IMG/VR virus record: IMGVR_UViG_3300025110_000018
Coordinates: 1-53,856 of that record
Strand: one strand, 5' to 3'
DNA: 53,856 nt
Origin: a virus
The notes below the pieces were generated by a model. The model was not told the origin of the DNA and did not search any database. It saw only the letters and a program-made list of their open reading frames with translations. The position numbers were made by a program, and so were the translations under genes. Below are positions 1-53,856 of this stretch, in pieces. Numbering within the stretch: position 1 is the first letter of the stretch; the number at the start of each line of letters is the position of its first letter.

Positions 1-344
1 ATAAACAATTCGTCTGTCATATTAGCTAATCTAAACTTACCTTGATTACGATACTCTTTAAAATCATTAAGCATCGTATCTCTCATAGAGTCTGGATACG
101 TAGGAGCGACTCCTTTTTCAAATCCGTCCCATGTGCGTTCTGCTTGATCATCACAATGTTGATAAACTAAATCAGCATATGGATCTATACCTATGTGCAT
201 GTAGTTATTAACTACATTGTCCATAATAATTTTTGAACCAAGTCCTTCTCTAACTCCAATCTCACATGAGTAATGTCCTTCGCAATCAAAGTTTTTAGCC
301 CACTTTTGAAGTAGGTTATATTCTGCACTATCTCCCTTTATCAT
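1..344 (-). CDS. class I SAM-dependent methyltransferase-like protein, cut by window edge
   Basis: Only the first 114 residues lie in the window; the C-terminus is missing. The readable part holds a motif I-like glycine loop (CEIGVREGLGSK) followed about 20 residues later by HIGIDPYADL, whose acidic residue fits the ribose-binding position of class I methyltransferases. It resembles the TylF/macrocin O-methyltransferase-like proteins found in marine phages, but the substrate cannot be told. The reading frame stays open upstream of the chosen ATG to about 415 without another ATG, so the true start could be a non-ATG codon. It is the last visible member of the left accessory cluster with oxygenases and a sulfotransferase. 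Confidence 0.6.
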   Translation of the reverse strand, partial: MIKGDSAEYNLLQKWAKNFDCEGHYSCEIGVREGLGSKIIMDNVVNNYMHIGIDPYADLVYQHCDDQAERTWDGFEKGVAPTYPDSMRDTMLNDFKEYRNQGKFRLANMTDELF

Positions 345-403
345 ACCAACTAGTATCTCTCCCTTCTTTTTTGCACCACAAATAATGGTTATGTAAAATT
401 GTA

Positions 404-721
404 CTAGTCTCCTTGCTTACTGCTCGTTTGGTCCTTGCCACCTGTAGCCTCCCTTAGTTTAGATTGCAGAAATTGTTTTTGCTTTGTTAGCATGTCAACT
501 TCATCATTTAATTTCTTTATGATTCCATTTAGTTCTTTAACTAAAACAGATTCTAAAGTTAGTCTTTGTGTTACAATTGATTTGCTTCTTTGTTCATCCA
601 TCATTATTTCTCCTTGTGAGTTACATAGCGGACACTGGTATATGGTTTCCGTCTGACTCTCGATAGATTCCTTTACTTTGATATAACCGTTTCCACGGCA
701 TCGAGGGCATATCTTCATCAT
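404..721 (-). CDS. small Zn-ribbon protein with coiled-coil tail
   Basis: 105 aa. The N-terminus carries two CxxC pairs, CPRCRGNGYI and CPLCNSQGEI, about 20 residues apart, in the style of the DnaJ zinc-binding repeats (CxxCxGxG). The second half (about residues 50-95) is charged and heptad-like, probably a coiled coil. The start is a double ATG preceded by a purine-rich GGAGAAAG. Its first 101 bases overlap the end of the upstream gene in another frame. Function is unknown; a nucleic-acid or protein adaptor role is possible but not shown. Confidence 0.65.
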   Translation of the reverse strand: MMKICPRCRGNGYIKVKESIESQTETIYQCPLCNSQGEIMMDEQRSKSIVTQRLTLESVLVKELNGIIKKLNDEVDMLTKQKQFLQSKLREATGGKDQTSSKQGD

Positions 722-998
722 CTTTCTCCATCCTTTCCAGTACTTGATTAACTTTTTTTCTAACTAAGTTTCCATCTAACTCTGCCATTGAACAAACAGA
801 ATCAAAGTCTCTGTTTGGTAATGATACATAATCTATTTCATGAAATCTTCGTTTCGCATAAAGTTCTTTGTATTTCACAATTTGTTTTTTTATTTTGATT
901 GCATCTTCAATTGATACTATCAAAACATTTCTCCAAAGATTACGTAATGGATTAAATGTATCGTGTATGTTAACTGCTTTTAGACCCAAGTCTGCCAT
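621..998 (-). CDS. hypothetical protein, 125 aa
   Basis: I do not recognise this protein. It starts MADLGLKAVNIHDTF, is mixed in charge, and has no membrane segment. The start has a good purine-rich site (AGGAAATTAA before ATG). Its last roughly 34 codons overlap the next gene, an unusually long overlap for this genome, so either the C-terminus really is read in two frames or a small indel has displaced the stop. Confidence 0.55.
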   Translation of the reverse strand: MADLGLKAVNIHDTFNPLRNLWRNVLIVSIEDAIKIKKQIVKYKELYAKRRFHEIDYVSLPNRDFDSVCSMAELDGNLVRKKVNQVLERMEKDDEDMPSMPWKRLYQSKGIYRESDGNHIPVSAM

Positions 999-1149
999 TT
1001 AATTTCCTCGCTTTCTCGTTGATTAATATGTCTAAAGCTTTTGCTCTAGATACTTCTGCGTCAGGTACAATCACTTTTCTGATTTTATCTAACTTGTTGC
1101 AACTACCGTGTGATAATGCAACTGATTTATATTTACTTATATCTGTCAT
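970..1149 (-). CDS. small ribbon-helix-helix-like protein
   Basis: 59 aa from the second ATG (AAAGGA sits about 9 bases upstream; an alternative ATG lies at 1158). The pattern KSVALSHGSCNKLDKIRK, then a charged turn and SRAKALDILINEKA, resembles a short beta strand followed by two helices as in CopG/Arc-type DNA-binding proteins. This is a pattern-level match only. It is the first gene after a good promoter-like sequence at 1177-1204 and overlaps the downstream gene by 29 bases. A role as a small regulator is inference. Confidence 0.5.
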   Translation of the reverse strand: MTDISKYKSVALSHGSCNKLDKIRKVIVPDAEVSRAKALDILINEKARKLNGRLGSKSS

Positions 1150-1176
1150 AATATTCATTCCTTTGTTAAGTCACAA

Positions 1177-1204
1177 TATATAGGATAATTATATCGTTTG
1201 TCAA
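1177..1204 (-). promoter_or_regulatory. sigma70-like promoter, minus strand
   Basis: On the minus strand TTGACA is followed after 16 bases by TATATA, just upstream of the gene starting at 1149. The spacer contains AATTATCC, which also occurs in the promoter-like element at 13975-14002; the two share 14 identical bases running into the -10 region. Position and similarity suggest a phage early or middle promoter recognised by host sigma factor. Confidence 0.5.
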
Positions 1205-1211
1205 TAGGTAT

Positions 1212-1349
1212 TTAGCGGCCTGATCTGCCTTGTCGGTTATATTTTTTAAAATCACGTTTCTCATTTTTGTTCTTTCTTTTTTTATGAATTCCTGGTCTCT
1301 TCTTAGGCTTTGCTCTAGGTATGAAGTGTGTAAATTTTTGTTTAGCCAT
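1212..1349 (-). CDS. very basic microprotein, 45 aa
   Basis: A 45-residue frame running from MAKQKFTHFIPRAKPKK to KYNRQGRSGR, extremely rich in Lys and Arg and without acidic clusters or membrane segments. It overlaps the upstream gene end by 8 bases (AATGGCTAA), the coupling style used throughout this window. Similar tiny basic proteins are common in marine podoviruses. Nucleic-acid binding is plausible from charge alone; function is unknown. Confidence 0.6.
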   Translation of the reverse strand: MAKQKFTHFIPRAKPKKRPGIHKKRKNKNEKRDFKKYNRQGRSGR

Positions 1350-1563
1350 TACTTTTATTTAATTTAACATTACCACAAAAATAAGAAACATACAATCTCT
1401 CCTCACTCATGTTTATTTCTATTTGATCTACAAATTCTACAATTAATTCACCGCCCCTTTTAATACATGAGGACCAATCTTCAAATTGATAATCATAATC
1501 CATAGGAGGTCCACAAGTTTTAGAAATAGAAGAGCATATAAACATAACTAAGAAAAATTTCAT
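1342..1563 (-). CDS. small secreted or lipoprotein-like hypothetical
   Basis: 73 aa starting MKFFLVMFICSS, a short hydrophobic N-terminus resembling a signal peptide, with Cys residues at about 10 and 17. The start is chosen because ATG overlaps the upstream stop as TAATG; a longer in-frame start at 1584 would lie inside the upstream oxygenase gene. The rest is unremarkable and not recognised. A role in the periplasm, for example at lysis, is possible only by analogy. Confidence 0.5.
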   Translation of the reverse strand: MKFFLVMFICSSISKTCGPPMDYDYQFEDWSSCIKRGGELIVEFVDQIEINMSEERLYVSYFCGNVKLNKSNG

Positions 1564-2114
1564 TATTTTACCAAAATGTTGCAAGTTACTCTTTGCCAGT
1601 TATATGTTTCTGACAAAGGTGATTCTCCTTTGTGAAATTCGTTTGAGTCAAATATTATAGCACTACCCGGTTTAAATTCAAATTTTTCTCCATCAACATA
1701 AAATGACCCCCTCCAATCAGGTTGCCAAATGGGAGTCATAAACAATAAAATAGATTTTGTACCAGTATCTTCATCATCATCTCTGTGTAACCAGTGTTGA
1801 GTTTTTTTACCACTATAAGTAGCATTAAACCACATTCTAAATACAGAAGTTGGAATACCTATATTTTTTTCCTCTAGTAAAGCATGTATTCTATGAACTA
1901 AAGTTTGACCCCACATAAAAAAAACATTATTTTTTATTATTTCATTATTATCTTTTACTTGTAATACGGGACCTGAGTTAAATTCAAATCTACTGTTTTC
2001 ATTTTTAAAACTAGATATAGCATTAATGTTCCAACCATCACTACCAATTAAATTGCTATATAAAAAATGTAATTCTTTTTGGGAAAGAACATTATCCAAT
2101 ACTATTGTTTTCAT
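1563..2114 (-). CDS. 2OG-Fe(II) oxygenase-like protein
   Basis: 183 aa. It has the layout of prolyl-hydroxylase-type 2-oxoglutarate/Fe(II) oxygenases: metal motif H110-R-D112 (HWLHRDDD), a central strand region with PDWRGSFYVDG, distal metal ligand H161 (NEFHKGES) and R175 (WQRVTCN) as the likely 2-oxoglutarate carboxylate binder. Enzymes of this fold hydroxylate proteins, small molecules or nucleic-acid bases. It closes an oxygenase-rich run (1563-3825) with translational coupling on both sides. The substrate is unknown. Confidence 0.8.
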   Translation of the reverse strand: MKTIVLDNVLSQKELHFLYSNLIGSDGWNINAISSFKNENSRFEFNSGPVLQVKDNNEIIKNNVFFMWGQTLVHRIHALLEEKNIGIPTSVFRMWFNATYSGKKTQHWLHRDDDEDTGTKSILLFMTPIWQPDWRGSFYVDGEKFEFKPGSAIIFDSNEFHKGESPLSETYNWQRVTCNILVK

Positions 2115-2626
2115 AATTTCTGTATTCTTCTACCATAAAAACCAATTGATGCAATAATTCTAGGTGTAAGTCCAATTACTTTATGTTTTAAATCTTTTGG
2201 TATAAAAATCATGTCACCTTTTTCAATGGTGTAGTCTTCATTTATATTACTATAAACTCTGTAAATAGTTTTACCTTCAAGACCTATTATAAAAACATCT
2301 TCTATGTCTACATGAGTATTACCTATTTGAGAAACAAAACTAAAAAATAAATCCACTGCATCTTTTTCATTCCTTTCATATTTTAAAAGTCTACGTAAAA
2401 AATCACTAAAAGTTTTAAATTCTTCTAAACAATTATTTACTGCAAACATTTGAAACACATCTTTTAAATTTCCACCATTTGTTTTGTTAACAATTTCTAA
2501 AGAGTTTTCTTCCATTAATTGACTTAATAAATTAAAATCATATTTTCTTTCTAACAAAGCAAAATTTTTTATTAATGTTACTTTGTTTTCTTTTATAGAA
2601 ACTAACTCAGGTTGTTTTATTAACAT
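2111..2626 (-). CDS. JmjC/cupin-like putative oxygenase
   Basis: 171 aa. The second half looks like a cupin or JmjC beta-barrel: THVDIEDVF (H105-V-D107) supplies the first metal pair, a strand-rich stretch includes GLEGKTIYRVY, and KGDMIFIPKDLKHKV places the distal H148 in the usual cupin motif. The N-terminal half is helical and resembles no domain I know. It lies in a coupled series with other oxygenase-like genes (ATGA overlap with 1563-2114). It could be a protein hydroxylase or a non-catalytic cupin; no substrate clue. Confidence 0.65.
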   Translation of the reverse strand: MLIKQPELVSIKENKVTLIKNFALLERKYDFNLLSQLMEENSLEIVNKTNGGNLKDVFQMFAVNNCLEEFKTFSDFLRRLLKYERNEKDAVDLFFSFVSQIGNTHVDIEDVFIIGLEGKTIYRVYSNINEDYTIEKGDMIFIPKDLKHKVIGLTPRIIASIGFYGRRIQKL

Positions 2627-2853
2627 TACTTTATATTATTTTCTTTTATCCATTTTTTATCAGATTCATCTAATTTTAAATATCTAATACGTCCATTAAT
2701 ATGTTGTTTAGTATCGTGGCCACAGTTAGTGCATCTATAAAATTCAGATACGATAGCCACCAAGATAGCTTCCTCTTCACATTCTTCACACAGTCCATGC
2801 ACTGTGTCTATTTTTCTAAACATTTCTATTGATTTTTTATCTATCTTACTCAT
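2626..2853 (-). CDS. small Zn-ribbon protein
   Basis: 75 aa with CEEC near residue 22 and CTNCG near residue 41, a two-pair zinc-ribbon spacing like that in transcription-factor or ribosomal Zn ribbons. The C-terminus is charged. Start and stop couple to neighbours (TAATG downstream, 8-base overlap upstream). Similar small Zn ribbons occur in marine T7-like and T4-like phages; the binding partner is unknown. Confidence 0.65.
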   Translation of the reverse strand: MSKIDKKSIEMFRKIDTVHGLCEECEEEAILVAIVSEFYRCTNCGHDTKQHINGRIRYLKLDESDKKWIKENNIK

Positions 2854-3340
2854 TTCTATAAAATATATTTAGCGTGTATCTTGGAGAACTTTCACCTAAA
2901 GCTTGTAGATTTGTATGACGAATATTTGAATCAAAAAACAAAACCCTGTTTTTTTCAAAACCAACATATCTATCTATGTCTCCTTCATTGTTATAAAAAC
3001 CTGTTCCATTATGTAATAAAGATTTTCCTTTTAAATAGCATAAAAAATTATATTCTGTTTCAGAATCAATGTGGGGTAAAACTTTTGTAAAACTATGTCT
3101 TAATCTAAAGGAACATTCAACTGCTTTTAATTCTATATCTTTAAAAAATGTTTTTTTTATTTTATCAAATAACCATTTATTTTCTTTATCCGGATTAAAA
3201 TTGTGAGAAAAAAATCCTAAAGCTGTTCCAGAATCATTCTTACCATGTTTTAATTGAATTCTATTTAAGTTACTAACTAAAATATTTAACTCTTTTTCGT
3301 TAAAAAAATCGTCAACAACAGCAATATCTATTTTACTCAT
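2846..3340 (-). CDS. 2OG-Fe(II) oxygenase-like protein (copy A of a tandem pair)
   Basis: 164 aa. Candidate catalytic residues are H90-I-D92 (VLPHIDSETEY), distal H142 (NIRHTNLQ) and R154 (SPRYTLNIFY). It is clearly paralogous to the next gene (3337-3825): both begin with VVDDFFNEKELNILVSNLN and end with LGESSPRYTLNIFY, but differ in the middle, which is the expected substrate-facing region. The two genes overlap by four bases (ATGA). This arrangement indicates a local duplication followed by divergence. The substrate is unknown. Confidence 0.75.
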   Translation of the reverse strand: MSKIDIAVVDDFFNEKELNILVSNLNRIQLKHGKNDSGTALGFFSHNFNPDKENKWLFDKIKKTFFKDIELKAVECSFRLRHSFTKVLPHIDSETEYNFLCYLKGKSLLHNGTGFYNNEGDIDRYVGFEKNRVLFFDSNIRHTNLQALGESSPRYTLNIFYRNE

Positions 3341-3825
3341 TTTTTATAAAATATATTTAATGTGTATCTAGGAGAACTTTCTCCTAAAGATTGAAGATCA
3401 GAATGAAAAATAAGTGAGTTATAAAATATGATTCTATTTTCTTTAAATCCAACATACCTATCTAAATTTGTATCGTCATTATAAAATCCAGTTCCATTGT
3501 ACATTAATTCTTTTCCTTTTAAATAAGCTAAAAATGCATAATCTGAAAAATCATCTTGATGAGGCAACATTTTTTCAGAATTATGTCTTAGTCTAAAAGC
3601 ACACTCATTAGAAATTGGTTTTAAATTTATATTTTTAAAAAGGTTTTTTTTAATTTTATCAAACAACCATATATTTTCTTTGTTTTCTTCAAAACCATGA
3701 CCAAAACCATATTTGTCACCTTTTTTATTTTGTTGATGTTCAAAATTTATTTTGTTTAAATTACTAACTAAAATATTTAACTCTTTCTCGTTAAAGAAAT
3801 CGTCAACAACAGTAATATCTTTCAT
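3337..3825 (-). CDS. 2OG-Fe(II) oxygenase-like protein (copy B of a tandem pair)
   Basis: 162 aa paralog of 2846-3340. Metal motif H89-Q-D91 (LPHQDDFSDY), distal H141 (IFHSDLQ), putative 2-oxoglutarate-binding R153 (SPRYTLNIFY). The stretch NGTGFYN followed by LDRYVGF is shared with copy A and probably forms the core strands. Only residues about 30-75 and some loops differ strongly. It starts two bases downstream of the endolysin stop, so it is probably co-transcribed with the lysis gene. Confidence 0.75.
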   Translation of the reverse strand: MKDITVVDDFFNEKELNILVSNLNKINFEHQQNKKGDKYGFGHGFEENKENIWLFDKIKKNLFKNINLKPISNECAFRLRHNSEKMLPHQDDFSDYAFLAYLKGKELMYNGTGFYNDDTNLDRYVGFKENRIIFYNSLIFHSDLQSLGESSPRYTLNIFYKK

Positions 3826-3827
3826 AG

Positions 3828-4304
3828 TTATACTATATCTTTCGCTTTTCCAATTATTGGTTTGTATTTTGTTTTACCTTCTGATTTATACGCGTGCATA
3901 AACTGCTCACGTCTTCCTTCTGGAATCCAACTACAATGTATCCACCCACTGTTAGGTTCACCTGGAGTATAGAACTCAAGGATGAGCTGATCTGTTTCTA
4001 GGTTCTGTTTAATCCAATCAGCGACTTCAGCGTTGTCAACTCCAACACATTCGAAGTCCGCCGCTTCAGCTTTTGCATGTTGGCTGTTCTGACTTGATCC
4101 TATGGCAAGGCACAGCTCTATACTACGGAACCCGCTAGTCACCTTGACTCTACCAAAATGGTCCCGGACGGGCTGTAATATATTTTCACACAAGTCTTTT
4201 AATTTCTCTATTTGACCTGCGTTTGGATTATTATTAATCCCTTTACGAACAGCTGTGTCCGATTTAATTAATTCTAAAAGGGTAAAATTACGTGAAAGAT
4301 TCAT
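3828..4304 (-). CDS. endolysin, peptidase M15-like
   Basis: 158 aa, typical length for single-domain M15-type (D-Ala-D-Ala carboxypeptidase or VanY-like) phage peptidases. Zn-ligand motif H76-x6-D83 (HAKAEAADFE), likely catalytic E110 (LILEF) and H123 (WIHCSW) are all present. The preceding stretch VKVTSGFRS is typical of the family. It would cleave peptidoglycan cross-peptides at lysis. There is no signal peptide, so export would need a holin; membrane-protein candidates are at 5535-5921, 15825-16043 and 43727-44110. Confidence 0.8.
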   Translation of the reverse strand: MNLSRNFTLLELIKSDTAVRKGINNNPNAGQIEKLKDLCENILQPVRDHFGRVKVTSGFRSIELCLAIGSSQNSQHAKAEAADFECVGVDNAEVADWIKQNLETDQLILEFYTPGEPNSGWIHCSWIPEGRREQFMHAYKSEGKTKYKPIIGKAKDIV

Positions 4305-4762
4305 TATAAATATATATCTGCAACAATATTAATTCTAAGTTTATTTACATATTTTTTTACTGGTCTATGTTCAATGTTTGATTTCCAAACATACCATGTA
4401 TTTATATCTGGTTCAATAGTAAAACCATCTTTAAATTCAGTCCCAACTGAATCATTTAAATAACAAATAGCGCTAAATTTATTTTTATCATTTCCGTGAC
4501 TGTGCCATTCAGAGTTTATATTACTTTCTGGAAAAGTAATAAAGCACCACATTTTATCAATTTCACTAACTTTAAATGTAGATTTTAAAGATTCTTGAAA
4601 GATAGGAAAATAATTATGTAGGTTAGAATCACTTTGATATTTAGGGTGATCACAAGTTTTAAATTGCTGACAACATGGGTTACCTTTTAAATATAATATA
4701 AGTGCATTTTTAATAGAATCATTATTTATTTTTTTAAGAATAGGACAGGGTTTCATTATCAT
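4304..4762 (-). CDS. putative 2OG-Fe(II) oxygenase-like protein
   Basis: 152 aa from the ATG that overlaps the upstream stop as ATGA; longer starts to 4789 lie inside the sulfotransferase gene. The second half has the jelly-roll layout: H87-S-H89 (EWHSHGND), a strand with KFSAICYLND, then NTWYVWKSNIEHRPV placing distal H132, and R143 (KLRINIVADI). The first metal motif is HxH, not HxD/E, as in two other oxygenase-like proteins here. It could be a divergent active enzyme or a non-catalytic relative. It is coupled to the sulfotransferase, suggesting a joint role. Confidence 0.55.
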   Translation of the reverse strand: MIMKPCPILKKINNDSIKNALILYLKGNPCCQQFKTCDHPKYQSDSNLHNYFPIFQESLKSTFKVSEIDKMWCFITFPESNINSEWHSHGNDKNKFSAICYLNDSVGTEFKDGFTIEPDINTWYVWKSNIEHRPVKKYVNKLRINIVADIYL

Positions 4763-5301
4763 AAAATAATTCCATTTTGCCATTTCCACAAAAAAGAAGA
4801 ATTTTTTATACTGTTATATACGTAATAATCTAGTTGTAGATGTTTCATTACTTCTTCTTTATCAATATCTAATTCAATATTTTTTTTACCAACACTTTCA
4901 TATTCAATTTTATTAAAATGCATTTTTAAAAAAAGTGAAAGATCTTTTATATCAACATACCAATCTATGTGTGTATTAATTAAATAAGGCACTTGTGACC
5001 CAGTGTGATTTATTCTACCTTCATCTCTTTTTTTTATATTAATTAAAGATTGATATAAATCTTCTTTATCTATATCTTTTAGTTCTAAATTTTGAAGAGC
5101 TAAATCATATTTTAAACCTGATATAAATCTTTCATAAGGATCTCTTATAACAGTCCACCTAACTTTATCTAAATTAATATCAAATGTTGGAGTATAATCT
5201 AAACTTTCCATACATTTTAAAACACTGGTAGAACCATTTTTATGTATTAATAAATATTGAAACTTATCTGTTTCAAAAAATTCAACGTTTTGAAAAAACA
5301 C
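4759..5301 (-). CDS. sulfotransferase family protein
   Basis: 180 aa, starting at GTG. The two PAPS-binding signatures of carbohydrate-type sulfotransferases are visible: the 5'-phosphosulfate loop LLIHKNGSTSV (residues 17-27) and the 3'-phosphate motif VIRDPYERFISGL (51-63). Such enzymes transfer sulfate from PAPS to a hydroxyl on sugars or proteins. At 180 residues it is short but holds both motifs. Neighbouring oxygenases that could create hydroxyl groups, and glycosyltransferases elsewhere, make a modification role plausible; the acceptor is unknown. Confidence 0.75.
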   Translation of the reverse strand: MFFQNVEFFETDKFQYLLIHKNGSTSVLKCMESLDYTPTFDINLDKVRWTVIRDPYERFISGLKYDLALQNLELKDIDKEDLYQSLINIKKRDEGRINHTGSQVPYLINTHIDWYVDIKDLSLFLKMHFNKIEYESVGKKNIELDIDKEEVMKHLQLDYYVYNSIKNSSFLWKWQNGIIL

Positions 5302-5313
5302 TTTTACTTTCTA

Positions 5314-5535
5314 TTATTTTGATTCAATAACTATCTTATCAATTGTTTCGCTTCCGTCAATATTAATAGAGATATAAGCTTCTACCTCTCCACACATTAA
5401 TTGCTTGTTTTTCATGTCCATGTTTCTCTGAGCTTCTCTTTTCATCTTGAGGCAAGTCCCCATCGATTCCTGAATACGGTGCTCTACTAATTGACCATTT
5501 AAAAATAAACAAAGTGCTATAACAAATTTAGTCAT
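5314..5535 (-). CDS. small exported hypothetical protein
   Basis: 73 aa beginning MTKFVIALCLFLNG, a hydrophobic N-terminus consistent with a short signal peptide or membrane anchor, followed by a soluble domain with two Cys and a terminal KIVIESK. The start couples to the upstream stop as TAATG with GGGGA before it. Its position after a membrane-anchored coiled-coil gene and near the endolysin invites a spanin or lysis-accessory reading, but no lipobox is obvious. Function unknown. Confidence 0.55.
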   Translation of the reverse strand: MTKFVIALCLFLNGQLVEHRIQESMGTCLKMKREAQRNMDMKNKQLMCGEVEAYISINIDGSETIDKIVIESK

Positions 5536-5921
5536 TAATGGTCCCCATTTCCATTTGCAAATTTAATATCTCTTGTTGCATCTTTTAATTTTTCTATATC
5601 TGCTTTTAGTTTTTCAATTTCTTTTTCATGTGCTTTTAACATTACACCTGTGTGAACATTGTCTTCTAATTGTTTCTGCATCTTCTCTATTTGGGTCGCC
5701 TGCCATTCCAGGATCATGAATTGCTCCTGGTCTATAGGCTTTTGAACTGATGCTTCTAATAAATCTTTTTCAAATAATTGATTCTTTGTTTCTAACCGGT
5801 TGAGTCTTTCAATCACACCGAATGCAAACCAGGCGCCAATGGCTACGGCTCCGACCAATGAAATTAAGTTCCTTAACGGGAGACCGATTGAAGTGTTCTC
5901 TGAAATTTTGATGTTAGACAT
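5535..5921 (-). CDS. membrane-anchored coiled-coil protein (possible spanin or holin-associated)
   Basis: 128 aa from the ATG preceded by GGAGGACCTA; an upstream GTG at 5948 is less likely. Residues about 18-38 (LISLVGAVAIGAWFAFGVIE) form one membrane segment, followed by a long charged coiled coil to the C-terminus. Short cytosolic N-terminus, one membrane span and a coiled coil match inner-membrane spanins (Rz-like), and the endolysin lies 1.2 kb downstream. No partner lipoprotein was confirmed, so the spanin call is inference. Confidence 0.55.
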   Translation of the reverse strand: MSNIKISENTSIGLPLRNLISLVGAVAIGAWFAFGVIERLNRLETKNQLFEKDLLEASVQKPIDQEQFMILEWQATQIEKMQKQLEDNVHTGVMLKAHEKEIEKLKADIEKLKDATRDIKFANGNGDH

Positions 5922-6006
5922 TAGGTCCTCCACACAAAGCCAAAACAACTAACATAATAATTAATAAACCTGTTGCATAATAATTCATCGTAGCTATCTC
6001 TAACAT
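5914..6006 (-). CDS. single-span membrane micropeptide
   Basis: 30 aa (or 24 aa if it starts at 5988). The segment NYYATGLLIIMLVVLALC is strongly hydrophobic and is followed by a short GGPNV tail. It overlaps the start of the membrane coiled-coil gene by 8 bases and contains that gene's GGAGG ribosome site, so its translation may be coupled. Small holin-like or spanin-like peptides look like this. Too short for firm support. Confidence 0.4.
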   Translation of the reverse strand: MLEIATMNYYATGLLIIMLVVLALCGGPNV

Positions 6007-6013
6007 TTTAAAT

Positions 6014-6658
6014 TTATTTTTTATCCTCGATATCATAAAACATTTTATCAGAATCTTCAGTTACCCAGTCGTCTCCTTCTACGTCCCAGTATGTTGTTTG
6101 CACCTTATAGTCTGGCCAATCGTTTTCTGTTGTGTAGCTGTTAACATGCCAAATGATTCTGTTATTTGGCTGAGCTGCATAATTACCATTTTTCAACGCT
6201 AATATGTGTGCACACTTGTGCTCTTGCGGTATTTCAGAATGTTCCGTATTAAGTATATTAGTCTCTGGATGCGCCCAGTCAATAGTAAATAAGTATTGAC
6301 CTTTGTAAAATTTTTTATCTTTACCTAGATATTTTCCATCTATACCAGCCAACCAATCAAAACAATGCACGCTAGGATAATAACTAAAACAATTCCACAG
6401 CTGTAATTGGTCTGCCGACATATCCGGCACATCGGCTCTAGAAAACTCTTTTTGAAAAAACGCTGATATAGGCAAACGCCAAAAGCACGCACCGTTGGGT
6501 AGCATGATGTTAAATAAGAGTGCACGACCTGATATAGAGCTAATACCAAAGATAACGCATTCACGACTGTCTTTCTTATATTTTTCATCCATGTCATAGA
6601 GATACTCCCTTCTTATTTTACAATAAATTGGCGGTATATTAGCATTTAAGTAAGACAT
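6014..6658 (-). CDS. conserved phage protein of unknown function, 214 aa
   Basis: Soluble, aromatic-rich protein (MSYLNANIPPIYCKIRR start; many Trp and Tyr; contains CFDWLAGIDGKYLGK and FTIDWAHPE). I recognise no catalytic motif. Proteins of this type recur in marine podovirus genomes, but their role is not known to me. It lies between an oxygenase gene and the lysis-like cluster and is probably transcribed with them. Confidence 0.65.
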   Translation of the reverse strand: MSYLNANIPPIYCKIRREYLYDMDEKYKKDSRECVIFGISSISGRALLFNIMLPNGACFWRLPISAFFQKEFSRADVPDMSADQLQLWNCFSYYPSVHCFDWLAGIDGKYLGKDKKFYKGQYLFTIDWAHPETNILNTEHSEIPQEHKCAHILALKNGNYAAQPNNRIIWHVNSYTTENDWPDYKVQTTYWDVEGDDWVTEDSDKMFYDIEDKK

Positions 6659-6667
6659 AGTACATAA

Positions 6668-7183
6668 TTATTTTTTATCAAAAAATATACTTGTTGTAAA
6701 TCTATAACTTGTTCCTAATATGTTTTGAGATTTAATTGTGTGAGGTATTTCTCCATCAAAAATTATTAATCTATTTGGAGTATAAGGACTAGAAAATAAA
6801 ATATCTTTTTTATTATCTTTATAGAATACAGTTTCTCCACCCCATTCTGGATTCCATGTTATATTAGAATAATGCAAAGCAACAACTTGATTAGGATGAA
6901 CATGGACAAAATTGACATCCATTGGTTTTGTTAAATTTACTATACATTTATTATTATAATTATTTATTCCTATATTTTTATCTTTTAATTTATCTAACAC
7001 AGGTTCTAATAGTTTAGTTTTCTGTATATCTAAAAGATTATATTCAGCGTGTATATTAGGAAAAGCTCTATGTTGTAATTCATCGCTATCTTCCCAACCT
7101 ATTTTAAAATTAGAATTCATAATTAAATTAAATAAATTACTAGATTCATGAGCGGTTAAAAGATTATCATAAGTTTCTATCAT
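6668..7183 (-). CDS. 2OG-Fe(II) oxygenase-like protein, HxH variant
   Basis: 171 aa. It matches phage prolyl-4-hydroxylase-like proteins in layout: NFVHVHPNQVVALHYSN (H94-V-H96) then NPEWGGETVFY, distal H148 (GEIPHTIKSQ) and R161 (SYRFTTSIFF). The usual acidic residue of HxD/E is replaced by His, so metal binding or activity may differ. The start overlaps the DNA polymerase stop (TAATG), an unusual place for an accessory gene: it would be translated from the replication transcript. The substrate is unknown. Confidence 0.65.
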   Translation of the reverse strand: MIETYDNLLTAHESSNLFNLIMNSNFKIGWEDSDELQHRAFPNIHAEYNLLDIQKTKLLEPVLDKLKDKNIGINNYNNKCIVNLTKPMDVNFVHVHPNQVVALHYSNITWNPEWGGETVFYKDNKKDILFSSPYTPNRLIIFDGEIPHTIKSQNILGTSYRFTTSIFFDKK

Positions 7184-9120
7184 TATTTTATTTCACCCCA
7201 ATTAGGACCAGACTCATAATCAACTTTGTTAGGTACTTCCAAGTCAACCGCATTTTCCATTATGTCTTTTATTTTATTAGCTTGTTCTTCTGATTCAATA
7301 GAAAAATCTAATTCATCATGTATTTGTATATGACCTATTAAACCTTCCTTATATAGTTCTACCATTGCTTTCTTAGTCATGTCAGCTGCGCTACCTTGAA
7401 TTAATTTATTTAAAGCTTTGTATGTAAAAGCTCTACGTGTAGCGTTTTGATGCCAGTAGTTTCGTTTTGGTTTACCATCTTTATCTTTTACAACATTACC
7501 TTCAAAGTCTTTTATGTGTGGTCCCATCTCTTGAAGTTCTAACATACGTTCATGATCTTCAGGTGGTACGTATGTTCCCCAGTCTGCTCCACGTAATACT
7601 GGTTCGTATTTAGGAAATCTGCAACGTCTACCTAATAAAGTTTTGATCTGTCCTCTAGCTTCTGAAGCTTTCATAACTTTGTTCATTAACTGTTTAACGA
7701 AAGGTGCTTCACTGTGATATTTTGTAAATAGTTCTTCTGATTTTTCTTTTGATACTCCAAGTTCTCCTTGTAGTTTTGCTTTACCCATACCATAAAACAA
7801 ACCTAAGTTAATTGTCTTTGCTTGTGATCTTGGAATCTTAGCCATCTCTGCAACAATTTTGTGAAAGTCTGTTGATGGATCTGTCTCGTATGAATCTGCA
7901 ATTTTATTTACAGATGGTAAAGAAAATTTTAAAGCATAGTGTGCAACAAGTCTTGGTTCCTGTTGCGAGTAATCAAATGTTCCCCACTTACAACCTTCTT
8001 CAGGTATAAATAAACTTCTAAGTAAAGGCCCTGTTTCCGGATCCCTGGCAGGTATTTGCTGTAGGTTTGGATTCGAATAACTAAATCGTCCTGTAACTGT
8101 ACCACCATCATCAGATCTTATTTGGTTTATATCTGCATGGATTCTACCATTGTGTTCGTGTTTTAAAATAGTATCTATGAATGTAGTTCTAACCTTGTTT
8201 ATTTTTCTTGCTTCTGCTATCATGTTAACTACAGGATTAGCATGATTAGAAATAAAATTTTTAGTAAATGAAGGAGAGTTTGTCTTTTCAGTTCGGGTAT
8301 AAGGTAGCTTCAGTTTGTCAAAAACTTTCGCAATACTTGCTGCAGCCCATATCTGAGTATCTACTCCTGTTTCTATTTTTACTTGTTGCAATAAGTTTTC
8401 TTCTTTTACTGCCAGTGCTGTTTTCAATTGATTGGCTTTCTCGATATCTACCCGAACACCTAGGTGGCGCATATCAACTAAACAAGGAAAGAGATCAGTC
8501 TCAAGATTAAATATATCCTGTAGGTTATCTTCTATAATTACTTTTTTTAATTTGTGCCAAAGTCTTAAAGTTAGTTCAGCATCTTTTTCAGCATAACCCC
8601 CAACTTCCATTGCAGGCATTCTCCACATATCTGCTTTTGGATCGAGTCCTCTTTCTTTTGCAGCTTGATTTAATCTTGCTTCACTCTTACCTTCACCAAG
8701 GTGATGCCAAGACAAAGTATTCAATGTATATGAAAATCTATTTTCATCAATTAATGATGATGCAATCATGGTATCTATAATTAAACCATTGATTTTTATA
8801 CCTAAATTACGTATCCAACATACGTCATACATAGCGTTATGAAATATTTTTGTAGCAGGTGACTCACAAATATCTTTGAACCATTCGATAGTTTTTTTTC
8901 TATCCATATTAGGTCCTTGTTCATGTGCAATAGGAAAATAATTTTTATAACCATCTACTGCTACAGCAAAACCTACAATCTCACCGTTACCTGATATAGC
9001 TCCAGAGCCTGTTGATTTTAAATCTGGATCACGTGTTTCTAAGTCAATTGCAATTTCATCAGCTGATCTTAGATCAGGATATTCTTTTGGTATAACCCAT
9101 TCTGTATGTGGTACTATCAT
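7183..9120 (-). CDS. polA: DNA polymerase I, family A, with 3'-5' exonuclease
   Basis: 645 aa, Klenow-like: an N-terminal DEDDy proofreading domain and the polymerase domain, without a 5'-3' exonuclease. Exo I is D26-L-E28, exo II HNAMYDV near residue 94, exo III Y176 to D180. Polymerase motif A is DYSQQEPR (383-390), motif B RSQAKTINLGLFYG (431-444) and motif C HDE (601-603). In motif B, Leu439 occupies the position of E. coli Phe762. This is the replicative polymerase of the phage. A ribosome site GGAGTAG precedes the ATG, and a promoter-like sequence lies at 9153-9181. Confidence 0.95.
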   Translation of the reverse strand: MIVPHTEWVIPKEYPDLRSADEIAIDLETRDPDLKSTGSGAISGNGEIVGFAVAVDGYKNYFPIAHEQGPNMDRKKTIEWFKDICESPATKIFHNAMYDVCWIRNLGIKINGLIIDTMIASSLIDENRFSYTLNTLSWHHLGEGKSEARLNQAAKERGLDPKADMWRMPAMEVGGYAEKDAELTLRLWHKLKKVIIEDNLQDIFNLETDLFPCLVDMRHLGVRVDIEKANQLKTALAVKEENLLQQVKIETGVDTQIWAAASIAKVFDKLKLPYTRTEKTNSPSFTKNFISNHANPVVNMIAEARKINKVRTTFIDTILKHEHNGRIHADINQIRSDDGGTVTGRFSYSNPNLQQIPARDPETGPLLRSLFIPEEGCKWGTFDYSQQEPRLVAHYALKFSLPSVNKIADSYETDPSTDFHKIVAEMAKIPRSQAKTINLGLFYGMGKAKLQGELGVSKEKSEELFTKYHSEAPFVKQLMNKVMKASEARGQIKTLLGRRCRFPKYEPVLRGADWGTYVPPEDHERMLELQEMGPHIKDFEGNVVKDKDGKPKRNYWHQNATRRAFTYKALNKLIQGSAADMTKKAMVELYKEGLIGHIQIHDELDFSIESEEQANKIKDIMENAVDLEVPNKVDYESGPNWGEIK

Positions 9121-9152
9121 ATTAATCTACTCCAAAAATAAATAGTCATTAA

Positions 9153-9181
9153 TGTATAAAAAAATAAATCATGCACTGCAA
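9153..9181 (-). promoter_or_regulatory. sigma70-like promoter before polA
   Basis: Minus-strand TTGCAG, 17 bases, TATACA, ending 33 bases upstream of the polA ATG in the 67-base gap between the DUF3310 gene and polA. The gap would give a short leader containing the GGAG ribosome site. Judged by sequence only. Confidence 0.4.
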
Positions 9182-9187
9182 ATTGAT

Positions 9188-9436
9188 TCACTTCTTTTTG
9201 ACCATGTCTTTCATCTTCTTTATTTCTAATTCACAATAATGAATTACCTTTTCTAAGTCTTGTATACCATTTTTATTTTTATAACGGCACACATACTTTA
9301 TAACGTTTCCTTGAAAAAAAGAAAGTTCATTCTTAGAAATAAATTCATAAGGTTGAATGTGAAACGATTTATAGTGACTCCCCCCTATCTGCTTGTCTTG
9401 AGGAAATGCATCTTTAAATATATCTTTATTTGTCAT
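9188..9436 (-). CDS. DUF3310 family protein (T7 gp1.7-like)
   Basis: 82 aa. The pattern GGSHYKSFHIQPYEFI, SFFQGNVIKYVCRY, K-x-G-x-DLEKVIHY is the DUF3310 signature. A member of this family, T7 gp1.7, is a nucleotide kinase active on dGMP/dTMP, so a role in nucleotide supply is known for one relative but not shown here. It sits between the UvrD-like helicase and PolA, overlapping the helicase stop by four bases, consistent with the replication module. Confidence 0.8.
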   Translation of the reverse strand: MTNKDIFKDAFPQDKQIGGSHYKSFHIQPYEFISKNELSFFQGNVIKYVCRYKNKNGIQDLEKVIHYCELEIKKMKDMVKKK

Positions 9437-10878
9437 ATTATTGGATAAGCCTTTCTGGTTTTATTTGCTAGTTTAAATGTATAGAGATTATTTCTTGCAC
9501 GTGTATATGCAACATACCAAACTCTATGTTCTTCATCTGCTTTATCATTGCTTTGATTCATTGCTTTGATTATCTTGTCACCAAGATCTGTACAGAGAAT
9601 TACGTTATCTTGTTCACCACCTTTAATAGCGTGAATAGTAGAAATCCAAATTCTTGCTTCTTTGTCTAAGTCTTCTTTGTTTTCAAAAAGACGTACTAAA
9701 TATTCTTTTTGTTCTTGTTCATCTTTGTCTGCTAATACAAATGCATCAAACCAGTTTTCATTCTTGTTCCATACAACATTTCCAGTGTATTCTTTAATGT
9801 CTTTTATCTGTTCTTCTATTAGCTCTTCTCCTTTACGCCAACGTTCATAGTTTTTTACAGCCTTATATAAAGATACTTTAATACTTTTTCTTTTAGTGCT
9901 TTCAAAAAACAAACCTTTTTCAATAAGTATTTTTTCTATTTTTAATAGTTTTGATACAGTCCTTGCAAGAATTAACCATTTACCTTTTGTTAAATCTATT
10001 TCATCTAAATTATATATCTCTTCACAAAGACCTTCGTGATCTCTTGGATAATATTTTTTATTTTTCTTAATTCCAGATATATTTCCAATCGCTATCCTAG
10101 ATTGTTGCTGTACAGTTTTAGATATTCTTTTTGAATATATTAAAACTTTTTCTTTTGCAGGTTCTTTTATAAATCTACTAACATCTGCTCCAGCCCATGC
10201 AAATATAGCTTGATCATCATCTCCTGCAAGATACATATCTTTAGTTTTAGTTTTTAAAATATCAAATAGTTTCCATTGCAATGGTGAAAGATCTTGAGCT
10301 TCATCTATAAAGATAACATCAAACTCTGGAATCTTATCTGGTTCTTTTGTTAATTGATCTATCATATCGTTAAACTCAAATATTTTTTTCTTGTTTTTGT
10401 AGTTAATTAAATTTTTATTGATGTGATCTAGTGTTATCCAGTTAACGTCTTTTGGATCATGTTCTTCTAAATTAAATTCATCTTTGAGATTAATACATTT
10501 ATTAAATGCTCTTTGTATAATTTGAAAGTATGGGTTTTCAAAACCTAAATAAAAAGATTCATCTTTATTATATCTATCGTAAAATTTTACTTGTAAATTT
10601 AATTCTCTACCAAGTTCTTCGTAATGATATGGTTGCATTACATCTTCTTGAACCATGTTTAAACATTCAAATGCTAGTGAATGAAGTGTCTTAAAATATC
10701 TTAACTTTTTATTTTCAAAAGGCATTCTACCTTTTGCTTCGTCTGCAGCTTTCTTAGTAAACGCAAAATAACCTATACGATGTAAAGGTATATTATATTT
10801 TCTAACATATGCTCTTGCTCTAGTAATTAATCTATGTGTCTTACCTGTTCCAGGTGGACCATAATATTTATACAACAT
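9433..10878 (-). CDS. UvrD/Rep-like superfamily 1 DNA helicase
   Basis: 481 aa from the ATG in the primase overlap; a GTG nine bases upstream is possible. Visible SF1A motifs: Walker A GPPGTGKT (at about residue 7-14), Walker B IFIDEAQDLS (about 190-199), motif III AGDDDQAIFAWAGA, motif V-like TIHAIKGGEQDNVIL near residue 420 and motif VI VWYVAYTRARNNLY. The layout is that of a compact UvrD/PcrA helicase. It overlaps the primase gene by 11 bases, so it probably acts in DNA replication or recombination. Confidence 0.9.
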   Translation of the reverse strand: MLYKYYGPPGTGKTHRLITRARAYVRKYNIPLHRIGYFAFTKKAADEAKGRMPFENKKLRYFKTLHSLAFECLNMVQEDVMQPYHYEELGRELNLQVKFYDRYNKDESFYLGFENPYFQIIQRAFNKCINLKDEFNLEEHDPKDVNWITLDHINKNLINYKNKKKIFEFNDMIDQLTKEPDKIPEFDVIFIDEAQDLSPLQWKLFDILKTKTKDMYLAGDDDQAIFAWAGADVSRFIKEPAKEKVLIYSKRISKTVQQQSRIAIGNISGIKKNKKYYPRDHEGLCEEIYNLDEIDLTKGKWLILARTVSKLLKIEKILIEKGLFFESTKRKSIKVSLYKAVKNYERWRKGEELIEEQIKDIKEYTGNVVWNKNENWFDAFVLADKDEQEQKEYLVRLFENKEDLDKEARIWISTIHAIKGGEQDNVILCTDLGDKIIKAMNQSNDKADEEHRVWYVAYTRARNNLYTFKLANKTRKAYPII

Positions 10879-12508
10879 TGTCTTCACTCTCTATGTCAAT
10901 AGTTTCTTCTACTTCCTCTGGTTTTTCAAAAAGATAAAGAGGAATCCTAGCTGCTCTTATAGGTTTAAAAGGTTTATCATTATCGTCCTTACCTGGATAT
11001 CTCTTCTGATGACCAAATAATACTCTTCTTTCTTCATCTTTATCTTCATGATTATATAATTGTCTTTCAATCATGTAAGATGTTTTTTGTGGTTCGTATT
11101 TCCATTCTTCGTTTTTTAACTTGTCATAGAATTTATCAAACACAAACCATGCAAACTTATTATCAACTAAAGGTCGACCACTTGCAAAAGACATGAAGCT
11201 TGTTGCCTGAGCCCCGTATATGTGCTTCTCTAATAATTTCTTCAACACTTCTAAAGGACTTGTGCCTGCTGCAGGTTCTATTATTTCTATTTTATCTTTA
11301 CCGCTTATTGATTTTAAAATTAAATCAAACTGCTCTTGTTTTATTGGTGGTGCTACAATCAAAGCTTGCTCAAATAAAACTGTTTTAAATTCATGAACTT
11401 GAGTTAATTTATATGTATTTTTTAAATGTAGCTGCATATTTTCTCTTTCATCAGGATGCTCTACTGTAACTCTCCATTCTGGATTTGGTTGTAAATTTAT
11501 TTTTTGTAAGTTACTTAACGTAGGATAATTTTCTTTTTCACCAGATAAAACACCATATTTTCTTTTAGTACATAAAGCTTTCATGCAGTGTGGTTCTAAT
11601 AATGGATCACTACATGTAAAACCTTTTTTCTGTTTTTCCCAACTTTTTATTTTTGATTTTATATGATCGTCTGTCCAATGTTCATCAAATGAAAAATACT
11701 TTCTACCTGCTTGTACAATCATTTTTTTCCAAGTATCATCTCCCGGATATTTTTTCTTAGCAAATACCATGTAGTTATATAGAAATCTATCTCTACCATC
11801 TGTAAATGTCATCTGTTCTTTAGTTAATTTTTGTAGACATGGTGGACCATCTTCAAACTCTTCACCACCACCTTTTAATTCTGCATAAATTAAATCTTCT
11901 TTTATTTTTTTAAATTGACTTGGATCAACTAAATTTAAACCAACTGTTTGCACAAACTTTTCAAATGACATTGTTGTTCCATCAACATCTAATGCTTTTC
12001 TATCATCACCGTTGTATGGTAAATTTATAAAATTACCATTTGATATGGTGCCGTCACTTGATATGAGTTGCGTTTGCTTTGGAAATATTTCTGTTGCCGC
12101 AGATAATTTAAAAACAAATAATAAATCTTCTAAAAAATTTCTTATTTCTTTTGCCTTGACCCACCTAGTGGTGAATACATATAAATGTAATCCACCACTT
12201 TTGGATAGAATAGGTATAATTGGCAGGTCTTTATCCTGGATGACATCAAGATAAAATTTTTTATCAATAGGGTATTTATCTACATCTATTGCACCAAACC
12301 TTGCCATACCATCGTCAGTGCAAGGTTGTATTCCTATTGATCTAATTCCTTTTATATGATCTTCGTAGTCTTGATCAGTAACGGGACTCTTAGCCCATTC
12401 ATGTTTCCATTTCTTTTTGCCTGTTACTTCGTCGATGTATCCATCATCAACTTTACAGACACCATAACTTCTTTGTAAACCCGTAAAATATTCTATGTAT
12501 TCTTTCAT
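10868..12508 (-). CDS. DNA primase of archaeo-eukaryotic (AEP) type
   Basis: 546 aa. The N-terminal third has AEP-style catalytic motifs: acidic D75-V-D77 in FGAIDVDKY, and SKSGGLHLYVF (S102 to H108) matching the sxH nucleotide-binding motif, followed by TEIFPKQ. A central Cys/His cluster (CSDPLLEPHC and CTKRKYG, about residues 310-330) could bind zinc. The C-terminal 200 residues are not recognised; I see no Walker A box. The enzyme would make primers for PolA. It starts with AGGATGAC before ATG, downstream of a hairpin at 12531-12560. Confidence 0.75.
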   Translation of the reverse strand: MKEYIEYFTGLQRSYGVCKVDDGYIDEVTGKKKWKHEWAKSPVTDQDYEDHIKGIRSIGIQPCTDDGMARFGAIDVDKYPIDKKFYLDVIQDKDLPIIPILSKSGGLHLYVFTTRWVKAKEIRNFLEDLLFVFKLSAATEIFPKQTQLISSDGTISNGNFINLPYNGDDRKALDVDGTTMSFEKFVQTVGLNLVDPSQFKKIKEDLIYAELKGGGEEFEDGPPCLQKLTKEQMTFTDGRDRFLYNYMVFAKKKYPGDDTWKKMIVQAGRKYFSFDEHWTDDHIKSKIKSWEKQKKGFTCSDPLLEPHCMKALCTKRKYGVLSGEKENYPTLSNLQKINLQPNPEWRVTVEHPDERENMQLHLKNTYKLTQVHEFKTVLFEQALIVAPPIKQEQFDLILKSISGKDKIEIIEPAAGTSPLEVLKKLLEKHIYGAQATSFMSFASGRPLVDNKFAWFVFDKFYDKLKNEEWKYEPQKTSYMIERQLYNHEDKDEERRVLFGHQKRYPGKDDNDKPFKPIRAARIPLYLFEKPEEVEETIDIESEDNVV

Positions 12509-12530
12509 TTGTCATCCTGTTTATTTTGTT

Positions 12531-12560
12531 GAGGCGACTCCAGTCTCCCTTTGTCGCCTC
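12531..12560 (-). other. stem-loop between ssDNA-binding-like gene and primase
   Basis: Perfect 8-bp stem GAGGCGAC/GTCGCCTC with a 14-base loop. On the transcript the loop is purine-rich (GGGAGA). It is unusually GC-rich for this sequence. The bases after it are not a U-run, so it may be an attenuator, RNA-processing or stability element and not a strict terminator. The stem shares GAGGCGA with the terminator after the capsid gene (38896-38924). Confidence 0.6.
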
Positions 12561-12587
12561 TGTAGCTACTATTGTTCCGTCAAACAA

Positions 12588-13367
12588 TTAGATAATTTCT
12601 TCTTGTTTAGTTTCACTGCCCTTATCATAGTCAGGTTTTGTAGCACCTGATGATACTTGCTTATGAAACTCTTGACCCATCATATAAATTGCAGCGTCTT
12701 TTTCATTAGAGACATCTAACATTCTAACCATTGATGGTTTGTAAACATGCCAAGTTTTATCTCCTGCACTTTTTTCTGCAGTCTGTAATTTAAACATTGC
12801 AGAATATGCTGCCGGTTGAAAAGAACCTTTATCATCTGTTATTCTAAGATTAGAAATAAGATCATTTAGTTTTCTTGCCGGTGTAAGATTAGATGATCTC
12901 ATTGTGATCACCGCTTTTCTTGGCGCACCATCTACCATTACAATTATGAAAAAGTACATAGTTTTTTCAATATAGTTACCGTTTTGTAATCTATATTTAA
13001 TACCACGCATTTCTTCTTTTGCATTAGCAGGTGGAGTTAAGTGTGTTCCAACAGGTGCTGATGGACTATCTCCCATCTCTTGCCACTCTGGCCATCTAGT
13101 CTGTGTATGTGCTACAATGACTTCGATACCTTTGTTGCCATCAATAGGTTGTCCAAAACTATTGGAATATATCATACCAGGTTCAGCTCCTTCTACATGC
13201 TTTGCACTTCTAGAGTTACACTCTGGTGATAGTTGATGTAAGATTTTCAGAATCGGTGTTGATACGTCATCTGATTTGATTTCCTCTGCACCTTTACCAG
13301 AATCGGCTCTAAGGTTTACAGCGGCTAGTGCACCTGCACTATTCTTTTTTACGACTTGTTTGTCCAT
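12588..13367 (-). CDS. putative ssDNA-binding-type replication protein
   Basis: 259 aa, not clearly assignable by motif. It begins with a disordered Lys/Ala-rich tail, has a strand-rich core with aromatic residues (RWPEWQEMG, YIEKTMYFFIIVMVDG), and ends in an acidic Glu-rich tail (KGSETKQEEII), as many phage ssDNA-binding proteins do. Its place upstream of primase, helicase and polymerase supports the inference. A different replication or recombination function is equally compatible with the sequence. Start preceded by AAAGGAGTAAATAGT. Confidence 0.5.
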   Translation of the reverse strand: MDKQVVKKNSAGALAAVNLRADSGKGAEEIKSDDVSTPILKILHQLSPECNSRSAKHVEGAEPGMIYSNSFGQPIDGNKGIEVIVAHTQTRWPEWQEMGDSPSAPVGTHLTPPANAKEEMRGIKYRLQNGNYIEKTMYFFIIVMVDGAPRKAVITMRSSNLTPARKLNDLISNLRITDDKGSFQPAAYSAMFKLQTAEKSAGDKTWHVYKPSMVRMLDVSNEKDAAIYMMGQEFHKQVSSGATKPDYDKGSETKQEEII

Positions 13368-13404
13368 ACTATTTACTCCTTTATTAGTTTAGTATTTTAG
13401 TTGT

Positions 13405-13953
13405 TTATTTTTTATTAGTTACACTAGTTCTTTTACCTTCTAGTGTATTAAACAGATCAGCAGGAACTTCATTACCATTTGTTTTCCATTCCTTCATCAC
13501 TGCAGAGAGTCGAGCGTGGTGAACTTTCTCTTGTTGAGTTGGTTCATAGCCACGCTCCCTCGCAAGGCTAGCGTATTCGACAGCCTTGTTATCTTCGCCT
13601 TGGCCAAATGTTACTGTAATATTATTATCTACAATATCACCTAAGCCATTGTCTCGAAGCCATTTGATACCTTCATTCTTTTTGTCTGCTTTGAATGAAG
13701 CAAAAAACCTATCACCTACAGATAGTTCAGAACCATCTTTTAGTTTTACAGTTTTTAAATTTTGTTTGTCCATAATTTCTGGAATTACAAATTCAGAAAT
13801 ATATTTTTCTTGAGCTTTAAACTCTTTTAGTTTTTGTTCTGTAGCCAATACTTGTGCGCTAACAGTTTTAAATTGTTCTATTGCTTCTGATAATTCATTG
13901 ACATCAACGTTATCAGTTTGATCAGGTGCATCCTGTCTTAAATTTATATTCAT
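13405..13953 (-). CDS. conserved protein of replication module, unknown function
   Basis: 182 aa. The first half is helical with coiled-coil character (SEAIEQFKTVSAQVLATEQKLKEF is the visible segment), the second contains ELSVGDRFFASFKADKK and a charged C-terminus. I recognise no enzymatic motif. It precedes the ssDNA-binding-like gene by 37 bases and follows a promoter-like element at 13975-14002, so it is probably the first or second gene of the replication operon. Confidence 0.6.
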   Translation of the reverse strand: MNINLRQDAPDQTDNVDVNELSEAIEQFKTVSAQVLATEQKLKEFKAQEKYISEFVIPEIMDKQNLKTVKLKDGSELSVGDRFFASFKADKKNEGIKWLRDNGLGDIVDNNITVTFGQGEDNKAVEYASLARERGYEPTQQEKVHHARLSAVMKEWKTNGNEVPADLFNTLEGKRTSVTNKK

Positions 13954-13974
13954 AATTTTGCCTTTCGTAAAATG

Positions 13975-14002
13975 TATATATAGGATAATTCTAGTTTGTC
14001 AA
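13975..14002 (-). promoter_or_regulatory. sigma70-like promoter for replication genes
   Basis: Minus-strand TTGACA, 16-base spacer, TATATA, 22 bases upstream of the ATG at 13953. The block AATTATCCTATATA is shared with the element at 1177-1204, making it one of two copies of a probable phage promoter. It sits in the gap between two genes. Confidence 0.5.
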
Positions 14003-14341
14003 CTAGTTCTGAAAAATATTTATTTCGATTGGGTAGTATGTTTTTTCCTGTCTGTCCCATTTTAACAACTTGTATTTGCCGTTAGTCATATCAGAAACTA
14101 TTGAACATGTCACTCCAATAATTGCAGGATCACCAGATAATAATAAATAATCTTCTTCTGTAAAACTTTTTAATTTATCTCTTATTTGAAAAATCAAAGG
14201 TCCTGGTGAAAAAATCATTTGTGCTCTTGCAGGAAGCATAACCGTAATCTCGCCATATTTTTGTGCACCCATTATATTATATTTGGGTTGACCGGTTTCT
14301 CTATCGACAGGGATGTCTTGTACTAAATACACTTTTGGCAT
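14003..14341 (-). CDS. conserved phage protein, 112 aa
   Basis: Begins MPKVYLVQDIPVDRETGQ and has a compact, probably strand-rich body (YGEITVMLPARAQMIF, LLSGDPAIIGVTCSI, KYKLLKWDRQEKTYYPI). I have seen proteins of this pattern in marine podoviruses upstream of replication genes but know no function. It is divergent from the helicase at 14395, with a 53-base intergenic region. Confidence 0.6.
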   Translation of the reverse strand: MPKVYLVQDIPVDRETGQPKYNIMGAQKYGEITVMLPARAQMIFSPGPLIFQIRDKLKSFTEEDYLLLSGDPAIIGVTCSIVSDMTNGKYKLLKWDRQEKTYYPIEINIFQN

Positions 14342-14369
14342 TGACTTTTTCCTTTTGTAATAATATATA
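14341..14369 (+). promoter_or_regulatory. sigma70-like promoter for the plus-strand helicase
   Basis: TTGACT, 17 bases, TATATA in the divergent gap between 14341 and 14395. The -35 box touches the start codon of the minus-strand gene. An AGAAAGAAAAA purine tract precedes the helicase ATG. It is the only good promoter-like sequence that could drive this isolated plus-strand gene. Confidence 0.5.
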
Positions 14370-14394
14370 CACTTTTAGAAAGAAAAAGCAAATT

Positions 14395-15828
14395 ATGAAC
14401 TATAAATTTAAAACTAAGCCGTATGGCCATCAATTAGATGCATTAGAAGCATCGTGGGACAAAGAAAATTTTGCGTACTTTATGGAAATGGGTACAGGTA
14501 AATCAAAAGTATTATTAGATAATGCAGCTGTATTATATGACAAAGGTCTTATAAATGGACTGTTATTAATTGCACCAAAAGGTGTATATAAAAATTGGTA
14601 TGACTCTGAAATACCAACTCACTTACCAGATCACATACAGAAAAAAGTTGTGCTTTGGAAAACATCTGACAAATCTAAAAAACAAAGAGATATCTTAAAT
14701 ACTTTATTTAAATCAGAAACAGATTTTCATATTTTAATTATGAACGTAGAAGCTTTTTCATCTGGTACTGGAACACAGTTTGCTAAAAAATTTTTATCAT
14801 GTCACAAATCAATGATTGCAATTGATGAATCAACTACAATTAAAACACCTACATCAAATAGAACTAAAAATATTTTATCACTTAGAAAAGATTGTAAGTA
14901 TAGAAGAATACTAACAGGTTCTCCTGTAACTAAATCACCGCTAGATTTATTTAGTCAATGTCAGTTTCTTGATCCCTGGCTCCTGGACCATCAATCTTAC
15001 TACACATTTCGTGCTAGATATTCTATCTGTAAAAAGATTCAAGTTAATGGTCGTCAAGTAGAAATAGTTGTAGGCTACAGAAATCTTGGTGAGTTATCCG
15101 ATAAGATAAAACCTTTTTCTAAAAGAATATTGAAAGATGATTGTTTAGATTTACCTGAAAAAAGTTATGTCAAGCATTATGTTGAACTTACAAAAGAACA
15201 AAAGAAAGTATATGAACAAATGAAAAAAGAAGCAATAGCTTTTTTAGATGGTAAGATGCAATCTTCAGCAACTGTTATGACACAATTAATGAGACTACAT
15301 CAAATTACTTGTGGACATTTTACTGCTGATGATGGTACGATAAAAGATTTACCTTGTAGTAGGCTTGGTGAATTAATGAACATCTTAGAAAATGTAGAAG
15401 GTAAAACTATTATATGGTCCCACTACACCCATGATGTAAGAAGAATTATTGCAGAGATTAAAAAAGTATATGGTGATGATTCTGTTGTAGATTATTATGG
15501 TGCAACAGATACAGATGCTAGATCAGCTAACATTAAAAAATTTCAAAACAATGATAACTGTAGATTCTTTGTAGGAACCACTCACACTGGTGGTTACGGT
15601 ATTACATTAACTGCAGGTAGTAATATGATTTATTTTTCTAATGGTTACGATCTTGAAAAAAGACAACAGTCAGAAGCACGTATTGATCGTATAGGTCAAA
15701 CAAGAAAAATGACTTATATAGATATAATGAGTCAAGATACTATTGATGAAAGAATTGTAAAAGCTTTACGTAATAAAGTTAACATTGCTAATACAATTAT
15801 GGATGAAGATTTTAGAGAGTGGATCTAG
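14395..15828 (+). CDS. SNF2-type superfamily 2 helicase
   Basis: 477 aa from the ATG after the purine-rich site. Motifs in order: Walker A MGTGKS (about residue 30), LLIAPKGVYKNWYDSE (Ia), Walker B AIDESTT (DEST, not DEAD), TGSP (III), IIWSHYTHDV (IV), GGYGITLTAGSNMIYF (V) and QQSEARIDRIGQ (VI), as in SNF2-family translocases. It probably remodels DNA or recombination intermediates during phage replication. It is the only replication-type gene on the plus strand, flanked by minus-strand genes and converging on 15825-16043 with a four-base overlap. Confidence 0.9.
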   Translation: MNYKFKTKPYGHQLDALEASWDKENFAYFMEMGTGKSKVLLDNAAVLYDKGLINGLLLIAPKGVYKNWYDSEIPTHLPDHIQKKVVLWKTSDKSKKQRDILNTLFKSETDFHILIMNVEAFSSGTGTQFAKKFLSCHKSMIAIDESTTIKTPTSNRTKNILSLRKDCKYRRILTGSPVTKSPLDLFSQCQFLDPWLLDHQSYYTFRARYSICKKIQVNGRQVEIVVGYRNLGELSDKIKPFSKRILKDDCLDLPEKSYVKHYVELTKEQKKVYEQMKKEAIAFLDGKMQSSATVMTQLMRLHQITCGHFTADDGTIKDLPCSRLGELMNILENVEGKTIIWSHYTHDVRRIIAEIKKVYGDDSVVDYYGATDTDARSANIKKFQNNDNCRFFVGTTHTGGYGITLTAGSNMIYFSNGYDLEKRQQSEARIDRIGQTRKMTYIDIMSQDTIDERIVKALRNKVNIANTIMDEDFREWI

Positions 15829-16043
15829 AACCAACCTTTATCTATAACTTTCTCTAATAATAAAAGTGCGACAGCCCCCACCGTCGCTAATAATGCCCAA
15901 TAGATTTTATCTATCTTACCGCCCAAATCGTGAATACCATTATGCATGTGTTTCATGTCTTTTTTCATACCCGTTATATATCCGTAGATAGCAAGTAAAT
16001 GTTCTCTTGTAGTTTTAGGTCTTAATTTATCACCGTTAGGCAT
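15825..16043 (-). CDS. small C-terminally anchored membrane protein (hemolysin XhlA/holin-like)
   Basis: 72 aa. A charged N-terminal helical region with MKKDMKHMHNGIHDLGGKID is followed by one membrane span, IYWALLATVGAVALLLL, and a short KVIDKGWF tail. This layout resembles XhlA-type proteins that act with phage holins, but could also be a virion membrane protein, because it is coupled (TAATG) to the 1340-aa gene upstream. Holin-type function is inference. Confidence 0.5.
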   Translation of the reverse strand: MPNGDKLRPKTTREHLLAIYGYITGMKKDMKHMHNGIHDLGGKIDKIYWALLATVGAVALLLLEKVIDKGWF

Positions 16044-19000
16044 TATGCTAATCCTCTTTGTCTTAGTCTAATTTGTTTTTCTTCTTCAGATAGTAAAGCG
16101 TTTTCTATTTGTGTCAAACCCTGATTCATGGGACCTGGATCCTTAATCTCTACTGTCTGTACCACTTCTTGACTAGGCATTGGTAGGTCAGGTAATGAAC
16201 CTACTGTTGGGTCTTTAAATTGTATTTCTTCATCTACTTCTTCTAGTCCAAAATCTGATGGTTTAAATTTCCATGATTCAGATAAATCAGCTCCAGAAAA
16301 TTCTTGAATCATTTCTATAATTGTAGGTAAAGCTTCTTGAAAAGGGTCGCTGTACTCCGGATTAGCTTCTCTAAACTCTTCTGCTTTTCTAGCAAATTTT
16401 TCTACAATATTTTGTGAAGGTGTGTAAGGTCTAAAATCACCACCAAACAAAGCTCCGTATTCTTTTTTAGATATACCCCTATCTTCAAACACTGCCGCTA
16501 GTTCAGAGTCATCTACATCAAATTGGTTGGCTGCTTTTAAATCTAAATGCATTTTTTGCTGTGAATTAAATATAGATCTATTAGCAATAAAAAATTGTCT
16601 TATAACTTCTTTTGCAGTACTTGGTGAAGATAATAATCTTGTGTCACCACCTGTAAATTCTCTTACACCATTTCTAGATGATTTATCTAATTCAGTTATT
16701 TTAAAATTAAGACCTTTAACAGGATCTATTTTAATTAATCTCCATCCTAATAAACCTGGTAATTCTTTTTCTAAATCGTATATTTCTCCTTTTGGATCAG
16801 GTAGTCCTCTTGCTGCATAATATATTCTAGATAACTGTGATTTAGAAAATGGAACTTGTGTTTCTAGTAAATGTTCCATAATTATTCTTGCTTTGTCTGG
16901 AATAGGTGTTTCCTCAGTATATAATTTTTTACCTGAATCAGTTACACCGCCCCTTGCAATAATATCTATAATCGCTTCAGGTGCAATTGACTCTGATGTA
17001 AAAGGTTCAATTGATCTACTAAATGCATCAGATATACCTTGAATAAATCCATTTATAAGTTGATCATCTTTTTCAATACCTTCTTGAACTGATCTTAACA
17101 TTGTTCTAAATGGTTGCTCCAAATAATCGTAAGCGTTGTTATTACTCCAGTTCTGATAATAATATGTTCGTTTTCCATTTTCATCTTCTTCATAAGAAAT
17201 AAATTTCTTGTCACCAACTTCATACGGTGCAACCCATCTTTCAAGAGCTGCTTCTTGATCATCTGTTGTACCATTGACAGCTTTAAATCCTGCACCTAAA
17301 CCAACTCCTATTGATCCAAAAGCAGTTGCAGATCCAACTAATCTCTTCATACCAATTCCATATAAAGGATTGTCATTTTTAACAAAACCTTTACCTATTT
17401 CAAAAACCATAGGTGTCATATTTGATCCTTTTGTAGGTTTAGAATGTTTCATTTCTCTTGTTATTCTACTACCTATACCAACAGCGCTGTTCATAATTGC
17501 AGTTGGGAAAGATGCAAAGTTACCAAAAGGTGTTGACCTTAAACCTTTTACAATATCAGATACATATGCATAGTTGGGTACAGTGTTTCTTACAATGTTA
17601 GCTGCTTCTTCTTCTAATTGTTGATTAGTTTTTTTAATACCAGCTTTTAAATATGCATCACCTAATCTTTCTTTTTCTACCCAATAGTTATAAATTTTAT
17701 AAACATCATCTTCAGCTGTGTATAAATCTGTTGCAGGTTTAGTTGCTCTAGATAATTTTTGTAGCATTCTTTTAAATGCATTAGTTGAGAAACCACCATC
17801 AGGATTTAATTCAATATCTTTTAACAAAGCTTGATAGTCTCCCATTTTTGTTTGGGTATTCACAACACCTAACTCTAACAATCTTCTATATTCATCCATC
17901 GCCTCAGGTGATCTAACACCTAACTGAACAGACTTACGTGCTTTGTTCATTGCTCTTACAATCAATGAAGGATTTGTAAATAATGTACCGTTAGCAACAG
18001 AGAAAGCAGATGCAGATAAAAAGTTTCTTATGTGTGTTGTAGGTGATAGAACTGTTTTTGCAATCTGTGCTCCTGCCTTTGGATATAAAAATATATACTT
18101 ATATGCATCAGCTACTTTACCTTCTCGTATAAAAAAATTACTAAGTTTGTTTACTGCTTCAAAAGAATCGGCTATCTCTTGTGTTGTGTGTAATCCTTTT
18201 AGTCTGTTTACAAGAACTCCATTCTTAAACATACCTTCCAGTGTTTCATCTAAAGATACAATTTTATTTAGACCACCGGCTCCAAGTTGTTTAATTGCTT
18301 CATTTTTATCTGCATAAAAAAGTTTTCTAGTCTGTTTTTCTAGAGCTTCATCATTTGCTTTTAATACATCATCAATAAACTCTGATCTTCTTGCAAGATT
18401 AGATAATAATCCAATTCCACTATAAATAGATTCTCTTGCATCATCTACTTCTCCAAATAATTCTCTAAATGCCTTACTTCCTTTACCAATAATCTCAGTA
18501 GCAGGATCACCATTTTTATTTTTTTTGCTCATCATTTGTACAAAGTTTTTTCTAACATCTGGAGTCTTTGCACCTATGGTTAAATCAGTCATTTTAAATG
18601 ATGGTAATTGTGTTTTAGGTGTAAACTTAATTGCACTATCTAATATTTCATTTACTCTGTATGATAATTCATCATCAGATAATTCTCTTCCATGTTTTTG
18701 ACCGTGTCTTTTTAATATTTCTTTTACATTATTTATAGATTGATCCGTTGGTTTATAACCTGTTAATGCATCTACATATGGGTTTTGAAATATTTTATAT
18801 GTGCCGCCCAACATAATTTTTAATCTATCACCCATTAGTCCCGATAGTTTTCTTACATCTTTTGGTAATGTTACAGCAGCTGTGCTACCTTCTTTAATAG
18901 TTTCAACTAAATTTACAAACTTTTGTCTAGAATTATATATAGCATCAAAAACTATTTTTCTTGATTCTGAATTTAAACCACCATCAGTCATTGTTTTTTG

Positions 19001-20065
19001 TAATTTTTTAGCGATAGGTGTATCACCTAATTTTTTAGACATATCACCTTCAAACATTAAAGTTTTTAGATCTTTGTAAAACTCTGCTTGTTGTTTTTGA
19101 TAATCTTCTCTTAGACCTTTATTAAATAAAGTTTTAATACTTGGAAACATTTTACCAACTTCATTATCTATTCTTTTTACTTGTTCCATTGCAAAGTTAG
19201 CGTCAGCAGATTTACGAGCATTCTCTTGATTCTTTGCTAAAAACATAGCCTCTGGTTTATTTGATGTTGGCCTTACGGCTCCTGCTATTTGATCTATTCT
19301 TTTATTTATTTTAGAAGAACTAAATGCTAAATCTTTTCCAAACTTACCAACCTTACCTACTATTTTAGTTGCACCATATACAAATGGAAAATATAATACT
19401 GAATCTGCACCAAATTTAACTCTGTTTAAAAGCTTTCTTGCTGCATCTTCTTTTGGATCAGCTGATTCTTCTGTATCTAATTGTGTTGGTCCAATTTGAA
19501 ATGCATCTCCAAATGTTCCTATCTTTTCTGCATCACCTACAAATACTTCACCGGTTGCACCTCCAACCACTGCAGCTCCAAATCTTGTAGCTCTTGCTTT
19601 ATCATTTAATTTATAAACTTGTTGCATACCTTTACGTACGTTTTTACCTTTTAGATTTACATACGTTCCAGCTTTTCTTGCTTGTAATGCTTTGGTTGCT
19701 AATTTAGATGCAATTTTTGCACCAATACTTGCGGGCACACCCATTTGTATTAATGCTTCTACAATTTTACCTGCAGCTTTTTGCTCTGCTATTTCTTCAA
19801 ATGGATTTATTTTGTCAAAAACTTGTTCTACTTTTGCCGCTGCATTTTGTGATAAACCTGTTGCATCCATAAGTTCAGCACCTAAAGATACAAAGCCTTC
19901 AGGTATTTTTAAAATACCTGATGCAACACCTGCAAGTCCAGCTTCAAATTGTGATATCTCGTTATCTTCTTCAGCTTCAGGAGTAAGATCAATATAATCT
20001 TCTATTTCACCTTTTGCTAACTTCTTTTTTGTGGGGAAGTTTTTTGTTGGGTCATATGTCGCCAT
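16043..20065 (-). CDS. large candidate internal virion (ejection) protein
   Basis: 1340 aa, the longest gene here. No catalytic motif is recognised. It has long helical stretches, several Gly/Ala-rich semi-hydrophobic segments (e.g. ISQFEAGLAGVASGILK near 40, VGSATAFGSIGVGLGAGF near 930) and a Pro-rich C-terminal region. Size, location next to two other internal-type virion genes and a preceding GGAGG site fit the large ejection proteins of podoviruses (T7 gp16-like in role). That role is inferred from context. Confidence 0.6.
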   Translation of the reverse strand: MATYDPTKNFPTKKKLAKGEIEDYIDLTPEAEEDNEISQFEAGLAGVASGILKIPEGFVSLGAELMDATGLSQNAAAKVEQVFDKINPFEEIAEQKAAGKIVEALIQMGVPASIGAKIASKLATKALQARKAGTYVNLKGKNVRKGMQQVYKLNDKARATRFGAAVVGGATGEVFVGDAEKIGTFGDAFQIGPTQLDTEESADPKEDAARKLLNRVKFGADSVLYFPFVYGATKIVGKVGKFGKDLAFSSSKINKRIDQIAGAVRPTSNKPEAMFLAKNQENARKSADANFAMEQVKRIDNEVGKMFPSIKTLFNKGLREDYQKQQAEFYKDLKTLMFEGDMSKKLGDTPIAKKLQKTMTDGGLNSESRKIVFDAIYNSRQKFVNLVETIKEGSTAAVTLPKDVRKLSGLMGDRLKIMLGGTYKIFQNPYVDALTGYKPTDQSINNVKEILKRHGQKHGRELSDDELSYRVNEILDSAIKFTPKTQLPSFKMTDLTIGAKTPDVRKNFVQMMSKKNKNGDPATEIIGKGSKAFRELFGEVDDARESIYSGIGLLSNLARRSEFIDDVLKANDEALEKQTRKLFYADKNEAIKQLGAGGLNKIVSLDETLEGMFKNGVLVNRLKGLHTTQEIADSFEAVNKLSNFFIREGKVADAYKYIFLYPKAGAQIAKTVLSPTTHIRNFLSASAFSVANGTLFTNPSLIVRAMNKARKSVQLGVRSPEAMDEYRRLLELGVVNTQTKMGDYQALLKDIELNPDGGFSTNAFKRMLQKLSRATKPATDLYTAEDDVYKIYNYWVEKERLGDAYLKAGIKKTNQQLEEEAANIVRNTVPNYAYVSDIVKGLRSTPFGNFASFPTAIMNSAVGIGSRITREMKHSKPTKGSNMTPMVFEIGKGFVKNDNPLYGIGMKRLVGSATAFGSIGVGLGAGFKAVNGTTDDQEAALERWVAPYEVGDKKFISYEEDENGKRTYYYQNWSNNNAYDYLEQPFRTMLRSVQEGIEKDDQLINGFIQGISDAFSRSIEPFTSESIAPEAIIDIIARGGVTDSGKKLYTEETPIPDKARIIMEHLLETQVPFSKSQLSRIYYAARGLPDPKGEIYDLEKELPGLLGWRLIKIDPVKGLNFKITELDKSSRNGVREFTGGDTRLLSSPSTAKEVIRQFFIANRSIFNSQQKMHLDLKAANQFDVDDSELAAVFEDRGISKKEYGALFGGDFRPYTPSQNIVEKFARKAEEFREANPEYSDPFQEALPTIIEMIQEFSGADLSESWKFKPSDFGLEEVDEEIQFKDPTVGSLPDLPMPSQEVVQTVEIKDPGPMNQGLTQIENALLSEEEKQIRLRQRGLA

Positions 20066-20074
20066 TTAACCCTC

Positions 20075-20926
20075 CTATTCTAATGGTATTTCTCTTAATT
20101 TTTTACCTGAATACGGATCATATTCAATTAATATGTTTTGTTCCGGATCTCTTTCATACAATCTTTTTGTGTCAGGTTTAAAATAAATAGCACCCGGAAT
20201 CATTTCATCAAATATATATTCTCTTGTTTTTCCTTTTTTTCTATTAGGTAAAGTTCCTATAAAACCACCTTTTAAATTTTCGTTTTTTCTAATCGATGGT
20301 CCAATATATGCAGCAAATTCTGCGAATGCTTCAGGGTATTCTTGTTGAATTGTAGTAATATAACCAGCAGCTTTTGGATCAGTATATTCTTTTAAAGTTT
20401 CATAATAAACTCTTTCTGGTGAATAATCTTTTTGTAAAGTAGAAGCTCCTGTTCCATACTGATCTTTTAATTCATATTCTCTCTCTAACTTTTTTATATC
20501 AGCTTTTGATTTAGTATCTATTTTACTTAAATCAAAATCTTGGTCTTCTTTTCTTTGTTTAGCTTCTCTTGCAAGATCTTCTATTCTTCTCTCTTCTCCA
20601 ATATCTATTTCTAAACCTGTTAGTGCAGCTTGTTTTGCTGCATCTCTTTGGCTTCCCATAGTTTGAAATGCTTGACCAACTGCAGGTTCAAAAGCTTTCG
20701 CTAAATTACCTAGTGTTGAACCGCCACCTGTTTCTGAAAAACCTCTTAGTCCACCTTGTATTAATAACTGTGCAATAGGATCAACAGCAGGTGCTGAATA
20801 ATCTTGCATAATTTTATCAAATCTTTCTCTGTATGAACCCTGACTAAAATTTGATCTCATACCAGAAGTGATGCCACCATCGACTTCACCTCCTCTTCTA
20901 AACATAGGTCTTCTTAAAGTTTTCAT
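20075..20926 (-). CDS. candidate internal virion protein, 283 aa
   Basis: Starts MKTLRRPMFRRGGEVDGG; this RRGG-type N-terminus recurs in marine podovirus virion proteins. The centre is helical and charged (ERRIEDLAREAKQRKEDQ), the C-terminus rich in Tyr and Asp. It ends nine bases before the 1340-aa gene and starts on the stop of the Gln/Ala-rich gene (TAATG). A structural or ejection role is inferred from neighbours. Confidence 0.55.
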   Translation of the reverse strand: MKTLRRPMFRRGGEVDGGITSGMRSNFSQGSYRERFDKIMQDYSAPAVDPIAQLLIQGGLRGFSETGGGSTLGNLAKAFEPAVGQAFQTMGSQRDAAKQAALTGLEIDIGEERRIEDLAREAKQRKEDQDFDLSKIDTKSKADIKKLEREYELKDQYGTGASTLQKDYSPERVYYETLKEYTDPKAAGYITTIQQEYPEAFAEFAAYIGPSIRKNENLKGGFIGTLPNRKKGKTREYIFDEMIPGAIYFKPDTKRLYERDPEQNILIEYDPYSGKKLREIPLE

Positions 20927-21834
20927 TATGATTGTTTTCCTGGTGGGTTAAATAATCTATAGATACCAGCCAACGTTGCACCTGTGGTTAATCCAGTTTG
21001 TAATGCACTTGGTGAAGGAGAAACTTCTTGTACAGTTTTACCTGGGTATCCTGAAATTAAACTTGTAACTCCAGAACCATATTGTTGTGCAGCTGTTAAA
21101 GGTTGATTTAATTGTTGTTGAGCTAGCTGTTGACTTGCTTGTAACTCTGCTTGTTTCTGTGCTTGGTTTTGTGCACCTAAAGTTGATAAAGCTCCTACAT
21201 CTTGACCTAAGAATGATTGCTGTGCACTACCTAATCCTAATTGAGCTGCGGCAAGTTGTTGTTGTTGGTTTGCTAAAGCTTGTTGTTGACCAAAAGCTCT
21301 ACCCGATGCCTGTTGAGCTTGACCAAATGCTTGTCCTAATAATTGTGCTTGTAGTGCAGCTCTGTTTCTAGCTTGACCAGATAAAAATTCTGCTTCTTGA
21401 ACACCTTCTCTTGCTCCACCAAATGCACCGGCTTGAATCGCTTGATTTCTAAGTGATGGTAAACCTGCTTGTGTTTGTCTGTCAAATTCTGAAAGAGTTG
21501 TATCAATTATCTCCTGTTGATAAGGAGACATAAAATCTTTATATGCATCAGGTCCTACAAATTGACCTGCTGCTTGAGCAGCTTCTGCAGCTCGTGCTTG
21601 AGCAGCTTGTGAACTTTGTAAGAATGGTTGATAACCACCAATACCTGTTTCCGCTAATTCCTGCGCTCTTTTTTGTAATGCGTCTTGTTCTGCTATAAAC
21701 TGTGGACCAAATGTTTTAGTTAGATCTGCAGTTTTATATCCACCAATCGCTTTTTGTAAATCATCTAAATAAAGTTTTGCTTCCGCTTCTATAAACGGCG
21801 CTGGTAATACTCTACTCTCTTGGACTTCTGCCAT
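20926..21834 (-). CDS. Gln/Ala-rich candidate internal virion protein
   Basis: 302 aa with a central region (about residues 75-255) extremely rich in Gln and Ala, including GRAFGQQQALANQQQQLAAA, ending in SGVTSLISGYPGK. Such low-complexity helices are typical of podovirus internal core or ejection proteins. Coupled by TAATG to both neighbours. No enzymatic motif seen. Confidence 0.6.
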   Translation of the reverse strand: MAEVQESRVLPAPFIEAEAKLYLDDLQKAIGGYKTADLTKTFGPQFIAEQDALQKRAQELAETGIGGYQPFLQSSQAAQARAAEAAQAAGQFVGPDAYKDFMSPYQQEIIDTTLSEFDRQTQAGLPSLRNQAIQAGAFGGAREGVQEAEFLSGQARNRAALQAQLLGQAFGQAQQASGRAFGQQQALANQQQQLAAAQLGLGSAQQSFLGQDVGALSTLGAQNQAQKQAELQASQQLAQQQLNQPLTAAQQYGSGVTSLISGYPGKTVQEVSPSPSALQTGLTTGATLAGIYRLFNPPGKQS

Positions 21835-23114
21835 TATACTCTTCCTCCGTTTTCTAATGTTTTCATCATAGCGTACATACGTTCTGCACCCTTATCGACG
21901 TCACCGTCTCCAAATTCTCTTACAGCGTCTGCTGTCATTACAAATTCGTTATTTGATAACATTGCTGGAATGTCATCTGCCTTTTCTTTTACACCAACTG
22001 GAGGAATAAATCCACCTGTTTCTCTAAGGTCTAATTCAGTTACTCCTGCAGGGTTTTTATTTAATCGAAGACCCTCGATGCCTGCTGCCTGAATCGCGTT
22101 ATCTTCTGGACTACCCATAGCATAACCGATTCTACCTCCTTCTGCTACATTTGTTCTTACAAATTCAGCAACTTCTTCGTCTGACACACCTGGATTTAAA
22201 TTTCTGTATCCTTTTTCTAACAACATAGCTAGTTTTCCTGAATCTTGTTGAAGTTCCGGCATATCTTCTTCTTTAGCTCCTGCTGCAGCTAATACAGATG
22301 GAATAACTGTTGAAGCTATTGTACCTATATTTGAACCTACAAAATTTTTAAGTGCGCCAAAAATACCTGGTTTTGAAACTGCAGCACCTTTTACTGCAGG
22401 TCCTGGTAAAAATTTTGTACCTCCACCAAATAAAAATTGTTTTGCTCCAGTTTTAAAAGCTTGTGGTAAAAAACCTTTCATACCCAATGCTCCTCCAGGT
22501 AATCCAAAAGCAGTTACACCTAAAAGTGCTGCTTTACCTAAATCAGATTTAACAAATTTTTTAATCCCTTTACCAATTGATTTAACAAGGCTACCTAAGC
22601 CATAATTTTGTCTACCCATCATTCCACCATCTGCTGCCATGCCTCTCATAGCTCCTACTATTGGTGATTGAAATGGTGTTTGATTTGTTAAACCGGAACC
22701 AGGTAATGCCATTGATGGTCCACCAACTAAACCAGTTCCATATCTTTGATCTCCTAATCTAAATCCATCTGTATCAAACAAAGGTTGACCAAAAAAGGAT
22801 TCCCTACCTTGAGATACATTATTTGCAGTTGGTATTGTAGGACCTAACATACCACCAAGAGGAAGTTGCATAAGACCAACAGTTCTTCCATTAAAAGGAG
22901 TCGTTTGTGTTGGTTGTCCAATTGGTTGTTGCAAAGCGGGTTGTTGCATAGCACCACCTTCACCTAAAGTAGATTCAGCTGAATCTAATCTTTGATTAAT
23001 ACCTTGTAACATTTGTTCTGCAGAAGAAACACCACTACCTAATTGATTTAGTCTAGGCATGATGCTGCCATCCTGATACATTTGTCTCGGTTGTTGCATA
23101 CGTGATATTGTCAT
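21834..23114 (-). CDS. candidate virion protein with conserved C-terminal SNNEFVMTADAVR motif
   Basis: 426 aa. The N-terminal half is Met/Gln/Gly-rich and low complexity; the middle has basic LVKSIGKGIKKFVKSDLGK followed by Gly/Ala-rich hydrophobic stretches; the C-terminus has DDIPAMLSNNEFVMTADAVR and DKGAERMYAMMKTLENG. That C-terminal motif is shared by many unrelated-looking structural proteins in marine phages. A virion role is likely; the precise location in the particle is unknown. Confidence 0.6.
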   Translation of the reverse strand: MTISRMQQPRQMYQDGSIMPRLNQLGSGVSSAEQMLQGINQRLDSAESTLGEGGAMQQPALQQPIGQPTQTTPFNGRTVGLMQLPLGGMLGPTIPTANNVSQGRESFFGQPLFDTDGFRLGDQRYGTGLVGGPSMALPGSGLTNQTPFQSPIVGAMRGMAADGGMMGRQNYGLGSLVKSIGKGIKKFVKSDLGKAALLGVTAFGLPGGALGMKGFLPQAFKTGAKQFLFGGGTKFLPGPAVKGAAVSKPGIFGALKNFVGSNIGTIASTVIPSVLAAAGAKEEDMPELQQDSGKLAMLLEKGYRNLNPGVSDEEVAEFVRTNVAEGGRIGYAMGSPEDNAIQAAGIEGLRLNKNPAGVTELDLRETGGFIPPVGVKEKADDIPAMLSNNEFVMTADAVREFGDGDVDKGAERMYAMMKTLENGGRV

Positions 23115-23166
23115 ATATATAAATTAAACTAGTTTAGAGCAGGTATAATTCCTGTAGTATCTCAGT

Positions 23167-24066
23167 TTATTTGATTTTTTCGCTATCGTCAACACGTTTT
23201 AAAGACTGTAATTCATCTAAGAAACGACCACAATAAGAGTGCTCTCCAACATGTGTTATATAGTCAGACACATAAGCAAATACTTTACCACCCATATCTG
23301 TCCATCTTTGACAAAAACCAAAGTCCTCGCCATAGTATCTCTTAGTATCTGGGTCATGTAAAGTATCAAATAAATTATAAAAATTAGGTTTCTTTACTTC
23401 TTTACCATTAATAATAGTTGGTTGAAATATCTCTAATTCAGGATATTTTTCTATCATTTTTGTAAGAACATGTCTTTTTATTAACATACATCCTGTAGGC
23501 ACATGCGTTGTTTCTATTATATCATTCTCCATAACAATTCTGTTTTTATCTGGTACCTTTATTGGATACATATATCCAGACTTGATAACATCGCTTTTCT
23601 TTCTTATCATTTCATACTTTTCTGTAAGTGCTAGCCACATTTTATCTTCATCGATAGTCTTCATTGGATATGGACATGCGATAACATCTTTATCTTTTTC
23701 AATCATTTTCATGATAGTAGAAAACTGAAAATCTATATCTGAATCTATAAACAATAAATATTCATAATCGTGTTCATGACTCAAGAAATCAGCTACACAT
23801 AGATTTCTACCTTGTGTAACTAAAGATGATTTTAGTAATGTAAAACTAACTAGTATATTATTTTTAATACACTCTTGTTGAAACTTTAACACTGCTTGTG
23901 TGTAATGCATAGATACATCAGAGTGACATGGTGTACATACCATAATTTTATACTTAGGTTTACCACCTACATTTATTTCGGTAACAACACTACCTGTTTT
24001 TATAGTTTGATAAGTGTCTTTATTTGGTTCTTGTTTATTAAACCATATTGGATCATTGTTTTGCAT
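23167..24066 (-). CDS. GT-A type glycosyltransferase (Anp1-like)
   Basis: 299 aa. After an N-terminal lead the GT-A core begins at KYKIMVCTPCHSDVS; LVTQGRNLCVADFLSHEH and then YLLFIDSDIDF give the DxD metal/nucleotide-sugar motif, and VIACPYPMK follows, as in Anp1/mannosyltransferase-like enzymes of marine phages. It would add sugar to an unknown acceptor. Its ATG lies inside the end of the next glycosyltransferase gene (14-base overlap), and an oxygenase gene precedes that pair. Confidence 0.75.
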   Translation of the reverse strand: MQNNDPIWFNKQEPNKDTYQTIKTGSVVTEINVGGKPKYKIMVCTPCHSDVSMHYTQAVLKFQQECIKNNILVSFTLLKSSLVTQGRNLCVADFLSHEHDYEYLLFIDSDIDFQFSTIMKMIEKDKDVIACPYPMKTIDEDKMWLALTEKYEMIRKKSDVIKSGYMYPIKVPDKNRIVMENDIIETTHVPTGCMLIKRHVLTKMIEKYPELEIFQPTIINGKEVKKPNFYNLFDTLHDPDTKRYYGEDFGFCQRWTDMGGKVFAYVSDYITHVGEHSYCGRFLDELQSLKRVDDSEKIK

Positions 24067-25000
24067 TGATTGCTCCTTGTAAAAATCGTGTCCAAGATAA
24101 ACCCTGTTTATCCCAATTATAATATTTATTTGTATATTTAATTTGAAATTTTAAATGTTCGTTTACTGCTTCACTTTCTAAAGATTGTGCAGCTGCTTCG
24201 ATAGCAGCAGCAAATTTAGTAGCCAATAATTTATAGTTATCTGTATATGGAATGTAGATAGGAAACTCTGCACCTGTTTCAAACAATGCACCCAGATCTG
24301 TTGTTATACAATACAAACCTGCTGACATACATTCTAATAAAGAGATACAAGATGTTTCTTCAAATGTACTTGGATATGCATACATTCTATAATTTTTTAA
24401 ATGTTCTCTAATATATTCATTTGATTTGTAACCGATGTAATTTACATTAGGTAATAAATCTGCTTGTTCATAAAGTGTTTTATAATATTTATCATTCTGT
24501 TCGTAAAAATCTTTTCCATATACTTCTGTAGAAGAATATACGTCTAATGTAATTAGTGGGTTCTTTATTAACTGCATCGCACCTAATAAAACATTCAATC
24601 CTCTCCAAGGTGTGTTTTGATGTATTATCTTAATTTGTTTTCCCTTCTGATATGTAGTTGCTACAGGTTCTATTTTCTCTACACCGTTTTTTATAACAAC
24701 ACATTTTTCAGTAGGTAATTTAAAGTATGTTCTAAACTTTTCATATGACCAATGACTATTAAATACATACCAATCGTACTTACTGTGATTAGTTGAATCA
24801 CTAAACCATGGTGCAAGATTCGGTTGATCGTAAGAATTTTTTTGCCAAAGTATATTTACTTTAGTTGGATGTAATGGAATCTTTTCAGGCACTGATGTAC
24901 ATATTTGTACCTGATTTAATATTTTAGAATCTACATGTTTTTGTAAAAACTCAAATTGTAATTCTGTTCCACCTCTAGGATTATTATTTGTGAATGACAT
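24053..25000 (-). CDS. GT-B type glycosyltransferase (family 4-like)
   Basis: 315 aa. Starts MSFTNNNPRGGTELQ, a Gly-rich N-terminal loop; the C-terminal nucleotide-sugar domain shows IIHQNTPWRGLNVLLGAM, NVNYIGYKSNEYIREHL and the EX7E motif in TFEETSCISLLECMSAG, followed by TTDLGALFETG. This is the GT4/GT1 retaining fold. Overlaps by 17 bases with the upstream oxygenase and 14 bases with the downstream glycosyltransferase indicate one operon. Confidence 0.85.
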   Translation of the reverse strand: MSFTNNNPRGGTELQFEFLQKHVDSKILNQVQICTSVPEKIPLHPTKVNILWQKNSYDQPNLAPWFSDSTNHSKYDWYVFNSHWSYEKFRTYFKLPTEKCVVIKNGVEKIEPVATTYQKGKQIKIIHQNTPWRGLNVLLGAMQLIKNPLITLDVYSSTEVYGKDFYEQNDKYYKTLYEQADLLPNVNYIGYKSNEYIREHLKNYRMYAYPSTFEETSCISLLECMSAGLYCITTDLGALFETGAEFPIYIPYTDNYKLLATKFAAAIEAAAQSLESEAVNEHLKFQIKYTNKYYNWDKQGLSWTRFLQGAINAKQ

Positions 25001-25508
25001 AACTAACTGATGTTCTCCAATATGGTATTTTTTTTATTGGTTGTGATGCATGTAGTTGGTTAGAGTCAAATAATATAAAATCACCTGGATTATATTTAAT
25101 AACTTTTCCTTCTATATTTAATTCTCCTCCCCAATCTTCGGCCCATTGCGGTGTTAAAAATCCTACAATACTATAACTAGTATCATTACTGTCTTGATGA
25201 AATTCTGTAAAATGATTATCATTTTGAGCATTCAAAGCTATTCTTTTTATTCTTCTTTGAATTTGAAAATTATGTTGTTTTCGTAATTCTGTATTTATTC
25301 TATCAAATAAACAATTAAAATATCCCAACCAATAAGAATCATTATATACTACTTCCTCATTATCCATAAATATAACTCCAGGAAAAGCACCACCTATTCC
25401 ATTTATTGTGCTATTTCTATTTAATGACCACATATTATTTGAAACCAAACCTGTATGCAGGGCAAACAACTCTTCTTTATTTAAGACGTTACTTATTATC
25501 TTTATCAT
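24984..25508 (-). CDS. 2OG-Fe(II) oxygenase-like protein coupled to glycosyltransferases
   Basis: 174 aa with a full catalytic set: H104-Q-D106 (TEFHQDSNDTSY), VGFLTPQWAEDWGGEL, distal H153 (SNQLHASQPI) and R165 (YWRTSVSYVI). It resembles prolyl-hydroxylase-like phage enzymes and the one at 1563-2114 in layout. It overlaps the His-rich tail-region gene upstream and the GT-B gene downstream, so oxygenase and two glycosyltransferases would be made together; hydroxylation followed by glycosylation is an attractive but unproven reading. Confidence 0.8.
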   Translation of the reverse strand: MIKIISNVLNKEELFALHTGLVSNNMWSLNRNSTINGIGGAFPGVIFMDNEEVVYNDSYWLGYFNCLFDRINTELRKQHNFQIQRRIKRIALNAQNDNHFTEFHQDSNDTSYSIVGFLTPQWAEDWGGELNIEGKVIKYNPGDFILFDSNQLHASQPIKKIPYWRTSVSYVIHK

Positions 25509-25752
25509 TTTTTTGATTCATTACTTTCTGAAATACTTCAAGACCTTTATTAGTAATTTGAACTGTAACATCTTGTACAATATCAGGTCCTTCTACTTTC
25601 TCTTTAAACACTTCTCCAGTTTTAGTATTTCTGTATGTTGTTGTACTAACACAATCTATTTTTGGTATATCATGTGTATGTGGAACATCACCACCTTCAT
25701 GAGAGTGAGTAACGCCATTATCGTGAGTGTGTTCTAATTTATCTTTATTCAT
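25489..25752 (-). CDS. small His-rich tail-region protein
   Basis: 87 aa. The N-terminus has seven His in about 25 residues (HTHDNGVTHSHEGG and PHTHD), suggesting metal binding. The middle, STTTYRNTKTGEVFKEKVEG, is probably a beta hairpin, and the C-terminus is charged. The gene sits between tail genes and the glycosylation operon and overlaps the oxygenase start by 20 bases. A small virion component is likely; metal binding is a guess from composition. Confidence 0.55.
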   Translation of the reverse strand: MNKDKLEHTHDNGVTHSHEGGDVPHTHDIPKIDCVSTTTYRNTKTGEVFKEKVEGPDIVQDVTVQITNKGLEVFQKVMNQKNDKDNK

Positions 25753-25770
25753 TCTGTTATTCTAATAACA

Positions 25771-26100
25771 CTAATCTTTATTAATTTCAAGTATAGATAC
25801 AATTACTATTAATCTATCAGCTACACTGGCTGTGCATTTTAACGCTTCACTTTCTTCAAGAATTAATGGCTCAGTCAATATTTGACTTGTTGATCTAGCA
25901 GTTGTTGAAAGTTGTGTAAATATAGGAAACTCTGCTGAAGAAGCATTAACAACTTTCATTGAAATATCAGCACCAGATCCTGAATCATTATGAAGTAAAA
26001 TAGATTTTATTATAGCTCTAGAGTTTGAAGGTGAAGTATATAAAGTTACTTCACTTGTAGAATCTAAATCTGCCTTTGCGTTTTTATATATGTTAGCCAT
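25771..26100 (-). CDS. small beta-rich virion-type protein
   Basis: 109 aa, starts MANIYKNAKADLDSTSEVTLY and continues with alternating strands (SRAIIKSILLHNDSG, RLIVIVSILEIN). This pattern resembles small head-tail or tail-associated proteins common in marine phages. It starts within the stop of the 55-aa gene upstream (CATGGCTAAC). Exact role unknown. Confidence 0.6.
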   Translation of the reverse strand: MANIYKNAKADLDSTSEVTLYTSPSNSRAIIKSILLHNDSGSGADISMKVVNASSAEFPIFTQLSTTARSTSQILTEPLILEESEALKCTASVADRLIVIVSILEINKD

Positions 26101-26260
26101 GCATTAACCAAGTAAATCTTTCTTGCTCCTGTTTTAAATCTTCTAAGAAAGATGTATTAAGTTCATTTTTGATTGTATCAATTGCACGAAGAATCTGTCT
26201 TTGGTTTTCAGCATCATATTCTTCCTTTGGTTCAGGTATGTATGAAGTTATTTTAGCCAC
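26093..26260 (-). CDS. small conserved protein, 55 aa, GTG start
   Basis: Starts at GTG within the stop region of the upstream gene (GGTGGCTAA), giving VAKITSYIPEPKEEYDAENQ as its N-terminus, then an amphipathic helix with RAIDTIKNELNTSF. A longer frame to 26431 exists but would be read through the coding region of 26253-26948 and looks like out-of-frame sequence. Short proteins beginning ITSYIPEP are familiar to me from marine podovirus tail regions, which supports the short start. Function unknown. Confidence 0.65.
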   Translation of the reverse strand: MAKITSYIPEPKEEYDAENQRQILRAIDTIKNELNTSFLEDLKQEQERFTWLMHG

Positions 26261-26948
26261 CGTGAAAACTCTTTCCAAATGATGAACTGTCTCTACTGTA
26301 GCTGTGTCCTCTAGAAGAAGTAGAACGATTAGCTCCACCAGGTCTATCTCCTCTACCTCTATCTTGATCAGTTTGAACAGCTGATGATCTGTTTGCCATT
26401 TCAGTTTGTAGGTCTGCTGCTGAAGAATCATTTGTTCTAGTGTTTTTGTTTCTTATTCTATCTAAAAATTCCATATGAGTTTCTGATTGAGCAAAATCAG
26501 ATTGACCTAATCTTCTTAATCCGTCTAAACCACCTCGAGCCATATTTTTTAGTATACCATAACCAGGTATTGCTATGCCTGCAAATAAATCTAAAATGCC
26601 TCCTAATTTATTTGGTTCTTTTCTATAACCAAATTCATCAACTTCATATTCTTCTGTTTCTTCATCAGCCTGAGTAGCAACACCTAGATTTGGAGGTAGA
26701 CTACTAAAGGTTGTAGGAATGTTTTGAGCTAATTGTGGAGTAACTCCCATAGCTCCCATGTCTATTTTTGGTGTAAGAAATTGCTCATACGGTAATGTAG
26801 TATTCATTAAAAAACCTTCACCATATTCAGGTGCGTATGGTAGATCATCTTCCATAGGTGGAATTTGATTTAAAGTTTCTATACCTATAGCTGGAGTTCG
26901 TGGATATATAATTGAATTATAAAGTGGTACATCAAAAATGTTTGCCAT
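26253..26948 (-). CDS. tail-region hypothetical protein, 231 aa
   Basis: Starts MANIFDVPLYNSIIYPRTP; has an acidic middle (ADEETEEYEVDEFGYRKEP), a short Gly-rich hydrophobic stretch (LDLFAGIAIPGYGILKN), and a Ser/Arg/Gly-rich low-complexity C-terminus ending SSFGKSFHGG. No known domain. It begins on the stop of the large tail protein (TAATG), so is probably virion-associated. Confidence 0.55.
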   Translation of the reverse strand: MANIFDVPLYNSIIYPRTPAIGIETLNQIPPMEDDLPYAPEYGEGFLMNTTLPYEQFLTPKIDMGAMGVTPQLAQNIPTTFSSLPPNLGVATQADEETEEYEVDEFGYRKEPNKLGGILDLFAGIAIPGYGILKNMARGGLDGLRRLGQSDFAQSETHMEFLDRIRNKNTRTNDSSAADLQTEMANRSSAVQTDQDRGRGDRPGGANRSTSSRGHSYSRDSSSFGKSFHGG

Positions 26949-28915
26949 TATCTTCTTCCGTCTGGTTGTGCATCAAGTCTTAGAGTTCCATATCTCCAAG
27001 TTTCACCTGTGCCATCGTTTTCTATCTTTAGTGCTACGAGTCTTCCTCTTGCACGGGTATCTACTTTATCAGTAGATGATGTAATTGTAAAGGGACCTAA
27101 CGGTGAGCTAGATGCTGTATTGTTCGGATAGTTATTTAATAGTAATGTGATTTTTGTATTACCTGTTTGTATAGCAAAATCAGGTATAAATCTTTTAACA
27201 GACATAAAGAACTCTCCATCTCCTTTGTAGTTTACCATTCCTGTGGCCTGACCCAGGGCGCTTTTACTTGATGTAATATCATAATCTCCAGATTTAATAA
27301 AAGCAGCAATCGCTGTTGTACCTGAACTGTTTACCTGATCAGTTCCTACTTCATGAGCATAATAAGTTGATGCTCCAAATCTATTTGTTATACCTTGAAT
27401 TTGAAAATTTGGAGTTGCAGTTTTATTATATTCTGTTGCATAGGGTGCATCAAATACACCTGTATCTATATAACTTGTTCTAGCTAGTGATCCTGTAGTC
27501 CAAACCTGTTCCCCATAATTATATGTAACCACTCTATCTATTTGCTCTGATCCTGATTTTGGATAAAACCAATTTACTTCATTATAAAGTGTATTATGCT
27601 CTGCATACACAAGTTCGCTTGCATTAAAGTTTATACCTAAATTATCACCATCAGTATTAAATACAAAGTCTTCAACTAAACAAGGTAATGATTTAACAGT
27701 ACCATCGTATGCAAAAAATCCACCTTCACCTGACATCCAGAATACAATACCATTAGAGTAACTCAAAGCTTTTTGACCAATCAATCCACAATTTGTACCA
27801 ACTTGTTTTACAGAAAAAGTAAATGGTGGACCAACAAATTGAATTACATACGCAGAGCTATCAGTTAAAACTAAAGTATAATCTTTACCAGATACAGCTC
27901 CTACAATTTTATTTCCTTTATCCAATCTAAAACTACCTGCAGTATTTGTAATATTTGATGCATACGTATTTAAATCTTCTTGATTAGAAAATCTTATAAA
28001 CATCGGATCAACAGTTAATGAATTACCAATTGTTGTTTCTGTTCCAAAATGAAACAAGTGTCTATCTCTATCTGACACTTGTGTTAATCTAGATGACGTT
28101 GGATTGTTTGTTGTTTCAAAATTTGTAGTTGTTGTTGACGCTCTAATTGTTCTTGCGCTTGCTGCACCTGCATTCCAAGTAAATGTTTTTCCTCCTGCAA
28201 TAGTTGCGACTAATACTTGTCCAAAATTATCAAGACTCCATTTTCCTGGTTCCAGAATTACGTCACTAGTTGTTCTCTCTGTGCCCCAAGTTGATGTGCT
28301 CCAAGTATCTGTGCCCCAACCATATCCTGCTGTTTGAAATGTAGGACCAACTTGAACGTAAGGATTAACAGTTGCAGAACCTGCAGCTGTCATTCCAGTT
28401 CCAGATTCATTTGATGCCATCGTAATTGTAAAACTATTTGTATCTGCTGTTACAACTTCATAAGGCGTGTCTTCAAAATCAGATGTTGTGTATCCTGTAG
28501 CACCGCCTCCAGGTAATGTTACAGAAGTAAATGTAAAAAATCTACCTGCAGTTAAACCATGAGATGTTTTATTAATTGTAACGGTTGCTGATCCAGTTGT
28601 AGATGTAAAAGTAAATCCAGTAATAGCAGTATCTAACGGAGATATATCGTAAAAGTCATTTCCATAATATAGAAATAAACCTTGTGATGTTCCTATCACT
28701 GCATATTTTTCTCCAGCGATACTTGTAAAACTGTGTTGAGCACGTGCTACTCCAGGTAAAGTTAGACTACCTGCTGTTAATTGATTCCAACCACCTATTT
28801 TTTCAGGTAGTCCATATCTAAATCTGACAAAATCACCATCAACCCATTGAGACTCGGCTCCGGATTCTGTTGTCATCTTATTAAAACCAGGCTTGAAATT
28901 TAATTTTTGTAGCAT
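26948..28915 (-). CDS. large tail protein, P22 gp10-like candidate
   Basis: 655 aa, beta-rich. The N-terminus (MLQKLNFKPGFNKMTTESG, then WVDGDFVRFRYGLPEKIGGW) and repeated propeller-like strands (KYAVIGTSQGLFLYYG, KDYTLVLTDSSAYVIQF, GIVFWMSGEGGFFAYDG) resemble the stabilisation or tail-hub proteins grouped with P22 gp10. An insertion at about residues 100-190 is Thr/Gly-rich. It probably forms part of the tail below the portal. Divergent from the plus-strand oxygenase cassette that begins 50 bases away. Confidence 0.65.
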   Translation of the reverse strand: MLQKLNFKPGFNKMTTESGAESQWVDGDFVRFRYGLPEKIGGWNQLTAGSLTLPGVARAQHSFTSIAGEKYAVIGTSQGLFLYYGNDFYDISPLDTAITGFTFTSTTGSATVTINKTSHGLTAGRFFTFTSVTLPGGGATGYTTSDFEDTPYEVVTADTNSFTITMASNESGTGMTAAGSATVNPYVQVGPTFQTAGYGWGTDTWSTSTWGTERTTSDVILEPGKWSLDNFGQVLVATIAGGKTFTWNAGAASARTIRASTTTTNFETTNNPTSSRLTQVSDRDRHLFHFGTETTIGNSLTVDPMFIRFSNQEDLNTYASNITNTAGSFRLDKGNKIVGAVSGKDYTLVLTDSSAYVIQFVGPPFTFSVKQVGTNCGLIGQKALSYSNGIVFWMSGEGGFFAYDGTVKSLPCLVEDFVFNTDGDNLGINFNASELVYAEHNTLYNEVNWFYPKSGSEQIDRVVTYNYGEQVWTTGSLARTSYIDTGVFDAPYATEYNKTATPNFQIQGITNRFGASTYYAHEVGTDQVNSSGTTAIAAFIKSGDYDITSSKSALGQATGMVNYKGDGEFFMSVKRFIPDFAIQTGNTKITLLLNNYPNNTASSSPLGPFTITSSTDKVDTRARGRLVALKIENDGTGETWRYGTLRLDAQPDGRR

Positions 28916-28920
28916 ATAGT
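28893..28920 (+). promoter_or_regulatory. possible promoter for plus-strand oxygenase cassette
   Basis: TTGAAA, 16 bases, TATAGT on the plus strand, 45 bases upstream of the first cassette ATG and overlapping the start region of the minus-strand tail gene. Weak -35 but well placed; the cassette needs its own promoter because neighbours run the other way. Confidence 0.35.
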
Positions 28921-28964
28921 GCTTTATATCTTATAAATAAGGAAAATGAAAGTATCAATATAAT

Positions 28965-29468
28965 ATGGTAAAGTTTGATCCATTTGCTCATGAAAATCTA
29001 TTCTATGAATATATATTAAAAATTACCAATGAAGAAGTAAATCAAATTTTAATGATGGTAAAAAATTTAGATGCATATGGGTCCAAAGAAATCTCAGAGT
29101 GTAAAACTACTTTTACCACATTTAACATCTTGAATTTTCCTATATTAAAAAATTTAAAAAAACAAATCACTAATATTTTAGATAAACATAAATTGTTTCT
29201 AGATAACAATTGGGCTCAGTTATATAATACAGATCATGGTCACTCTATTCACTTTCATGAATCTTCTATATATTCTGGAATTATTTATATAAAAGGAAAC
29301 AATCCTAGCCCAACTGTTTTCTACAGTAAAAAGTTTAATCCATATGATCATAAATTTAAAGCTAATACATTATTATTGTTTCCTTCAATGATTCCTCATG
29401 AAGTTAAAACATTGAAAAAAGACGAGGAAAGATTAATAATATCTTTCAACGCTGGGAAAGTTTGTTAA
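28965..29468 (+). CDS. 2OG-Fe(II) oxygenase-like protein (PF13759-like, HxH type)
   Basis: 167 aa, first gene of the plus-strand cassette. HSIHFHESSIYSGIIYIKG carries H96-F-H98, matching the H-x-H...SG-x-YY pattern I associate with the 2OG-FeII_Oxy_5 family; LLLFPSMIPHEVKTL gives distal H145 and EERLIISFN gives R156. Enzymes of this group are mostly uncharacterised. Ends seven bases before the next oxygenase. AT-rich like its neighbours, on the strand opposite the surrounding tail genes. Confidence 0.7.
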   Translation: MVKFDPFAHENLFYEYILKITNEEVNQILMMVKNLDAYGSKEISECKTTFTTFNILNFPILKNLKKQITNILDKHKLFLDNNWAQLYNTDHGHSIHFHESSIYSGIIYIKGNNPSPTVFYSKKFNPYDHKFKANTLLLFPSMIPHEVKTLKKDEERLIISFNAGKVC

Positions 29469-29475
29469 TAAAATT

Positions 29476-30021
29476 ATGGATCATTTAGAAGCAGTTGTTA
29501 AATTAGATAATATAATTGATAAAGATTTTATAAAAAAAATGATACCATTTATAGATCATAGAGCAAAAGAATATTTAACTACCACTGGAGGCTTACATAA
29601 AAATGTAAGAAATGTAAAAGGCTTTCATGTAAATAATGAAACTCCTACAAACATTTTTTATTGGAATTATATAAAGAAAGAAATAGAAAGATTATATAGT
29701 TTTTATAAAATTAAATTTCCAGCGATGGAAAGTTCTGAAATTAATCAAATAGATTTATTAAAATATGGGGTTGGTGGAAAATATGATTCACATACCGATC
29801 AAGGCACATCTGCACCAAGACATTTAAGTATTATTATGAATTTAAATAATAAGTATGAAGGTGGAGATTTAGTTTTTGCAGATCAAAAACAAAAAGAAAT
29901 AAAAAGATTAAAACTAAACACTGGATCAATAGTATTTTTTCCAAGTAATTTCATGTATCCACATGGTATTCAACCCATTACAAAAGGAACAAGGTATAGT
30001 ATAGTTGCATGGCTACAATAA
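29476..30021 (+). CDS. 2OG-Fe(II) oxygenase, prolyl-4-hydroxylase-like
   Basis: 181 aa, the clearest P4H-type enzyme in the window. H106-T-D108 (YDSHTDQGTSAPRHLSIIM), EGGDLVFAD, GSIVFFPSNFMYPHGIQP with distal H163, and R173 (GTRYSIVAW) are all in the expected order. Expected reaction: oxygen-dependent hydroxylation of a protein side chain or small molecule with 2-oxoglutarate to succinate. Overlaps the next oxygenase by 13 bases, so translation is coupled. Substrate unknown. Confidence 0.85.
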   Translation: MDHLEAVVKLDNIIDKDFIKKMIPFIDHRAKEYLTTTGGLHKNVRNVKGFHVNNETPTNIFYWNYIKKEIERLYSFYKIKFPAMESSEINQIDLLKYGVGGKYDSHTDQGTSAPRHLSIIMNLNNKYEGGDLVFADQKQKEIKRLKLNTGSIVFFPSNFMYPHGIQPITKGTRYSIVAWLQ

Positions 30022-30587
30022 AAAATAAATTAATTAAAAATTTTTTTAGTAAAGAAGAATTAAATATTCTTCAGAAATATTGTATTAATAAACTACATTC
30101 CACTACAGATTATTTTATTGATCCTCAATCTTTTTCTCCGGCGTGGTACAATGATTCTTTAATGGATACTTTGTTAGAAACTAAATTATCTTTTGTAGAG
30201 AAAGAATCTAAATTAAGTTTGTTTCCAACATATACATATTGGAGATATTATGTATACGGAGGATCGCTACGTAAACATAGAGATAGACCTTCTTGTGAAG
30301 TATCTATTACTGCATGTATTAAAAAAAATGATAACTGGCCTATTGTAATTGAAGGTAAAAAATTTGAATTGGATGAAGGTGATGGTATTATATATAATGG
30401 AGTTTTTCAAAAACATGAAAGACCAGGCATATATAAAGGTGAAGGTATGGCACAAGTTTTTTTTCACTATGTAGATAAAGCTGGACATTTCACAAGACAT
30501 CAATATGATAAGTATTTTAAAAATACAGGAAATAAAGCACACGAAGAGGATTTAAAATGGATGCGATTGAAAAAACCGTTAATATAA
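30009..30587 (+). CDS. 2OG-Fe(II) oxygenase-like protein
   Basis: 192 aa. YVYGGSLRKHRDRPSCEVS holds H90-R-D92; DEGDGIIYNGVFQKHERPG gives distal H136; MAQVFFHYVD is the last core strand, where Gln149 (not Arg or Lys) is near the usual 2-oxoglutarate contact. The sequence between, NNWPI-like in style (DNWPIVIEGKKFEL), resembles other marine phage oxygenases. Third gene of the plus-strand cassette, overlapping both neighbours. Confidence 0.75.
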   Translation: MATIKNKLIKNFFSKEELNILQKYCINKLHSTTDYFIDPQSFSPAWYNDSLMDTLLETKLSFVEKESKLSLFPTYTYWRYYVYGGSLRKHRDRPSCEVSITACIKKNDNWPIVIEGKKFELDEGDGIIYNGVFQKHERPGIYKGEGMAQVFFHYVDKAGHFTRHQYDKYFKNTGNKAHEEDLKWMRLKKPLI

Positions 30588-31156
30588 CTAACTTCATAGG
30601 TGTCTATGATAATTATATTAGACCAGAAGAATGCGATAAAGCTATTAAATTATTTGAAGATCAAAATAAATTTAATAATACATTAAATAGAATAGCTTTT
30701 GAAAAATCATCTATAACACATAAACAAGATCAACAATATTTTGCAGCACCTAATAATATAGATGTTTGGTGGGAATCATTAAAACCAATGATGTTAAATT
30801 TTGATATAGCTTGGAATCATTATGTAAAAAATACAGGTGCAGACCAAGCTTATGAAGAGTCTTTTTATTTTACAGATTTAAAAATACAAAAAACTTTACC
30901 TACAGAAGGTTATCATGTTTGGCATATAGAACATGGAAAAGGACATGAAAATGAACCTAGAGCTTTTGTTTATTCAATATATTTAAATGATGTTGAAGAA
31001 GGTGGAGAAACAGAATTCTTACATTTTTCAAAAAGAGTACAACCTAAAAAAGGTAGAATAGTTATTTGGCCTGCAGCATTTCCTTATTTACACAGAGGTA
31101 ACCCACCACTTTCTGGTGAAAAATATATTTTAACATCTTGGATGATGTTAAAATAA
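30557..31156 (+). CDS. 2OG-Fe(II) oxygenase-like protein, HxE type
   Basis: 199 aa. YHVWHIEHGKG contains H123-I-E125, then AFVYSIYLNDVEEGGETEFL, KGRIVIWPAAFPYLHRGNPP with distal H179, and K189 or nearby residues in the last strand (GEKYILTSWMMLK). HxE in place of HxD is known in some active family members. Last gene of the plus-strand cassette; its stop directly abuts the stop of the convergent tail-collar gene at 31157. Confidence 0.8.
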   Translation: MDAIEKTVNITNFIGVYDNYIRPEECDKAIKLFEDQNKFNNTLNRIAFEKSSITHKQDQQYFAAPNNIDVWWESLKPMMLNFDIAWNHYVKNTGADQAYEESFYFTDLKIQKTLPTEGYHVWHIEHGKGHENEPRAFVYSIYLNDVEEGGETEFLHFSKRVQPKKGRIVIWPAAFPYLHRGNPPLSGEKYILTSWMMLK

Positions 31157-31738
31157 TTAAGTTTTTATAAGATACATTACAGTTAGATAAGGCTGCACAA
31201 CCGAAGTAGCATCCCCAGAAAAATTGGCACTCATATTGTGGGAGTGACCACCACCTGAACCTGTATTACCTGAACCAGATGGACTGGCTGTAGGTCCTTG
31301 ATATGGGTGACTCATTGGTCTATTAGATCTATAAGCAGGATTAAAATTAGCGTATCCTTTGGGGTGACTATGAGAAGCAAGTTGTGGAGTTGATAAAGTT
31401 GCATTGGCTGTACTCCCCGCAACGTTTCCAGTTGTTGTTACAGTATTAGCACCACCTGTTGATGCTAAAGCTTTATTATTAGATTTTCCAATTGCTACAT
31501 TGTCAGACAAATTAGGAACAGCAAAAGTAGAGGAACCATCACCTGCACCATAAGTTGTCCCTACAATTGCAAATAATGCTGAATAAGTACTTCTTGAAAC
31601 TGTTTGGCCATTACATTCTAAATATCCAGACGGCACTGAAGAATCAGACCAAGGAATAATAGTTGCTGTAGGGATACCTTCAATGTCAGTAAGGTTTGCC
31701 CCATCGAAATCATATTTTGTTGCTTCGTAATTTGACAT
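31157..31738 (-). CDS. tail collar protein (copy 3 of tandem triplet)
   Basis: 193 aa with a phage tail-collar domain: TATIIPWSDSSVPSGYLECN, SRSTYSALFAIVGTTYGAGD and GSSTFAVPNLSDNVAIGK. The C-terminal QPYLTVMYLIKT is conserved among the three copies. Between HSHPKGY and GGGHSHNMSA lies a loop of about 37 residues rich in Pro, Asn, Ser and Gly that differs completely from the other copies. Such proteins are usually receptor-binding or fibre-tip proteins. It faces the oxygenase cassette tail-to-tail. Confidence 0.85.
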   Translation of the reverse strand: MSNYEATKYDFDGANLTDIEGIPTATIIPWSDSSVPSGYLECNGQTVSRSTYSALFAIVGTTYGAGDGSSTFAVPNLSDNVAIGKSNNKALASTGGANTVTTTGNVAGSTANATLSTPQLASHSHPKGYANFNPAYRSNRPMSHPYQGPTASPSGSGNTGSGGGHSHNMSANFSGDATSVVQPYLTVMYLIKT

Positions 31739-31746
31739 AATTTATC

Positions 31747-32334
31747 CTAAGTTTTAATAATATATATTATAGTTAAATAAGGTTGTAAAACTGAAACAGC
31801 ATCACCACTAAAGTTTGCACTCATATTATGACTATGTGCACCTCCTGAACCAGCGTTACCTAAACTAGTATTTGTGTTACCGAATGCTGTATACTCTGGG
31901 TTATCTTGTCCAGGGTTGTTGTTTTTATTTGGAGGTCTAACATAAGTTGCAGCTCTTGGGTGACTATGAGAAGCAAGTTGTGGAGTTGATAAACTTGCAT
32001 TAGCTGTTGAACCACCTACGTTTCCAGTGGCTGCTACAGTATTAGCACCACCTGTTGAACCTACTGCTTTGTTATTTGATTTTCCAACCGGTACGTTATC
32101 TTGTAAGTCAGGTACATTAAAAGTACTTGAACCATCCCCAGCGCCATAAGTTGTACCTACAATTGCAAACAATGCAGAGTAAGTTGATCTTGAAACTGCT
32201 GCACCATTACATTCTAAAAAACCTGATGGGACTGAAGAATCAGACCAAGGCACAATAGTTGCTGTAGGAATTCCTTCAATACCTGTAAGGTTTGCTGCGT
32301 CGAAATCATATTTTGTTGCTTCGTAGTTTGACAT
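31747..32334 (-). CDS. tail collar protein (copy 2 of tandem triplet)
   Basis: 195 aa, same domain order as its neighbours (VPWSDSSVPSGFLECNGA, TYGAGDGSSTFNVPDL, STPQLASHSHPR, GGAHSHNMSANFSGD, QPYLTIIYIIKT). Its unique loop (about residues 132-168) is Asn/Pro-rich, with VRPPNKNNNPGQDNPEY. Presumably encodes an alternative receptor-binding tip. Eight bases separate it from each adjacent copy. Confidence 0.85.
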   Translation of the reverse strand: MSNYEATKYDFDAANLTGIEGIPTATIVPWSDSSVPSGFLECNGAAVSRSTYSALFAIVGTTYGAGDGSSTFNVPDLQDNVPVGKSNNKAVGSTGGANTVAATGNVGGSTANASLSTPQLASHSHPRAATYVRPPNKNNNPGQDNPEYTAFGNTNTSLGNAGSGGAHSHNMSANFSGDAVSVLQPYLTIIYIIKT

Positions 32335-32342
32335 AATTTATC

Positions 32343-32918
32343 CTAAGTTTTTATTACGTATATAATTGTTAAATAAGGTTGAATAACTGAAGTTGCATCC
32401 CCAGAAAAATTGGCGCTCATATTGTGAGAATGTCCACCACCTGAACCTGTATTTGGTGTAGCTGATCCATTTTTAGCTGCTGCTTGATATTGGGGTATAC
32501 TTATTTTTCTAAATCTACCTGGACCTGCAGCTACTCCTTGATTGTGATTATGAGAAGCAAGTTGTGGAGTTGATAAAGTTGCATTGGCTGTTGAACCACC
32601 TATATTTCCAGTTTTAGCTACAGTATTAGCACCACCTGTTGACGCTAAAGCTTTGTTGTTAGATTTACCTAATGCTATATTATCTTGAAGATCTGGAACA
32701 AGAAAAGTAGATGAACCATCACCTGCTCCGTAAGTTGTACCTATGATTGCAAATAAAGCAGCATACGTTGATCTTGAAACTGCTTGACCATTACATTCTA
32801 AATATCCTGATGGTACTGAAGAAGAAGACCATGGTATAATAGTTGCTGTAGGGATACCTTCAATACCAGTAAGGCTTGCACCTGAGTAATCATATTTAGT
32901 CGCTTCGTAATTTGCCAT
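32343..32918 (-). CDS. tail collar protein (copy 1 of tandem triplet)
   Basis: 191 aa, first transcribed of the three. Conserved parts: IEGIPTATIIPWSSSS, CNGQAVSRSTYAALFAI, FLVPDLQDNIALGKSNN, GGGHSHNMSANFSGDATS. The variable loop (about residues 128-163) includes basic PGRFRKISIPQYQAAAKNG, more basic than the other copies. Role at the tail tip inferred from family. Confidence 0.85.
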   Translation of the reverse strand: MANYEATKYDYSGASLTGIEGIPTATIIPWSSSSVPSGYLECNGQAVSRSTYAALFAIIGTTYGAGDGSSTFLVPDLQDNIALGKSNNKALASTGGANTVAKTGNIGGSTANATLSTPQLASHNHNQGVAAGPGRFRKISIPQYQAAAKNGSATPNTGSGGGHSHNMSANFSGDATSVIQPYLTIIYVIKT

Positions 32919-32926
32919 GTTTTCTC

Positions 32927-33334
32927 CTACGAAGAATATGATGTAGGTCTTGCGCCTAGTCTAGCAATTTTCTCCGATTCTGTTTCGTCTCTAAAAGTTT
33001 CTGATCCTTCTGGATCTTCAATTGATAAAGTATCTTCATCCCAATCTGACTGTAATTTAGATAAGTGAGCTGAGTCCCATCTATTACTAAATTGACTAAT
33101 GTCACCTAAATCTGCATCTGCATAACTACAATGAGGAGTTTCATCTCTGTGCTCTACTTCGTCAGAAGTATTAGAAGTGCCGTATTGAATAGCCCAAATA
33201 TTAGAAAATTTTGATTCATTCCAAAAAGCATCATCATCAATTCTGTATCCAACACCTTCATTAGCACCTTCTGCATAATTTTTAATGATTGCTTTATCTT
33301 CAAATACTATTGTCCAATTTCCTTTTGCTGCCAT
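32927..33334 (-). CDS. tail-region hypothetical protein, 135 aa
   Basis: Start taken at MAAKGNWTIVFEDK, two bases after the upstream stop and behind GGAGAAATAAT; a longer frame to 33373 would sit inside the tail-fibre gene. The protein is acidic, with AIQYGTSNTSDEVEHRDETP and a charged C-terminal helix ending ARPTSYSS. It lies between fibre and collar genes; a tail-fibre accessory or chaperone role is possible, not shown. Confidence 0.6.
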   Translation of the reverse strand: MAAKGNWTIVFEDKAIIKNYAEGANEGVGYRIDDDAFWNESKFSNIWAIQYGTSNTSDEVEHRDETPHCSYADADLGDISQFSNRWDSAHLSKLQSDWDEDTLSIEDPEGSETFRDETESEKIARLGARPTSYSS

Positions 33335-33335
33335 A

Positions 33336-34037
33336 TTATTTCTCCGTGTAAGTCCATCCTGTTGTTGCATCACCTGAATAAACTAATTCAAGACCTGCAC
33401 CTTGTGTATTAACAACAAGGTCAGATGCTGCGTTTACTATATTAGAGCTGTTTCTGCCAATAGTCAACGCGTTAGTATTAAAATCGTATCCTTGATCTAC
33501 AAATGATACCGTGTCACCAGTGCTTGGTGATGCAGGTAGCGTAATTGTTACAGCTCCTCCATTTGTATTCACTAAGCATTTAGCACCTGCTTGAACTGTT
33601 TCAGATGCTGTAAATACTCTCCAATTTCTTTGTTCAGATAATTTTACAATGTTTGTACCATCAGAATATAATACATAGTTATTTCCTTCACATAAAAGAA
33701 CACCTGTACCTGATGATGTTTTAAAAGTTAAAGTGTTTCCTGCATGGTCACATGCATCTTGTACATTATAAACTTTTTCAATTCCATCCGGAATTGTTAC
33801 ATTTAAATTTCCCGCTAGAGTTCCTGTTAATTTAATAACATCATTTTTACCATTTGATATTGCACCATTAGTAAATGTTAGTGCTCTACTAGCATTAGTT
33901 ACGTTGAAAGTTGTAAAACCACCGATTGCTTGTTCTAAAATTAATAAGTTTGTATTTGTAATTTGTCCCCAAGTTCCCGAGTTTTCACCAGTAGCTTGAA
34001 CCGTTAATTTTAAATTAGCTGATGTTGAATTTGCCAT
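33336..34037 (-). CDS. tail fibre protein
   Basis: 233 aa, strongly beta-rich. N-terminus MANSTSANLKLTVQATGENS followed by GTWGQITNTNLLILEQAIGG is typical of phage tail-fibre proteins; repeats of TLTFKTSSGTGVLL-like and AVTITLPASPSTGDTVSFVD-like strands follow. Likely a trimeric fibre with host contact at the distal end. Transcribed with the collar genes. Confidence 0.75.
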   Translation of the reverse strand: MANSTSANLKLTVQATGENSGTWGQITNTNLLILEQAIGGFTTFNVTNASRALTFTNGAISNGKNDVIKLTGTLAGNLNVTIPDGIEKVYNVQDACDHAGNTLTFKTSSGTGVLLCEGNNYVLYSDGTNIVKLSEQRNWRVFTASETVQAGAKCLVNTNGGAVTITLPASPSTGDTVSFVDQGYDFNTNALTIGRNSSNIVNAASDLVVNTQGAGLELVYSGDATTGWTYTEK

Positions 34038-34094
34038 AATTTAAATTCCTTATTGTCGTTAATTTACTAAAAAATTGAGTTTGTGTCAAACTCA

Positions 34095-35054
34095 TTATGC
34101 AGCTCTCGTTGGTACTTCTTGCCAACCTGGTGGATCTATAGGTGCTGAACCTGTATTTACATTGTTCCAGATCAAAGCATTAGCAGAATTTAATGACATA
34201 GTCAAGGCGATTCCAGTGCATTGAGCAGTAGCATCTCCAACAACACTTTCTTCACTTAAAACTACTGTTATTGGTATTCCTGAAGGACTTGCAATAGTAT
34301 TTGCATTTCCAATTGCAGTTCCTAGATTAGCTGTCATAGCTATTCCAGTAATATCTGTTTCACCGGTACCTGTAACTACAGTTCCTGTGGCAACAGCCAT
34401 ACCAAATCCAATACCTGTAACTGTTGCATCTGGAGAAGGATCAACTGTTCCTTCATCAGCAGTCATACTAATACCAGTTAAAATTACACCACCGGTTCCT
34501 GCTGCTAATATTGTTCCAACATTTGAAGACATTGAAATGCCTGTTGGTGTTACAAATTCCCATTCACCTGAAACACCCCAATCAAATATACCCCAACCAT
34601 ATCTACCCCAACCTTCAGCGTTAAATGCATCAAGAGTTCCTACGTTAGCACTAAAACTAATTCCAGTTGCCATTGCATCAGGACCAGCATCAGCTGTTCC
34701 TAAATTTGTAGAAATAGATATACCTGTTACTGAACCTACACCAGTTGCATCTAAAACTGCTGTACCTAAATTTGATGTTGCAGAAACTCCGGTTGGAATT
34801 ACATTTGCATCTATAACAATTGATTCATTACCTAAAGAAGCAGAAGCAGTTACTCCAGTAACTCTAACGTCTCCTGAAATACCCCAAGCGTTTTCACCCC
34901 AAGCTAATCTCGACCAACCGAACTCTACAGTTCCGTCCGCTGTACTGCTTCCTGTAGAAGCAGACATAGCTATCCCGCTTATAGAGACAGTAGAATCAGT
35001 CTGACTGCCCCAATCTCCTACGCTCCATGCGAGTGAACCCCAAGTTTTAGACAT
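34095..35054 (-). CDS. repeat-containing virion/tail protein
   Basis: 319 aa, built of about nine imperfect repeats of roughly 23-30 residues, each with a core like TGISMSSNVGT, TGIAMTANLGT, TGVSATSNLGT. A second periodic element, W-G-x-x-x-W-G (WGSLAWSVGDWGS, WSRLAWGENAWG, WGRYGWGIFDWG), interrupts them. The protein is almost free of Lys and Arg. Such regular beta repeats fit an elongated fibre or decoration protein. I do not know a named family. Confidence 0.65.
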   Translation of the reverse strand: MSKTWGSLAWSVGDWGSQTDSTVSISGIAMSASTGSSTADGTVEFGWSRLAWGENAWGISGDVRVTGVTASASLGNESIVIDANVIPTGVSATSNLGTAVLDATGVGSVTGISISTNLGTADAGPDAMATGISFSANVGTLDAFNAEGWGRYGWGIFDWGVSGEWEFVTPTGISMSSNVGTILAAGTGGVILTGISMTADEGTVDPSPDATVTGIGFGMAVATGTVVTGTGETDITGIAMTANLGTAIGNANTIASPSGIPITVVLSEESVVGDATAQCTGIALTMSLNSANALIWNNVNTGSAPIDPPGWQEVPTRAA

Positions 35055-35073
35055 AGGAAGCTGCTCCTATGTA

Positions 35074-35514
35074 TTACCCAGAAATTCTTAGAATCGCTGC
35101 TGCTGTTGTAAAAGCTGGAAACTGTATCGTAAAAGTTCCTGATGTAGCTGTTTTATCTGCCCCAAAATCTAAAGCCGCAACAGCTGCATTAGTTGCAGTT
35201 GATGAAGTGTTATAGATTAAAGCTCCTCTAGCAGTCAATGTTACACCTGTGAAAGATCTATCAGCAAAATCTACAATCGCAACACCTGATGCAATTGAAG
35301 TGTTATTGCCTGTAAGTTTTCCGCCACCAGAAGTATATTGACCCGTGTTACTAACTTGATTACCTGCAGTAAAAGAAGTTGTAGCTGAGTTTAGAGTAGC
35401 TGAGGAAGTATAAAGAGCTATTTTAAAAACGTCACCACCCGAACTCGCGAACGAATGATCACCGTCTAACAGTTGCTTTTTGAACGAGTTTGCAAGTGCT
35501 TGTGTAATCGCCAT
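35074..35514 (-). CDS. small beta-rich tail protein
   Basis: 146 aa: MAITQALANSFKKQLLDGDHSF, FKIALYTSSATLNSAT, then GVAIVDFADRSFTGVTLTARGALIYN. This pattern is common in tail-region genes of marine phages and cyanophages and is generally thought to be structural. Gene neighbours and RBS (GGAGAAAAAAC) are consistent. No further function visible. Confidence 0.65.
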   Translation of the reverse strand: MAITQALANSFKKQLLDGDHSFASSGGDVFKIALYTSSATLNSATTSFTAGNQVSNTGQYTSGGGKLTGNNTSIASGVAIVDFADRSFTGVTLTARGALIYNTSSTATNAAVAALDFGADKTATSGTFTIQFPAFTTAAAILRISG

Positions 35515-35529
35515 AGTTTTTTCTCCTTA

Positions 35530-36183
35530 TTATTTTCCACCGACTCGAGGAACACCACTTTGATATTCATCTCGTCTTCGTCTTCCCATTTGTTCTACTG
35601 AGAAGCCTTCAACAACTTGTTTATACTTTCCTTCGTATAATTGCAACAAATCATTTGGGCCCTTCAGAAAAGAAAATGCTTCAACTAAGCACGCATATAA
35701 TAAGCCATTGGGAAATTGTTGACTTAGATATGTAGTAGCATTTGTACTAGATAATCCGCTTGGTTTCAAGATATAATTTACCTGAATAGTATATGTAGCA
35801 TTAGGTGTAGGAGATACAACTATAGTATTTTCGTCCCAGTTGCTATAGTATTTTGGAACTCCTGTAGATTCAGTAGGATTAAATTCAGACATAAAACTAG
35901 TATCTCTATATTGTAAAAAATCTCTATTATTGGCTGCTCCCGTACCATCAGAATCTACAATCTGAGCTGATCTAATAGTTAATAAATTTTCTGGTGTAGT
36001 TATAAATCTTGTTCCAGAAACTAATTGAGCAGTTACATATCTTCTATTATTATCTGAATCTACATCTCTTAGTATTCTAAATTCTGCATCAGATATAATT
36101 CCATTTACAATAGTTGAAGTCAAAACATTTGCATCAACTTCTGTGTAATCCCTAATTTTTTGTACTAGTTCATCATACGTCAT
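35530..36183 (-). CDS. tail tube/head-tail joining candidate protein
   Basis: 217 aa. Helical N-terminus (MTYDELVQKIRDYTEVD), a strand-rich middle with NRRYVTAQLVSGTRFITTP and TIQVNYILKP, and a helical C-terminus LLQLYEGKYKQVVEGFSVEQ. Order and appearance fit connector or gateway proteins of podoviruses between gp4-like and tail genes. It overlaps the cupredoxin-domain gene by four bases (ATGA). Confidence 0.6.
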   Translation of the reverse strand: MTYDELVQKIRDYTEVDANVLTSTIVNGIISDAEFRILRDVDSDNNRRYVTAQLVSGTRFITTPENLLTIRSAQIVDSDGTGAANNRDFLQYRDTSFMSEFNPTESTGVPKYYSNWDENTIVVSPTPNATYTIQVNYILKPSGLSSTNATTYLSQQFPNGLLYACLVEAFSFLKGPNDLLQLYEGKYKQVVEGFSVEQMGRRRRDEYQSGVPRVGGK

Positions 36184-36953
36184 GATATATTAATTTGACC
36201 TCCCATTCCAGAGTGATTTGTACAATAGTAGTATAACGTACTAGGTGCACTTGCATCAACAGTTATTTCAGTATAAGCACCTGCTTGTCCAGCTATGCCA
36301 GATGTAGTAACACCTGTTGTATATTCTGTTCCACCAGAATGTGTTCCACCACTTGTTGTTGAAAATCTTAGTGGATGATTATCATTTGAAGCATCAGACT
36401 GATCAAATCTATATGTTGATCCTATTGTTAAAGATAAAGTATCTTGTTGAACTCCATCTATATAATACTTGTTTCCAGATCCAGGATTAGCAACTGTCAC
36501 TGCATAAACTGTAACTGAAGTAGTTGTAGTTGTAACACTATTTAAAGATAGACTTGATGATATAGCAGTAGGAATAACTAGAGTATTATTTACAACTCCG
36601 GTTATACTTACGTTACCTAAAGACATAAATGCTTGTCTTTTATTATTTACAGAAGATCCATCATCAGGAATCATACCACTTGACTGAAATGCAAAATCTC
36701 CTGGTAAATTTAAATCTACATTCATAAAACCACCATCACCTGATGCCTGAGTAAAGATTTGTGGTCTTGCGTTTCTTAAACCTTGACCATCTGCTGTGGT
36801 TGGTTTTGGTTCTAACTGTGGATGCTTTTCTTCAAATTCAGAAACATGTACTCTTGATCCATTCCATTCAATAACCATTTCTGAATATGGAAATGCTTGA
36901 CCAGAACGATCAGAAATAAATTGTGCATATTTTCCTCTAGATAAATTAGACAT
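36180..36953 (-). CDS. virion protein with C-terminal cupredoxin-like domain
   Basis: 257 aa. Residues 1-120 form a phage-type N-terminal region (GKYAQFISDRSGQAFPYSEM). After a Ser/Thr-rich linker (about 130-148), residues about 150-257 form a blue-copper-like fold: IGSTYRFDQSDASNDNHPLRF and YYYCTNHSGMGG. The type 1 copper ligands H193, C244, H247 and M250 are all in the expected order. Copper binding is predicted, not shown; the domain might act in adhesion, stability or redox chemistry. It overlaps both neighbours in the head-tail module. Confidence 0.75.
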   Translation of the reverse strand: MSNLSRGKYAQFISDRSGQAFPYSEMVIEWNGSRVHVSEFEEKHPQLEPKPTTADGQGLRNARPQIFTQASGDGGFMNVDLNLPGDFAFQSSGMIPDDGSSVNNKRQAFMSLGNVSITGVVNNTLVIPTAISSSLSLNSVTTTTTSVTVYAVTVANPGSGNKYYIDGVQQDTLSLTIGSTYRFDQSDASNDNHPLRFSTTSGGTHSGGTEYTTGVTTSGIAGQAGAYTEITVDASAPSTLYYYCTNHSGMGGQINIS

Positions 36954-37668
36954 TTGGATAATAAGTTTTTGGTGTTATGAAAGAACTTGAAGCAGAACCA
37001 TCTTCTTCTAGTGCTCTTTTTAATTCATCTTCATACAATAATTTCATTTGTTGTGTAAGTTGTGGATTTATTTTTTGTGATAGATAGTAAGATAAACCTG
37101 CAACCATACAAGGCACAAATCTATATGGTACATCTGCTTCGTTAGTATAGTTTCCGGCATCCTGTATTCTGCTTACATAATAGTAATTTAAAAAATTACC
37201 TGCTTCGCTTGCACCAGGCGTCAGGTACAAAGTAATTGTAATTTTATCAATAAATCTTTGAACATAGTATTGGGTAGGTACACCTGTTTGAGTTTTATTT
37301 GAAAGACCTTGATATGCTGATCTATTTATTTTTGTAAGAGGAAAATCAACTGAAGAAGAGTTTCTATACACAGCTTCTAGTATATCATCTACGCCATAAA
37401 CTGCAGTTGCATCAGAAGTTCCATCAGATGTTGATCTAAACATTGTATAAACTGATTGACCATTTACTAATGTGATTGAATTATTTTTTACTTGCCAATA
37501 ATGCAAACCTCTGTTCGCCCATTCTTGAAACATTATATTTAAAGAACGTCTTGCAGATCTTAAATCGTTTCCTGAATAATCAAAACGACCTAATCTTTCA
37601 TACGCTTCAGTAATAATATCATCAATACTAAACGTAGATTCAAATGTTGTTGTACCAGAAGTTGCCAT
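36946..37668 (-). CDS. tail accessory factor, P22 gp4-like
   Basis: 240 aa. Typical elements: IDDIITEAYERLG near the N-terminus, ARRSLNIMFQEWANRG, GVDDILEAVYRN, PLTKINRSAYQGLSNK, GVPTQYYVQRF, then a C-terminal helix QQMKLLYEDELKRALEED. P22 gp4 caps the portal to stabilise packaged DNA. Its position after the capsid module and before tail genes fits. Overlaps the next gene by eight bases. Confidence 0.8.
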   Translation of the reverse strand: MATSGTTTFESTFSIDDIITEAYERLGRFDYSGNDLRSARRSLNIMFQEWANRGLHYWQVKNNSITLVNGQSVYTMFRSTSDGTSDATAVYGVDDILEAVYRNSSSVDFPLTKINRSAYQGLSNKTQTGVPTQYYVQRFIDKITITLYLTPGASEAGNFLNYYYVSRIQDAGNYTNEADVPYRFVPCMVAGLSYYLSQKINPQLTQQMKLLYEDELKRALEEDGSASSSFITPKTYYPNV

Positions 37669-37677
37669 TTAAACCTC

Positions 37678-37962
37678 TTATTTATCTATAAGTAATGTTG
37701 CACCTGCAATATTTGTGATAGTAGAAACTTTCATTCCTCCAGGAAATAATATTCCATCTTCTGGAATATTAAATGCAAAAACATCTCCTGTTGGACAGTC
37801 TCCTTGAAATAAAGTTGTACTATCAGTATTGTCTTGTAGAATTATTGAACCTGCACCGCCACCATCAGAAGCAAGAATAAGTCCTCTTAGTCTTGTTCTT
37901 CCAGCGAATACTGCGCCCGTTCCTGCAACTCTTACTGCTTTTACGTCACCTTTTGCCGCCAT
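37678..37962 (-). CDS. small virion-type protein, 94 aa
   Basis: Beta-rich: MAAKGDVKAVRVAGTGAVFA, LRGLILASDGGGAGSIILQD, ISTITNIAGATLL-like end. No enzymatic motif. Similar short proteins next to gp4-like genes in marine podoviruses are probably decoration or joining proteins. RBS AGGAGAAAACT. Confidence 0.6.
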   Translation of the reverse strand: MAAKGDVKAVRVAGTGAVFAGRTRLRGLILASDGGGAGSIILQDNTDSTTLFQGDCPTGDVFAFNIPEDGILFPGGMKVSTITNIAGATLLIDK

Positions 37963-37983
37963 AGTTTTCTCCTATTAAAATTG

Positions 37984-38003
37984 TGTGGGCCCGAAGGCCC
38001 ACA
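37984..38003 (-). terminator. UUCG-capped GC hairpin
   Basis: On the minus-strand transcript an 8-bp stem TGTGGGCC/GGCCCACA closes a TTCG loop, the stable UUCG tetraloop type. It is followed by CAATTTTAATAGG, only a weak T-run, so it may be a partial terminator or an RNA stability element between the 92-aa and 94-aa genes. Confidence 0.65.
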
Positions 38004-38014
38004 TTAATTATTTA

Positions 38015-38293
38015 TTACGATGCAGATATGTTTGCTAACGTGTCTAATCTTTTCCAGTTTGTACCATCTGAAAAAGCATAAACAGCTGAGCCTGCTGCAC
38101 CATCTTGTACGTAAACTAATACACCTTCATTAGCAGATGCTTCAAGACTATTAGTTCCGTCTGTGATTGTGTTAGCGTCTGTAACTGTATAAGGAGTTTT
38201 TCCACCTTGTTGGGTGTCTCCTGCGTTAACGTTAGGTCCACCAATAAAACCATTTAATGATGTTACCGGTCCTGTAAATGTAGTGTTTGCCAT
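38015..38293 (-). CDS. small virion-type protein, 92 aa
   Basis: MANTTFTGPVTSLNGFIGGPN start, then TVTDANTITDGTNSLEASAN and DGTNWKRLDTLANISAS. Beta-rich with Gly and Thr, like capsid decoration or fibre-tip modules. It is the first gene after the promoter-like sequence at 38379-38407 and is isolated by hairpins on both sides, so its dosage may be set separately. Confidence 0.6.
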   Translation of the reverse strand: MANTTFTGPVTSLNGFIGGPNVNAGDTQQGGKTPYTVTDANTITDGTNSLEASANEGVLVYVQDGAAGSAVYAFSDGTNWKRLDTLANISAS

Positions 38294-38314
38294 AATTGTA
38301 TCCTCCTAGTTTCC

Positions 38315-38355
38315 GAACATAGTCTCTAGGCCGTCGACTATACGCGTCTATGTTC
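38315..38355. other. inverted repeat in 5' leader
   Basis: Arms GAACATAG and CTATGTTC (8 bp, perfect) separated by 25 bases that themselves contain GTCGAC and CGCG. It lies between the promoter-like sequence at 38379-38407 and the ATG at 38293. It could be a leader hairpin or a protein-binding site; no evidence separates these. Confidence 0.4.
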
Positions 38356-38378
38356 TAATTTAATTGTATAGTAAAGTT

Positions 38379-38407
38379 TTTATATACTAGTTTTTAGTAG
38401 AGTGCAA
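38379..38407 (-). promoter_or_regulatory. sigma70-like promoter for tail module
   Basis: Minus-strand TTGCAC, 17 bases, TATAAA in the 162-base gene-free stretch between 38293 and 38456. It follows the capsid module and terminator, so it would restart transcription for the downstream structural genes. Confidence 0.45.
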
Positions 38408-38455
38408 GAGAGCCTGTGATGTGGAGTGGATTTTTTCCAACGATGTAGCTTTTTA

Positions 38456-38680
38456 TTAAGTAGCTACAGAAACTTGTGGAGCAATGGCATCAACTTTATT
38501 TCTAAGGTGGGCTTCTTTGGCCTCAGCCTTTTTTATATGTTGAACGATCTTTTTAACTTGGTCGTCGATCCTTACCATATTCAAGGTATATCTACCTTGA
38601 TTAAGATGCTCTTGCTTCCATTTTAGGTCCAGTGTCTCCTTTTGTTTGTAGAGATCCTGGATGTGCGGTTGCATCGTCAT
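38456..38680 (-). CDS. small coiled-coil protein, 74 aa
   Basis: Starts behind an excellent ribosome site (GAGGAGG). The whole protein is probably helical: DLYKQKETLDLKWKQEH, DDQVKKIVQHIKKAEAKEAH. The start lies inside the preceding gene. Its role is unknown; a position just after the capsid terminator and before the tail module suggests a structural or assembly accessory protein. Confidence 0.55.
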   Translation of the reverse strand: MTMQPHIQDLYKQKETLDLKWKQEHLNQGRYTLNMVRIDDQVKKIVQHIKKAEAKEAHLRNKVDAIAPQVSVAT

Positions 38681-38873
38681 TTATAACCTCCTCATAGGTT
38701 ATTCTGTACTTGTTGGAGTCAAATACATTTTCTCCAACATATTCCCATTTTATATCATTTAGTCCTAGTTTGTCAACTATTGCTTGCTCGAGGGAAACTG
38801 CATCATCGTTAGATGATACTATAAATTTTGCATAATGACCGTACGCGTTTATGGTAACTGTAAATTTTTTCAT
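38601..38873 (-). CDS. hypothetical protein, 90 aa
   Basis: MKKFTVTINAYGHYAKFIVSS looks like a two-strand start, followed by EQAIVDKLGLNDIKWEYVG and YRITYEEV. The last 80 bases overlap the next gene, which has the stronger ribosome site. No family is recognised. It is the first gene beyond the capsid terminator. Confidence 0.55.
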   Translation of the reverse strand: MKKFTVTINAYGHYAKFIVSSNDDAVSLEQAIVDKLGLNDIKWEYVGENVFDSNKYRITYEEVINDDATAHPGSLQTKGDTGPKMEARAS

Positions 38874-38895
38874 GAGTATTTCTTTTTACTTTCTA

Positions 38896-38924
38896 AATGA
38901 GGCGAGATTGTGTCTCGCCTCATT
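38896..38924 (-). terminator. strong terminator hairpin after major capsid gene
   Basis: Perfect 12-bp stem AATGAGGCGAGA/TCTCGCCTCATT with a five-base loop, 12 bases beyond the capsid stop codon. The A/T ends and following TTTAGAAAGT give a rho-independent-like structure. Highly expressed capsid genes in phages commonly end in such hairpins. Confidence 0.8.
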
Positions 38925-38935
38925 CAAATTAATTA

Positions 38936-39838
38936 TTATGCACCTGGTGATGCGAAAATACCTCTAAAGTCAGATACACCAAATGAGTATCTTTCTCTAG
39001 CTTTGTATCTCACGTTACCAGTATCGAAGTCGCCTTCCATAGCCGTTTTAATTGGGCTTCTGTCAAACATCTTCATACCGTTAGGCACGTCAGTTAAGAT
39101 GTAGAACGCATCTGGGTCTGTTAAGAAATTGTTCACTCTGTAACCTTGAGGAACCATTCCCATAGACACGATTGCGTTAACATCGTTGTCTGCTGTTCCG
39201 ACTCTACCTTGAGATTTCATTAATCTCTCAGCTGTGAATTGAAGCTCAGAAGGAATAATCATTTTTGTACCTCTTGCAGCAATTTTTAGACCTCTTTCGT
39301 CTGTCATTGCAGCAATGTCAATTAATGATTGCTCTAATGAAGTTTCATTTAAGTCAGCAGCCACTGCTAATGTGTTTGATACAGTTCCACTTACAGTTGG
39401 GTGGTTAGTTGCAAATAATGCAGAACCATCACCTGAAGTGAATGTACCGAAACCATTAATCAATGGATTAACAGCTTTAACTTGTTTAGTGTTCGCCATA
39501 GATCTAGCTAATGCTTTAGTATATCTACTAGCAAGTCTGTCATACAAGTTATCCTCAATTGCTTCTTCAGTTATAGAGAAGGCAAGAGCCACAGTTTCGT
39601 GTGTATATCTTGCAGTGAAAGTCTCTTGAGCATTGTCAAAAGTTACTCCACTTCCTTCTGGTTTAACTTGAGCTTGAGCGAAACCTGATAACATAACTTC
39701 TTCTTCAAACGCTCTGTCTGAAGATTCAGTAGTGTATATTTCAGCATGCTGATTCTCATAACGTTTATATTCCAGGCCGAATAAAGCATTCAAACCTGGC
39801 TCTAGTTCTTTAACTAGTTGTCCTCTTGATATCGCCAT
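38936..39838 (-). CDS. major capsid protein (HK97-fold type)
   Basis: 300 aa. Reads as a HK97/Mu-like major capsid protein: MAISRGQLVKELEPGLNALFG start, central RYTHETVALAFSITEEAIED with YTKALARSMANTKQVKAVN, FATNHPTVSGT, and C-terminal DPDAFYILTDVPNGMKMFDR with FGVSDFRGIFASPGA. Codon-rich, less AT-biased than the accessory genes, as expected of a highly expressed gene. Lies downstream of scaffold and two small genes, and is followed by a strong terminator. Confidence 0.9.
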   Translation of the reverse strand: MAISRGQLVKELEPGLNALFGLEYKRYENQHAEIYTTESSDRAFEEEVMLSGFAQAQVKPEGSGVTFDNAQETFTARYTHETVALAFSITEEAIEDNLYDRLASRYTKALARSMANTKQVKAVNPLINGFGTFTSGDGSALFATNHPTVSGTVSNTLAVAADLNETSLEQSLIDIAAMTDERGLKIAARGTKMIIPSELQFTAERLMKSQGRVGTADNDVNAIVSMGMVPQGYRVNNFLTDPDAFYILTDVPNGMKMFDRSPIKTAMEGDFDTGNVRYKARERYSFGVSDFRGIFASPGA

Positions 39839-39854
39839 AGTTATTTACTCCTTA

Positions 39855-40424
39855 TTAGATACCTGCTTCTTGTTTCAAGAAGTGTTCGTTAATTGTAACA
39901 ACAAAGTTTACGTTTGCAGAAGTAAGATCATTGTTGTCAGGGTCTTTAGAAACACCGATAACCTTTAATTGGCCATCAGTAGTTGCTAAATCTCCATCGT
40001 CTAGTTCTACTTTTGAAACGTAATCAGGTGAGCTTCCTGCTGCGTATGCAATATTAGCAACATTACCAATATCAGTTTGTGCAGAAGCGCCTGCGTTGTT
40101 TGATTGTACTTCAAACCTCTCATACGGGTCATCAGATATGAATCCAACAATGTCTGTTGCAGTGTTAGATGCATCTAAATGATTCGCAAAAGTAGGCTTG
40201 CTTGATGTTGCATCAGTAAAGAAAACACCGTTTAGTGATCCGATTAAAACATCGCCTGCTGCAGCTACTCCAATTGTTCCAGTTGCTAACATTTCAACTG
40301 GGTCTTGGAAATAGATAGCTGTTGCAGATGCTGCAATACTATATTCAGATAAACCACCGTTGTCTCTATTCTGACCAACTTTTCCGATCGGTTTTAAACC
40401 GAAAGCAGCGTCTTTATTTGCCAT
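39855..40424 (-). CDS. capsid-associated protein (decoration/head protein)
   Basis: 189 aa: ANKDAAFGLKPIGKVGQNRD start, Ala/Thr/Asp-rich beta domain, DPYERFEVQSNN, then VVTINEHFLKQ. This type of protein lies directly upstream of the capsid gene in many marine podoviruses and is thought to decorate or stabilise heads. The precise role is inferred from context. Confidence 0.65.
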   Translation of the reverse strand: MANKDAAFGLKPIGKVGQNRDNGGLSEYSIAASATAIYFQDPVEMLATGTIGVAAAGDVLIGSLNGVFFTDATSSKPTFANHLDASNTATDIVGFISDDPYERFEVQSNNAGASAQTDIGNVANIAYAAGSSPDYVSKVELDDGDLATTDGQLKVIGVSKDPDNNDLTSANVNFVVTINEHFLKQEAGI

Positions 40425-40479
40425 AGTTGTGTCCTCCTTATAGACATTTAGTTTAGCTTACTTCAGTTGGTATAAAATC

Positions 40480-40944
40480 TTATGATTTCTTTGTACCACC
40501 AAAAGTTACACGAGTTTGTCTATCAATATTGATAGGCATACTTGGGTGCTGCTCCTTCATAAGATCGTTATCGACTGCTTCAACATTGTCTGCACCTTGT
40601 TTAACATAGTATTCAGAACGTTGTTGTGCGATCTCTTCCGGTACCCTTGCAAGCAAAAGGCCACCAACTCCGATCACTCCCTTGTATTTGCCGTCTTCAA
40701 CAATTGGAAAGTCTGAATCTGGATATTCATCAGATCTAACTAATTCGTATCCTGATCTTATTCTTCCAGCGATATTTTTTGTATCTTGGAAGCCTAAACT
40801 TTCAGCTCTTATCCATCTGTGCTGAAATCCTGTCGGCGCAGGGGGTGCATCTAAAGATGACGGTGGAGTCCAAACTTTTTTTCGAGATTCTTTTTCTCTA
40901 GTCTGACTCGCACGAGAAGTTCTTGTTTCATTTTCATTACTCAT
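40480..40944 (-). CDS. conserved capsid-module protein, 154 aa
   Basis: Basic, disordered N-terminus (SRASQTREKESRKKVW) followed by PAPTGFQHRWIRAESLGF, KNIAGRIRSGYELVR, and a globular middle VIGVGGLLLARVPEEIAQQ. Typical of a small protein between scaffold and capsid genes in marine phages; function unknown. RBS present four bases after the scaffold stop. Confidence 0.65.
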   Translation of the reverse strand: MSNENETRTSRASQTREKESRKKVWTPPSSLDAPPAPTGFQHRWIRAESLGFQDTKNIAGRIRSGYELVRSDEYPDSDFPIVEDGKYKGVIGVGGLLLARVPEEIAQQRSEYYVKQGADNVEAVDNDLMKEQHPSMPINIDRQTRVTFGGTKKS

Positions 40945-40948
40945 ATGC

Positions 40949-41899
40949 TTATACCTCCTTCGTGATTTTTAATTGTTTCGCATACTCTTCAAGTGGCACA
41001 CCTAATTTTTTAGCAATTGCGACTTGAGACGGTGTGAGTCTCACGGTTTTGCGACCAGTATTTGTACTTCGCTTCGCACTAGCTACTGTTTGTACGGGTT
41101 TGGTCGATCCTTCCCCTAAATTAGATCTATTTGTATCAAATTTGTGTGGGAATTCAAGTCTTATTCTTTTATCAATCTCTTGATAATATTCATCTGACTG
41201 TGGGTCAAAACCCTCTTGTTCCGTTAGGGTTTTATGTAGATCAAATGCCGTATAAGTCATAGCATTATCCTGACCAAACCATGTATTTCTGGCTGCCCAT
41301 TCTTCCGCTTTTGGATCTGGAGCTTGTTGTTGTCTAGGTGTTTGATCTAATTTGACCTCTGGTTGTTGTTTCTTTTTATTATTAAACTCTTCCTGAGCCA
41401 CTTTAGTTTCAGTAAGTTTAGCTTTTTTATAACCAAGTTCAGATATAGCAGTTAAAGCTTCTGCTTCAGCACCTAGATCATTTGCTTCTCTAGCTGCAGC
41501 AAGTTTAGCTTGTGCTGCTTGTAGACCTGAAGTGATACTATCTTCTGTAGATTGCAAGTATCCTGGTTCAAGCTTTGAGATTTTAGCTTCAGCTTCTTCT
41601 TTTAATTTAATTTGCGCTTTTGCAAATTGAGCAGCTTCCTCTTTTTGTCTCTCTGCTTCTCTCCACTTATGGGTTAGTTTAGCTATTCTTCTTTGTACAG
41701 ATTCACTGTACTGTTCTAATTCTTTTTCTTTCTCTTCTTTTGGTTCTTCTTTCTTTTCTACTTCTTCAGTTTTAGCTTCAACTTCTGGTGTTTCTACTTC
41801 TGGAGCTTCTGTCTCTTTAGAATCATTTTCTAATTCAATTTCAGCACCTGGACCAGATGTATCAATGTCAACTGTTTTGTTTTCTTCTACGTCAGGCAT
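40949..41899 (-). CDS. scaffolding protein
   Basis: 316 aa. Strongly acidic N-terminus (Glu-rich over about 60 residues), then a long coiled coil (IAKLTHKWREAERQKEEAAQ; AQIKLKEEAEAKISKLE) and a basic C-terminus, where scaffolds bind capsid protein (RKTVRLTPSQVAIAKKLGV). Composition, length and position upstream of capsid gene fit an assembly scaffold. No protease motif seen. Confidence 0.8.
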   Translation of the reverse strand: MPDVEENKTVDIDTSGPGAEIELENDSKETEAPEVETPEVEAKTEEVEKKEEPKEEKEKELEQYSESVQRRIAKLTHKWREAERQKEEAAQFAKAQIKLKEEAEAKISKLEPGYLQSTEDSITSGLQAAQAKLAAAREANDLGAEAEALTAISELGYKKAKLTETKVAQEEFNNKKKQQPEVKLDQTPRQQQAPDPKAEEWAARNTWFGQDNAMTYTAFDLHKTLTEQEGFDPQSDEYYQEIDKRIRLEFPHKFDTNRSNLGEGSTKPVQTVASAKRSTNTGRKTVRLTPSQVAIAKKLGVPLEEYAKQLKITKEV

Positions 41900-41914
41900 A
41901 GTTTCCTCCTATGA

Positions 41915-42385
41915 TTAATATTGATGAAGTATATCTTCAGGGTTTTCGATGGTTGCTAAAACTTCATCGTCATTTAGCAATCTTACTTCCCCACCATCGA
42001 TCTGAATTCTAGATCCAGCGTATCTTGCAAAAATTATCCAATCACCTTTTTTACACCAAGGACCTTCTGGAAATTTTTCTTTGTCATAACAATGTGGACC
42101 TTGTGCTAAGACAAGACCACAAGTAGAACCTACTTGTTGTCTTTCAAGTGTATCTTGTCCAAGATATAATCCACCTTTTGTTTTCTCTGGCATTTTAAAT
42201 GGAAGAACTAACATTCTCCATCCAGTAGGTGCGGGTAATTTGTTTGATTCTTTTTTCTTTAAACGTTCATAGCCATCAACTTCTTTTTGATTGGCTTCTG
42301 CATTTTGTTTTTCGTATTTATCTAATAGTGCAGATTTAGTCTTTGGGTCCGAATTGGACGACGTTGTCTGGTCTTTCAGTATCAT
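41915..42385 (-). CDS. GroES-like co-chaperonin
   Basis: 156 aa. After a charged N-terminal tail of about 50 residues comes a Cpn10 core: GWRMLVLPFKMPEKTKGGLY, where KMPEKTKGGLYLG (64-76) matches the mobile-loop region, GLVLAQGPHCYD, CKKGDWIIFARYAGSRIQID and LLNDDEVLATIE. Phage GroES analogues such as T4 gp31 help fold the capsid with host GroEL; placement next to scaffold and capsid genes fits. The N-terminal extension and two Cys are unlike bacterial GroES. Confidence 0.85.
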   Translation of the reverse strand: MILKDQTTSSNSDPKTKSALLDKYEKQNAEANQKEVDGYERLKKKESNKLPAPTGWRMLVLPFKMPEKTKGGLYLGQDTLERQQVGSTCGLVLAQGPHCYDKEKFPEGPWCKKGDWIIFARYAGSRIQIDGGEVRLLNDDEVLATIENPEDILHQY

Positions 42386-42584
42386 TTTTTTTCTCCTCTT
42401 TAGGGTTTAGCAGGGATGATATCTCCTGTGATATTCTTAAATAGGCATGTGCCTGTCCCATCATATACTTGTATTTTTCCATATTGTCAACACCACCTGC
42501 GATCATGGTATCTCCAATATTTTGATAAGACTCTTTTAAGTGTTTTTGTAGTTTAGATAGTATAACTGTTTCTTCAGGTAACAT
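42336..42584 (-). CDS. small helical hypothetical protein, 82 aa
   Basis: Predicted helices (ILSKLQKHLKESYQNIGD and AYLRISQEISSLLN) and a charged C-terminus ending VVQFGPKD. The last 50 bases overlap the GroES-like gene start, whose ribosome site GAGGAGA lies inside it. Comparable short genes precede the co-chaperonin in related phages; function unknown. Confidence 0.55.
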   Translation of the reverse strand: MLPEETVILSKLQKHLKESYQNIGDTMIAGGVDNMEKYKYMMGQAHAYLRISQEISSLLNPKEEKKNDTERPDNVVQFGPKD

Positions 42585-42744
42585 ATGGTTTTTTTCCTTT
42601 ATTTATTCCTTCTTTAATTATGTAGTCTTGAGTGCCGTTCGCACCTATCTCTACTTCCTTTCTAAGATTCTTAAAAAGAATTTTTTGTCTATTTTCTTTT
42701 TCTTTTTGTTTTGAAAAAGCTTCTAATTTTTTCGTGTCCCGCAT
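42574..42744 (-). CDS. microprotein, 56 aa
   Basis: Frame from MRDTKKLEAFSKQKEKE to EGINKGKKPYVT. Charged and helical, ending in a basic tail. The frame overlaps the end of the upstream 42-aa gene by 56 bases and the start of the 82-aa gene by 11. No clear ribosome site, so the start is uncertain. Supported by an uninterrupted frame in an otherwise unexplained gap. Confidence 0.45.
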   Translation of the reverse strand: MRDTKKLEAFSKQKEKENRQKILFKNLRKEVEIGANGTQDYIIKEGINKGKKPYVT

Positions 42745-42817
42745 AAAATATATTATCTATCTTTGTACAAAAATTGTCAACACCTACGAAGAATCTGTAA
42801 ATCCACTTATCTAGCAT
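42689..42817 (-). CDS. microprotein, 42 aa
   Basis: MLDKWIYRFFVGVDNFCTKI then a hinge and a very basic C-terminus (FFKTKRKRK). The hydrophobic/aromatic first half and basic tail look like a small amphipathic or peripheral membrane peptide. The start overlaps the upstream stop by seven bases (AATGCTAG). Short proteins of this shape recur in marine podoviruses; function unknown. Confidence 0.45.
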   Translation of the reverse strand: MLDKWIYRFFVGVDNFCTKIDNIFYAGHEKIRSFFKTKRKRK

Positions 42818-43092
42818 TTCCATCTTCTTCTTGCTTGTCTTATTCTTGAATTAGGATCGTTTCTAGTTTTAGCTGATGATCTTTTAAGTTGACCCAATGA
42901 TCTTGCACAATATGACTTTCTACGTTTAGCAGCTTTTGATCCTGGTTTTACTTTACCAGTTACTGCTGTTTTTAATTTAGAACCTGGATTAGCACGTCTA
43001 TAAGCTCGAACTCCTTTAGCGGTCATACCAGCACCTGATTTAGTTGGTCTGTAATTTGCTCCTGGGCCTTTTGTTGTTTTTCTAATAGTCAT
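42811..43092 (-). CDS. small basic protein (DUF6321-like)
   Basis: 93 aa, very rich in Lys, Arg and Gly. The run AGMTAKGVRAYRRANPGSKL followed by TAVTGKVKPGSKAAKRRKS is a pattern I recall from small uncharacterised proteins of marine phages and bacteria. Two Cys occur near the C-terminal half and end. The charge points to nucleic-acid binding, for example packaged DNA, but this is inference. TAATG-type coupling to the gene upstream. Confidence 0.65.
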   Translation of the reverse strand: MTIRKTTKGPGANYRPTKSGAGMTAKGVRAYRRANPGSKLKTAVTGKVKPGSKAAKRRKSYCARSLGQLKRSSAKTRNDPNSRIRQARRRWKC

Positions 43093-43352
43093 TATTTTTT
43101 CACAAATGTTTTTACGTTAGTTGGTTTTCCTCCAGGATTACCTGCAGCTCTTTTTCGTCTGACAGCAGAGGCCTTTTGCCCTTTTGTCATCCGTGTGGCT
43201 TTTGCAAGTGGTACGCATTTTGGATATTTTCTCTTTGAGCCTTTTGACCTCCCGCATGGTTGATACTTTCCATTCTTCTTCGGAGCTCCAATGTCTACCC
43301 ATTTTTCCGATACCCATTTTCTTAAACCACCTTCTGAATAATAACTACGCAC
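43092..43352 (-). CDS. small basic protein (DUF5872-like)
   Basis: 86 aa from GTG overlapping the upstream stop; ATG at 43400 is an alternative but lies inside the upstream gene. Shows EGGLRKWVSEKWVDIGAPKK, QPCGRSKGSKRKYPKCVPLA and SAVRRKRAAGNPGGKP, the pattern of DUF5872. It is basic and has a conserved Cys pair (CGR...KCVP). Function unknown; possibly nucleic-acid binding. Confidence 0.65.
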   Translation of the reverse strand: MRSYYSEGGLRKWVSEKWVDIGAPKKNGKYQPCGRSKGSKRKYPKCVPLAKATRMTKGQKASAVRRKRAAGNPGGKPTNVKTFVKK

Positions 43353-43563
43353 AACCCATTCTCTTACGTCTAGCAAGACCTCCAACTCTATATGAGTCAC
43401 GCATCATTCCACCACCGGCTTTCTTTTTTCTACTTCCTTTTTTACCACCTGGTGTAATTTTACCAGAGCACACACCGGACGCGTACATGTTAGCGTACGC
43501 CGAAGGGTACACTTTGAATTTTCGCTTCGCTGCAGCTTTTCCTTTTGCACAAAGTTTAGCCAT
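43345..43563 (-). CDS. small basic protein, 72 aa
   Basis: MAKLCAKGKAAAKRKFKVYP and SAYANMYASGVCSGKI, then PGGKKGSRKKKAGGGMMRDS, with three Cys and a very high charge. Third of four consecutive tiny basic genes. Starts on the stop of the EF-hand gene (TAATG). Structurally Gly/Lys-rich, probably disordered; function unknown. Confidence 0.6.
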   Translation of the reverse strand: MAKLCAKGKAAAKRKFKVYPSAYANMYASGVCSGKITPGGKKGSRKKKAGGGMMRDSYRVGGLARRKRMGCA

Positions 43564-43727
43564 TATTTTTTACCCTTCATTGCAATCATCATCATAGATG
43601 GTTTTTTCTTAGTTTGTTTTTTATTTTTTTTAGCTTTTAATAATTTAAAATCATTTGCAGAAATTTTTCCATCACCGTCTGCATCTAGTTTAGCTTGACC
43701 ACCGGTTAAATATCTTTTTCTAAACAT
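43563..43727 (-). CDS. EF-hand-like microprotein, 54 aa
   Basis: Residues 15-26 (DADGDGKISAND) form a canonical EF-hand loop: acidic residues at positions 1, 3, 5 and 12 (Asp at 12, where Glu is usual), Gly at 6, Ile at 8 and Ser at 9. It is flanked by helix-forming QAKL and FKLLKAK. The rest is Lys-rich with a MMMIAM stretch. Only one hand is present, so calcium binding would need pairing. Start on the stop of the holin-like gene, stop coupled by TAATG to the next. Confidence 0.65.
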   Translation of the reverse strand: MFRKRYLTGGQAKLDADGDGKISANDFKLLKAKKNKKQTKKKPSMMMIAMKGKK

Positions 43728-44110
43728 TATTTTTTTCCTCCCTTAAATATTTGTGTACCCTTTATACCATATATTGACGCCACTACAAGGATCCACAAAT
43801 TTGTGAACCATGACGGCAGCTGCTGGAACTGTTCAAAAAACATTTTTATCTTTTCTGATGCACCCGGATCGTCCGAGAAGACCCCCCAAGCGATCACCAA
43901 AATTGGCAGCGTGAGAATTACGAGAACCGCCTCGTCCTTCCAGTCCGATTGTCTAGCTTCTAATAATTTGCCAGAGTATTCTAACTCTCCAGAGGCCATT
44001 TTTTCTGCGTGCTTAGCCTGTGCATTGGCCATCATCATTTTAGTTTCTTGTTTCTTTTTATAAATGTGACTGCCAGCGTTTATAGCTAGTTTAATTGCAC
44101 TAAACCACAT
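43727..44110 (-). CDS. holin-like membrane protein
   Basis: 127 aa. N-terminal helix (WFSAIKLAINAGSHIYKKK), a charged region with KHAEKMASGELEYSGKLLEAR, then two membrane spans AVLVILTLPILVIAWGVF and LWILVVASIYGIKG around an amphipathic FFEQFQQLPSWF. Marine phages carry similar proteins annotated as GTA/3TM-type holins. No nearby lysin, so a structural membrane role near the portal is also possible. Confidence 0.6.
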   Translation of the reverse strand: MWFSAIKLAINAGSHIYKKKQETKMMMANAQAKHAEKMASGELEYSGKLLEARQSDWKDEAVLVILTLPILVIAWGVFSDDPGASEKIKMFFEQFQQLPSWFTNLWILVVASIYGIKGTQIFKGGKK

Positions 44111-44112
44111 AA

Positions 44113-44295
44113 TTAGTACGCTTTAGATTTTCTTTTCTTCTCTGATAACACTGCGCCTTGACCTTTTACTTCTTCTTCAGGTCCACCAGTGCCAATTAAG
44201 TTGTAAGATTTGTCTGCAGTAGTTTTTGATCTTGGATCGATCTCAGTTTGCTGCTCACCAACCTTAACATCTTGGATTTTATCTAATTTTTCCAT
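44113..44295 (-). CDS. small hydrophilic protein, 60 aa
   Basis: MEKLDKIQDVKVGEQQTEID and C-terminal VKGQGAVLSEKKRKSKAY. Charged and probably disordered, with a good AAGGAGATAAAAA ribosome site. The GQGAVL...KRKSKAY ending is familiar from small genes next to portal genes in T7-like marine phages. Function unknown. Confidence 0.6.
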   Translation of the reverse strand: MEKLDKIQDVKVGEQQTEIDPRSKTTADKSYNLIGTGGPEEEVKGQGAVLSEKKRKSKAY

Positions 44296-44320
44296 TTTTT
44301 ATCTCCTTATAAGTGTTAAT

Positions 44321-46825
44321 TTAGTTTCCTTTTCGTATTATGTCAACTTTAGGCATCATAGAATCTGCATTTGGTAACGTTTTACCTAAAATTGTTTTTT
44401 GAATTGACGTATCAGCTCTTAATTCTGCCAATTCTTCGTTCTGTTCTAGTTTTTCGTCTTGATTTTGCTGATTCATCATTGCTTTCATCTTATCAAGATT
44501 GATTCTGTCCTCACCTTCCCTCTCTTTTCTAGCATTTTCTTGTGCTCGAAGGTCTAATTCTCTTGCTCTTAGTTTAGCAATAGGGTCATTATCAAATTGT
44601 GATGTAATTTTCTTCTCTTCGTTCATAAAATCTTCCATCATTTCAGCAATTAATTGTGCTTTTCTTGCTTCTATCCTCTGAGTCACCTGCATAACCTGCA
44701 TTTGTATCTGTTGAGCCATCATTGGATTAGCTTGTGCTTGCATTTGCATAGCTTGTAGCTGTTGCATCTCATTTCTAAACTCTAATTCTACCTGTTCTTG
44801 TGACATTAAACTAATGTGTTCAAAAATATTTTTCTCCAAACTTGCCATAACCATTGGATTATTTCTAGCTATGTTAGTTGCCATAAAATTTAAATGAGCT
44901 GTGATGTGTGATCTATGATCTTGACCAGGAAACGCTTGAAACGGTGCACCACCTAATGCTTGAATGTGCTCTACAGCAGGATCCATCGGTTGTGGTGGTT
45001 GTGGTTTCACTAATATTTGATCAATGTTTTTTACACCTAACGCTTCATACATATTTCTGTATGCTTGATACATGTTATGCATTTGTGGATTAGATTGTGC
45101 CAGTTGCAGCTCTGACTGCGCGAGGGATATACGCTGTGTTTGTGAAAAAATGTTGGGGTCAGCAACTGGCAATATATCTACTCTATCATCAAAGTCTGAT
45201 TGTTTAATCATTCTTTGGCCCCCAACTACATCATACGGATACTCTTGAGGTAGATATAACTTGAATACTCTTGCTAAAATTCTGAATTCATTTTTTAAAG
45301 CAGAGTAAATTCTTTTGTGAATAGCAGACATAGTTCTAGAACCACGCTCAAGAAGAGCTACTGTAGTTCCAACTGCTGCTTGTTGATTGCCTTCTCCAAC
45401 TTGCATGTCAGCAATAGATGCAAATCTTTGACCTGCTGAAACAACCACACCCATTAATTGTAATAAAGTTTGTGATGGTTCTTTAAATGGTAACATCATA
45501 AATGAATCTCTTAAATTTCCACCTGGTGCATCTACATCTCTAAACTCACCTGGTTGAATTGATTGTGCATCATCTCTGATTCTAATACCACGCATCTTGA
45601 ATCCTGCAGGTAAGTTAGACAGGGTTCCGGCATCTAGTAATTGTCTTAATGCAGCGGTTGCTGTTCTTGATAATCCACCAATCATGTGAATTAAACCAAA
45701 ACCATAAAAACCTAAACCTGGTAAAAATTTGAAATGTACAAAATATTGTATTTTATTTTTGTTTGGATCACCTATTTCATAATTTCTTTTAATAGATAAT
45801 ATTTCTCTTGATGCTTCTTCAAGAGTTACAATGTAAGGGACTTTAATTCCGGATGGCTCACCAGTCTGTTGATTGACATCTTCAAAACCTTCAAGATCTA
45901 AATCAACATGACACTCTAACAAAGTGTAAACATCTTCGTTCGCAGTTTTACTTACACCTTCGAGTTCTCTTTCTTTTTGTTCAACTGCAGTTTCTTTATC
46001 TGCAGGTTTTCCAATATCTATGTCTCTGTAAAAACCAGCGACTTGTTGTTTTCTTAAATCGTTCTCTGAAATTTTTACACGATGAATAATTGCTTCCGCA
46101 TCATCCAATGAGGTAGCTGTGTACGGAACAATTAAATCATCTGCAGGAACAAATTTACTTACAGCTCTTTGTTCCATTTCATCGTAGTAAACTTTTTTAA
46201 ATGTACTACCTGAAAGTGGTAAGTGAAATAGCATAGAGTCAAACTCTGGTTCATATTCTTTCATCTTCTCCATGATTTCATAATTCATGTAATCTTCAAC
46301 ACGTTCTGCCTGACTTGTTTTTTCTGCAGAAGGTGCTCCTAAAATTTGTGTTCTTACTGGTCCATCTGCTGGCAATAATTCTTTGTATGCTAAAGCTTGA
46401 AACTGTGTGACTGCTTCTGCAAGAACTGGGTGAGTTGCACCTGATGCACCTGAGAAAGGTTCAGTTCTGTTGTCGTATTTAAAACCTAAAAGGTCTAAAC
46501 CTTTTGTGTAAGTTTGTTCCCAATCTTTTCTTGAAGAAGTGTAATCTTGATATTTTGCATTTAAGTCAGACGCTAATCTTCCTAATACTTCATCCGGTAA
46601 AAAATCTGCTAAGTTTGCATAATGTTCATCACCACCTTCTGGTGTTGCTGCAGCTGGATCAAGATTTATATCTACTGATCCATCTTCATTTTCTAGTACT
46701 TCTACAGGACCAGGAGACTCTTGTTGTTCTTCAGCTGTCTCTACTACCTGTTCTTGTATTTCTTCCTCACCTGGAACTTCAAATGTTTTTCTTGGTTCGT
46801 TTGGAAGTGATTTGTCTGTTGCCAT
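44321..46825 (-). CDS. portal protein
   Basis: 834 aa. The large podovirus-type portal pattern is visible: a disordered acidic N-terminus, LADFLPDEVLGRLASDLNAK, GLDLLGFKYDNRTEPFSGAS, HPVLAEAVTQFQALAYKELL, a long core with LPGLGFYGFGLIHMIGGLSR, and a helical C-terminal barrel region with Gln/Met-rich stretches (MQQLQAMQMQAQANPMMAQ). Forms the dodecameric vertex through which DNA is packaged. It follows the terminase and two large accessory virion genes. Confidence 0.85.
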   Translation of the reverse strand: MATDKSLPNEPRKTFEVPGEEEIQEQVVETAEEQQESPGPVEVLENEDGSVDINLDPAAATPEGGDEHYANLADFLPDEVLGRLASDLNAKYQDYTSSRKDWEQTYTKGLDLLGFKYDNRTEPFSGASGATHPVLAEAVTQFQALAYKELLPADGPVRTQILGAPSAEKTSQAERVEDYMNYEIMEKMKEYEPEFDSMLFHLPLSGSTFKKVYYDEMEQRAVSKFVPADDLIVPYTATSLDDAEAIIHRVKISENDLRKQQVAGFYRDIDIGKPADKETAVEQKERELEGVSKTANEDVYTLLECHVDLDLEGFEDVNQQTGEPSGIKVPYIVTLEEASREILSIKRNYEIGDPNKNKIQYFVHFKFLPGLGFYGFGLIHMIGGLSRTATAALRQLLDAGTLSNLPAGFKMRGIRIRDDAQSIQPGEFRDVDAPGGNLRDSFMMLPFKEPSQTLLQLMGVVVSAGQRFASIADMQVGEGNQQAAVGTTVALLERGSRTMSAIHKRIYSALKNEFRILARVFKLYLPQEYPYDVVGGQRMIKQSDFDDRVDILPVADPNIFSQTQRISLAQSELQLAQSNPQMHNMYQAYRNMYEALGVKNIDQILVKPQPPQPMDPAVEHIQALGGAPFQAFPGQDHRSHITAHLNFMATNIARNNPMVMASLEKNIFEHISLMSQEQVELEFRNEMQQLQAMQMQAQANPMMAQQIQMQVMQVTQRIEARKAQLIAEMMEDFMNEEKKITSQFDNDPIAKLRARELDLRAQENARKEREGEDRINLDKMKAMMNQQNQDEKLEQNEELAELRADTSIQKTILGKTLPNADSMMPKVDIIRKGN

Positions 46826-46940
46826 TTATTTTCTCCGTAAGTTTTACATCTTTAACAGTATTATATGATAATTTCAAGCCCTGAGGCAGGGGTCCGGACT
46901 CAGGAGGTAATAAGTGTTTCTTTGGGTACTTATTTGTCAT
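46779..46940 (-). CDS. small conserved protein overlapping portal start
   Basis: 53 aa from MTNKYPKKHLLPPESGPLPQ, ending in basic ITSKRTKKNI. The PPESGPLPQGLKL motif is a pattern I recall in tiny genes between terminase and portal in marine podoviruses. A longer frame to 46991 is less likely. It overlaps the portal gene by 47 bases and the upstream stop by 11. Function unknown. Confidence 0.55.
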   Translation of the reverse strand: MTNKYPKKHLLPPESGPLPQGLKLSYNTVKDVKLTEKINGNRQITSKRTKKNI

Positions 46941-49707
46941 TTTTTTTCTTTGGTTCAAAATCCATAAAATTATCTTCAAACTTAGTTCCATCCTGAATCA
47001 CGTCATCAGGTACACCATCAACAGTATCATAAATCTCACCTTTTTGTGGTCCACTTGTTCTTATATATGAAGTATCTTCTACGTATTCATCAGCAACTTT
47101 TCCTGTTGTTTCATCAGCTTGACCTATTCCAGGTTTATAATTCATGTATGTTTCTTCTGCTAAATTTTCATCGTAGTAATTAAAGTCACTATCTAGTTTA
47201 ACTCTTTGAATTGTTGTTTCTCCTGTTGTAACATCTTCTGTTAACCTGTAGTCTTCATATTCAGTAACAACTTCTCTTTCTTTAGTTGCAGATTTTTTTG
47301 TTACATCATCACCTAAATTTTTAATTTTTTTATATAAGTTTATAAAATGTGTTGGTGCTCCTTCAAAAGTTTTTTGTATAACCGGTGCTGCAGCTTCTGT
47401 AATTTTAGCTGCAGGTTTAAAAAATTTACCAAAAATAGGTATTGATGCAAGGCCACCCATGATTTTTATAAACGTTCTTTTACTTGGATCTGATGGTCCA
47501 TCTGCGAAACCCAATCTCATAATACCGCCATTCATCGCTCCACCTCTCATGATTGGGTCTTCGTAACCAAACGCTTTATCCATTTCTTCATACTCACCTG
47601 ATTGATATTGTCTTCGCATGTCAATAATATTTTGTGCATCAAGATTGTACATCTTCAAAGCTCTTTGTTCGTCATCTGTTAGCGTTGGCTCTTTAAACAT
47701 ACCTTCAACTCCACCTAATGTAGGTCTAGCTTGTTGAGCTACCGTTTGTTTTCTAAGTGCACTTTGTAATTCATCACCTAACCCTTTTGATTTTACGTAG
47801 TCCGCTTTTTCTTTTATGTCTTTAAAAATTGTACCTATACCTACTGTACCAATGTCTAATGCCATTTCTTTTGGAGAGAGACCTCGTTGTTGCATGTCAC
47901 CCATGAATAATCCTTCAACAGGAAAAACTGATCCTGCACCTTTTAAAGTTGTTTGTGCTATTTTACCTGCTGCAGGTCCATATAGTGTAATTGCTTTAGC
48001 TAATTTATCTGCACCTAATAATTTAGGATCTATGAATCCTTTTTGAGATTTACTTCCTATTTTTTTACGAGATTTACTCCCTATTTTTTTACGTAACTTT
48101 GATTCTAACCTTCTTTTAAAATCAATAGCTTCTTTTTCATCATATTTAGTCAAAGGTTTTTCAATTTCACCTGCTTGCTGTCCACCACCTATAGGTTCTA
48201 CTCTAACTTTATCATCTAAAGGAAAACCATATTCATTTGTTCTTGCATAGAATTTATTAAAACCAATATAGGGTTTGTATTTTTTAGGTAATGTTTCTAC
48301 TGCTTCATTTACAATGCTTTCCGCCTCTTTGTTTAATACATCAACTTTTTTTAAAAGATCTAAAGCTTCTCCTTCATTTTTATTTTCCATTGCTTTAAAT
48401 GATGCCGTAATGGTATCACTTATTTCATCTGCTATGTTGTTTAATTTTTTATTGTATGGAGATAACTTAGAGTTCATAGCTTTACTGATAAATGCAACAT
48501 CATTTTTTGTAAGAGGTACTTCTCCACCTATTTGTTTTATGTGATGAAAGGGGTACTCTGGAGTTCCTTTTTGGTATTTAAATTGTGGTCCAGTAACTTT
48601 TTCTACCCTGTCTAATCTTTTTTTATTAGTCGCCGCTGAATCAGCCGGAGGGTGTTGTAAATTCATATCTCTTATAAAAACACTATTAATTTTTTCAACA
48701 GAGTCTAAAGAAATATTATATTTTTTTGCTAAAAATTCATTTGTTCTAGCAGCTTTGGGTTTTGAAAATATTTCAACTAAATCATCTATATATTCTTGTT
48801 CCATTTCAGGATTTGGAAACCTTACCATTCCTCCATCCATCGTGCTATGAGTTGGTTTATCTATTTTTCTAGTTTTAAAATATTCTCTAGCTGCATCAAG
48901 TCCTTTTTGTCCAGCGCCCTCAAGAGATCTTCCTTCAGAAAAAGTAAAATCACCTATATTACGTTTAATTGTTTTTATCGGTCGACCTGACTCATTAACC
49001 ATTTCTGTCATAGTTGGATCTCTACCTAATTCTGTTTTTAAAGTATTGTAGATATTTGTTAGTTCTTCAGTCGTAGCTGCTTGATCAACTAATTTAATTC
49101 CTGCATCAGCCATAGCTCTTTTCATAGTTGATCTGCTGACTTTAAAGAACTCAGCTACCTCATTTATAGTTTTTCCATCATCTAAAAGGTCTTTTATTTC
49201 TTTTATGGTATCTGGTTCTGTTCCAAATTTAAACCCTTCTCTAGTCTCTAGTCCTGGTAAAGTCTCACCAGGATTTTGTTTTATAAATTCTCTTAGTTGT
49301 TTAGTTCTTTCGTTAATAAAATTAATTGCTTGTTCTTTACTAAAGGTCCCTGATTCCTGAACCTTGTCTAGTTGTTCTTGGAGCTTTGTGATCATCTCAT
49401 CTTTTGGAAAACCACCTAGTGCTCCTTTTATAAAACGATCTGCATTTTCTTTAAAAATTTCTTCTGTAAGGGGTTTTGGTTCAGGCACCATGGAGCCACC
49501 TTCAGATTTATTTTTTCTAGGATTTCTAAGTTCGAAATCTCTGATTGCTTTAATTAATTTTGGATTACTTGGTTTGTATTTATCACCAGTTACAATCTGA
49601 CCTGATTTTTTTAATTCTTCTACTGTAGTTGGTTTTTTACCGCTGCCGCCATTGAAACCTGGACGAGTCAGATAGGCCATCATCTGTTCATATTCGCCTA
49701 TCTTCAT
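46930..49707 (-). CDS. large terminase-portal region protein, possible internal virion protein
   Basis: 925 aa, no catalytic motif identified. Two segments look like helix-turn-helix units: LDDGKTINEVAEFFKVSRS with TMKRAMADAGI (about residues 170-200) and AARTNEFLAKKYNISLDSVE (about 320-340). HHIKQIGG (about 395) recalls an HNH/recombinase-type His pair but no nuclease is complete. A duplicated eight-residue RKKIGSKS, MRGGAMNGGIMRLGFADG, and a short hydrophobic IMGGLASIPIFGKFF lie in the second half. Virion role is inferred from position and Gly-rich motifs. Confidence 0.5.
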   Translation of the reverse strand: MKIGEYEQMMAYLTRPGFNGGSGKKPTTVEELKKSGQIVTGDKYKPSNPKLIKAIRDFELRNPRKNKSEGGSMVPEPKPLTEEIFKENADRFIKGALGGFPKDEMITKLQEQLDKVQESGTFSKEQAINFINERTKQLREFIKQNPGETLPGLETREGFKFGTEPDTIKEIKDLLDDGKTINEVAEFFKVSRSTMKRAMADAGIKLVDQAATTEELTNIYNTLKTELGRDPTMTEMVNESGRPIKTIKRNIGDFTFSEGRSLEGAGQKGLDAAREYFKTRKIDKPTHSTMDGGMVRFPNPEMEQEYIDDLVEIFSKPKAARTNEFLAKKYNISLDSVEKINSVFIRDMNLQHPPADSAATNKKRLDRVEKVTGPQFKYQKGTPEYPFHHIKQIGGEVPLTKNDVAFISKAMNSKLSPYNKKLNNIADEISDTITASFKAMENKNEGEALDLLKKVDVLNKEAESIVNEAVETLPKKYKPYIGFNKFYARTNEYGFPLDDKVRVEPIGGGQQAGEIEKPLTKYDEKEAIDFKRRLESKLRKKIGSKSRKKIGSKSQKGFIDPKLLGADKLAKAITLYGPAAGKIAQTTLKGAGSVFPVEGLFMGDMQQRGLSPKEMALDIGTVGIGTIFKDIKEKADYVKSKGLGDELQSALRKQTVAQQARPTLGGVEGMFKEPTLTDDEQRALKMYNLDAQNIIDMRRQYQSGEYEEMDKAFGYEDPIMRGGAMNGGIMRLGFADGPSDPSKRTFIKIMGGLASIPIFGKFFKPAAKITEAAAPVIQKTFEGAPTHFINLYKKIKNLGDDVTKKSATKEREVVTEYEDYRLTEDVTTGETTIQRVKLDSDFNYYDENLAEETYMNYKPGIGQADETTGKVADEYVEDTSYIRTSGPQKGEIYDTVDGVPDDVIQDGTKFEDNFMDFEPKKKNDK
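48045..48092 (-). repeat. 24-bp tandem duplication in coding sequence
   Basis: Two adjacent 24-base copies with one mismatch, encoding consecutive RKKIGSKS units in the 925-aa protein. Being a multiple of three it preserves the frame. Probably a recent slippage duplication. Confidence 0.75.
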
Positions 49708-51116
49708 TACATCCCCATCAAATAATTTAGACCACCTTCGGCGTTATCTTTTCTAGTTTTCTTACCTTGTTCAAGAATGTCTATAATTTCGTCTGGACCT
49801 TTACCTGTTTCCATTAATTTAAAAGTTTGATCTAATGTTGCTAGAACTTGTGCTTTATGCTGTGGATCTGGATCTGCAATAATGTTATCTAATAAATCAT
49901 CATCAATACCCGGATATTTTTGTTTAAGTTCAAGTCGTTCTACCATTTTAGGAGTAAGTTCTCTTGCTCTTTCTAGCTCTGATGTATCTGGTGCAAATTG
50001 TGAATCTCCAAAATTTTCAGAAGTAATTTCATCTCCTTGTTTTATTGGTTTTGATCCAGGTGTCTGGCCTCCAGGGACTTTACCACCTAATCCTCTTTTT
50101 TTTGTAATCATGCCATAAGCTTCACCATAAGCATTGATAATATCTTTTTGATCAAACAGCTCTCTGTCAACACCTAATTCTTCAAGCATCGAATCAAGTG
50201 CAGCGTCAGCATCATATTTAGAATCACCTGATTCAAAAATATTATCAACAGCTTTTTTAATTTCTTCTTTTAAATCTTTACCTTTAGATGCTAAGAACTT
50301 AGCTAATCTGATTCCAGATCCAATTTTATAGTTAGCTCTCATTATTCCACCCATTGCGTTTGGATCTCTATCTTCTGGATCAAAATCTTTTAAAATTTTT
50401 TCTTCTTTATCATCTCTTAGCATTTTTTCTAACTCATCGTCAGTCATTCCTTGCGGTGGATTTTTAGGTTGTTTTAAATCAAAGAATCCTTCGTCATCTA
50501 AAATCTTCGTAATTTCTGTAAATGATCCACCTCTGTTTTCTATTTCAATCAACTCATCACCAAGGCTAGAAAGATCATTTAATGTGTCTTGACCAAAAGT
50601 TTTCTTAAATACTTCTATTGGATCAACACCACCTTGATAACCTTCTATAATTGCTTTTGCTTCTCTTTCATCTGCAATATTAATTTTACCTTCTCTAGCT
50701 AGTTTTTGTAAAACTTGTCTTGCTGCAGTTCTAACAAGTCCCATTTTAGGATCTAATGGCCCACCTGATCTGTATGGATTATTTTTTAACATATTGAAAA
50801 GATCGTCTTTTTGTTTTTCTAGTCTTTGCATAATTCCTGATGCCTGACTCGGTGACTCTTCTACTCTCTTACCTCTTTTGTCTACACCGGGTTTAAATAC
50901 AGCTTCGATAACTTCGCCTTCTTTAGGTTTTTTAATTGAAGTAATACCGCCTTGAGGTTTTCTAAATACTTGTTCAATCTGTCTTTTTAATAAATCTGAA
51001 ACTTCACCAAACTCTCTTTTTGCAAAATCCATCGCTTCATCTGCAGATTTAACCACGCCTGATTCAGCTAGACGTCTAAGTGATTGTAAAAATTTTATTA
51101 TTGCGTTTGGGTTCAT
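49707..51116 (-). CDS. conserved virion-type protein, 469 aa
   Basis: Starts MNPNAIIKFLQSLRRLAESG, with FGEVSDLLKRQIEQVFRKPQ, PSQASGIMQRLEKQKDDLF, NNPYRSGGPLDPKMGLVRTA and GGIMRANYKIGSG. Mostly helical and charged. The family is abundant between terminase and portal in marine phages; no enzymatic motif is visible. Starts on the terminase stop (TAATG) and couples by the same signal to the 925-aa gene. Confidence 0.6.
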   Translation of the reverse strand: MNPNAIIKFLQSLRRLAESGVVKSADEAMDFAKREFGEVSDLLKRQIEQVFRKPQGGITSIKKPKEGEVIEAVFKPGVDKRGKRVEESPSQASGIMQRLEKQKDDLFNMLKNNPYRSGGPLDPKMGLVRTAARQVLQKLAREGKINIADEREAKAIIEGYQGGVDPIEVFKKTFGQDTLNDLSSLGDELIEIENRGGSFTEITKILDDEGFFDLKQPKNPPQGMTDDELEKMLRDDKEEKILKDFDPEDRDPNAMGGIMRANYKIGSGIRLAKFLASKGKDLKEEIKKAVDNIFESGDSKYDADAALDSMLEELGVDRELFDQKDIINAYGEAYGMITKKRGLGGKVPGGQTPGSKPIKQGDEITSENFGDSQFAPDTSELERARELTPKMVERLELKQKYPGIDDDLLDNIIADPDPQHKAQVLATLDQTFKLMETGKGPDEIIDILEQGKKTRKDNAEGGLNYLMGM

Positions 51117-52594
51117 TAATAATAAGTCCTTTGTTTTTGAGGTAGCTCCTCGTCCTGATAGTCTTCAGGGTGTTCGATAAGTCCACCTTGTCTGAATCTC
51201 ATCACAGCTTGAGTCATAGAGTCAACCAAGTCATCATGGTCTCCATATGGAAATGCAGCACATTCTTCAATGACTTCCTGTGCAAACTCCATTTCTTTAG
51301 GCGCATAAATACGTCCTGACTCAAACAGTGGAGAAACACTGTTCACTCTTGTATGTTTATCATTTCCTTTGCTTGGTGTAAAGTTAATAACTGGGATTCC
51401 CATTTTTCTAAGTTCATATGTCAGAGGCAGCCCAGAGGCTTTAGATTCAATAATTACTGTCTCAGGATTCCAGTATCCGTATTGATCCATAGCAATTCTA
51501 CGTAATTCAGGAAACTCGTATCTACCTTTTAAGGAATCAACTAATATCAAACAAGGACCACTATCTTCACTGGGTGTAAAGACTCCCCATGTTGTTATCG
51601 CTGAAAAGTCAGCGGTAGATTTTTTCATAAACGCTGTATCGTAAGATTGTATAACATGTTCTAGTGGTGGTAAATCTCCTTCCCAATCTTGCCACCATTC
51701 TCTTTTGATCAAAGCTCCTTCTTCTCCGGTTGGATTCTGCATGTACTGTGCATTCCATTTTGAAAGGGGGATAGATGCTTTGACTCCTTCTAAATCTTTT
51801 ATGTTCCAATATTCAGGCCACAGAGGCTCACCGCTTGGCATGATGGCAGGAAATTCTATAACTTCCCATTGATCTGCTTTAGGTTCTTTTTGTGCAGAGA
51901 TTAATCTACCCGCCAAATCTTTTTGATTCCATCGTGTCATTACGATTACAATTGTTCCACCTGGTTGAAGACGTTGACGTGGACCAGATGTATACCATTC
52001 ATAAGTTCTTTCCAATGCTTGTGCATTCATTGCATCTTGTTCAGTATGTGGGTCATCAATAATTAATAGATCAGCACCACGACCTGTAATCGCTGATCCA
52101 ACACCGGCAGCATAATATTCACCACCTTGTTGTGTTTCCCATTTACCAGCAGCTTGAGAATCTTCTTTAAGTCTTGTTTGAAATACTTCTTTGTACTCAG
52201 GTGAATCCATAAGTTGTTTTGCTTTACGACCAAACCTTACAGATAATTCAGTTGTGTTTGTAGATTGAATAATTTTTAATTTAGGATTACGACCTACCAT
52301 CCAAGCAGGTAATAGGTATGATGCAAACTCAGACTTTGTATGTCTAGGTGCCATATTGATTATAACACGTTTAATCTTTCCACTTGCTATATCATTAAAT
52401 TTTTGTGCTACCTTTTTGTGATGAGAACCTTCTATAAAATCAGGCCATACATGTTTTACAAATGCCATGAAGTCATCTCTTATCTGAGACTCCTTTTTCT
52501 TCTCTTTCCACTTGTTCATATAAAGAGCTAATTGTCTTTTTACATCAGGTGGCAACTTTTCAAATTTTTTTAATTTTTCTTTGTCTAGGTTCAT
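51116..52594 (-). CDS. terL: terminase large subunit
   Basis: 492 aa. N-terminal packaging ATPase with a variant Walker A (APRHTKSE, 82-89), Walker B LLIIDDP (176-182), and coupling region IVIVMTRWNQKDLAGRL. The C-terminal nuclease has acidic sites in QSYDTAF, VIIESKASGLPL and PYGDHDDLVDS. This is a complete, typical large terminase. I did not find a small terminase subunit; upstream small genes may include it. Upstream (52595-52759) is gene-free and holds a terminator-like hairpin and a weak TTGACA/TATACA pair. Confidence 0.95.
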   Translation of the reverse strand: MNLDKEKLKKFEKLPPDVKRQLALYMNKWKEKKKESQIRDDFMAFVKHVWPDFIEGSHHKKVAQKFNDIASGKIKRVIINMAPRHTKSEFASYLLPAWMVGRNPKLKIIQSTNTTELSVRFGRKAKQLMDSPEYKEVFQTRLKEDSQAAGKWETQQGGEYYAAGVGSAITGRGADLLIIDDPHTEQDAMNAQALERTYEWYTSGPRQRLQPGGTIVIVMTRWNQKDLAGRLISAQKEPKADQWEVIEFPAIMPSGEPLWPEYWNIKDLEGVKASIPLSKWNAQYMQNPTGEEGALIKREWWQDWEGDLPPLEHVIQSYDTAFMKKSTADFSAITTWGVFTPSEDSGPCLILVDSLKGRYEFPELRRIAMDQYGYWNPETVIIESKASGLPLTYELRKMGIPVINFTPSKGNDKHTRVNSVSPLFESGRIYAPKEMEFAQEVIEECAAFPYGDHDDLVDSMTQAVMRFRQGGLIEHPEDYQDEELPQKQRTYY

Positions 52595-52718
52595 AAACGT
52601 TTTGTAAAGTATTTCATGGATATCAATGTATAAAACTTAGCATATATGTCAAATATTGGGACCCCTTTTTTACAAAAGGTGATTAACTAATATAAAAAAT
52701 TGCAAATTTTGGAAGAGG

Positions 52719-52751
52719 CCTGGTACCTCTATCGTTGACAGAGGTACCAGG
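52719..52751 (-). terminator. hairpin terminator upstream of terminase
   Basis: Perfect 12-bp stem CCTGGTACCTCT/AGAGGTACCAGG with a nine-base loop, just after the stop of the 91-aa gene. The following sequence contains a TTTTTT tract about 25 bases on. Likely ends transcription of the small-gene operon; as it precedes the terminase gene it could also lie near a packaging site, but nothing proves this. Confidence 0.65.
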
Positions 52752-52759
52752 TAGAAAGG

Positions 52760-53035
52760 TTACGCCCAACGTTTGAGCGCCTGTTTCTTGATTAAGATTG
52801 CAGGGCCACTGACCCAGTCATCATAACCAAATGCATACTTATCTTTTGTAAATGTCTCACGCCATAACTTAGTTGCAGGTTCGTTAAGTTCTAAACCTTT
52901 AAGCTTGCCCTCTTCATTTACTATAAGATAATCACCGTTAGGGAATGAGATGCCTTCAACATATCCACCAACAAACTTTTGAGCCGACTCTAGCGTCGGC
53001 TCATCTTTAGTGTTTTCTATAATCTTTAGTTCCAT
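52760..53035 (-). CDS. DUF3846-like small protein
   Basis: 91 aa. The sequence FVGGYVEGISFPNGDYLIVN, NEEGKLKGLELNEPATKLW and DDWVSGPAILIKK matches the DUF3846 pattern. Function unknown; such proteins occur as small early genes in phages and plasmids. Overlaps the next upstream gene by 10 bases and is followed by a terminator hairpin. Confidence 0.7.
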   Translation of the reverse strand: MELKIIENTKDEPTLESAQKFVGGYVEGISFPNGDYLIVNEEGKLKGLELNEPATKLWRETFTKDKYAFGYDDWVSGPAILIKKQALKRWA

Positions 53036-53271
53036 AAACCCTCCACAACGCCACCGTTTGTAGCTTTGTTAAGTGCTTCCAGGTACTCAGTTTCTGTCAT
53101 CATTAAAGTTGTTAAACAAAAATGATGTCTGTCAGCCTGGGTTTCCATTATTGGCGCTTTTAAATATTCAACCGCTTTATCTAAAAGTTCTTGTCTTCTA
53201 GATCCTCCTGGTTGCCACTCTGACTTAATAGTTTTTTTCTTTGCTTCTTCTGTGTTTATTGTTTTTGTCAT
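53026..53271 (-). CDS. hypothetical early-type protein, 81 aa
   Basis: Starts MTKTINTEEAKKKTIKSEWQ with a basic, probably flexible N-terminus, then GSRRQELLDKAVEYL and a C-terminal helix TETEYLEALNKA. Two Cys/His pairs are not zinc-like. Possible small regulator or host-takeover protein by position only. A promoter-like sequence lies at 53298-53326. Confidence 0.5.
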   Translation of the reverse strand: MTKTINTEEAKKKTIKSEWQPGGSRRQELLDKAVEYLKAPIMETQADRHHFCLTTLMMTETEYLEALNKATNGGVVEGLWN

Positions 53272-53288
53272 ATTATACCTTTCTTGTT

Positions 53289-53305
53289 AATAGGACTATC
53301 CTATT
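53289..53305. promoter_or_regulatory. palindromic operator-like site
   Basis: AATAGGA CTA TCCTATT, a perfect 7-bp inverted repeat with three central bases, overlapping the -10 box of the promoter-like sequence at 53298-53326 and the end of the gene at 53301. Its size and location fit a repressor binding site. The core TATCCTAT also occurs in the promoter-like elements at 1177 and 13975. Confidence 0.4.
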
Positions 53306-53326
53306 CTACAATCTGTCCATTGTCAA
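53298..53326 (-). promoter_or_regulatory. sigma70-like promoter for small-gene operon
   Basis: Minus-strand TTGACA, 17 bases, TAGGAT, 27 bases upstream of the ATG at 53271. The -10 box overlaps the inverted repeat at 53289-53305. Likely drives the last two genes before the terminase module. Confidence 0.45.
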
Positions 53327-53636
53327 CCCTTTCAATACTATATTCTGGACCCCACCTACGTTCTTCATTCTTAACTTTAGCATAGCCACCTGTTTCACGT
53401 CTATGTCTAATAAACTCAATCGGTCGACCTTGTTCAATGTTTTCCATATGCTCATTCAACCACTCGCCCTCACAACTTGTACTGCAAAAATATCTACTTC
53501 GTTTGTACCAAGTTGCTTCATGATCCCTTGTTAAGTTTGCATATCGTCCACGAATTACGCCACGCGATTTTAAAAACCTATCTGTTGTAACTCTAGTATG
53601 GCAATGTGGTCCTTGGCAAAAATGTTTATTTGGCAT
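53301..53636 (-). CDS. Cys/His-rich small protein, possible Zn binding
   Basis: 111 aa from the ATG that overlaps the upstream stop (TAATG). N-terminal CQGPHCHTRV and later YFCSTSCEGEW (about 30 and 70) suggest a zinc-binding unit, in the style of recruited transcription-factor fingers. Aromatic/basic segment HEATWYKRSRY precedes it. Function unknown; small Zn proteins are common among early phage genes. Confidence 0.6.
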   Translation of the reverse strand: MPNKHFCQGPHCHTRVTTDRFLKSRGVIRGRYANLTRDHEATWYKRSRYFCSTSCEGEWLNEHMENIEQGRPIEFIRHRRETGGYAKVKNEERRWGPEYSIERVDNGQIVE

Positions 53637-53809
53637 TATTCCCACCCCCTTTTCATTCTTTTCATTTCGCTATAAAGTTCTCCCATTTGCAACTTATCGC
53701 AAGATTTAACCCAATCAATTAACTCTTGCCTCATTGCTTTTTGTTCTTCATGTGCTTTTGCTCTGTTATTGTCAATCACTTCAAAATGTGCTTCGTTCTG
53801 TTCAGCCAT
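53636..53809 (-). CDS. small helical protein, 57 aa
   Basis: MAEQNEAHFEVIDNNRAKAH then EEQKAMRQELIDWVKSCDK and YSEMKRMKRGWE. Start chosen at the ATG behind GTGAGGTACTA; a longer TTG start at 53827 is less likely. Charged helix; function unknown. Confidence 0.55.
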   Translation of the reverse strand: MAEQNEAHFEVIDNNRAKAHEEQKAMRQELIDWVKSCDKLQMGELYSEMKRMKRGWE

Positions 53810-53856
53810 TAGTACCTCACTTTCCAACTGCCTGTTGCAGTTCTGTAACCTTTTTT
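53809..53856 (-). CDS. C-terminal end of an upstream gene cut by window edge (frame uncertain)
   Basis: The frame beginning at the window edge reads KKGYRTATGSWKVRY and stops so that its TAA overlaps the next ATG (TAATG), the coupling used elsewhere here. A second frame gives KVTELQQAVGK and stops at 53817 just before the ribosome site, and is as likely to be the real end. Only one can be the upstream gene. Confidence 0.3.
   Translation of the reverse strand, partial: KKGYRTATGSWKVRY

Follow-up and report, generated by a model that had tools for sequence, protein, structure and literature searches.

A small viral sulfotransferase-fold gene as cargo of oxygenase-rich phage islands

In a phage genome a putative sulfotransferase gene runs into the start of an oxygenase-type gene, which raises the question whether the two products act together or whether the genes share no more than a place in the genome. 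The locus is part of a 53,856-base virus record from IMG/VR, which is called the window here. Its terminase-portal region has 77.6% identity to Pelagibacter phage HTVC027P with 49% of the query covered, and gene order is similar across the compared regions. Considering this relatedness, the sequence probably derives from a marine phage with a SAR11 bacterium as host.

In the 54-kb record there are no fewer than ten different genes of the 2OG-Fe(II) oxygenase type, and one JmjC_2-type gene (1563-31156; Table 1). Such an expansion is already known for HTVC023P-type pelagiphages (PMC9599517), a related phage type that likewise has many small oxygenases per genome; unlike in the window, no sulfotransferase appears in the text of that report, and ferrochelatase is the co-located partner. 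The tail-side oxygenase island is followed immediately by three tail-collar-type paralogues in tandem (193, 195 and 191 aa; 31157-32918), which are possible targets of the island enzymes. A further gene (6014-6658) matches PHROG_3704 (E 5.8e-77), which is named ferredoxin; no Pfam domain was found in it, and this name may be wrong.

Table 1. Sulfotransferase, partner and further oxygenase-type and neighbouring features of the window
Feature	Position	Strand	Remarks
Sulfotransferase, 180 aa, GTG start	4759-5301	-	HKNGSTSV (20-27), RDPYERFIS (53-61), H99..Q103
Partner, 2OG-Fe(II) oxygenase type, 152 aa, ATG start	4304-4762	-	HxH...H...R = H87, H89, H132, R143
ATGA overlap	4759-4762	-	Sulfotransferase stop/partner start
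M15 peptidase-type endolysin	3828-4304	-	
2OG-type oxygenase, subfamily 2	3337-3825	-	HxD
2OG-type oxygenase, subfamily 2	2846-3340	-	HxD; tandem paralogue of 3337-3825
JmjC_2/cupin-type protein	2111-2626	-	Possible additional oxygenase
2OG-type oxygenase, subfamily 9	1563-2114	-	
2OG-type oxygenase, subfamily 22	6668-7183	-	
Tail-side island, four 2OG-type oxygenases	28965-31156	+	Inverted between 655-aa tail gene and tail-collar genes
2OG-type oxygenase	24984-25508	-	Adjoins glycosyltransferases

Identity and distribution of the sulfotransferase

The motifs HKNGSTSV and RDPYERFISG, which the original prediction had claimed for the sulfotransferase, are both present in the minus-strand open reading frame. 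The match of the window protein to Pfam Sulfotransfer_2 was weak (E 0.0022, 18.6 bits) and below the curated cut-off of 22, and for this reason we class the protein on its sequence as Sulfotransfer_2-like, with a predicted sulfotransferase fold, and not as a full Pfam member. Sulfotransfer_2 matched 23 of 25 family members at E < 0.1, the best with 1.7e-5. In an alignment of 82 homologues K21 and N22 (PSB loop), R53 and R58 (3′-PB motif), H99 and Q103 were invariant. Both the lysine of the 5′-PSB loop (K21) and the arginine of the 3′-PB pattern R-x7-S (R53) were thus present in 82/82 sequences; at position 61, 55 of these have Ser, as has the window protein (S61), 26 have Ala and one has His. 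The family shares the invariant PSB-loop Lys, the 3′-PB Arg and a conserved His/Gln region with Sulfotransfer_2 (PF03567; carbohydrate-type sulfotransferases), but it differs in the frequent replacement of S61 by Ala, in the low Pfam score of the window protein and in length, with about 180 aa versus about 213-275 aa in the host members found. Comparison of the family profile with a Pelagibacteraceae Sulfotransfer_2 profile by hhalign gave a probability of 93 (E 3.5e-7), the match being confined to the two PAPS motifs.

The AF2 model of the sulfotransferase (pLDDT 80, pTM 0.77) matched viral sulfotransferases in BFVD with Foldseek probabilities up to 1.00. Sulfotransferases were frequent among its PDB fold matches, below significance, and none was found among the sequence-search matches in PDB. 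The predicted fold is also like that of sulfotransferase-like proteins from SIO1 (gp5.1), Synechococcus phage ACG-2014f, P-SSM7 and Ralstonia phage phiRSL1 (Foldseek 0.8-1.0), which are of comparable size (~190-285 aa); identity in the structural alignments was 12-15%, and tblastn between these proteins and the window family gave no match. No oxygenase was matched in Pfam among the neighbour genes of SIO1 gp5.1. A Sulfotransfer_3 sulfotransferase was described in two OM43 phage genomes, and the function of phage sulfotransferases was called unclear (PMC10580990).

The gene is under purifying selection. Nine close pairs had dN/dS values of 0.08-0.18, two of the nine resting on three changes; one more close pair, with ten changes, had a value of 0.33, and another pair was identical. 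Considering the invariance of K21 and R53 in 82 sequences and a dN/dS of about 0.1, the gene very likely encodes a working enzyme. Motif, profile and fold agree and the main PAPS-loop residues are kept, and we conclude from sequence and model that the predicted sulfotransferase is a genuine enzyme of this fold and under selection. A defence system was rejected, since PADLOC gave no match to the sulfotransferase and only a weak generic 2OG match to the partner.

The family is present on at least 154 viral contigs. The 80 fetched contigs represent the relatives with the highest scores to a single query alignment, and clustering at 95% identity gave 50 non-redundant loci. A degenerate-pattern scan of 84,980 cellular species genomes detected no family member, which led us to reject a recent cellular origin, and a tblastn search of 50,697 annotated phage records with the window protein and a divergent member gave no match. 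The family was found here in viruses only.

The overlapping partner and the oxygenase islands

As originally predicted, the two genes overlap by ATGA: the sulfotransferase gene ends with ATT TTA TGA, and the ATG of the oxygenase-type gene overlaps this stop. Because of this overlap we take the frame listed in Table 1 as the partner and reject the start proposed by the ORF lister, a GTG at 4789. The partner matched PHROG_274 (E 2e-7) and oxygenases on other contigs (E 4.5e-6, single-sequence phmmer). With a profile built from 357 oxygenase genes of these phage loci the match had E 3.7e-15; the partner was itself included in this profile, and the independent evidence is the PHROG_274 match and the fold. 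The AF2 model, of modest confidence (pLDDT 66), is a double-stranded beta-helix with prolyl-4-hydroxylases as PDB matches (E 7.5e-5). The best of these are PBCV-1 collagen prolyl hydroxylase (vCPH), which ranks at the top, and P. putida P4H, both with a probability of 1.00. Unlike these enzymes, the partner is shorter and its ligand set HSH...H...R has His at the second ligand position where Asp is usual; the same replacement occurs in the 2OG-FeII_Oxy_5-type gene at 28965-29468. We model the partner as a 2OG-Fe(II) oxygenase type that is prolyl-4-hydroxylase-like. PHROG_274 itself, which matches the window genes starting at 1563, 2846, 3337, 4304 and 6668, is labelled DNA endonuclease V; this label looks wrong, since several of these window genes are matched by 2OG-FeII_Oxy families of Pfam.

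The exact pair is conserved in same-species contigs only. The partner was found in three such contigs, and the same ATGA junction was not found in other non-redundant relatives of the sulfotransferase. Overlaps of 1-4 nt are common throughout the window genome, so that ATGA is nothing special, and we rejected the joint as a signal considering its confinement to one species.

The neighbourhood of oxygenases is nevertheless a property of the family. The direct same-strand neighbour is a 2OG-type oxygenase in 42/50 non-redundant loci. For the remaining genes the share is 14% across the loci and 31% within the same runs. In 47 of the 50 clusters an oxygenase lies in the same run as the sulfotransferase, and in 49 one is found within 3 kb, both strands counted. 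The neighbours belong to more than ten oxygenase subfamilies, at frequencies near those obtained by shuffling within islands; subfamily 10 reached p 0.007 among about 14 tested, and no preference was left after correction. In some loci a carbamoyltransferase or methyltransferases take this place. The sulfotransferase is thus associated with the island and not with one enzyme: it is cargo of oxygenase-rich islands and not half of a fixed pair. The original idea of an oxygenase-coupled sulfotransferase holds in so far as the family adjoins oxygenase genes in nearly every locus, but we reject a dedicated pair, considering that the partner is restricted to one phage species and that the shuffles gave no subfamily preference.

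The islands recur at two kinds of sites. The site lies close to the 650-aa tail gene or to the tail-collar genes in 41 of the 50 clusters; a typical tail-side island is inverted between them, and its first gene is some 45-65 bp away from the divergent tail gene. In six clusters, among them the window, the sulfotransferase adjoins the M15 endolysin or is near it, which makes this its second recurrent home. On a tree of 50 proteins the endolysin label changes four times, and at least three of the changes are forced by well-supported branches. These repeated changes indicate that the sulfotransferase has moved between sites. Islands commonly have 4-6 oxygenases, up to nine, and additionally contain a carbamoyltransferase (Carbam_trans_N) and SAM methyltransferases. 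The GC content is 23.9% for sulfotransferases, 26.6% for oxygenases and 35.4% for other genes; a low GC common to the first two is as expected of shared cargo, judged by composition. In L010 (2586-4213) and in L020-L024 the sulfotransferase is followed directly by the carbamoyltransferase, which is split into two overlapping ORFs (~361 and ~180 aa).

Such mobility would also suit an active sulfotransferase whose function has nothing to do with that of the oxygenases. Hot spots at the tail side and the lysis side would then gather low-GC genes for host manipulation, and the enzyme would use a hydroxyl that is already there, on a host surface glycan or on a metabolite, for instance to block superinfection. 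Several observations speak for this view: the exact partner is not conserved, the more than ten neighbour subfamilies occur about as often as after shuffling, the endolysin site turns up in separate parts of the tree, and the islands carry other cargo as well. However, the family was never seen away from oxygenases (in the 50th cluster the nearest is at 3.2 kb), and an oxygenase is nearby even on L035, a contig with different tail genes. We consider this explanation rather unlikely.

Possible coupled action and the supply of sulfate

Tentatively, and with a chance that we put a little short of even, we favour coupled action: a small PAPS-type sulfotransferase as island cargo, with enzymes that act on one target class. 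The sulfotransferase would travel beside tail genes or the endolysin in islands composed mostly of prolyl-4-hydroxylase-like 2OG-Fe(II) oxygenases, and the island enzymes would act sequentially or in parallel on, e.g., side chains of virion or tail proteins or a cell-surface glycan. Oxygenases would install hydroxyls, and the sulfotransferase would cap a hydroxyl, new or pre-existing, with sulfate from host PAPS; the sulfated hydroxyl may itself be an oxygenase product. Activity, donor, acceptor, order of the steps and the benefit for the phage are presumed in this scheme. The islands also encode a carbamoyltransferase and methyltransferases as further group-transfer enzymes, which counts for coupled action. 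Against it count the missing subfamily preference, since a common insertion site may account for the neighbourhood, the alanine at position 61 in 26/82 sequences, the non-significant PDB sulfotransferase matches and a doubtful supply of PAPS by the host.

This last point concerns the donor. The genes cysDNCHIJ and sat are missing from Ca. Pelagibacter ubique (PMC5069961), and cultured SAR11 is without the usual route to PAPS. We found APS kinase above the cut-off in 7/197 host-family genomes, many of which are incomplete; all seven matches are in open frames of 607-630 aa, and the six that were read are CysNC-type. About 26 additional genomes have APS-kinase-like ORFs of 160-200 aa below the cut-off, and 5/197 have Sulfotransfer_2 genes of their own. 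The records of the window, L057, L046 and HTVC027P gave no APS kinase, and PAPS supply encoded by the phage was rejected on these four records. Judged from the genomes, PAPS supply by the host thus appears doubtful, and some hosts may use PAPS. Either the carriers infect PAPS-making strains, or there is another route to PAPS, or the chemistry is different. Many Pelagibacteraceae genomes have a short (~137 aa) APS-kinase-like P-loop gene, and in L212 (968-1749) such a P-loop gene lies beside a nucleotidyltransferase-like ORF.

A sulfotransferase fold with a different chemistry or donor, or an enzyme that works only in the PAPS-making minority of hosts, would account for the mostly missing host pathway, and also for the variable position 61, the short protein and the lack of a significant PDB match. 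On the other hand, K21 and R53 are invariant, and the below-cut-off APS-kinase-like ORFs together with the host Sulfotransfer_2 genes make PAPS use possible. We regard this as distinctly unlikely.

Possible targets and meaning of the islands

The original prediction had combined hydroxylating, glycosylating, sulfating and methylating enzymes into one set. HTVC027P gp80 and the window glycosyltransferase share 72% identity. The edge methyltransferase gave no match of its own in family libraries; its full copy in L009 has 64% identity to HTVC027P gp24, annotated as putative methyltransferase. HTVC027P has a relative of one tail-side oxygenase (85% identity) and none of the sulfotransferase. By these homologies the glycosyltransferase and the edge methyltransferase belong to a phage backbone common to HTVC027P, and since they occur there without the sulfotransferase, they are no evidence for a single pathway of these four steps, which we rejected.

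In other phages, sets of oxygenases with glycosyl- and carbamoyltransferases of such kind modify DNA. Oxygenases of the islands could accordingly oxidise modified bases, which sulfo-, carbamoyl- and glycosyltransferases would decorate, and a report on HTVC023P-type phages describes DNA modification genes (PMC9599517). However, no C5 DNA methyltransferase was found in the records of the window, L057, L046 and HTVC027P, the partner resembles protein prolyl hydroxylases most closely in its fold, and the islands sit with tail and lysis genes. DNA hypermodification is therefore highly improbable, and we rejected it on the missing C5 methyltransferase.

The nearly constant place of the sulfotransferase among oxygenase genes suggests that these phages chemically decorate proteins or sugars. 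It is conceivable, if improbable, that in marine phages exchangeable islands of protein-hydroxylating oxygenases with sulfo-, carbamoyl- or methyltransferase diversify the phages' own tail or host-contact proteins and that virions carry sulfated hydroxy-residues; we know of no protein modification system of this kind in phages. No paper that links sulfotransferases to oxygenase islands was found in the open-access papers searched. What is new here is a viral sulfotransferase variant embedded in oxygenase islands, with a putative function in these islands. Viruses of the most abundant marine bacteria keep arrays of different small oxygenases. The sulfotransferase within these arrays raises a sharp question, with most SAR11 genomes seemingly unable to make the usual sulfate donor. 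Since sulfate is traceable, this conserved enzyme is also a chemical clue to the function of the arrays.
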